Position numbers and translations under genes: made by a program | Part shown: piece after piece, positions 1 through 25,896 of the stretch | How the letters are laid out: each line of letters opens with the position of its first letter | Numbering within the stretch: position 1 is the stretch's first letter | Source of the DNA: a virus | DNA: 25,896 nucleotides | Virus record (IMG/VR): IMGVR_UViG_3300005913_000079 | Coordinates: 1-25,896 of that record | Reading direction: 5' to 3' (one strand) | Notes under the pieces: generated by a model | Seen by the model: only the letters and a program-made list of their open reading frames with translations | What the model was told of the DNA's origin: nothing | Database searches by the model: none

Positions 1-1
1 A

Positions 2-73
2 CTAGATTTAAGACCTTATTTAATTCCTAGCGAAAACGATAATACAGAAATGCAAAGAATGTTTTTTAATTAG
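2..73 (+). CDS. C-terminal end of an upstream gene (5' partial)
   Basis: The frame is open from base 2 to a TAG at 71-73 and encodes the last 23 residues of a protein, ending in MQRMFFN. I cannot assign a family from so short a tail. In HK97-type phages the gene just before the portal module is usually the large terminase subunit, and no terminase is seen elsewhere in the window, so a terminase C-terminus is possible, but this rests on position only. Confidence 0.45.
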   Translation, partial: LDLRPYLIPSENDNTEMQRMFFN

Positions 74-165
74 AGTCAACCGCAATATATGCTGGCTTTT
101 AAAAAGAATGTTTTGTAACACCCACATAACACCACCACCACAAACCACCAACAAACACAATACCT

Positions 166-969
166 ATGAAAACAAAAAGTGAAGTTTTAGAAAAATTCAA
201 ACACCTATTAGAGGTAAAATACACAGGATCTACACCTGCCAATTATTTGCACCATGTAAAACTATTTTTAGACTTCTGCAAAAAACCACCATTAAGAGTG
301 AATAACGAAGATATTCTTAATTATAATATAAGTATTAGAAATACATCAAACTCAAATAGAGGTGTTGCATTAAGCGCAATTACAGCCTATTTTGTTTTAT
401 ATTTAAAAAAGAAAATAAAGCTATCTGCAGCAATAAGGCCACCAAGGCAAATAATGGTAGCAAAGTTTTACAATGCAGAAATATTATCAGAAAAAATAAA
501 AAATATTTCTAATTTAAAACATAAAGCAATCCTTACAATTGCGTTAAGTGGTTGGTTGAGAGTGTCAGAAGTTGTAAATTTGAAAATAGAAGATATTAAT
601 AAGGATTTAATGATAATTCACATTAAAAACTCAAAAAGATCTAAAGACAGAAACGTAACGTTGTCAGAAAATACGCTAAATGTTTTAAGAATTTATTTTG
701 CAGCCTATTTTACCAACTATAAAAAAGATGATTATTTATTTACAGGGCAATTTGGCGGTAAGTATTCTGCGAATAGTTGCAACAAAATTGGTAAACAATA
801 TTTAGATACTAAAATGAGATTTCATAATTTACGATCTTCTGGTGCTACTTTTGCTTTAGAAAGCGGAATGAGTTTATTAGGTGTTTCTGTAATGTTGGGC
901 CATGCAAAAATAGAAACAACAAAGGCCTATATTCCTGCAAGATTAAAAAACACAAAACAAGTTTGCTAA
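166..969 (+). CDS. tyrosine recombinase (XerC/D-like), second recombinase of this phage
   Basis: A 267-residue site-specific tyrosine recombinase. Residues ~1-90 form the SAM-like core-binding domain and ~100-260 the catalytic domain. The full catalytic set is visible: Arg132 in GWLRVSEV, a Lys in NSKRSK (157 is the likely one), His220 and Arg223 in FHNLR, His246 in MLGHAK, and the Tyr255 nucleophile in TKAYI. It lacks the N-terminal arm-binding domain of the integrase at 18591, so it looks like a Xer-type or small phage/integron-type enzyme rather than the lysogeny integrase. It lies between the partial upstream gene and the portal module, well away from attP. Possible roles are resolving genome multimers, inverting a DNA segment, or acting at a host dif-like site; none is shown by the sequence. 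The ATG at 166 follows a C/A-rich leader, and 988 starts 18 bp after its stop. Confidence 0.9.
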   Translation: MKTKSEVLEKFKHLLEVKYTGSTPANYLHHVKLFLDFCKKPPLRVNNEDILNYNISIRNTSNSNRGVALSAITAYFVLYLKKKIKLSAAIRPPRQIMVAKFYNAEILSEKIKNISNLKHKAILTIALSGWLRVSEVVNLKIEDINKDLMIIHIKNSKRSKDRNVTLSENTLNVLRIYFAAYFTNYKKDDYLFTGQFGGKYSANSCNKIGKQYLDTKMRFHNLRSSGATFALESGMSLLGVSVMLGHAKIETTKAYIPARLKNTKQVC

Positions 970-987
970 CATAATCACTAAAATGCT

Positions 988-1233
988 ATGAATCAAAAAA
1001 AAATTGCAGAAGATTACAAAAACAAAATTTTAGCACAATCTGCAGAATTAATGCAACAATTGGCAACACCTGCGGCATTCTTAAAGTACTATAATAAAAT
1101 AGTACCAAAATGCGCCAGTCAAAAAGCTGCTTTTGATCTTGGGAATCTTTTATACTTTTTAGTTTTTAATGAAGAAAAATATGCATCTTTTGATTCTTTT
1201 AGAAAAATAAAAAACAGACATTTTAAAAAGTAA
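988..1233 (+). CDS. small hypothetical protein (81 aa)
   Basis: A short lysine-rich protein of 81 residues with no family I recognise. Residues ~5-30 are probably helical, two cysteine-poor helices follow, and the C-terminus is very basic (FRKIKNRHFKK). It starts 18 bp after the recombinase and is followed 5 bp later by another small gene, so the three are probably co-transcribed. Codon use resembles its neighbours. It could be an accessory protein to the recombinase or a small packaging or head protein. Confidence 0.6.
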   Translation: MNQKKIAEDYKNKILAQSAELMQQLATPAAFLKYYNKIVPKCASQKAAFDLGNLLYFLVFNEEKYASFDSFRKIKNRHFKK

Positions 1234-1238
1234 AAAAC

Positions 1239-1397
1239 ATGAATTTAAAAAATAAAATAGAGCAGTTGGTAATTAATCATTTTTTAAATGACAATAACAA
1301 TACTGCGCCTGCAATTGCTCTAAAAGTAAATATAACCGCAGCCAAAGTAAATGCAATTATTACAAAATATTTAAACACCAAAGTTATAAATGAATAA
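1239..1397 (+). CDS. very small hypothetical protein, possible HTH (52 aa)
   Basis: An ATG at 1239 opens 52 codons ending in TAA at 1395-1397 and overlapping the next gene start (ATG 1390) by 8 nt, a junction used repeatedly in this genome. The segment APAIALKVNITAAKVNAII has the spacing of a small helix-turn-helix (helix, turn around VNIT, second helix), with an asparagine-rich linker before it. This suggests DNA binding but the match is weak. Position between the recombinase and the head genes fits a small regulator or recombination-directionality factor, which is inference. Confidence 0.5.
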   Translation: MNLKNKIEQLVINHFLNDNNNTAPAIALKVNITAAKVNAIITKYLNTKVINE

Positions 1398-1575
1398 TAA
1401 TTTTAAAATAATACTCGTAATTGTGGCCACTTTTACGGCAGCAATTTTAACTTCTTTGTTACTAGAAATTGCCTTATTTAATCATTGGTTAAGGCAAATA
1501 ATTGTTGTTTTATTTATTGCTTTACAATTCTATTTAGGTTTTATTATCTATAAATATCTACTTCAAAATAAATAG
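1390..1575 (+). CDS. small two-helix membrane protein (61 aa)
   Basis: A 61-residue protein that is almost entirely two hydrophobic segments, about residues 6-27 (IILVIVATFTAAILTSLLLE) and 36-57 (QIIVVLFIALQFYLGFIIYK), split by a short polar turn (FNHWLR). This is an inner-membrane hairpin. No family is recognised. The lysis holin is encoded at 17060, so this is an odd place for a holin; an antiholin or superinfection-exclusion role is possible but unsupported. It overlaps the preceding small gene by 8 nt and is followed directly by a palindrome at 1576-1590. Confidence 0.6.
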   Translation: MNNNFKIILVIVATFTAAILTSLLLEIALFNHWLRQIIVVLFIALQFYLGFIIYKYLLQNK

Positions 1576-1590
1576 GGGAACATTGTTCCC
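1576..1590. repeat. 15-nt palindrome (7-bp arms, 1-nt centre)
   Basis: GGGAACA-T-TGTTCCC sits one base after the stop of the small membrane protein. The dyad is perfect. There is no T-run after it, so it is not a classic terminator. It could be a protein-binding site, such as a repressor operator or a recombinase core. Confidence 0.5.
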
Positions 1591-1619
1591 TATAAAACTT
1601 CCTAATAACTCCCAACTTT

Positions 1620-1642
1620 ACACCGTATAAAAGCGGTGTTTT
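1620..1642 (+). terminator. hairpin with short T-run abutting the portal start
   Basis: ACACCG (1620-1625) pairs with CGGTGT (1634-1639) across an 8-nt loop, followed by TTT and then directly the portal ATG at 1643. It resembles a weak intrinsic terminator or attenuator. Its placement also means the stem would cover the ribosome-landing zone of the portal mRNA. Confidence 0.4.
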
Positions 1643-2869
1643 ATGTTATTTCAAGCTCTACAGTCTAATTATCAACAAAGATCAGGATCTATCATTCAAA
1701 ATGGTGGGTTTATGTCTGGTTTTTTTGGTGGTGGTTTTGGAGCTTCAAGTAAAAGCGGTATGACCGTTAATGATAAATCTGCACTAACTTTATCGGCATT
1801 TTATAACGGTATTACAATTCTTTGTAATGACTATGCTAAACTCCCAAAACATGTAGTACAACATATAGATGGCGACATTAATCGCCTAGCAAATCATCCT
1901 GCAGATTATATCATTAATGAAAAGCCAAATCAGTATATGAATGCTTTTGGTTTTGATTCTATTTTATTAAAATGCGCCATTTTAAAAGGCAACGGGTATG
2001 CAGAAATTGTAAGAAGTACTTTTAACGGTCAGGTAGAATCTTTGCAGTATATTAATGAAAACGACACACCTGTAACTATTAAAAAGTTCGAAAATAAATT
2101 GTTTTATCATTTTGATAATCGTGTTTTATCTTCAGATGATATTTTACACTACAGATCTTTATATTCAGAAAACGGAATCACAGGCATAGGCGTTGTTTCT
2201 TATGCAGCCAGATCTTTAGGTGTTGCTTTATCTTCGCAAGAATTTGCAGAAGAATATTATGCGACCAAAGGCATAGGTACAGGTGTTGTAACCACTTCAA
2301 AAAGTATGGATGCAGACGCAAAAAAAAGATATCGTCACGGTTTATCTGTTGCTTTAAGCGGTTCAAATCCTTTTAAAATAGCTGTGTTAGATGAAGCAGG
2401 TTCTTTTCAACATATAAAGTTAACGCCACAGGAATCAATGTTTTTAGAGACTAATAAACAAGCTATTGGCGAAGTTGCACGCTGGTTAAATATCCCTATT
2501 TACAAACTTAAAGATACCGAAAATCAAAATAATTCTAACATGGAGCATCAATCGATTAGCCATGTTTCAGATAGTATTTTGCCGTGGTCAATGATTAATC
2601 AGCAAGAATATAACGCAAAAATTTTTATTGATTCAGAGAGAAAACAAGGTATTAGAACTCGTTTTAATACAGAAAGTTTGTTGCAATCTGATAAGAAAAC
2701 TCAAATGGCTTGGTTTATAGGAATGATCTATTCTGGTTCTATGACTAGAAATGAAGTTCGTGTTTATATGGGTTTAAATAAGTTAAAAGGTTTAGATGAA
2801 CCATTGACGCCTGTAAATATGCAGACTATGGAGCAGATTCAAAAAAGTTTAAAGTTAGAAGAAAACTAA
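1643..2869 (+). CDS. phage portal protein, HK97 family
   Basis: A 408-residue portal protein, the dodecameric ring at the capsid vertex through which DNA is packaged and ejected and to which the terminase and head-tail connector dock. Typical HK97-portal features are present: an early SAFYNGITILCNDYAKLP segment, GNGYAEIVR near residue 115, DDILHYRS, a long stretch around GITGIGVVSYAARSLG, and a C-terminal acidic/basic tail. Length matches the family. It opens the head module and is followed 7 bp later by the prohead protease. The ATG at 1643 is the longest start; the ATG at 1712 (MSGFFGGGF) is an alternative, since the first ~20 residues are variable in portals. Confidence 0.93.
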   Translation: MLFQALQSNYQQRSGSIIQNGGFMSGFFGGGFGASSKSGMTVNDKSALTLSAFYNGITILCNDYAKLPKHVVQHIDGDINRLANHPADYIINEKPNQYMNAFGFDSILLKCAILKGNGYAEIVRSTFNGQVESLQYINENDTPVTIKKFENKLFYHFDNRVLSSDDILHYRSLYSENGITGIGVVSYAARSLGVALSSQEFAEEYYATKGIGTGVVTTSKSMDADAKKRYRHGLSVALSGSNPFKIAVLDEAGSFQHIKLTPQESMFLETNKQAIGEVARWLNIPIYKLKDTENQNNSNMEHQSISHVSDSILPWSMINQQEYNAKIFIDSERKQGIRTRFNTESLLQSDKKTQMAWFIGMIYSGSMTRNEVRVYMGLNKLKGLDEPLTPVNMQTMEQIQKSLKLEEN

Positions 2870-2876
2870 AAATATA

Positions 2877-3491
2877 ATGAGTACAGAAATTATAAACCAG
2901 GTAGTAACCAGAGGTGCATTCGTAAGAGATACCACTGCAGAAATGATAGAAAATAGACAAGTTGAATTTGTTATTTCTTCTGAAGCTGTAGATTCTTATG
3001 GCACCGTTTTTAAAATGGATGGTTGGGATTTAAAAAGATATGTTAGCAATCCTATTGTAGCTTATCAACACAGGGCAGGTTCAGATGATCCTGATGATAT
3101 CATTGGCACGTCTACTGTAAGAATAGAAGATGGTAAGCTAATTGGCGTTGTGACCTTTGAGCCTGCAGATATCAACGAAAAAGCAGAAAAAGTTTTTAGA
3201 AAAATACAAGCAGGAACTTTAAAGATGGCATCAATTAGTGCTAGACCATCCGAATATCGTTTTGGTGACGAATCTAAAGGCGAAGATAAAGATGTGTTGT
3301 ATTTCACGCGTCAAGAATTAATGGAATGGTCGGTGGTTTCTATAGGATCCAATCCAGATGCACAGAAAAGAAATGCACAAACAATAAATGAAATAAGAAC
3401 TTCTTTAGTTCAAGTTGTAAAAGACAAACGAAATGTGCGTGAAGCGCAGTTAATTATAAATAAAAATAAAGTGTATCATGAAAAAATCTAA
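2877..3491 (+). CDS. HK97-type prohead protease (peptidase S78/U35)
   Basis: A 204-residue prohead maturation protease, which cleaves the delta domain of the capsid protein and itself during head assembly. The conserved core runs from RQVEFVISSEAVDSYG (~28-42) to about residue 165. The catalytic His is in AYQHRAGSD (His65) and the Ser in MASISARPSEY (Ser119 or Ser121), followed by LMEWSVVSIGSNP, which matches the family segment W-S-x-V-x-x-G-S-N-P. Its end overlaps the capsid start by 14 nt, which implies translational coupling of protease and capsid. Confidence 0.93.
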   Translation: MSTEIINQVVTRGAFVRDTTAEMIENRQVEFVISSEAVDSYGTVFKMDGWDLKRYVSNPIVAYQHRAGSDDPDDIIGTSTVRIEDGKLIGVVTFEPADINEKAEKVFRKIQAGTLKMASISARPSEYRFGDESKGEDKDVLYFTRQELMEWSVVSIGSNPDAQKRNAQTINEIRTSLVQVVKDKRNVREAQLIINKNKVYHEKI

Positions 3492-4797
3492 CGATTTAAA
3501 ACAATTACGCGCTTCAAAATTCGACGCGCAAACAGCAATTAATACCGCTGTTCAAGCAAGAGCAGAAGGTGAGAGATCTTGGTCTGCAGATGAAGAAACC
3601 CGTTTCGATGCTTTGCAGCTAGAAATTGATGATTTAGACAAGCAGATTGTAAGAGCAGAAAAGTTTGAAGCAAACCAAAGAGCAGCAGCAGGAGCAAGCG
3701 GCGTTCCTGTAGGCGGTGGTGAGCAAAGAGAGCACGAAAAAATGAAAAAGCGTTATGACTTTCATAAAGCAATTCGTTCTCAAATGCCAAACGGTACTTT
3801 AGACGGTGTAGAATTAGAAATTCACCAAGAAACAAGTAAAAGAGCAGAAGCTGCAGGTGTAGCTATTTCTGGAATTGCAATACCAACAAATTACACAGAA
3901 AAAAGAGCAGACGGTTCAACCGTTACGCAGGATTCTGGTAATTTTGGAGCTAATTTAGTAGATACAAACTTAATGTCGCCTATCGAGTTTTTAAGACCAA
4001 CTCCAATTGTAGAAAGTTTGGGTGCAAGATTTATGGGTAACTTAACCGGTAACTTAAAATTTCCTACAAATGGCGGTGGAATTTCTGGAGCTTGGGAAGG
4101 CGAAATTGATGAAAGTACAAATTCAAAAAATGCGTTTGGAAGTAAAGAAATGAAACCAAACAGATATGCAGTTGCTGCGTTGCTTTCTATGCAGAATTTA
4201 ATGCAATCTTCTGTTGATTTGCAAATGTTTACCGTTCAAGATATTAGAAATGTAATTGCAAACGCAATTGATTTGGCAGCCATTAATGGTGCAGGTTCTT
4301 CTAATGTGCCAGAAGGTATTTTAAATACTACTGGCATCGGTTCAATTGTAGGTGGTACTAATGGTGCTGCGCCAACTTGGGCAAATGTTGTAGGTTTAGA
4401 AACTTCTATTTATACACAAAATGCAGCTTCGGCAAATATGGCGTATTTAATTAATCCAGGAACAAAAGGAAAATTAAAAACTACCCCGCATGAAACTGGT
4501 TCTGGTGATCTTGGTTATTTAATGACCGGGCAAAATGAAATTAATGGTTATAAAGTTGGGGTTTCTAATCATGTACCAGGTAATTTAACAAAAGGATCAT
4601 CTAACGGTGTTGCAAACGCTGCAATCTTCGGAGATTTTTCACAGTTATTAATTGGTCAATGGGCATTTTTAGATATTACAGTTGATAATATTTCTAAAAA
4701 GAAATCTGGTTATGTAGAAATTATTGTTAACACATTTATAGATACATTAATTAGACAGCCAAAAGCTTTTTCAGCAGTAAAAGACTGGTTACTATAA
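3478..4797 (+). CDS. major capsid protein, HK97 fold, with fused scaffold (delta) domain
   Basis: A 439-residue major capsid protein. Residues ~1-75 are a charged coiled coil (the delta or scaffolding domain removed by the protease). A G/A-rich linker with AAGASGVPVGGGEQ follows, and from ~150 on the HK97-fold shell domain is seen, with LMSPIEFLRP, ALLSMQNLMQSSVDLQ, AINGAGSSNVPEGILN and the C-terminal VGVSNHVP...AIFGDFSQLLIGQW. The segment from AINGAG to the end is characteristic of HK97-like capsids. It overlaps the protease gene by 14 nt and is followed by a strong intrinsic terminator, fitting the need for far more capsid than connector proteins. Confidence 0.95.
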   Translation: MKKSNDLKQLRASKFDAQTAINTAVQARAEGERSWSADEETRFDALQLEIDDLDKQIVRAEKFEANQRAAAGASGVPVGGGEQREHEKMKKRYDFHKAIRSQMPNGTLDGVELEIHQETSKRAEAAGVAISGIAIPTNYTEKRADGSTVTQDSGNFGANLVDTNLMSPIEFLRPTPIVESLGARFMGNLTGNLKFPTNGGGISGAWEGEIDESTNSKNAFGSKEMKPNRYAVAALLSMQNLMQSSVDLQMFTVQDIRNVIANAIDLAAINGAGSSNVPEGILNTTGIGSIVGGTNGAAPTWANVVGLETSIYTQNAASANMAYLINPGTKGKLKTTPHETGSGDLGYLMTGQNEINGYKVGVSNHVPGNLTKGSSNGVANAAIFGDFSQLLIGQWAFLDITVDNISKKKSGYVEIIVNTFIDTLIRQPKAFSAVKDWLL

Positions 4798-4835
4798 TAT
4801 TGTTTTTTCATAGTAGTAATTTGATTTAGTTGACG

Positions 4836-4867
4836 AAAAGCCTGTCGTGTTATGGCGGCAGGCTTTT
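4836..4867 (+). terminator. strong intrinsic terminator after the capsid gene
   Basis: AAAAGCCTGTCG (4836-4847) pairs with CGGCAGGCTTTT (4856-4867) over 12 bp with one G-T wobble and an 8-nt loop, followed by more Ts. It lies inside the head operon, so it probably works as a partial terminator that sets the capsid-to-downstream mRNA ratio. Confidence 0.85.
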
Positions 4868-4885
4868 TTAAAAAAAAAGTATAAA

Positions 4886-5035
4886 ATGGCAAATAAAAAA
4901 ACTGCAAAAGTAAAATTTCTATTATCGCCAACAGGCGAATATAATTTAGCATATAATGTTGGTGAAGTGGCAACGCTTCCCGAACCATTAGCAACCGAGT
5001 TGGTAGAAAATAAATATGCAAAATACGTAAAATAA
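4886..5035 (+). CDS. small head-module protein (49 aa)
   Basis: A 49-residue protein beginning MANKKTAKVKFLLSPTG. The longer reading frame begins at a GTG (4847) inside the terminator stem, so the ATG at 4886 with its A-rich leader is the realistic start. The pattern KVKFLLSPTGEYNLAYNVGEV...PEPLATELVENKYAKYV resembles the small proteins often found between capsid and connector genes in tailed phages (short beta strands plus a C-terminal helix). Function is unknown; a head-associated or connector-accessory role is inferred from position. The next gene begins 4 bp after its stop. Confidence 0.75.
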   Translation: MANKKTAKVKFLLSPTGEYNLAYNVGEVATLPEPLATELVENKYAKYVK

Positions 5036-5039
5036 CACT

Positions 5040-5603
5040 ATGGCATTTGTAACCGAATTAGAACATACATCAGCACCAGAAGTAATTTCTTTGGCTAAAG
5101 CAAGAAAGCAATTGCAATTAGAAACAGATTTCACAGAAGATGATTCTTTAATTACTGATTATATAGAAGCGGCAATTGTGCAGGCAGAAAACTATATCAA
5201 TTCAGAAATTACAGAAAAGAAGTTCGAAATAAGAGGCAAATCTTTTGATGATGTTTTAGGTTTCAAAAGGCAAAAAATAACTTCGTTAGATAGTTTTGTT
5301 TATAAAAATGTTGAGGGTGCAGAAGCAACAATTGATCCAGCTAATTACAGTTTAGAGAACGTTGACAAATACGAAAACGAAATTGTTTTTCTTGAAAATT
5401 ACAAAATACCAGAAGTAAAAGAATACGATCCTGCAGCAGTAACTCTATCCGTAACCGTTGGTTATGGTGCTGGCAAAGTGCCAAAGGCAATTATTAAAGC
5501 GTTGTTGGTAATGATTACAGATAGCTATGAGCATAGAACTGATACTGTAAAAGAAAAAAGTACAGCATCAGAAAATGCGTTGCACTCGTATAAAAGATTT
5601 TAG
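5040..5603 (+). CDS. head-tail connector protein (gp6-like, DNA-packaging)
   Basis: A 187-residue connector of the HK97 gp6/SPP1 gp15 type, which docks as a ring under the portal after DNA packaging. The N-terminal half carries the family pattern: SLAKARKQLQLETDFTEDDSLITDYIEAAIVQAENYI (~16-53), that is, a helix, an acidic D-D-x-L-I turn and a long helix, followed by a beta-rich middle and a C-terminal helical tail. Position between the capsid and the head-tail joining protein is the standard one. The ATG at 5040 lies 4 bp after the preceding stop. Confidence 0.85.
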   Translation: MAFVTELEHTSAPEVISLAKARKQLQLETDFTEDDSLITDYIEAAIVQAENYINSEITEKKFEIRGKSFDDVLGFKRQKITSLDSFVYKNVEGAEATIDPANYSLENVDKYENEIVFLENYKIPEVKEYDPAAVTLSVTVGYGAGKVPKAIIKALLVMITDSYEHRTDTVKEKSTASENALHSYKRF

Positions 5604-5606
5604 TAA

Positions 5607-5945
5607 ATGAAAAATATACCGTTGGTAAACACTTTAAAAGAACGTATTTCTATTGTAAAAATGGTAAAGATTACTTCTGCAACAGGTTCACCAACAGAAA
5701 CAGAAGAAGAAGTTAAAAGCTGTAGAGCTTCAATGACAGAAAATTCTGGTTCCGAAGATGAAGAAGGTAAAGTAAGATCATTATTTTCTACGGTTTTTAT
5801 TATCCGGTATGATAATCAATTTACAAAAGGCAAAGCAAATAGTTGGTTTGTAAAAGATGTAGATGGTTTCAAATATAATATTATTTCTGTAGTAGAAAAA
5901 GTAAGAAAAAAGTATTTACAAATTAATACAATTAGGCGTGAGTAA
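5607..5945 (+). CDS. head-tail joining protein (gp16/adaptor-like)
   Basis: A 112-residue all-beta protein resembling phage head-tail joining proteins (SPP1 gp16 / HK97 gp7-gp8 type). It starts with LKERISIVKM, has the segment VKSCRASMTENSG followed by acidic residues, then STVFIIRYDNQF and a C-terminal DGFKYNIISVVEKVRKKYLQI, which matches the order of strands in that family. It follows the connector by 3 bp and overlaps the next gene by 8 nt. The assignment leans on both strand pattern and position. Confidence 0.75.
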   Translation: MKNIPLVNTLKERISIVKMVKITSATGSPTETEEEVKSCRASMTENSGSEDEEGKVRSLFSTVFIIRYDNQFTKGKANSWFVKDVDGFKYNIISVVEKVRKKYLQINTIRRE

Positions 5946-6405
5946 ATCATTGGTGGAAATAAAAGGTTTTCAAGAATTACAAAGAAAACTTGTTAGACTA
6001 GGTGATGATAAAAGCAAGCGAAAAGAAGTATTAAAAATATTAGGGCAAGTTGCAAACCCAACCGTAAAAGCAGCAAAGCAGTTAGCGCCTGTTAGTAAAA
6101 AAGCACACGTTCAAAAAAGAAAAGGTCAAATGTTTGGTACTTGGATTACTCCAGGAACAGGTAAAAAAAGTATTGGTAAAAAAACAATGCGAAGGGCGGC
6201 AAACCCTACAGTTTATGTAAGTCCAAGAAGTACAAGGGCGGCAGATGGTTGGTATTTAAGACAGTTTGTAATAAGAGGTACCAAGAATCAAAAATCACAG
6301 CCTTTTATAGATAAGGCTTATGAGCAAACAAAAGGGCAAGTAACTGGCGATGCAGAAAAGAAAGTGGCAAAATACATTCAAAAACAAATAGATAAATTAA
6401 GTTAA
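5938..6405 (+). CDS. HK97 gp10-like tail completion protein
   Basis: A 155-residue basic protein of the HK97 gp10 type, thought to help complete the head-tail interface. It has the family's opening (EIKGFQELQRKLVRLGDD), the AAKQLAPVSKK segment and the C-terminal QPFIDKAYEQTKGQV. It starts at a GTG (5938) overlapping the previous stop by 8 nt, which makes GTG the natural start. The last base of its stop is the first base of the next ATG (6405), again a coupled junction. Confidence 0.85.
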   Translation: MSKSLVEIKGFQELQRKLVRLGDDKSKRKEVLKILGQVANPTVKAAKQLAPVSKKAHVQKRKGQMFGTWITPGTGKKSIGKKTMRRAANPTVYVSPRSTRAADGWYLRQFVIRGTKNQKSQPFIDKAYEQTKGQVTGDAEKKVAKYIQKQIDKLS

Positions 6406-6764
6406 TGTTAGTACAAAAGTCAGAGCAAATTTATACAGATTTAAGCAGCTTTACAGCACTAACAAATCTATTAACAAATGGCGTAAATTCAATACGTCCA
6501 TTAGTTGCAGAAACTTTAGACGGCAATGCTTTTATTACTTACAACATCAGGTTTAATGGTTTATTAGCTAAAGGGAGCACAACAGATTTTCAAGTTGCCA
6601 TACAAAGTTGGTCAGAAAATTATAATACTTCTTTAGCAATTGCAGATCAGGTAGAAAATGCATTAGGTGAATCCAATAATTATTACACCTATTTATCTGC
6701 AGAGCCAAAATTTAGCGAACAAGGACAAATTTATACAGAACAAATATTTAACATTAAAAAATAA
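6405..6764 (+). CDS. tail terminator / DUF3168-like protein
   Basis: A 119-residue protein with the shape of DUF3168/tail-terminator proteins (HK97 gp10+1, SPP1 gp17): an N-terminal helix (SEQIYTDLSSFTALTNLL), a beta-rich middle (AFITYNIRFN, TTDFQVAIQSW), a helix (TSLAIADQVENAL) and a final strand pair (FSEQGQIYTEQIFNIKK). Such proteins cap the tail tube and set its length with the tape measure. It directly precedes the tail-tube gene, the standard place. Confidence 0.75.
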   Translation: MLVQKSEQIYTDLSSFTALTNLLTNGVNSIRPLVAETLDGNAFITYNIRFNGLLAKGSTTDFQVAIQSWSENYNTSLAIADQVENALGESNNYYTYLSAEPKFSEQGQIYTEQIFNIKK

Positions 6765-6769
6765 TAATT

Positions 6770-7174
6770 ATGGCTTTCGATTACACAGGATCTGCAATGC
6801 GAATTATGCTTGCAACAAAAGAAATTTTGCACGAGATAGATTTCTCCTACGGTGCATCAACAGAGTTTCAAGAATTAGCATCTAAAGATATAGAAAATGC
6901 GGTAAATGCGGGCAAAAGTACTTTTACTTTATCTGGCAACGGGTACGCAGATAATTCGGCTGATGATGCGCAGGTAGACATCAAAGCATTGTTTGCTTGG
7001 CGTGCAGCAAAAGATTCTAAAGCATTTACAATTGCAGACGGTGTGTCTGGTAACTTGTCTATTGCAGGTACTGCTTATTTAGAAAGTATGGAAATTCAAG
7101 GAACTCATAATGAAGTTGTAACCTATTCTTTTACTTTAAAAGTAACTGCTTCAACCGTTGGTGAAACTGCATAA
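6770..7174 (+). CDS. major tail (tube) protein
   Basis: A 134-residue tail tube subunit of the small TP901-1/Bacteroidota type. It begins MAFDYTGSAMRIML, has a central TLSGNGYADNSADDAQVDIKALFAW segment, and ends with SGNLSIAGTAYLESMEIQGTHNEVVTYSFTLKVTAS, the last two strands being typical of tail-tube proteins that make the inter-subunit sheet. It sits between the tail terminator and the gpG/gpGT chaperones as in most siphoviruses. It is followed by a 129-bp gap with a long perfect hairpin, which probably keeps this highly expressed transcript distinct. Confidence 0.85.
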   Translation: MAFDYTGSAMRIMLATKEILHEIDFSYGASTEFQELASKDIENAVNAGKSTFTLSGNGYADNSADDAQVDIKALFAWRAAKDSKAFTIADGVSGNLSIAGTAYLESMEIQGTHNEVVTYSFTLKVTASTVGETA

Positions 7175-7182
7175 AAAAAAAC

Positions 7183-7217
7183 TATTCAGTTGTTAAGTAA
7201 TACTTAACAACTGAATA
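7183..7217. terminator. 16-bp perfect hairpin after the tail-tube gene
   Basis: Bases 7183-7198 and 7202-7217 are exact reverse complements with a 3-nt loop (core CAGTTGTTAAG / CTTAACAACTG). An A8 run lies just before it, so on the - strand it is a complete intrinsic terminator with a T8 tail. On the + strand only TGTTTAT follows, so there it may act as a 3' mRNA stabiliser or a weak terminator. Confidence 0.75.
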
Positions 7218-7303
7218 TGTTTATAAATAATCAACTATAAAAAAACCATACAGGTTTTATAATCACTCATACATTACCCATACATCAACTATAAATCAAA
7301 AAC

Positions 7304-7648
7304 ATGAAAATCACAATTAATAAAAAAAGTTATAACGTAAAGTTTGGCTTTGGTGCGCTTAAAATTCTTTGCAAAAAATGGAACGAAAAAACCATTGGCG
7401 GTTTAGATAAGCATTTTAAAAAGTTAGATTTCGCAAAGGGCAAAGAACCAACATTAGAGCAATGGGATTTAATAGGAGATTTGGCTTTATCTGGTTTGCT
7501 GTATGCAAACAAAGATGCTTCTTTTACTTCAGATGAAATGGTAGATGTGTTGTTTGCACAGCCTAACAAGTTAACTGAATTAATAGAAAACTTTGCAGCT
7601 AGTTTGCCAAACAATGAAGTTGCCGATCCAGAAACTAGGGGAAAGTAA
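7304..7648 (+). CDS. tail assembly chaperone (gpG-like)
   Basis: A 114-residue protein in the position of lambda gpG, the chaperone that coats the tape measure before tube polymerisation. It has the common start KITINKKSYNVKFGFGALKILCKKW and a mostly helical body. Its last codons are AGG GGA AAG TAA, which hold the lambda slippery heptamer G-GGA-AAG at 7639-7645. Most ribosomes should stop here to give the short form, and a minority should shift into the -1 frame to give the longer gpGT-like form (see 7639-7676 and 7645-8016). Confidence 0.85.
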   Translation: MKITINKKSYNVKFGFGALKILCKKWNEKTIGGLDKHFKKLDFAKGKEPTLEQWDLIGDLALSGLLYANKDASFTSDEMVDVLFAQPNKLTELIENFAASLPNNEVADPETRGK

Positions 7649-7676
7649 ACGGATCAGAAGATGTTCCTTTTGATCC
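7639..7676 (+). promoter_or_regulatory. -1 ribosomal frameshift element (GGGAAAG + hairpin)
   Basis: The slippery heptamer GGGAAAG (7639-7645) is in the right zero-frame phase (G GGA AAG), two codons before the gpG stop TAA. Five bases further, 7651-7660 (GGATCAGAAG) pair with 7667-7676 (CTTTTGATCC) to form a 10-bp stem with one G-U and a 6-nt loop. The -1 frame is closed by a TAG at 7636-7638 and opens exactly at the slip site. This is the same heptamer that phage lambda uses for gpG/gpGT. Confidence 0.92.
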
Positions 7677-8016
7677 TACTTTTGATGAACTAGAAGTAAT
7701 TGCCTGCGGTGAGATGGGTTTAAGTATCAAGCGTTTTTACAAATTAACACCTCGAAGTTTTGATAATATTTTAAAAGGATATAGAAAAAAAGAAAGCGAT
7801 TTATTAGAAGTAAAATTGACTTTAAACAGAGATTTAGAGTTTGCAATCTTAAGTCCTTATTTCGATTCAAAAAAGCTACCAAAAAACTACAGTGCAAAAG
7901 ATTGGAAGCCTTTTATCTGGGAAACAAAAGGCGCTGTAAATCAAGGAAAAAGAGTGTTTAAAAGCAAAGAAGATTTGCATAAAATATTTAAAAAAGATGA
8001 TTCAGACAATATTTAA
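7645..8016 (+). CDS. gpT-like extension of the tail assembly chaperone, made by -1 frameshift
   Basis: This frame has no start codon of its own before an ATG at 7714, but it is open without interruption from the slip site at 7639. After slipping, the peptide continues from PETRGK into VNGSEDVPFDPTFDELEVIACGEMGLSIKRF and runs to 8016, giving a fusion of about 237 residues with gpG. The extension is basic and helical, ending in KRVFKSKEDLHKIFKKDD. In lambda the T part binds the tail tube protein while G binds the tape measure, and the same division of labour is likely here. Independent translation from 7714 cannot be excluded but would lose the acidic start. Confidence 0.85.
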   Translation, partial: VNGSEDVPFDPTFDELEVIACGEMGLSIKRFYKLTPRSFDNILKGYRKKESDLLEVKLTLNRDLEFAILSPYFDSKKLPKNYSAKDWKPFIWETKGAVNQGKRVFKSKEDLHKIFKKDDSDNI

Positions 8017-8023
8017 AATTAAT

Positions 8024-8416
8024 ATGAAAGCGAAAGCTAGGCTATTATTAATTCTTATCTGTATGGTAAGTTTTACGGGATTCGGTACTACAACCGACCT
8101 GCGCCAAAATTCGGATTGTGTAACCATTGAAACCTGTTTTGCAGTTGACAATGTTGTTGCAGATTTTGTAGTCGTTAAATCAGATTTTAGAACTAATGAG
8201 CTCAAAGGGATATCCTTTAGTCAGTTGTTATCTAAAGAATTATTTCATTATTATTTGAACGCTAATCTAAATTTAGAAGCCAATTTAAAAGAAAAATTAA
8301 TACCTCCTTTAAATTTCTTTTTAGATAGTTCAATAAATAGTCAGCTACACAAATTAAATTTAAAAACACTTTTGAGCAGGCTTGCCAGAGATGGTATTAA
8401 TTGCAATTTATCATAG
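8024..8416 (+). CDS. small exported protein of unknown function (moron-like)
   Basis: A 130-residue protein starting at ATG 8024 (MKAKARLLLILICMVSFTGFG). The reading frame extends 9 codons upstream, but the start chosen gives a clean signal peptide: basic n-region, hydrophobic core and probable cleavage near residue 21. The mature part has two cysteines close together (DCVTIETC) and is otherwise helical (FSQLLSKELFHYYLNANLNLEANLKEKL). No family is recognised. It interrupts the usual chaperone-tape measure order and is closed by its own strong terminator (8439-8479), which is the look of an inserted moron gene. A cell-envelope role such as superinfection exclusion is inference. Confidence 0.65.
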   Translation: MKAKARLLLILICMVSFTGFGTTTDLRQNSDCVTIETCFAVDNVVADFVVVKSDFRTNELKGISFSQLLSKELFHYYLNANLNLEANLKEKLIPPLNFFLDSSINSQLHKLNLKTLLSRLARDGINCNLS

Positions 8417-8438
8417 TTAAAATCAAAAAAAAATATAA

Positions 8439-8479
8439 AAAAAAGAAGCCATTTATAAAGGTGCAATGGCTTCTTTTTT
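8439..8479. terminator. 15-bp perfect intrinsic terminator, bidirectional
   Basis: AAAAAAGAAGCCATT (8439-8453) and AATGGCTTCTTTTTT (8465-8479) are exact reverse complements with an 11-nt loop, giving a G/C-containing core flanked by A6 and T6. It can stop transcription in both directions. It separates the small exported protein from the tape measure. Confidence 0.92.
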
Positions 8480-8559
8480 AAAGAGTAAGACTGCAGGCAG
8501 TTTTTAAAATAGTTCGATGCTATTTCTTACATCAAAATAAATTTTAATAAAATAAACAA

Positions 8560-11160
8560 TTGGCAGGTTTAGCAAGTATTAACATCAGGTTTTCCGCAGA
8601 TCTAAAGGACTTTAGTACTAAAATGGCTAACGCAAACAGATCTATCCAAAAGTTAGGAAAGAAAATGAAAGCGGTTGGTCAAAATTTATCTATTGGTGTA
8701 ACCGCGCCAATTGTTGCATTAGGTGCTTTGTCTGTAAAAACCTTTGCAACCTTTGAGCAAGCCATGGCAAATGTTGCTGCGGTATCTGGTGCAACAGGTT
8801 CTTCTTTTGCAGCATTAGAAAAATCTGCATTAGATTTAGGTGCAGCAACACAATTTACAGCAGAGCAAGTTGCACAATTACAGTTAAACTATTCTAAACT
8901 TGGTTTTTCTCCAGATGAAATTTTGCAAGTAACTGCAGCAACATTAGATTTAGCAGTTGCCACAGGCGAAGATTTAGCAACATCGGCAACCGTTGCCGCA
9001 TCTACTTTGCGTGGTTTCGGATTAGAAGCTAATGAGATGGGTAGGGTTATCGATGTGATGGCATCGTCTTTTTCTAAATCGGCTTTAGATTTAAGTAAGT
9101 TTCAAACTGCTATGGCAATTTTAGCACCCGTTGCAAAAAATGCTGGTGTTGGTATTGAAGAAGCAACTTCTTATTTATCCATCTTAACAGATCGTGGTGT
9201 AGATGCATCAAGTGCAGGTTCTGCACTAAGAAATATATTCTTAACATTAGCAGGTTCTGGTGAAACTTTGCAAGGTTCTATGACTAGAATAGCCACATCA
9301 ACCAATAAAAACAAAACAGCTTTTGAAACATTTGGTAAATTAGGTGCAACCGTTGCAACTATTATGGCAGAGAATAGTGCAGAAGCTAAAACCTTACAAA
9401 CCGCTTATGAAGGTTCTGCGGGTGCTGCAAAATCAATGGCAGCTATTGTGGGCGGTACTACCCAAGGAGCTTTGTTAAGAATGAGATCTGCAATAGAAGG
9501 TGCTGCAATATCTTTAGGTGAACAGTTAGCGCCATTTGTAGAAAAAGTATCTATCCTTATAGGAGATTTAGCAAATAGATTCAAAGAATTATCACCAGAA
9601 ACAAAGAAAATAATTGTAGTTGTTGCAGGTTTAGCGGCTGCAATAGGTCCTTTGTTGGTGGTGTTGGGTGTGTTAATGTCTTCCGTTATACCGGGGTTAA
9701 TTACTGCATTTGGTGGTTTGCGTGCCGGTATGTTATTATTAAGAACAGGTTTTATTCAATTAACAGCTACCATGGCAGCCAATCCTTTTGGTTTGTTAGC
9801 GGTTGCTATTGCAGCGATTGCTAGTTATTTTTTATTTTTTAATAAAAATGTAGACGATACAATTGAAAAACAAAGCCTATTAGCAAGCGTAAATGATACG
9901 GCTGCAAAATCTATTGCCAACGAAAAAGCAAAATTAAATGAATTATTATTTATTGCAAGGGATGAAAACATACAGAAATCTGCAAGAATAAAAGCAATTA
10001 AAGAATTAAACAAGTTATCCCCAAAACATTTAGGCGATTTAACCCTAGAAAAAATAAATACAGACGATGCAAGAATTGCAATCGAGTTGTATAATACCGA
10101 ACTTTTAAAAACTGCCAGAATAAAAGCGGCACAATCGAAGCTGCAGGAATTACAATCTAAAATAATTGATTTACAAATAGCTTCAGAAAATGCCTCTGTA
10201 AAATCTGCAAAAGCAGTAAATAAATTAAAAGAAGAAGCAGTTTCTTTAGAAGATCAGTTAAGAGTAAGGGCAATAGAAAAAGCGGGTTCTGGCGCAAATG
10301 TAACTGACATTTATAGCGTTCAAGTAGATAAACTAAAACAGCAAGAACAACAACTTTTAAAAATTATTGCAGCCAATCAAACTATAAATAAAGTGGTTGC
10401 TTCTGGTGGTGGTGGTACAGATGACCCTGTAGAAGGCAGAAAAAAAGCAACTACGGTTGGCGAAAACTTATCTGCGGTGGGTGTTGCTGAATTTGATATT
10501 ACATCAAATTTAACTACAGAGTCTGAAAAATTAGACACTATTTTAACAGGAATAAAAGGAAAGTTTGAAAGTTTTCAAGGAGTTACTCAAATTTTTGGTG
10601 ATGCGATAGGTAATTCATTTATGGCAATGTCTAGTAAAATAGTGGGTGCGTTGCAAACAGGAAATACGATACTAGATGCTTTTGTAGGGTCTGTAATTAA
10701 TTCGTTAGCAAATTTAGCTGCTGCGTTTGTGCAACAGTTGTTGGTAGAAAAATTGTTTTCTACGGCAAAAAAATCTGTAGATTTTGGTAGAGCTTCATCA
10801 AACGCAATTGTTATTGCTTCGAGTGCGGCTGCCGCAATGGGTCCTTTTGGTGCAATTGCGTTACCTGGTCTTATTGCTGCACAAGTTGGTATGATTACAG
10901 GAGCGTTTGCAGGAATCGCTGCTTTCGCAAATGGTGGTATGGTTGGCGGTTCGTCTTTTTCTGGCGATAAACTATTTGCGCGTGTTAATTCTGGCGAAAT
11001 GATTTTAAATAAAGGTCAACAGAGTAACATGGCAGGCATGATGGATTCTAACCGCGGTAATGTAAATGTGCAGTTAGGAGTTGGTACAAAATTAGTAGGT
11101 AGAGATTTAATATTTTTTCTACGTGAAGAAGCTATAAAATTAACAAGAACTCAAGGGTAA
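8560..11160 (+). CDS. tail tape measure protein
   Basis: An 866-residue tape measure protein that fixes tail length and is ejected ahead of the DNA. Residues ~60-350 are the conserved phage minor-tail/TP901 core (FEQAMANVAAVSGATGSSFAALEKSALDLGAATQFTAEQVA..., SFSKSALDLSKFQTAMAILAPVAKNAGV, EATSYLSILTDRGVDASSAGSALRN). Hydrophobic segments lie near 350-385 and 408-428, a coiled coil near 430-640, and the C-terminus has the common FANGGMVGGSSFSGDKLFARVNSGEMILNKGQQ motif. At about 0.15 nm per residue the tail would be near 130 nm. The start is TTG at 8560; no ATG fits upstream and MAGLASINIRFSADLKDF is a typical beginning. An ~80-nt leader separates it from the terminator. Confidence 0.95.
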   Translation: MAGLASINIRFSADLKDFSTKMANANRSIQKLGKKMKAVGQNLSIGVTAPIVALGALSVKTFATFEQAMANVAAVSGATGSSFAALEKSALDLGAATQFTAEQVAQLQLNYSKLGFSPDEILQVTAATLDLAVATGEDLATSATVAASTLRGFGLEANEMGRVIDVMASSFSKSALDLSKFQTAMAILAPVAKNAGVGIEEATSYLSILTDRGVDASSAGSALRNIFLTLAGSGETLQGSMTRIATSTNKNKTAFETFGKLGATVATIMAENSAEAKTLQTAYEGSAGAAKSMAAIVGGTTQGALLRMRSAIEGAAISLGEQLAPFVEKVSILIGDLANRFKELSPETKKIIVVVAGLAAAIGPLLVVLGVLMSSVIPGLITAFGGLRAGMLLLRTGFIQLTATMAANPFGLLAVAIAAIASYFLFFNKNVDDTIEKQSLLASVNDTAAKSIANEKAKLNELLFIARDENIQKSARIKAIKELNKLSPKHLGDLTLEKINTDDARIAIELYNTELLKTARIKAAQSKLQELQSKIIDLQIASENASVKSAKAVNKLKEEAVSLEDQLRVRAIEKAGSGANVTDIYSVQVDKLKQQEQQLLKIIAANQTINKVVASGGGGTDDPVEGRKKATTVGENLSAVGVAEFDITSNLTTESEKLDTILTGIKGKFESFQGVTQIFGDAIGNSFMAMSSKIVGALQTGNTILDAFVGSVINSLANLAAAFVQQLLVEKLFSTAKKSVDFGRASSNAIVIASSAAAAMGPFGAIALPGLIAAQVGMITGAFAGIAAFANGGMVGGSSFSGDKLFARVNSGEMILNKGQQSNMAGMMDSNRGNVNVQLGVGTKLVGRDLIFFLREEAIKLTRTQG

Positions 11161-13403
11161 TGCAGGTACTATATTTTGACATCAATATAATCGATACTGT
11201 AGAAAATACAACGGCACTTTCTTTAGAAAGAACCGCTATATCTTCGCCTGCCTTAATTTATAACGGCACCGAAGATAAGTTTCAAAATATCTGTACATCA
11301 GAATTAAGTTTTTCTTTTTTGGTAGATGATACCACAGAAGCAAAGTTCTTTGAACTGTTTACCGCATCAGAAAAAAGATACAAAGTAGAGTTAATAGATG
11401 GCACAATAAACGGTTTCCCAAAAGTTGTTTGGTGTGGATTTTTATTACCAGAACAATTTTCAGAGCCTTATGAGTATTCTAATTTTTATGTAGATTTTGT
11501 GGCAACAGATGGCGTTGCCTTACTTAAAAATAAAGAATACAATTACGATGCTGATTCAATAAATAGATCTGTTTTAGAGGTTATTAATCAGTGCCTTTTG
11601 CAAACAGGTTTACAATTGCCAATACATTTTACAGAGGCGGTGCAAAGCAGCGATTTTACATTAGATTATATCTATTTATTAATAAATACAAGCTCTTATT
11701 TAGATGACTATTTAGTGCCAGAAAAAACCTTTACCGTTTTAGAAAATTGTTTAAAAGCAATTGGTTGCAAGTTGTTACTTTTTAATGGTGTTTGGTATAT
11801 AATTGGTTTAAATAAATTTAAAGAAACTGAATTTATATTTTATAAATATACTTTAGATGCTTCTTTAAATTTAGAATTAGATAGCCAAGGTGTTTATTAT
11901 CGTGATGTTTTGGTGAACAAATTAAACAGAACGCCATTAGTCACTATTTTGCCACCGTTAAAAAAAGTAGAAACGGTTTGGGATCATAATAATTCAGAGT
12001 TTTTAACGCCTGAAGATTTGTTTGCTTGGGAATCTTTTTATAAATATAGAAGTGGTTTTTTTACGTTAGAATCAGACAAAAATCTTGATCTTAATGTACC
12101 GGGTTTGCCAACTTTTCCAGATGTTTTAGAAGATGACCAGTCATACAATGGCTATATCGCTACACCTGTAGAAGGTTATTTAGAGGTTAATGATGAAAAT
12201 GCAAGGCGTGGCGTTACAGGTGTGCATTGGTCTTTAAGAAATTATAATCAAGGAAGGCGTCCAGGTTCTAATAGTGAAATTTTAGTATCAGATTTAGATA
12301 CAAATTATTTAACCTTAACAAACCCGTACTTTTTATACGCATCAAAAGATAATACAGAGTTTGCTTCATTAGAAATTGAATATAAGTGTCCTCTTTTTTC
12401 TGGAAATAATGATGTCTCGCCAAGGCCACAGGCTACGATTCAAGATTATTTTGAATTAAAAGGAAACTTTACATTGGTTGCTAATAATGGTATTGGTAGG
12501 CCTAGATTTACGTCTAACGGTCATGGTTTAATTACAGATGATCAAATAGTAATAGATTTTACACAAACGCATGATTATGCTGGTATGTTTAAAATTACTA
12601 GAATAGATGATAATACCTTTGATTTAATAGAAGATGGTGTATCTTATGTTGCTAATGGAACTGGATCTTGGGAGTTAAAGCCATTTAAAAATGTGTTTTA
12701 TTTTGCAATTACAAGAAAAGAAACTTTAGATGCAACTACAGAAGAATTGTATATCTCTAATTTACCTACAGATAGCAGGCCAAATGGATTTTTTGATTTT
12801 AATTTTTCTTTAGAGCAAGATATTTTAACCTGTTCTTTAAAAATAGATAAAATTTTATTTCAAGAAGATGGTTTTTATAATATACATATCTACCCTTATG
12901 TCAGTAATAAATTTATCAATAGTATTTTAATTACTAATTTAAGTTTAAAATATACATCGGCACCAGATATTTCTATCATAAAAACCAGAGCGATTAATTA
13001 CACTGCAGAACATACTTTAGATTTATTTCATTCATCAACCAGAACTAATTTATCTGAAAGAAGTTTTCTTTTTTCTGATGCCTTAAAAACAGAAATTGAA
13101 AACAGCGATTTAGATATTGTTTATCCAGAACATTATTTAGATAAATTTAGAAGATACGATATTACAGAAAGCAAACAATTTTATGAGGTGCTAACTACTA
13201 TATACCATGATCTTTTATTTGAATACAATTTTAAAATAAATGGAAGTATTGCATCTTTAGTAGGGCCATTAGATATTGTTGATTTTTCTTTTAGAGGTAT
13301 CAAAAAATATTACCCTACAAATTTACAAATGGATTTAAGCGAAGGCCAAACCACAGTAACATTAGTAGAAATTAAAAATGAAAACGTAACCGATTATGAT
13401 TAA
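11160..13403 (+). CDS. large tail-tip / tail hub protein (Bacteroidota phage type)
   Basis: A 747-residue protein directly after the tape measure, sharing one base (TAATG) with its stop. The N-terminal ~250 residues contain blocks often seen in Bacteroidota phage tail-tip proteins: TAISSPALIYNGTEDKFQNICTSELSFSFLVDD, RYKVELIDG...VVWCGFLLPEQFSEPYEYSNFYVDFVATDGVALLKN and VLENCLKAIGCKLLLFNGVWYIIG, probably covering distal-tail and hub functions. The middle (~440-510, with FTSNGHGLITDDQIVIDFT and a G-T-G-S-W ending) looks like an inserted beta-rich domain. The C-terminus is rich in FLFSDALKTEIENS-type helices. Precise roles of the parts are uncertain. Confidence 0.8.
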   Translation: MQVLYFDINIIDTVENTTALSLERTAISSPALIYNGTEDKFQNICTSELSFSFLVDDTTEAKFFELFTASEKRYKVELIDGTINGFPKVVWCGFLLPEQFSEPYEYSNFYVDFVATDGVALLKNKEYNYDADSINRSVLEVINQCLLQTGLQLPIHFTEAVQSSDFTLDYIYLLINTSSYLDDYLVPEKTFTVLENCLKAIGCKLLLFNGVWYIIGLNKFKETEFIFYKYTLDASLNLELDSQGVYYRDVLVNKLNRTPLVTILPPLKKVETVWDHNNSEFLTPEDLFAWESFYKYRSGFFTLESDKNLDLNVPGLPTFPDVLEDDQSYNGYIATPVEGYLEVNDENARRGVTGVHWSLRNYNQGRRPGSNSEILVSDLDTNYLTLTNPYFLYASKDNTEFASLEIEYKCPLFSGNNDVSPRPQATIQDYFELKGNFTLVANNGIGRPRFTSNGHGLITDDQIVIDFTQTHDYAGMFKITRIDDNTFDLIEDGVSYVANGTGSWELKPFKNVFYFAITRKETLDATTEELYISNLPTDSRPNGFFDFNFSLEQDILTCSLKIDKILFQEDGFYNIHIYPYVSNKFINSILITNLSLKYTSAPDISIIKTRAINYTAEHTLDLFHSSTRTNLSERSFLFSDALKTEIENSDLDIVYPEHYLDKFRRYDITESKQFYEVLTTIYHDLLFEYNFKINGSIASLVGPLDIVDFSFRGIKKYYPTNLQMDLSEGQTTVTLVEIKNENVTDYD

Positions 13404-13533
13404 TAATACGATAAATAAATTAGGGTTTGCACCCCGAAGATATGGCCCCGTTGCAGACAGACAAAAAGAGTTTGAAAATGTTTTTGAAGCTGGTGTGTTT
13501 GAAGACAATGTGTTTGAATTTATAGTATCATAA
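13396..13533 (+). CDS. very small tail-module protein (45 aa)
   Basis: An ATG at 13396 overlaps the end of the tail-tip gene by 8 nt (ATGATTAA), the same junction type used several times here, and runs 45 codons to TAA at 13531-13533. The peptide begins MINNTINKLGFAPRRYGPVA and ends with a repeating FENVFEAGVFEDNVFEF pattern of alternating hydrophobic and acidic residues, suggesting a beta hairpin. Function unknown; a small structural tail component is plausible. The 13 bp to the next start carry only an A-rich leader. Confidence 0.6.
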   Translation: MINNTINKLGFAPRRYGPVADRQKEFENVFEAGVFEDNVFEFIVS

Positions 13534-13546
13534 AATAAAAAAAAAT

Positions 13547-14689
13547 ATGAGTTTAGTTAAAAGAGGTTCAAAGGGTAGTCCTGTTTCTGCAACAGAATAC
13601 GATGGTGTGGTAACGCAGGTGTTGGCCAATGAATCAAAATCTTTAGCGAACGAGGTGGCAATTGGTTCAATTTCACAGGGTACGGGTGTTAGCAAGGCAA
13701 CCAGAGCAGCTGCAATGGCAACAAATCCTTTACCTTTAAAGGGTATTCCTTTTGTTGTTTTTAATGAAGTTGGGCATAATGGACAATATCGATATAATTC
13801 TGACGCTATTGACGGCTATGATTTAATTTATTTGTTCTTGGTTGTGGATGCTACTGCAGTGAATGGTTCTTCAAATCCTGTTAGTAGTAATGATTTGTTT
13901 GATAAGAATAAAGTTTTACAAGATAATATTGATGCAGAAGAAACTGCAAGAGCATCCGCAGACACTACTTTGCAAAATAATATTAATGCTAAATTAAATC
14001 AAGGATCGTATGTCGGTAATGCTGCTAATTTAAAGGCGAGTATTGATGATAAATTACCAAGAGGAACATATACAGGTGGAGGCTCTGATTTAGATTCAAG
14101 AATTAGTGCTAATTTAAATTTTATAAATGCAATTAATAATTTACTAACTTCTGATGACGTTGATTTAAATCAGTTACAAGAGTTGGTGGATTTTATTAAG
14201 CAAAATAAAGATGATTTAGATGATTTAACAATTTCTAATATTTCAGGATTAGTAGATGCTTTAGACAGTATTAGACAAAATTTTGCATCCGCAGACACTA
14301 CTTTGCAAAACAATATTTCAGCAGAAGAAACAGCAAGAATACTAGCCGATAGTAAGTTAAGAACCAAAGGAGAATTCACATATCATTCTGTACAGAATAC
14401 TGCATTAGTTTTAGATATAGCTTTAAGAGGGCGTTTTACAGCTTTCTTTTCAAATGATCCTATAACAGTAACTATTAATTCAGATTCTTTTCCTACTAAC
14501 GGAAATATAGGTTACATAGATCAGTCTGGTAACGGAGTTATAACCTTTGTTGCTGGTGCGGGTGTAACATTACAAAAACATGCAAGCGTGCAATTAGTAT
14601 CCGATGGTATCTATAGCACCGTTAGTGTAATGAAGGTAGGTGCAGACAACTACAGATTATTTGGCCATTTAAAACAAGAAGAATTTTAA
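13547..14689 (+). CDS. tail fibre-like structural protein
   Basis: A 380-residue protein with the make-up of a tail fibre. The N-terminal ~110 residues are a compact domain likely to attach to the tail tip. Residues ~120-280 contain heptad-like segments with repeated motifs (AEETARASADTTLQNNINAK and ASADTTLQNNISAEETARILADSKL) typical of trimeric coiled-coil or beta-helix shafts. The C-terminal ~95 residues form a beta-rich head domain (FTYHSVQNTALVLDIALRGRFTAFF, GNIGYIDQSGNGVITFVAGAGVTLQ), a pattern common in Bacteroidota phage fibres. The duplicated shaft motif corresponds to an exact 26-bp DNA repeat (13952-13977, 14285-14310). Confidence 0.8.
   Translation: MSLVKRGSKGSPVSATEYDGVVTQVLANESKSLANEVAIGSISQGTGVSKATRAAAMATNPLPLKGIPFVVFNEVGHNGQYRYNSDAIDGYDLIYLFLVVDATAVNGSSNPVSSNDLFDKNKVLQDNIDAEETARASADTTLQNNINAKLNQGSYVGNAANLKASIDDKLPRGTYTGGGSDLDSRISANLNFINAINNLLTSDDVDLNQLQELVDFIKQNKDDLDDLTISNISGLVDALDSIRQNFASADTTLQNNISAEETARILADSKLRTKGEFTYHSVQNTALVLDIALRGRFTAFFSNDPITVTINSDSFPTNGNIGYIDQSGNGVITFVAGAGVTLQKHASVQLVSDGIYSTVSVMKVGADNYRLFGHLKQEEF
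13952..14310 (+). repeat. exact 26-bp direct repeat inside the fibre gene
   Basis: Bases 13952-13977 and 14285-14310 are identical (starting GCATCCGCAGACACTACTTT). Both encode the ASADTTLQN motif in the same frame. Recombination between them would remove 333 bp (111 codons) in frame and shorten the fibre shaft. Confidence 0.85.
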
Positions 14690-14700
14690 AAATATAAATT

Positions 14701-14964
14701 ATGTTAGGATTAGGAATGGGGTTACGAATGACAAGATTAACAGGTATTAATCTAAAAATATTTCGATTACTATCTACTCTAAAAGGTAGATCTGCCTACT
14801 TTGAAAACGGAGCTGAAACAAAAAGCATGTTAATAAAACTTCAAGATTGCAAAACATCGTCAGCTTTTGGTTTGTTAAATAAATTAGAAGAACGTTCTAC
14901 GTATTTTGAAAACAGAATTGATACAAGAGCACAATTAGTTAAATTAGAAAACTGTACAACATAA
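14701..14964 (+). CDS. small protein with two 30-residue repeats
   Basis: An 87-residue protein: a glycine/hydrophobic start (MLGLGMGLRMTRLTG) and then two tandem 30-residue repeats at 23-52 and 58-87, 15 positions identical, with the shared pattern LLxxLxxRSxYFENxxxT...LxKLxxCxT. Each repeat ends in a cysteine. It lies between two fibre genes and its stop shares a base with the next start (TAATG at 14962-14966), so it is probably a small fibre-associated or fibre-assembly protein. No family name is recognised. Confidence 0.7.
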   Translation: MLGLGMGLRMTRLTGINLKIFRLLSTLKGRSAYFENGAETKSMLIKLQDCKTSSAFGLLNKLEERSTYFENRIDTRAQLVKLENCTT

Positions 14965-15941
14965 TGGCAAATTTATTAGAAGAAGCATCTATACTTATAA
15001 CACCAACTGCATACAGCGACGGTAAAATACACGCAATTAAACCAAGTAACGCACCTTTTGCAGATTTAGATTACGTTAGAGGTTCTATTGCTACTAGAGA
15101 TCATGAACAAGGAGATAACGTTGAATCGCAAGGAGTAAATGTACCAAGATTAAATTTCACAGATGGTGTTGGTGCTTTTTTGTTTGAACAACAAAAAACA
15201 AACTTATGGCAAAGTTCTTTGCAAACGCAAGATGTTACGGTAACAGCCGTTTCCTATACAGCTTCATTTTATGGGCTTGGAACTATTACATTTTCAGGAG
15301 CGCATACAGGTACTTTAGTTGGAACAGGCGAAGGTGAGCGAGTAAGCGTTACTTTTACGCCAAGTGCAGGAACGTTAACAAGGAATGACGGAGCAACTAC
15401 TATTTTAAAAGAGCAGTTAGAAGTCGGTATATTGACCTCTTACATTCCTAATATAAATACAGGTGCAGGTGTTACTAGGTTAGCAGATAGAGCTACTAAA
15501 ACAGGTTTGTCAAATTATATTAATAGCGAAGAAGGAACATTTTTTTTAAATATTGCAGCATCGGCTAATGAAGGAATATTTAGAGGTTTAAGTTTTACTA
15601 GAACAACTTCAAATGGTCATATTTTCTTTTTTAGCTCGGTCTCAAATACAATTATATACATTTGCAAAGAGCAAGGAGCTGATCGTGTTACAATAAGTTA
15701 TCAAATAGATAACACTTTAAACTTCAATAAAATAGCTATAAAATATAAATCAAATGACTTTGCATTATGGGTTAATGGGGTAGAAGTGGGTACAGGACAA
15801 ACAACTTTTTTACCCACAGGTTTAGATAGAATAGGGCTTGACACGGGCAGTGGTGGGAGTTTAATGAGATGTAAGTTAAAGAATATAGGTGTCTATAAAA
15901 GAGCTTTATCAGATGATGAATTAACGTGTTTAACTTCTTAA
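14964..15941 (+). CDS. LamG/concanavalin-like receptor-binding tail protein
   Basis: A 325-residue protein with a C-terminal (~185-325) concanavalin/LamG-like jelly-roll: EGTFFLNIAASANEG, FNKIAIKYKSNDFALWVNGVEVGTGQTTFLPTGLDRIGL and the closing KNIGVYKRALSDDELTCLTS, the usual end of this fold. The first ~60 residues (LEEASILITPTAYSDGKIHAIKP...DLDYVRGSIATR) and the segment VPRLNFTDGVGAFLFEQQKTNLWQ are typical of Bacteroidota phage tail proteins with C-terminal carbohydrate-binding domains. It probably binds surface glycans of the host. ATG at 14964 overlaps the preceding stop by one base. Confidence 0.8.
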   Translation: MANLLEEASILITPTAYSDGKIHAIKPSNAPFADLDYVRGSIATRDHEQGDNVESQGVNVPRLNFTDGVGAFLFEQQKTNLWQSSLQTQDVTVTAVSYTASFYGLGTITFSGAHTGTLVGTGEGERVSVTFTPSAGTLTRNDGATTILKEQLEVGILTSYIPNINTGAGVTRLADRATKTGLSNYINSEEGTFFLNIAASANEGIFRGLSFTRTTSNGHIFFFSSVSNTIIYICKEQGADRVTISYQIDNTLNFNKIAIKYKSNDFALWVNGVEVGTGQTTFLPTGLDRIGLDTGSGGSLMRCKLKNIGVYKRALSDDELTCLTS

Positions 15942-15945
15942 AAAA

Positions 15946-16218
15946 ATGGTAAAACAATTTATAGAAAAATATGAGTTTTCAAACATAGAATTATTTAATA
16001 TAGCTTATAATTTACTTTTTAACGAAGATGGAGAACCTAATTTTTATTTTAGTAAACCTGTTTTTGTCAACATTAATTTAGACCAAAAAATTAACGTTGA
16101 TATGTCTTGGTGGATGGAAGTTAAAGAACACCCTAACGGATGGGCAGATTACGCTATAAATATAGACACGGAAGGGTTACATAGTTTTGGCATAAGCTAT
16201 TTAGAAAATAAAATATAA
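15946..16218 (+). CDS. small hypothetical protein (90 aa)
   Basis: A 90-residue acidic protein rich in aromatic residues (ELFNIAYNLLFNEDGEPNFYFSKP, DMSWWMEVKEHPNGWADYAINI). It has no signal peptide or membrane segment. No family is recognised. It sits 4 bp after the receptor-binding protein and 2 bp before a membrane protein gene, so it belongs to the same late operon. A fibre chaperone or small virion component is possible from position alone. Confidence 0.6.
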   Translation: MVKQFIEKYEFSNIELFNIAYNLLFNEDGEPNFYFSKPVFVNINLDQKINVDMSWWMEVKEHPNGWADYAINIDTEGLHSFGISYLENKI

Positions 16219-16220
16219 AC

Positions 16221-16754
16221 ATGCTATCAATACCGCACGCACTTACTGGTTTAGTTATTGTCAAAACCATAGAAATTCACGTACCAAATGCAGGTATCGA
16301 ATTTCTATGGCAAGACTTAACATTCTGGTTAATTGCAGCGCCTTTATCTTCTTTATCGCACAGATTACTAGATAACATAAATGAAAACGGTTTAAGCACA
16401 AAAGAGCAAACTAATTATGATGCTATACCTCATTTATTGCTGTATTCGTTAGCCATTTTCACAGGTAATTTAGAAGCATTTGCAAAAGGTAGTATTACAG
16501 GAAATTTTCCTGATATTGTCGATAAAAAAGGATACATCGCTATATTTTACAGGCGCATACCTAAATTAAAAATAGCAATCGATAAAATAATTGCTAAAAA
16601 CAATTGGGTAAGTAAAGCTGCAAAATACATGACTGAATTTAGTTATTATATGCATTCTAAAACACCGCCAATTATGAATCCATCACCAGTAACAACAAAA
16701 ATTATAGGAGTAGTTTCCGCAATTTTAATAGTAATAATTTTAATAAAAACATAA
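16221..16754 (+). CDS. membrane protein with conserved-looking His/Asp positions
   Basis: A 177-residue protein with two or three hydrophobic segments (about residues 28-45, 71-86 and a strong C-terminal anchor at ~158-176, KIIGVVSAILIVIILIKT). Histidines and acidic residues cluster at helix ends: IPHALTGL, LSSLSHRLLDNINENG, AIPHLLLYS and GNFPDIVDKK. This spacing loosely resembles small membrane metal-dependent hydrolases of the YdjM/phospholipase-C-like group, but the similarity is weak and I would not assign the function. It lies two genes upstream of the holin. A membrane-active accessory to lysis or a superinfection-exclusion protein are possibilities. Confidence 0.6.
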   Translation: MLSIPHALTGLVIVKTIEIHVPNAGIEFLWQDLTFWLIAAPLSSLSHRLLDNINENGLSTKEQTNYDAIPHLLLYSLAIFTGNLEAFAKGSITGNFPDIVDKKGYIAIFYRRIPKLKIAIDKIIAKNNWVSKAAKYMTEFSYYMHSKTPPIMNPSPVTTKIIGVVSAILIVIILIKT

Positions 16755-16764
16755 ATATTTAATC

Positions 16765-17043
16765 ATGGAAAAAAACTTAATTCAACACGATGCAGCAGCA
16801 AATCGCCAAGCTTTTGGCGCAAACGGATTTGATGATTTAACAGCGCAATCAACACTAAATACTGATAACAGGTACATAAGTCTAATAGCAGAGGGCGATA
16901 CTGTTTTTGCTTTCGAAAATGATTGCCCAAAAGGCATTCAAAATTCGGCATCATACTCCTTACCAGATGGCAGAGAGCGACATGGTTATTTTAAAAATAT
17001 AGATGTAGCAAGCGGTAAATTAACTGCTTATCATGCTGAATAA
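16765..17043 (+). CDS. small beta-rich structural protein (92 aa)
   Basis: A 92-residue protein whose second half (YISLIAEGDTVFAFENDCPKGIQNSASYSLPDGRERHGYFKNIDVASGKLTAYHA) has the strand-turn pattern of small beta-sandwich virion proteins common in Bacteroidota phages: a strand, a loop with L-P-x-G, then a G-x-F-x-x-I strand and a final S-G-K-L-x-A-Y strand. A capsid decoration, fibre-tip or collar function is possible but not determined. It precedes the holin by 16 bp. Confidence 0.65.
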   Translation: MEKNLIQHDAAANRQAFGANGFDDLTAQSTLNTDNRYISLIAEGDTVFAFENDCPKGIQNSASYSLPDGRERHGYFKNIDVASGKLTAYHAE

Positions 17044-17059
17044 TTTTTAAAAAAAAAAC

Positions 17060-17476
17060 ATGAAAACAAAACTACTAATTTCTGCATTCTCATTCGGAGC
17101 ATTAGCCTCCGAATGGCAAATAATGGTAATCGATGCTCAATATCAATTTTTAGCGATTCTATGTGTAGTTTTGTTAGATGCTGTTTTTGGTATTGCCAAG
17201 GCTTGGAAACTAGGGAATTTTGAAACAAAAAAAACTTTAAAGGCGGTTTTTATGCTGGTAGCATTTTGGGCTTTACTGGCAACGGTTTTGACTATAGAAT
17301 TAGGATTCCCTTTTGCTAGTTTTTTGTCAGAAGCTATTTTATTACCAATTTTATTATCACAATTAATTAAAATTTTAAAGAATATGCAACTGCTTGGGTT
17401 AATTCAGAATGATGTATTAACAAAAATTTTGTCAAAAATAGATAAACATAAAGAAGTAAATAATGTACAAACCTAA
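17060..17476 (+). CDS. holin
   Basis: A 138-residue holin, the protein that opens the inner membrane at the programmed time. It has hydrophobic segments at ~5-17, ~28-47, ~62-79 and ~84-104, and the phage-holin-family motif LLDAVFGIAKAWKLGNFETKKTLKAVFML (~38-66), where D-x-x-x-G-x-x-K-A-x-K and the basic stretch that follows are diagnostic. The tail is polar and helical. Its end overlaps the endolysin start by 14 nt, as expected for coupled lysis genes. Confidence 0.88.
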   Translation: MKTKLLISAFSFGALASEWQIMVIDAQYQFLAILCVVLLDAVFGIAKAWKLGNFETKKTLKAVFMLVAFWALLATVLTIELGFPFASFLSEAILLPILLSQLIKILKNMQLLGLIQNDVLTKILSKIDKHKEVNNVQT

Positions 17477-17897
17477 AAATTACAGCTTACAAGAATTAGC
17501 ACATCCGCAGATAATTGCAGCAATAGGAGAAAATAACACCTGGCGAAGATTAGATGCAGATGTTTTACGAGATTTGCAAACCATTAGAGATTTGTGGTTT
17601 TTAAAATATGGCTCTGGTATTTTTGTTAACCGAATAGAACTTGGTTTAGATTCAAGGGGTTTGCGCCCGCCTAATGATCCAGACGGCTCATTTTACTCAA
17701 CTCATAAACAAGGCAATACTTTTGATTTAGAGCCAGTAAATGGCTTATTTAAGCATTTATATGATTTTATAATTTTGTTAATCAAAGAAAATAAGCTGAT
17801 AAAAATTAATACTTTAGAGAATTTTGGAGACACCTTAAAATGGATTCATGCTGGTTACATGAATACAGAAGAAAAACCTTTGATAATTTATTTGTAA
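17463..17897 (+). CDS. endolysin, peptidase M15 (L-Ala-D-Glu or D-Ala-D-Ala type)
   Basis: A 144-residue zinc peptidase of the M15 family acting on peptidoglycan cross-bridges or stem peptides. The zinc signature is complete: His81 and Asp88 in STHKQGNTFDLEP (family pattern SxHxxGxAxD) and His129 in LKWIHAGY, with Arg67 in RGLRPP upstream and Glu120 as a candidate catalytic acid. No signal peptide is present, so export depends on the holin. It overlaps the holin by 14 nt and is followed one base later by the spanin-like gene, making a compact holin-endolysin-spanin cassette. Confidence 0.9.
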   Translation: MYKPKNYSLQELAHPQIIAAIGENNTWRRLDADVLRDLQTIRDLWFLKYGSGIFVNRIELGLDSRGLRPPNDPDGSFYSTHKQGNTFDLEPVNGLFKHLYDFIILLIKENKLIKINTLENFGDTLKWIHAGYMNTEEKPLIIYL

Positions 17898-17898
17898 A

Positions 17899-18351
17899 AT
17901 GAAAAAAGTAATCAAAATCTTACTAATTATTATTTTGTTTGGATGCAAATCTACCTCCGAAATAAAAAATAATAAGTTAGATGTGGTGAAAACCAAAACA
18001 GAAAGCACTTCAAAAAATATAGAACTGCAGCAATTAGAACTAGATTCTAATAAAATTACAATTCATGTTGCAGATCCTAAAATACCTGTTATAATTACAG
18101 ATAACAAAGGCAACAAAAAAACCTTTCAAAATGTTAAAAGTTTAACCATCAACAAAAAAAAGGAAACCAAAATAATTGAAAAATCAGCAGAAAAAAAAGA
18201 CCTCAAAGAAACTTTAGTTGACAAATCAATCATTAAAGAAGAAAAAGAGGTGGTTTCTGACGCCAATAATTTTAAAGGAATATTTATTGCCATTGCGTTC
18301 ATTTTTGGTTTTGCTTTGGTCGGTTATTTGGTATTTATATTTAAAAAATAG
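17899..18351 (+). CDS. probable unimolecular spanin (outer-membrane lipoprotein plus C-terminal TM)
   Basis: A 150-residue protein with an N-terminal lipoprotein signal (MKKVIKILLIIILFGC, lipobox LFGC, acylated Cys16), a charged, lysine/glutamate-rich periplasmic stretch (~17-124) and one C-terminal membrane helix (~126-148, GIFIAIAFIFGFALVGYLVFIFKK). This is the topology of a u-spanin such as T1 gp11: Cys anchored in the outer membrane, C-terminus in the inner membrane, fusing the two at the end of lysis. It is the last gene of the lysis cassette. Phe at position -2 of the lipobox is unusual for enterobacteria but acceptable in Bacteroidota. Confidence 0.8.
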   Translation: MKKVIKILLIIILFGCKSTSEIKNNKLDVVKTKTESTSKNIELQQLELDSNKITIHVADPKIPVIITDNKGNKKTFQNVKSLTINKKKETKIIEKSAEKKDLKETLVDKSIIKEEKEVVSDANNFKGIFIAIAFIFGFALVGYLVFIFKK

Positions 18352-18426
18352 TGACATAAAAAAGACAAAAATAAGTTAATAATAATTTAACATACTGTAT
18401 ATTAGGTAGTTATATATTTTATTATT

Positions 18427-18473
18427 CCTCCCTTCTAAGGAGGCTGTCGCAGGTTCGAATCCTGCAGGGCTCA
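18427..18473 (+). other. attP: attP core: 3' part of tRNA-Arg(UCU)
   Basis: The sequence folds as a perfect tRNA 3' part. Anticodon arm: CCTCC/GGAGG with 7-nt loop CTTCTAA, anticodon TCT at 18434-18436. Then a 5-nt variable loop. T arm: GCAGG-TTCGAAT-CCTGC. Then the 3' acceptor strand AGGGCTC and discriminator A. No CCA is encoded. The 5' half (acceptor 5' strand and D arm) is absent: upstream is AT-rich DNA. This is the identity block that a tRNA-targeting integrase leaves in the phage, so that integration rebuilds the host tRNA. The integrase begins 118 bp downstream. Confidence 0.92.
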
Positions 18474-18479
18474 CACCAA

Positions 18480-18505
18480 CCTCACTACTTGTAGTGGGGT
18501 TTTTT
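18480..18505 (+). terminator. intrinsic terminator directly after the attP core
   Basis: CCTCACTAC (18480-18488) pairs with GTAGTGGGG (18491-18499), one G-T wobble, followed by T6 (18500-18505). It probably derives from the host tRNA terminator carried with the core. It would also shield the integrase promoter from late lysis-operon transcription. Confidence 0.85.
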
Positions 18506-18526
18506 GTTCCTTATTATTTTCTTAAC

Positions 18527-18559
18527 TTGTCTGTATTTGTCTGTATTTGTCTATATTTG
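18527..18559 (+). promoter_or_regulatory. integrase promoter overlapping three 10-bp tandem repeats
   Basis: A Bacteroidota -7 element TATATTTG (18552-18559, consensus TAnnTTTG) has TTG at 18527-18529, 22 bp upstream, inside the 17-23 bp range described for flavobacteria. The same stretch consists of three tandem 10-mers, TGTCTGTATT, TGTCTGTATT, TGTCTATATT (18528-18557), one per helical turn, as expected for integrase arm-type sites or an autoregulatory operator. Confidence 0.65.
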
Positions 18560-18590
18560 ATTCAAAAACGTGACAAAAAAAAGACAATCT

Positions 18591-19778
18591 ATGAGGTATA
18601 AATTAAGATTAGATGCTAGAATTAATCAAAAAAGAAAGAACGGATATCCGGTTTCTGTTTTCTTGTCTGATAAAGGTGGTGTAAAAAAAGTGAATTTAGG
18701 TTTGTTTTTTGAGAAAAAAGAATGGAACTTTAAAACGCAAATGCCGAAAACCGATAAAAAATTATTTATTATTATTCTGAAAAAAAGACAGATTTTAGAA
18801 AATATTTTGATTGATATTGTATCAGGTGAAAAATATAATTTGGAGCGCGTGAAAAATATTTTGCTAAATGAGGTTGAAACCATAAATACAAATTCTTTTT
18901 TTGAGTTCTATTTGCAGTTTAATGCCGAAAAACACAAAGCAGGCAAAATTGCAACTGCAAAAAGCTATGAGAATGCCTATAATATTTTAAAAGTCTTTAG
19001 AGACGATGTTTTGTTTGATGAAATAAACTATAATTTATTAAATGACTTTAAAAATTGGCGCGTACAAATTGGTAATTCAAAATCTACAGTGCACACTTAT
19101 TTAAGAAAATACAGAGCGGTTTACAATGAAGCCTGCAGAAGAAATTTTACTACAGATTCAAAGCCTTTCGAGGGTGTTTTTAAAAATATAACAGTAAAAG
19201 CAAACAGGACCAAAAAAAGGAACCTGACAAAAGAAGCTATAAAAAAACTCGAAGGGGTTTCTGGCTTAACCATGTATCATCAGCGAGCCGTAGATTTATT
19301 TTTGCTAATGTTTTACTTTGGTGGCCAAGATTTGAAAGATATCTACTATTTAGAGCATCAACAAATAAATAAAAACAGAGTTTATTTTATGCGTGGCAAA
19401 TTGTCTGGCAATGGGTACCAATTTGATTTGCAAATTACAGATAAAGCGCAAAAAATTATAAATAAGTACCAGGTAACGGGTAAATTTGTGTTTCCATGGA
19501 GAAAAGATTTTGATGGTTACAAAAGTTTTCGCGACAATTTAAGGCGTTCTTTAGATTTGGTGCAAACTTTAACAGCTATCGAGGTGCAGCCATTGGGCGG
19601 TAAAATTCGTATAAAAGTAGCTCGGCACACTTTTGCAAATATTGGTAAACAGCTTTATTTAGATACCGATTTGCTGCGCGAATTAATGGGACATGAACGT
19701 AATGATGTGGATACGATTTACAAAGATCGTTTTCCAGAGGCGGTGCGGGATGAAGCGCATTTAAAAATTATTCAATAA
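18591..19778 (+). CDS. int: phage integrase (tyrosine recombinase, Bacteroidota/IntDOT-like type)
   Basis: A 395-residue integrase: arm-binding domain (~1-95, with NGYPVSVFLSDKGGVKKVNLGLFFEKKEWN), SAM-like core-binding domain (~103-200, FFEFYLQFNAEKHKAGKIATAKSYENAYNIL) and catalytic domain (~212-385). Lys270 (MRGKLSG), Arg345-His346 (VARHTFA), His368 (MGHERN) and the nucleophile Tyr377 (TIYKDRF) are visible. The usual Arg I position reads FYFGGQDLKDI with no arginine, and the HxxR histidine is Lys342; both are seen in IntDOT-like enzymes. A GTG at 18570 would add 7 residues, but it lies only ~11 bp after the -7 element, so ATG 18591 is preferred. It acts at the adjacent attP to insert into tRNA-Arg. 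Confidence 0.92.
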   Translation: MRYKLRLDARINQKRKNGYPVSVFLSDKGGVKKVNLGLFFEKKEWNFKTQMPKTDKKLFIIILKKRQILENILIDIVSGEKYNLERVKNILLNEVETINTNSFFEFYLQFNAEKHKAGKIATAKSYENAYNILKVFRDDVLFDEINYNLLNDFKNWRVQIGNSKSTVHTYLRKYRAVYNEACRRNFTTDSKPFEGVFKNITVKANRTKKRNLTKEAIKKLEGVSGLTMYHQRAVDLFLLMFYFGGQDLKDIYYLEHQQINKNRVYFMRGKLSGNGYQFDLQITDKAQKIINKYQVTGKFVFPWRKDFDGYKSFRDNLRRSLDLVQTLTAIEVQPLGGKIRIKVARHTFANIGKQLYLDTDLLRELMGHERNDVDTIYKDRFPEAVRDEAHLKIIQ

Positions 19779-20300
19779 TTACCAATCTTCTGTAATTTTT
19801 TCTTTAAAGATAAATTTACTGCTTAAAATAGAATCTAAACTTTTTAAAACTTTGTTTGTAGAATTGTTGTTTTTTATTTTATTTCTTCTAATCGCTTGAT
19901 CTTCTAACTTGTAATTCTGTTTTTTTTCAACGCCATATATGGCAATTGTAGGACCATCAAAAATAACTTCTTTAGCGGTTACTCTTATCTTATCTTCTTT
20001 TATATCAATTGTTAAAAATGCATCAAAACCAAAACTTGCATAATAAGGTGAGAATTTTACTACAGATTTAGAGTATTTATTGGTTCTGCCAAAAATTTTA
20101 CTTTCTTTGAAATTTAATTTAGAAGTAAATTCGTTAATTTTTAATTGTGCTATTAATTTATTGGTATTTTCTTTTGTTTCAAAAACTTTTTGCCATACAA
20201 TACTGCCTGCATCAACTTTAAAATTATATAAAGTGTCTACAGATCGTTGACTAAATAATGAGCTTGTTAGTAGTAAAAATATAATTGTTAACTTTTTCAT
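19779..20300 (-). CDS. exported protein, DUF4468-like (possible lysogenic-conversion gene)
   Basis: A 173-residue protein with a clear signal peptide (MKKLTIIFLLLTSSLFSQ, cleavage near 18) and then IVWQKVFETKENTNKLIAQLKINEF, which resembles the start of DUF4468-type Bacteroidota secreted domains, followed by beta-rich FDAFLTIDIKEDKIRVTAKEV and a polar C-terminus. It points away from the early operon and meets the integrase tail to tail with no gap (integrase stop at 19776-19778, its stop at 19779). Sharing the repressor's strand, it may be expressed in the lysogen and alter the envelope of the host. That role is inference; the signal peptide and fold pattern are visible. Confidence 0.7.
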   Translation of the reverse strand: MKKLTIIFLLLTSSLFSQRSVDTLYNFKVDAGSIVWQKVFETKENTNKLIAQLKINEFTSKLNFKESKIFGRTNKYSKSVVKFSPYYASFGFDAFLTIDIKEDKIRVTAKEVIFDGPTIAIYGVEKKQNYKLEDQAIRRNKIKNNNSTNKVLKSLDSILSSKFIFKEKITEDW

Positions 20301-20365
20301 AATTTTATTTTAAGGACAAAAATAATATTTATTTATTAATAATTTCCCTTATTAAAATAAAGAAA

Positions 20366-20494
20366 ATGCCAAGAAAATTGCTAAAAGACTTGTTATTGTA
20401 TAAAATGCATAAAAATTTGTATTCTAACCAAGATAAATTATTGATATTAAAGTCTATTCAAAAAGATTTTAACAAACGAAAATTGATGGATTAA
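20366..20494 (+). CDS. possible very small basic protein (42 aa)
   Basis: An ATG at 20366 after an A-rich leader opens 42 codons (MPRKLLKDLLLYKMHKNLYS...FNKRKLMD) to TAA at 20492-20494, one base before the end of the oppositely oriented repressor. The peptide is basic and amphipathic helical. It would be the only + strand gene between integrase and operator, and it is divergent from the exported-protein gene. Length and composition make it uncertain; it could be a chance frame. Confidence 0.35.
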   Translation: MPRKLLKDLLLYKMHKNLYSNQDKLLILKSIQKDFNKRKLMD

Positions 20495-20495
20495 A

Positions 20496-20909
20496 TTACT
20501 TTAAAGTAGCTTTTTTAATTTCTTCTTTTAAATCATTTTCTAGTAAAAAATCTTGGATTAATTGCAGACTTTCTGTGTTGTCTAATAAATGGGTGTAAAT
20601 CAGATTTAGTTTATCGTCAATTTTTAAATTTTTAAAATCTTTTTTATAAATTAAAGGGTTTTCTTTTAATTTTTCTACTGTAAACTGTTCTGGTAATTGG
20701 TAATTTCCTTTCGTGACTCCAATTGAAGTTTCTATATACTCTAAAATAATATTTAGAGTTTTGTTTCTTGGTGAAATATTGTCATCATTTAGAATATTAT
20801 AAGCTGTTTTATTACTTACTGTTGTGTTTTCACCTATTTGATATGCTGAAATATCATGATCTTTTGCTAATTTTCTAATAATTTCAATCTTTTCTTTATT
20901 GGTTAACAT
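20496..20909 (-). CDS. phage repressor-like HTH protein
   Basis: A 137-residue protein with an N-terminal XRE-type helix-turn-helix (about residues 5-50: KIEIIRKLAKDHDISAYQIGENTTVSNKTAYNILND), then ~85 residues of acidic helices with no peptidase domain, so it is not a LexA/CI-type self-cleaving repressor. It is transcribed divergently from the early operon and its start faces the paired palindromes at 20945-20977. That arrangement is the usual one for the lysogeny repressor. Induction must then come by a route other than RecA-stimulated autocleavage, such as an antirepressor. Confidence 0.82.
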   Translation of the reverse strand: MLTNKEKIEIIRKLAKDHDISAYQIGENTTVSNKTAYNILNDDNISPRNKTLNIILEYIETSIGVTKGNYQLPEQFTVEKLKENPLIYKKDFKNLKIDDKLNLIYTHLLDNTESLQLIQDFLLENDLKEEIKKATLK

Positions 20910-20944
20910 ATTGGTTTGCAGTTTAATATAAAATATTTTTAAAT

Positions 20945-20980
20945 ATTACTAGTAATTACATGTAAATTACTAGTAATTAC
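20945..20980. promoter_or_regulatory. repressor operators: two ATTACTAGTAAT palindromes plus a central dyad
   Basis: ATTACTAGTAAT is a perfect 12-bp palindrome at 20945-20956 and again at 20966-20977, centres 21 bp (two turns) apart. Between them TTACATGTAA (20956-20965) is a third dyad. The 15-mer ATTACTAGTAATTAC is an exact direct repeat (20945-20959, 20966-20980). The block lies between the repressor and the first rightward gene, just upstream of a TATATTTG element, so repressor bound here would block rightward transcription. Confidence 0.88.
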
Positions 20981-20982
20981 TA

Positions 20983-20990
20983 TATATTTG
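20983..20990 (+). promoter_or_regulatory. -7 element of the rightward early promoter
   Basis: TATATTTG matches the Bacteroidota TAnnTTTG element exactly and directly abuts the operators. No good TTG is found 17-23 bp upstream, so the -33 half is unclear or activator dependent. Transcription would start near 20997, at the base of the leader hairpin. Confidence 0.6.
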
Positions 20991-20996
20991 TAACAT

Positions 20997-21046
20997 GGTT
21001 ATCTCAACCTAATGCAAAGTTAATAACTAATTGGGTTAAGATAACC
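20997..21046 (+). promoter_or_regulatory. long leader hairpin of the early operon
   Basis: GGTTATCTCAACCTAAT (20997-21013) pairs with ATTGGGTTAAGATAACC (21030-21046): 16 of 17 positions pair, with one G-U and one C-A mismatch, and a 16-nt loop. It occupies the 5' leader between the -7 element and the ATG at 21072. It could be an RNA control element or, as DNA, a widely spaced pair of sites for a second regulator. Confidence 0.7.
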
Positions 21047-21071
21047 AAACAAATCAAATTATACTATAAAA

Positions 21072-21299
21072 ATGGTAGAAAAAAAATTACAAGGAAGCAG
21101 AGAGTTGAAAAGAAGTTTGCCATATGGAGCACTTAAAAAAATTGGAATCACTTTCGGAAATAGTGAGACTTGGGTAAATGATGTAATTTCTGGTAGAAAA
21201 AAAGGAAATCTTTTAATTTTGGAGTGTGCAGAAAAAATATCTCACTTACATGAATTAGAACTTGAAAAGCAAACCGAAATTTTAAATCAATATTTATAA
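21072..21299 (+). CDS. small DNA-binding protein, Cro-like position
   Basis: A 75-residue basic protein, first gene of the rightward operon. Residues ~15-47 (LPYGALKKIGITFGNSETWVNDVISGRKKG) have the order of an HTH with the recognition helix at SETWVNDVISG, where W-V-x-x-V-x-x-G-R resembles the end of XRE-type motifs. The C-terminus is a charged helix. Position immediately after the operator and leader suggests a Cro-type antagonist of the repressor at 20496-20909. That function is inferred from location. Confidence 0.72.
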   Translation: MVEKKLQGSRELKRSLPYGALKKIGITFGNSETWVNDVISGRKKGNLLILECAEKISHLHELELEKQTEILNQYL

Positions 21300-21309
21300 G
21301 CAACTGTTA

Positions 21310-21504
21310 ATGAATTTACAAAATGCAAAAGAGTGTTTAATTATTCATTATTACGTTTCAGAAAATAAAATAGAAATTGAAATATCGGAAATATTGGAAA
21401 TTACAGAAAAACGAGTTATTCAAATTTTAACAAAACACAAAATTTATGATAAATGCGACCCTAACAACACGAGAGTATCAAATTGCAGGATTAATTGCGA
21501 GTGA
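21310..21504 (+). CDS. small HTH-like protein (64 aa)
   Basis: A 64-residue protein with a helix-turn-helix-like stretch at ~17-45 (ENKIEIEISEILEITEKRVIQILTKHKI): helix, turn at EITE, recognition-like helix. The C-terminal 20 residues overlap the next gene by 59 nt in another frame and are unlike a folded segment (DPNNTRVSNCRINCE). The overlap is unusual; either the end of this protein is non-essential or the frame is a near-chance extension. No family is recognised. Confidence 0.5.
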   Translation: MNLQNAKECLIIHYYVSENKIEIEISEILEITEKRVIQILTKHKIYDKCDPNNTRVSNCRINCE

Positions 21505-21784
21505 TTTATCGCAAAAAATGATAGCAGACCAATTGTGTTTATCGCCCGGAACGGTGCACAAACATAATGCGAATATTCGTAAAAAATGGAGCGTGAAAAC
21601 TTCAGTAGGCATCGCAGTAAAATATTTGCAAACATTAGAGCATCCGAACAAATTTTTATTAGCTAGTTTATTTATAATAATTCAAAGCTCAATAATTGTA
21701 TCTATAGATGATTATGATGTTAGAAAAGTTAGAACGGCCAAAAAAATTGTAAAAACAAACTATAAATTAAAGAATCATGTATAA
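21446..21784 (+). CDS. LuxR/GerE-type HTH protein with C-terminal membrane segment
   Basis: A 112-residue protein. Residues 5-62 are a complete GerE helix-turn-helix: LTTREYQIAGLIASDLSQKMIADQLCLSPGTVHKHNANIRKKWSVKTSVGIAVKYL, with the TxRE start, the IA-x-x-L-x-x-S-x-x-T-V-x-x-H recognition region, and I-R-K-K-W. It has no receiver or ligand domain. Residues 69-87 (KFLLASLFIIIQSSIIVSI) are hydrophobic enough to span a membrane, followed by a basic tail. A regulator tethered to the membrane with the HTH inside is the simplest reading. It overlaps the next gene by 8 nt. Confidence 0.8.
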   Translation: MINATLTTREYQIAGLIASDLSQKMIADQLCLSPGTVHKHNANIRKKWSVKTSVGIAVKYLQTLEHPNKFLLASLFIIIQSSIIVSIDDYDVRKVRTAKKIVKTNYKLKNHV

Positions 21785-21986
21785 AGTTCAGCATCAGCGT
21801 AACGCAATATTAAACGATTTTAATTGTATGGGCTTCTGGGGGGTCGCCGCCTTTTATAACGTTTGCAAAAGTATCGATGTTACGTTGTCTGTATTTTCTT
21901 TGATTGAGTTTTATAACGGCTCTAAAATATGTGAAGTTTTAGCCAACAAATTAGAAACTATTATTGAAATTTTAAGATATGAATAG
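21777..21986 (+). CDS. small hypothetical protein (69 aa)
   Basis: A 69-residue protein with three cysteines (NCMGF, YNVCK, SKICE) and a hydrophobic middle (GFWGVAAFYNVCKSIDVTLSVFSLIEFY). No family is recognised. It overlaps both neighbours by 8 nt (ATG in the tail of the LuxR-type gene, its stop in the start of the next), so it is very likely translated. It could be a small antirepressor or host-takeover protein. Confidence 0.65.
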   Translation: MYKVQHQRNAILNDFNCMGFWGVAAFYNVCKSIDVTLSVFSLIEFYNGSKICEVLANKLETIIEILRYE

Positions 21987-22164
21987 TAAACTACCCTGCA
22001 GAAACACCCTAAACAAAATTATCAAAAAGAATCATATTACAAAGCGTTTGGTTGATAAATGGATTATTGAGCTTTTAGAACATGGTTATTTTTATGATGA
22101 AATGATGCCAATTTTTAGATTAGCAAAAAAGAAAGCAGAATTGACATTAGAAAAATTGATATAA
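21979..22164 (+). CDS. small hypothetical protein (61 aa)
   Basis: A 61-residue basic helical protein (NTLNKIIKKNHITKRLVDKWIIELLEHGYFYDEMMPIFRLAKKKAELTLEKLI). The N-terminal part up to ~32 could form an HTH-like pair (LNKIIKKNHITKRLVDKWII) but the match is weak. It overlaps the previous gene by 8 nt and ends one base before the next ATG. Confidence 0.62.
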   Translation: MNSKLPCRNTLNKIIKKNHITKRLVDKWIIELLEHGYFYDEMMPIFRLAKKKAELTLEKLI

Positions 22165-22165
22165 A

Positions 22166-22459
22166 ATGAAAGTAGAGCTAAAATCTTATTTAATAGAAAA
22201 TAATTTACTGTTAGTCGATAAAACGGCTTTTCAGAATTTTATGATATCAGTTAGTCAAAAAACAAAAGTAGACAAGCGCATATTTTATATTGATCTAAAA
22301 ACTGCCATGAATAAATACAATCTTACTAAATATTGGTTTATTGCCTGTGCAAAAGATATGGGTTCTGTTTTAATAGTAATACCTGGCAAAGGTTTAACAA
22401 GTACCAAGAAATATAGTGAACAATCAATTATAGACGAATTAATAAGACAAGGGCAATGA
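22166..22459 (+). CDS. hypothetical protein (97 aa)
   Basis: A 97-residue protein starting MKVELKSYLIENNLLLVDKTAFQNFM, with alternating helices and short strands (TKYWFIACAKDMGSVLIVIPGKG). No family recognised. Its TGA overlaps the next ATG as ATGA (22456-22459), a coupled junction, which supports both genes. Confidence 0.65.
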   Translation: MKVELKSYLIENNLLLVDKTAFQNFMISVSQKTKVDKRIFYIDLKTAMNKYNLTKYWFIACAKDMGSVLIVIPGKGLTSTKKYSEQSIIDELIRQGQ

Positions 22460-22608
22460 TGGTAAATTTTGAAACAGCAGGCATTTTAGAGCAGTATTGT
22501 AGAGTAGGTAGAATTTACCCGAGAGTTTGCCAAAAGGGCGTTTTGTGTTATCCTGTATCAGAATTTGATATGATTGAGAGTTGTAAAGAGTGTAAAAAAA
22601 AATTATAA
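22456..22608 (+). CDS. cysteine-rich very small protein (50 aa)
   Basis: An ATG at 22456 in an ATGA overlap opens 50 codons to TAA at 22606-22608. The peptide (MMVNFETAGILEQYCRVGRIYPRVCQKGVLCYPVSEFDMIESCKECKKKL) has five cysteines, two of them in a C-terminal CKEC (CxxC), which could hold zinc. It overlaps the spurious upstream part of the next reading frame, so the next gene begins at 22625. No family is recognised. Confidence 0.55.
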   Translation: MMVNFETAGILEQYCRVGRIYPRVCQKGVLCYPVSEFDMIESCKECKKKL

Positions 22609-22624
22609 ATTTAAAACTAAAAAG

Positions 22625-22810
22625 ATGGCTAAAAAAATTAAAGCAAATAATGATTTAGAAGTTAGAAGATTTCAAAAATATTGGCAAGGTGGTTTAATTC
22701 ATACAGTTTTAGGATATGTGATTGATAGGCATTGGACGCCTTCTGTGATTGAAACAGTAGCGCAATCTGTTCCGCAAAAATCTACTTCTTATAGAAGTTT
22801 ACATCTTTAA
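22625..22810 (+). CDS. small hypothetical protein (61 aa)
   Basis: A 61-residue protein starting at ATG 22625 (MAKKIKANNDLEVRRFQKYWQGG). An in-frame ATG at 22574 would add 17 basic residues but lies inside the preceding cysteine-rich gene; the A-rich leader before 22625 favours the shorter form. The sequence is basic and aromatic (RFQKYWQGGLIHTVLGYVIDRHW). No family recognised. Confidence 0.6.
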   Translation: MAKKIKANNDLEVRRFQKYWQGGLIHTVLGYVIDRHWTPSVIETVAQSVPQKSTSYRSLHL

Positions 22811-22820
22811 TATTTTAGCT

Positions 22821-23093
22821 ATGACAAAAGAAATTAAAAAGTTAGAAAATATTTTGATAAACAATGAACCCTGCGAAAATAAACGCGCTGTAATCTTGGT
22901 TTATTTATCTGTGGTTTTGCTTCAAAAGAAGTTTACAGAGGTTGCCAAATATTTCGGATTATCTGAAAGTAAAGTGTTATATTCTGTATCTACATTGCAT
23001 ATTCATTTGCATAAAAATAAAGTTTTTCATCAAAAAATAAAATCTGTATTGAAAGATTATTTTGAAGGGAATCAGTTAAAATTAGTAGCTTAA
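22821..23093 (+). CDS. DnaA C-terminal-like HTH protein
   Basis: A 90-residue protein. Its middle and end (LQKKFTEVAKYFGLSESKVLYSVSTLHIHLHKNKVFHQKIKSVLKDYF) follow the pattern of the DnaA domain IV helix-turn-helix, where hosts have IAxxFGGRDHSTVxHAxxKI...D..F...I..L. The signature GRDHSTV is replaced by GLSESKVLYSV, so it would not read a normal DnaA box. It has no ATPase domain. Position in the early operon, shortly before the initiator and its iterons, suggests a role near replication or regulation, but only the fold similarity is visible. Confidence 0.7.
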   Translation: MTKEIKKLENILINNEPCENKRAVILVYLSVVLLQKKFTEVAKYFGLSESKVLYSVSTLHIHLHKNKVFHQKIKSVLKDYFEGNQLKLVA

Positions 23094-23112
23094 ATTAAAA
23101 TCAAATTAAATT

Positions 23113-23373
23113 ATGGAACAAACAATTTTACAGGGCGTAAGCCTAAAATAAAGAGTGCAGGCTTTGAAAGATTCCTGCGTAAAAAAGGAAAAGTTTACGT
23201 ATCCGAAAAACTTATCTGTAGAGCAAATGTCTTTAGAACGTCATGGTTTTACGCAAAATGCTATTTCGGTGGCAATTGCCGATAAGCAACTCAAAGAAGC
23301 AAGGGAGTTGTATAAAGTAGCTATGAAGCCTGTAAAACAGGAAATGAAAGATCAGATGGCTAAAATTAGATGA
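23113..23373 (+). pseudogene. small early gene with an in-frame stop after codon 12
   Basis: ATG at 23113 reads MEQTILQGVSLK then TAA at 23149-23151, and the same frame continues RVQALKDSCVKKEKFTYPKNLSVEQMSLERHGFTQNAISVAIADKQ... to TGA at 23371-23373. A CAA-to-TAA change would explain it, because MEQTILQGVSLKQRVQAL reads as a smooth start. Alternatively ribosomes stop at TAA and restart at the GTG at 23155, 3 nt later, giving a 72-residue protein. The downstream part keeps helical, charged composition, so it may still be expressed. No family is recognised. Confidence 0.6.
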
Positions 23374-23376
23374 TTT

Positions 23377-24123
23377 ATGAAGTATAATATTGTAATTAAT
23401 CAAAAAATTTGCGTGGAGCATGAAATTAGTTTTAAAGCCGCTGCGCTTTTAGATCTATTTTCTGAATTGTCTACTTGGGCTAATCCGCAGGTTTTTGAAG
23501 ATGGCGTATATTATCAGATAGCATACAATAAAATTTTAACAAGTTTACCGCTTGTTTTTTCTAAAAAAGATACCATGTATCGGTTTATAAAAGAGCTTAA
23601 AGAAAAGGGGTTTATTGAGCAGACAAAAAAGGGTATTAATCAGCAAAATTTTATCAGATTATCACCCAAAGCAAAGAGTGTTTTAAGGGTCGGAAAAATT
23701 TCCGAACCTTATCAAGGGTCGGAAAAATATCCGCCAAGGGTCGGAAAAATATCCGAAACTTCAAAAGTACCTCAAACTCCTGCTATCATTGAAAAGGTTG
23801 TTCAAGGGTCGGAAAAATTTCCGACATATACTAATACTACTATCAATAATAATATATATATAGATTTTTTAGCGTATCAATTTCTTCAAAAAAATGCTAA
23901 AGAACAGATCGATATCTGGGAAATGCAAAACAAAGAAACTGTTCAAGATTATACCTTCTTTTTAAAATATTTTGAAGCATCGGTTGAAGAAGATGAAATC
24001 GAATTTTCTGTTGGAAAATTAATGGGCAGATTAAAAAAGTTAAAATTTAATTGGAATCCAAGAAAAACAAATAATAGTTCATTTAACGATCAACCTATAA
24101 AAAAAGCAAAAAGAATTGGATAA
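23377..24123 (+). CDS. replication initiator with winged-helix domain and in-gene origin
   Basis: A 248-residue protein. Residues ~18-98 are a winged helix-turn-helix (SFKAAALLDLFSELSTWA..., FSKKDTMYRFIKELKEKGFIEQTKKGINQQNFIRLS). Residues ~104-150 are a low-complexity linker encoded by four iterons. Residues ~160-248 are a helical C-terminal domain ending in a basic tail. This is the plan of lambda O: DNA-binding N-terminus, origin DNA within the linker codons, and a C-terminus that recruits the helicase. The next gene, overlapping by 8 nt, is a DnaB helicase, which supports the reading. It might also be annotated as DnaD-like or RepA-like. Confidence 0.85.
   Translation: MKYNIVINQKICVEHEISFKAAALLDLFSELSTWANPQVFEDGVYYQIAYNKILTSLPLVFSKKDTMYRFIKELKEKGFIEQTKKGINQQNFIRLSPKAKSVLRVGKISEPYQGSEKYPPRVGKISETSKVPQTPAIIEKVVQGSEKFPTYTNTTINNNIYIDFLAYQFLQKNAKEQIDIWEMQNKETVQDYTFFLKYFEASVEEDEIEFSVGKLMGRLKKLKFNWNPRKTNNSSFNDQPIKKAKRIG
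23685..23824 (+). repeat. four 21-bp iterons (putative phage replication origin)
   Basis: AAGGGTCGGAAAAATwTCCG occurs at 23685-23704, 23714-23733, 23736-23755 and 23804-23823 (w = T, A, A, T), in one orientation, with a CGGA...TCCG inverted core. Two copies are read as RVGKISE and two as QGSEKYP/QGSEKFP, i.e. in different frames. The DNA is kept, not the peptide, as expected for binding sites of the initiator encoded by the same gene. Confidence 0.9.
23825..23870 (+). other. AT-rich stretch next to the iterons (possible unwinding element)
   Basis: Right after the fourth iteron the sequence is nearly pure A/T for about 45 bp, with a run of alternating AT (ATAATATATATATAG around 23848-23862) and then T6. 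It is still inside the initiator gene. Beside iterons this is the usual place for the DNA-unwinding element. Confidence 0.7.
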
Positions 24124-25525
24124 AAAACTTACACTATCAGAAAAAGGAAAGATACCACCACAGGCGTTAGATTTTGAAAACGCGGTTCTTGGAGCAATGC
24201 TAATCGATTCTAGCGCTTTAGTTACTGCAATGGATATTTTAAGGGCAGAATTCTTTTACCTTCCAAAAAATGAAGCCGTATTTAAGGCGATGAAAAGCTT
24301 ACACGATTCTAACTTTCCGATTGATTTAATTACAGTTTCTGAAAAATTAAAGAAGCTAAATCTTATAGATGTTGCAGGCGGACAAATGGCAATTGTAAAG
24401 CTATCTCAAGAAGTAGCTTCTGGCGCTAATATTCAATATCATTCTAGAATTATACAACAGCAGTATTTAAAAAGAGAGGTTATAAAGCTATCTTCTGCAG
24501 CAATATCTAAAGCATATCAAGATGATCAAGATGTGTTTGAATTGCTTGATTTTGTTGGTCAGCGAGTCGATGCGATCAACGATGTTGTTTCTGTTGGCTA
24601 TTCTTCGGATACTTGGTACGATGCTATGACTGCACTACCTGCAAGGATTGAATACTTAACAAATAATGAGGGTAAAATAACAGGATTACCAACAGGATTA
24701 GATGCTTTAGATAGGCATTTTAGTGGATGGCAACCAACAGATTTTATAGTGATTGGTGCAGACTCTGGAATGGGTAAAACTGCATTGGCAATGGAGTTTA
24801 TTTTGGCGCCTGCAAAGCAAGGTACTGCGGTTGGTATGTTCTCGATGGAAATGAGCGTACAACAGTTAGCTATTAGAGCAACAGCAGTAGAGTCTAACTT
24901 TCATATGAATCAGTTAATGCGAACTGGTTTTGAGAAGCCAGAATACTTTGAAACTTTAAATATTTTGGTGAGTGAAATGCGAGACTATCCAATTCATATA
25001 GATGATAAACCTGCTTTGACAGTGCCAGAAATGAAACGTAAAGCAAGAGCTTTAAAAAGAAAACATAATATAAAGCTTTTGGTTATTGACTTCTTGCAAA
25101 TGTTTTCTGGTGACAAAGAAATGCGCATAAATGTAGGTGAAGCAGCAAGAGAGTGCAAGAATTTAGCCAAGGAATTAAACATTCCTGTTATTGGATTGAG
25201 TCAGATATCAAGAGAGGTAAGAAAGTCAAAATACTTTCTGCCAAAGAAATACCACTTAAAAGAAGCGAGTGCAATCGAAGAGGCTGCAGATATCATAGGA
25301 ATGTTGTATAGACCTTCTTATTATGGTTACGAGTACATTGATGCAAGAGAGTTGTATGATGATATTCTAGGACTGCAGGAAGGTGAGAATGCAGCGTTAT
25401 TGGTAGAGAAAAACAGAAACGGGTCCATGGGTAATGTTGGTTTGCATTATATAGAAAACAAAACAAAGTTTACAAATGGTGTAGATTTTACTGTGCCGCC
25501 TAATCATGAAGATGTTCCTTATTAG
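24116..25525 (+). CDS. dnaB: replicative DNA helicase, DnaB type
   Basis: A 469-residue hexameric helicase. N-terminal DnaB domain at ~15-115 (PQALDFENAVLGAMLIDSSAL), linker, then the RecA-like ATPase domain: TGLPTGLDALDRHFSGWQ, Walker A ADSGMGKTAL (Lys221, Thr222), SMEMS, Walker B KLLVIDFLQM (Asp325), Gln sensor GLSQISREVRK (~360-370) and arginine finger region EKNRNG (~431-436). All key positions are present and the length is normal. The start is TTG at 24116, inside the initiator's last codons (8-nt overlap). The phage thus brings its own helicase and needs no lambda P-type loader for the host enzyme, although a loading step by the initiator is likely. Confidence 0.95.
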   Translation: MDKKLTLSEKGKIPPQALDFENAVLGAMLIDSSALVTAMDILRAEFFYLPKNEAVFKAMKSLHDSNFPIDLITVSEKLKKLNLIDVAGGQMAIVKLSQEVASGANIQYHSRIIQQQYLKREVIKLSSAAISKAYQDDQDVFELLDFVGQRVDAINDVVSVGYSSDTWYDAMTALPARIEYLTNNEGKITGLPTGLDALDRHFSGWQPTDFIVIGADSGMGKTALAMEFILAPAKQGTAVGMFSMEMSVQQLAIRATAVESNFHMNQLMRTGFEKPEYFETLNILVSEMRDYPIHIDDKPALTVPEMKRKARALKRKHNIKLLVIDFLQMFSGDKEMRINVGEAARECKNLAKELNIPVIGLSQISREVRKSKYFLPKKYHLKEASAIEEAADIIGMLYRPSYYGYEYIDARELYDDILGLQEGENAALLVEKNRNGSMGNVGLHYIENKTKFTNGVDFTVPPNHEDVPY

Positions 25526-25527
25526 TT

Positions 25528-25845
25528 ATGCCGACAATACCAACAGTTAAGAAGAAACCATGGACACAAGAGCATGTGCAGCACAAACGGATTAAAGATA
25601 TGCGTTGGTTCTACAACAGCCGTAAATGGAGGAGATATAGCAAGGATTATAAAGCAAGGAATCCTTTCTGTTTACAATGTGAAGAAGCTGGAATAGTAAA
25701 GCCTGCAAAGGTTACAGATCATTTAGAAACATACGAACAACAGCCAAAAGGTTTCGATTTAGATGCTTTGAATGATAAATATATGCAACCGCTTTGTAAA
25801 AAATGCCATGACAGCAAGTCGGGCAGAGAAGCGCACAAAAAGTGA
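25528..25845 (+). CDS. HNH endonuclease
   Basis: A 105-residue HNH nuclease with zinc pairs FCLQC (Cys48, Cys51) and LCKKC (Cys90, Cys93). The HNH core is VTDHL (Asp64-His65), ALNDKYMQPL (Asn82) and KKCHDSKS (His94). Small HNH proteins of this kind sit just before the terminase genes in many cos phages, such as HK97, where they are needed for specific genome cutting during packaging. The location here, next to the end of the window and before the (unseen) terminase, fits. It follows the helicase by 2 bp. Confidence 0.9.
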   Translation: MPTIPTVKKKPWTQEHVQHKRIKDMRWFYNSRKWRRYSKDYKARNPFCLQCEEAGIVKPAKVTDHLETYEQQPKGFDLDALNDKYMQPLCKKCHDSKSGREAHKK

Positions 25846-25896
25846 ATGAAAAAGGGGTATGGGGTAAAATCCATAGAGATAAATATGGCTGTACAT
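25842..25896 (+). CDS. start of the next gene (3' partial), possibly small terminase
   Basis: Two frames are open to the end of the window: GTG at 25842, which overlaps the HNH stop as GTGA and reads MNEKGVWGKIHRDKYGCT, and ATG at 25846 reading MKKGYGVKSIEINMAVH. The first has the coupling geometry used throughout this genome but the second has the better start codon. The remaining residues are too few to name a family. After an HNH gene the small terminase subunit is expected. Confidence 0.4.
   Translation, partial: MNEKGVWGKIHRDKYGCT

Follow-up and report, generated by a model that had tools for sequence, protein, structure and literature searches.

The window, as we call the whole 25,896-bp stretch of DNA that was analysed, makes up an entire virus record. 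At 18427-18473 it carries a tRNA-Arg(UCU) gene of which only the 3′ part is present, read from the sequence as beginning with the anticodon stem and closing with the discriminator base. As an earlier note on this DNA had it, this half gene lies between the lysis genes and an integrase gene, and phage genes run on without a break at both flanks, holin and endolysin to the left and a tyrosine integrase to the right. The features of the region are:

17060-18351, plus strand: lysis end, with a holin gene (17060-17476), an endolysin gene (17463-17897) and a small lipoprotein-like ORF (17899-18351); assigned by Pfam (PF05105) and PHROG, the last ORF from its sequence only.
18345-18368, plus strand: left arm-type repeat GTGACATAAAAAAGACA, which matches the right arm at 21 of 24 bases and precedes the anticodon loop by 81 bp.
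18427-18473, plus strand: attP core, the tRNA-Arg(UCU) 3′ part, identified from its sequence, host matches and in-silico fusion.
18480-18505, plus strand: phage-borne terminator hairpin of the tRNA, an inverted repeat with a T-run that folds as a hairpin.
18527-18559, plus strand: three repeats of about 10 bp ending in the box TATATTTG, a possible promoter or operator of the integrase gene.
18564-18587, plus strand: right arm-type repeat GTGACAAAAAAAAGACA, identified by its match to the left arm and followed closely by the integrase start.
18591-19778, plus strand: tyrosine integrase (Phage_int_SAM_5, an arm-binding domain), assigned by Pfam and PHROG, with the start taken from an alignment.

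The tRNA part is laid out as an anticodon stem (CCTCC), a loop (CTTCTAA, anticodon TCT), the returning strand GGAGG, the variable loop, the T arm, the 3′ strand of the acceptor and the discriminator. The 5′ half is absent, and ARAGORN found no complete tRNA in the 25,896-bp window; in-silico fusion of the piece with the 5′ halves of host tRNAs (n = 7) gave a complete tRNA-Arg(tct) in 7/7 cases. The stretch 18427-18510 was matched, at E ≤ 0.001, in 373 of 397 Tenacibaculum-family genomes, and the comparison with host chromosomes for which the earlier note had called showed an intact tRNA-Arg(tct) at all 30 of the matching loci that were fetched; at many of these the gene lies downstream of tRNA-Ser and tRNA-Pro genes, and in the hosts, too, a terminator follows it at the corresponding position. 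The description of the piece as a perfect 3′ part with a terminator and no 5′ half thus stands for the part, the terminator and the missing half, but not for the word perfect: tRNA position 45 is a T in the window (18445), and a G in the contigs L004/L022, in the related contig L002 and at the 30 host loci, and the T45 variant occurs in none of the 397 genomes. Among the same genomes we found neither an identical host attB, the best match to core and terminator being 87%, nor a lysogen of the window phage itself. Position 18445 and position 18406 are two of the three single-base differences that separate the window from L022 to the right of 17.1 kb; they lie 39 bp apart around the core and both are G/T exchanges. 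With a core that matches the 3′ part of the host tRNA, restores the tRNA and is unlike every host seen at one base, and with an integrase gene starting about 120 bp past the tRNA part, 18427-18473 is the attP of the adjoining tyrosine integrase, an ordinary temperate-phage attachment site.

Relatives of the phage present the same site in split and in unsplit form. In Tenacibaculum soleae UCD-KL19 (NZ_MAKX01000001.1), a 63% identical integrase gene lies directly behind an intact tRNA-Arg(tct), and a second tRNA 3′ half is found 28.7 kb downstream, behind the prophage's own tail and lysis-end genes; the attL and attR so formed are 94% identical over a shared stretch of 86 bp, and closing this prophage to a circle yields the order of the window, lysis end, tRNA half, integrase. 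The genome G483 also has an attL and an attR, and the premise that a single prophage parts the junction to its two ends is borne out by the T. soleae arrangement. The unsplit form, a tRNA 3′ half flanked by other genes on one side and by the integrase on the other, was seen in L004 (the same phage in another assembly), in L002 and L007, and in contig C16 of the assembly G473; since the intact tRNA-Arg of G473 sits on a separate contig, that assembly holds both the bacterial target and the phage attP. For the window phage only the attP form was encountered, no contig carrying its attR being found, and a profile scan of viral contigs gave no additional cases. In G423, contig C1 has tRNA-Arg 3′ ends at 3492424, 3524478 and 3554333, about 32 and 30 kb apart, which suggests two elements stacked at one tRNA. 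Of the blocks shared by the Arg(UCU) attP and attR sites that were compared, CTTCTAAG lies furthest to the left, and we therefore place the exchange of strands, probably, in the anticodon loop (18432-18438).

Relatives of the integrase, 36-63% identical, are found in 10 further genomes, where their genes directly follow a tRNA gene or, in the case of G473, half of one; the commonest target is tRNA-Arg(UCU), the others being Ala, Asp, Met, His and Arg(ACG). The listed start of its ORF, GTG 18570, falls within the arm repeat, and alignment with relatives favours ATG 18591, which is probably the translation start. In five aligned integrases, that of the window (18591-19778) included, the box in which the first catalytic arginine usually lies reads GGQDLKD, without an arginine, and may represent a variant active site. 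Repeats resembling those at 18527-18559 are also present in L002.

The two arm-type repeats follow a pattern that recurs in the relatives, in which equivalent repeats precede the integrase: a pair of units, each about 11 bp long and set in tandem, stands immediately in front of the integrase gene, with another such pair beyond the core. The unit is GTGACATAAAAAAGACA / GTGACAAAAAAAAGACA in the window, CCGTGAAATTTCCGTGAAAT in L002, GTGATATTTTTGTGATATTTT in T. soleae and AAATGACAAATAAATGACAA in G473, so that the units agree within each phage and differ between phages. In the window, the arms agree at 19/22 positions of the best 22-mer, a value reached by 0/300 shuffles; across the phages the best 22-mer matches range from 18 to 22 of 22, and 0 to 3 of 300 shuffles reach them. 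By a count made by hand, the window, L002 and T. soleae agree in the distance from the start of the left unit to the anticodon loop, 81-82 bp. The repeats are putative arm sites to which the integrase would bind. In L095, at about 1730-1830 (G528 C1), an arm-like unit, AAAAATCCGTG, stands about eight times before an integrase gene instead of the usual two.

Matching arms also bear on whether the site could be the seam between two neighbouring elements, a possibility raised in the earlier note. At an interior junction of G528 where two elements are joined, the arms disagree; because the paired arms of the window match, unlike those, the site is a single phage's own attP, and a junction of two different elements was rejected.

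The right-hand end of the window is marked by two further features:

25528-25845, plus strand: HNH endonuclease gene beside the packaging end, assigned to PHROG HNH families and at the same position in relatives.
25854-25896, plus strand: right half of a cos-like element ending in ACAT (putative cut ACAT/CGC, the slash marking the cut), a block conserved in 36 records.

The window ends at the HNH gene, as had been noted, stopping 51 bp past it, and L022, from another assembly of this phage, stops at the same base. In the 36 records (those of a pattern scan plus the window), GGGGTATGGGGTRAAATC is followed by ACAT/CG at 43 nt (33 records) or 44 nt (3 records), counted from where the motif starts. 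Three sequences stop exactly at ACAT/CGC, namely the window, L022 and the unrelated contig L123; L119, to which L123 is 100% identical over 4423 bp, reads through it. Moreover, the record of the cultured Cellulophaga phage phi39:1 (NC_021804) begins with CGCCCATAAG and ends in GAAACAT, 43 nt after the motif start. Three contigs and the phi39:1 record thus share one end near HNH/TerS, the fixed end expected of a cos-packaging phage of the HK97 type, and the window also has the gene order of that type, with Phage_portal and Phage_capsid recognised by Pfam; an ORF between the two, without a Pfam hit, is placed as the annotated prohead protease of phi39:1. The window contains no exact terminal repeat. 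Beyond ACAT/CGC, the sequences of L002, T. soleae and L006 go on to TerS and then TerL. The block looks like a cos site, cut to leave a presumed cohesive overhang. We weigh evenly the broader proposition that a wide group of phages and prophages, Flavobacteriaceae phages among them, shares a cos element (GGGGTATGGGGTRAAATC, then a spacer of about 21 nt, then ACAT/CGC) beside HNH and TerS; a small literature search returned no description of such an element.

The left end of the window is of another kind. Base 1 coincides exactly with the start of L028 (IMGVR_3300005914_000450) and lies 18 bp from that of L029 (3300022839_000200), and it is not at the cos-like block; shared contig ends can therefore have other causes. 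The expectation that the window starts just before the portal gene did not hold, as 1.6 kb precede that gene and include, at 166-969, a second tyrosine recombinase (Phage_integrase and Phage_int_SAM_4) that lies upstream of the portal and far from attP; at the corresponding place T. soleae has unrelated small genes. In the part missing from the window, TerS and TerL are expected, at about 2.3-2.5 kb to judge by the relatives, together with further genes before the second recombinase. The suggestion that terminase genes span the gap is supported by the relatives, L002, T. soleae and L006 all having the order HNH, cos, TerS, TerL, but other genes also lie between TerL and the portal. Within the window, 19 differences are clustered at 7713-8118, where L022 and L029 share one allele as far as compared and L028 is mostly as the window; the cluster is possibly a recombination tract in a small tail gene region.

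Taken together, we consider it highly likely that the locus is the attP of a temperate tailed Flavobacteriaceae phage that packages from cos, and that the DNA came from free phage, most likely linear packaged virion DNA, and not from a single prophage. That the assembled DNA is not a single prophage follows from the unsplit attP, and linear virion DNA is the most likely source, since the contig stops precisely at the cos-like site. The earlier note had proposed a free, circular or tandem phage in place of a single prophage; the latter part is upheld by the unsplit attP and its matching arms, whereas a circle or a tandem is not needed, because attP is also unsplit in linear packaged DNA, which is the simplest form. 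Lysogens may have been present beside the free phage.

A host chromosome with the same prophage twice in tandem would also show, at the middle junction, what looks exactly like an attP, and elements do stack at tRNA-Arg, as with the three 3′ ends in G423, spaced at about 32 and 30 kb, and the several in G528 and G405. We regard this as very improbable, since the arms at the interior junction of G528 mismatch, unlike those of the window, and since a tandem leaves unexplained why contigs end at cos in two assemblies, in an unrelated contig and in phi39:1. Slightly less probable still is a false attP, made in assembly by joining the attR and attL of a lysogen through the tRNA half and terminator that they share (about 80 bp). 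Wrong bridging of this sort is possible in principle, the attL and attR of the one T. soleae prophage sharing just this stretch, but a second assembly has the same join, as do three further phage contigs, and the cos end points to virions. Least probable of all is that the tRNA piece is a dead relic of a phage that integrates elsewhere or not at all, for which the T45 base unseen in hosts and the lack of a lysogen of the exact window phage in the 397 family genomes might speak, because the core, the arms and the distances between them are conserved in relatives for which genomes show both attL and attR, and the piece still completes a tRNA when fused in silico.

If the site is the attP of a free phage packaged from cos, as we favour, the integrase would bind the tandem arm repeats flanking a core made of the tRNA-Arg(UCU) 3′ half and would swap strands with the tRNA gene of the host, the anticodon loop being the probable point of exchange. 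A whole tRNA beside the integrase would then be restored by the 3′ half and terminator that the phage brings, forming attL, and the host 3′ half would end at the lysis end, forming attR; the DNA of the free phage would be packaged from cos and be linear in virions. The DNA would most likely derive from free particles of a temperate phage, and the clue to the host points to Flavobacteriaceae carrying tRNA-Arg UCU. For phages of this group two tests on the sequence are suggested, matching arms pointing to a true attP and a contig end at ACAT/CGC to packaged DNA. The attP is of an ordinary type; of greater use is a by-product of the analysis, the shared cos-like element: if a broad group does share it, contig ends at it would directly separate packaged virions from lysogens in metagenomes, and adding the attP and arm-match test to the cos end would reveal the life state of a phage.

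In attP sites of the lambda type, arm sites lie on both sides of the core, the integrase has an arm-binding domain and the tRNA gene used as target is restored by the phage copy. The window agrees in the arm-binding domain, in the arm repeats flanking the core and in a tRNA target restored by the phage copy; it differs in having two tandem units of about 11 bp per side as arms, and no bending-protein or excisionase site was identified at its attP. The genomic island of Riemerella anatipestifer 10K (PMC6764341) is likewise flavobacterial and has att repeats and a tyrosine integrase next to an Arg-tRNA; there, unlike in the window, a 53-bp att lies at and downstream of the tRNA end, without the core in the anticodon loop. 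A paper on Baltic Flavobacterium phages mentions neither att sites nor cohesive ends. Phage phi39:1 has the same cos-like block, a large terminase 69% identical to that of L002 and a portal 34% identical to that of the window; it differs in that three small genes lie between the genome start and TerS, no integrase is annotated and no tRNA-Arg half was found. The T. soleae prophage differs from the window in being integrated, with its site split into attL and attR, in its arm sequence and in having more genes between TerL and the portal, but it shares the tRNA target, the half tRNA with its terminator, paired 11-bp arms at similar spacing and the order HNH, cos, TerS, TerL.

Follow-up and report, generated by a model that had tools for sequence, protein, structure and literature searches.

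A gene in a viral DNA of 25,896 nucleotides (IMG/VR record IMGVR_UViG_3300005913_000079; this whole stretch is referred to as the window) very probably encodes a replication initiator, and the middle third of the same gene very probably serves as the origin, to which the initiator's own N-terminal domain would bind. An initial annotation, made from the letters of the window, had proposed such an origin embedded in an initiator gene. We find this reading supported by repeats that are tied to the N-terminal domain, by AT-rich DNA that flanks them in nearly all relatives and by adjoining replication genes. The features concerned are listed in Table 1.

Table 1. Putative initiator gene, its origin elements and the genes that follow in the window.
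Feature	Positions	Strand	Basis or content
Putative replication initiator gene, 248 aa	23377..24123	+	ORF; PHROG replication initiation / O-like families; AlphaFold2 model
N-terminal winged-helix domain, residues 1 to about 102-106, predicted operator-binding	23377..23682	+	AlphaFold2; homologous N-domains
Site 1	23690..23705 (20-bp copy 23685-23704)	.	TCGGAAAAATTTCCGA, codon frame 2, VGKISE
Site 2	23719..23734 (20-bp copy 23714-23733)	.	TCGGAAAAATATCCGC, codon frame 1, SEKYP; one arm's outer base off
Site 3	23741..23756 (20-bp copy 23736-23755)	.	TCGGAAAAATATCCGA, codon frame 2, VGKISE
Site 4	23809..23824 (20-bp copy 23804-23823)	.	TCGGAAAAATTTCCGA, codon frame 1, SEKFPT
AT-rich block, 87% A+T, putative DNA-unwinding element	23824..23870	.	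Base composition
Helical C-terminal domain, residues 160-221	23854..24039	+	AlphaFold2 model; sequence comparison
DnaB-type replicative helicase	24116..25525	+	Pfam DnaB_C 1.3e-64, DnaB N-terminal 2.1e-26
HNH endonuclease	25528..25845	+	Initiator-DnaB-HNH order same in Cellulophaga phage phi39:1

Four copies of the motif AAGGGTCGGAAAAATwTCCG lie within the one ORF, at exactly the positions first reported for them, and the spacings of 29, 22 and then 68 bp from copy to copy hold as well. All four match AAGGGTCGGAAAAATWTCCG with zero mismatches, for an expectation of 0 in dinucleotide shuffles. The core of the motif is a 16-bp dyad, TCGGA-N6-TCCGA, and the array begins directly 3′ of the portion encoding the N-terminal winged-helix domain. 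In copy 2 the final base is C, not A. A fifth match, on the minus strand with three mismatches, is simply copy 1 read in reverse, because the core is palindromic. The 68-bp gap between sites 3 and 4 recurs in a relative from Flavobacterium lotistagni. Elsewhere in the window, a 33-bp direct repeat (13952-13984 and 14285-14317, 97% identical, 333 bp apart) lies within an ORF at 13547-14689, and this single phage record carries two different tyrosine-recombinase/integrase genes (166-969 and 18570-19778).

In an AlphaFold2 model, the encoded protein consists of an N-terminal winged helix, a disordered linker encoded by the operator DNA and a small helical C-terminal domain. The N-terminal domain (N-domain) is modelled with pLDDT values of 96-98 across residues 11-100, and the linker, with values of about 45-50, is predicted to be disordered and coincides with the operator DNA. 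The modelled recognition helix comprises residues 64-76 and has D65, T66, Y68 and R69 at its start; W34, A35, D65, T66 and R69 are invariant in 18 N-domain sequences. The C-terminal domain (C-domain), which likely contacts the helicase machinery, shows 36% identity to its counterpart in the F. lotistagni relative and resembles that of Cellulophaga phage phi39:1 gp41.

No Pfam or NCBIfam model names a domain of the kind found at the N-terminus of the window protein. Two PHROG families, phrog_25527 and phrog_11527, match this protein in its N-domain and linker, and they also match 27 of the 27 relatives tested; both are uncharacterised, and PHROG assigns them neither a function nor an operator. 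Relatives are also matched by PHROG replication-initiation families. The best Foldseek matches are initiator N-domains and a Rep-DNA complex (4pql, 4pt7 and 5kbj), with modest E values of 2e-4 to 1e-3, and TubR is also among the structural matches. For the same three structures VIA Z is 8.3-9.1, which is not above the values for MarR-type proteins. Because MarR-type regulators score equally, the fold alone does not decide function. No significant match came from a profile search of PDB sequences (best E 0.013).

A scan of viral contigs for GTCGGAAAAATWTCCG gave at least 119 stretches, mostly in DNA of 50-63% G+C, and the majority of these are arrays of four to eight near copies with spacings such as 22, 23, 35, 38 and 44 bp. 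Nearly all arrays of at least three copies lie inside one open frame and are translated in two or three frames. Protein searches revealed named relatives in Pseudomonas phages F116 and Medea1, Psychrobacter pOW20-A, Mannheimia 587AP2, Pseudoalteromonas Y7, Flavobacterium FCL-2, Parabacteroides PD691P4 and PD482P1 and a Leptotrichia plasmid, and in these TCGGA-N6-TCCGA or ACGGA-N6-TCCGA sites immediately follow the N-domain. The hosts of relatives include Bacteroidota, Pseudomonadota and Fusobacteriota. The initial assignment of the window to a Bacteroidota phage is probably right as to host, given a DnaB and a capsid whose nearest named relatives are those of phi39:1, but the system is no speciality of that phylum.

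For a protein-based test, viral contigs were searched with N-domain alignments only, and the set was enlarged by the named and genome relatives that protein searches had yielded. A few of the loci that seeded the alignments had initially come from the motif, and freedom from bias is good though imperfect. At least two CGGA-N6-TCCG sites occur within 250 bp after the domain for 67 of the 79 non-redundant N-domains, and at least three for 64, leaving nine with no such site. The flanks of the 79 relatives, which amount to 461 kb, hold three further sites. Among 287 sites, codon frames 1, 2 and 0 are used by 161, 78 and 48, respectively; the outer bases are T in 94% and A in 97%, with a predominantly A/T centre. 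Furthermore, eight loci with a related C-domain but another N-domain, including Elizabethkingia EKP1, Leeuwenhoekiella Arctus_1 and the mEpX1 lambda-O protein, contain no sites. Since the sites are absent where the N-domain differs despite a related C-domain, they go with the N-domain. C-domains themselves differ among relatives.

The palindrome alone was rejected as a marker of the N-domain, which is encoded by 21 of 117 genome stretches with two close copies of TCGGA-N6-TCCGA. Those lacking it either belong to chromosomal repeats, among others in Zoogloea and Verrucomicrobia, or resemble ordinary promoter operators. Loci L223, L241 and L143 (Verrucomicrobia) have units of TCGGA-N6-TCCGA type at 22-23 bp and no N-domain; they are of a different kind with similar spacing. 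The N-domain is rare in the bacterial genomes sampled: besides the seed, there are two remote matches in 396 genomes of the Flavobacterium order, two matches in 369 genomes of the Halomonas class and one weak match in 395 genomes of another phylum sample.

Several individual loci illustrate variation in the array. The array of Aureivirga marina (L144, about 6907-7018 of the reverse complement) looks as though it had lost one unit: its spacings are 29 and 68 bp, the third site at a spacing of 22 bp is missing, and the reading frame is interrupted within it. The Leptotrichia wadei plasmid pJMUB3934p2 (L260, 29.6 kb, about 4001-4450) has sites with a 5-bp centre as against 6 bp, and its initiator ends early, suggesting indels in the A-tract of the operator; this plasmid carries a Rha-type regulator and is phage-plasmid-like. 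Pseudomonas phage F116 (L127, NC_006552.1) has an uninterrupted initiator ORF with eight sites at 3001-4014, where the record annotates F116p31 and F116p32 and not the whole initiator gene.

The AT-rich block that the initial annotation saw after the repeats is present and compares with 68% A+T for the whole window. About 3% of all 60-mers in the window match the A+T richness of the 60 bp that follow site 4, and the block is therefore weak as evidence when taken alone. Across the family, the first 30 bp past the last site are more AT-rich than their own locus in 130 of 131 relatives. In Pseudomonas-type relatives (e.g. L014 and L243), 15-bp near-repeats of AATCAGGGTACCAGT lie directly after the array, within about 60 bp, and form a candidate unwinding element; ATACYA motifs resembling these near-repeats are present in other relatives. 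The last site of the array is in frame 1 in 124 of the 131 loci.

A DnaB gene does come next, as had been stated, and it overlaps the end of the initiator gene by 8 bases. By Pfam, the next gene encodes DnaB in the window, Psychrobacter, Dyadobacter and L082, lambda P in Mannheimia, Gilliamella, L275 and L050, and a Toprim/DnaB protein in L182. In some relatives the next gene matches no recognised replication gene, which counts against the origin reading. The suggested GC-skew check revealed no turn at the array and is uninformative for a 26-kb record whose completeness is unstated; promoter and terminator scans were likewise uninformative.

These features are most simply explained by a mechanism in which a dimer of the N-terminal winged helix would sit on each 16-bp TCGGA-N6-TCCGA palindrome. 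The half-sites would lie about one helical turn apart, and the commonest copy spacing, 22 bp, would correspond to two turns. Several bound dimers could then form an initiator complex that melts the downstream AT-rich DNA, while the C-terminal domain would help to load the phage DnaB, the product of the adjoining gene. The array also codes for the disordered linker that joins the two domains.

The palindromes and the winged-helix, MarR-like fold would also suit transcriptional operators, by which the protein autoregulates or silences an early operon and no origin is present. We consider this improbable, because the sites lie about 300 bp into the coding region and not upstream of it, with three others in the flanks, because AT-rich DNA and DnaB or lambda-P genes follow them, and because PHROG families label relatives as replication initiation proteins. 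The sites may nevertheless have a dual role in transcription control and as an origin. More improbable still is a role of the array in partition, as a centromere, or in maintenance of another kind, with the protein binding it as a winged helix like TubR/ParR. The gammaproteobacterial locus L257 (genome G542, 360-1001) has a ParA/MipZ-like ATPase next to the initiator and not a helicase or loader, which, together with the structural match to TubR, favours such a role; the other recognised neighbours, however, are DnaB, lambda P and Toprim/DnaB, and C-domains match lambda-O-type initiators.

The initial annotation had argued, from two frames that yield two peptides, that the DNA is under selection. 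Indeed, RVGKISE is the translation of copies 1 and 3, and copies 2 and 4 give QGSEKYP and QGSEKFP; the codon frames of the four are 2, 1, 2 and 1. We compared the cross-frame identity of the copies with a null model in which the protein is fixed and synonymous codons are drawn by the phage's own usage. The observed identity of 78/80 is never approached by such recoding (43.4 +/- 4.4, with a maximum of 62 in 100,000 trials). The sites also use codons that are rare in the phage, such as TCC (16 of 404 Ser) and GTC (13 of 343 Val). Homologues that keep the peptide and lose the DNA repeat had been named in advance as evidence to the contrary, and the opposite was found: in relatives the DNA repeat is constant and the peptide varies by frame (SEKYP, VGKIS or RKKIR), with all three frames in use. 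In the arrays of viral contigs, GSEKYP, RKKIR and VGKKS are all encoded by the same DNA word. The same DNA signal is kept whatever peptide it encodes, and therefore the DNA itself is preserved; repeats can fall in different frames because the linker can take any peptide that the DNA happens to encode. That the repeats serve the protein as a repeated linker peptide, spread by tandem duplication of unselected DNA, is scarcely credible: two pairs of copies do have a common frame and peptide, but the same DNA is read in three frames as three unrelated peptides at dozens of divergent loci that differ widely in G+C, the codon-preserving null is rejected and the linker is predicted to be disordered.

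The intragenic-origin architecture is already known. In lambda O/ori-lambda and the Stx phages P27 and 933W, the origin lies in the middle of the initiator gene and comprises four (to six) A-tract repeats followed by an AT-rich tract (PMC7466680). The plan of lambda ori, to which the window had been likened, holds as an analogy in its mid-gene iterons, adjoining AT-rich tract and order of N-domain, linker and C-domain (PMC7466680), and the C-domains of some relatives are related to that of the mEpX1 O protein. Whereas the helicase-loading gene comes next in lambda, the window has DnaB itself and not P, although P is next in some relatives. The operator also differs: it is TCGGA-N6-TCCGA here, and the family as a whole reads it in all three frames, as against one frame for the mEpX1 repeats that we examined. 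Moreover, the N-domain is not that of lambda O. PF04492 and TIGR01610 (Phage_rep_O) match neither the window protein nor its relatives (mEpX1 control, 5.7e-36), and a profile comparison of the window-type N-domain with the lambda-O-type N-domain of mEpX1 gave a probability of 0.2%.

The RepA_N plasmid pSK41 is an equally close parallel. Its N-terminal domain binds four Rep boxes within the gene that encodes it, and the centre of the protein, encoded by the ori, is a linker that replication does not require (PMC5703833). RepA_N iterons form semi-palindromes that converge on a poly-A tract, and 4PT7 is a RepA_N structure (PMC7145576). Like pSK41 and pTZ2162, the window has central in-gene boxes that are semi-palindromic round poly-A, here TCGGA-AAAATW-TCCGA in the linker, but its setting is a phage and its C-domain is another one. 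PF06970 (RepA_N) does not match the window protein and is absent among the 25 commonest of the 33 families matched by 18 N-domains (E <= 1). PLE RepA, unlike the window protein, has its sites in a non-coding region. By these sequence comparisons, the window initiator belongs to neither lambda O nor RepA_N. In the open-access literature we found, among the papers listed, no relevant one with the motif TCGGAAAAAT and none on the origins of F116 or FCL-2, and the papers found on iterons in frames or within genes concern lambda, PLE and plasmids, not this initiator family. Within the searchable open literature, three things appear to be new: the N-domain family as an initiator, its operator, which occurs in all frames and in three or more phyla, and the joint change of operator and recognition residue described below.

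In five of the nine site-less proteins KPDTxKR stands in place of DTxYR, with Lys for the Tyr at window residue 68, and the DNA of their linkers contains, in several frames, repeated GGGA-N6-TCCC or, in one case, CGTGA-N6-TCACG. In all data, 163 of the 166 non-redundant Tyr68 domains, a set that is partly motif-selected, have CGGA operators, and Lys68 occurs with GGGA (five) or GTGA (one) in six of six. Operator and recognition helix are thus altered jointly, and these exceptions add weight to the origin reading. The Lys68 proteins form one group in 88% of bootstrap trees, and their association with the operator may stem from a single evolutionary event. Among the remaining site-less proteins, L338 has lost both the DTxYR motif and the array, and L255, L256 and L258 are remote relatives.

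Cellulophaga phage phi39:1 (NC_021804), the nearest named relative of the window DnaB and capsid, has the same gene order and a similar C-terminal half of the initiator. In contrast, its gp41 is a PF13730-type initiator with a different helix-turn-helix N-domain, and the linker carries three copies of GACAAAATTGTC, 21/22 bp apart and in two frames, with no TCGGA-N6-TCCGA. Vibrio phage D279 (L421, 1345-2265) has an initiator with an unrelated N-domain and four GTGAC-N5-GTCAC palindromes in the linker, in two frames. In both phages another N-domain is accompanied by another repeat, and thus N-domain and operators appear to be replaced together. Frame-independent iterons may, on such sequences, be common among phage initiators. 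Exchange of a domain plus ori is known from pPR9 (PMC5703833). In the tree, N-domains from Bacteroidota and Pseudomonadota are partly intermingled, and that of F. lotistagni groups with Pseudomonadota ones (support 98/94). This relative has the spacing and frames of the window array, yet its N-domain is only 34% identical. We tentatively suggest, as a possibility that falls short of even odds, that the N-domain and its operators form an exchangeable cassette that crosses phyla and is fused to different helicase-loading C-domains, that one operator, TCGGA-N6-TCCGA, is common to unrelated phages of Bacteroidota, Pseudomonadota and Fusobacteriota, and that one residue of the recognition helix, by a change of Tyr68 to Lys, helps to set the second base of the operator.

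A single DNA word in all three codon frames offers an unusually clear natural proof of selection at the DNA level in a coding stretch, and the Tyr68/Lys68 switch provides a directly testable rule of protein-DNA recognition. Many of the named phages found carry the initiator gene as a 'hypothetical protein', and a search for the operator beside the N-domain is a simple way to locate the probable origin. If one operator is indeed common to unrelated phages, the initiator of one such phage could fire or block the origin of another, and prophages that reside in the same cell might cross-activate or interfere with one another.
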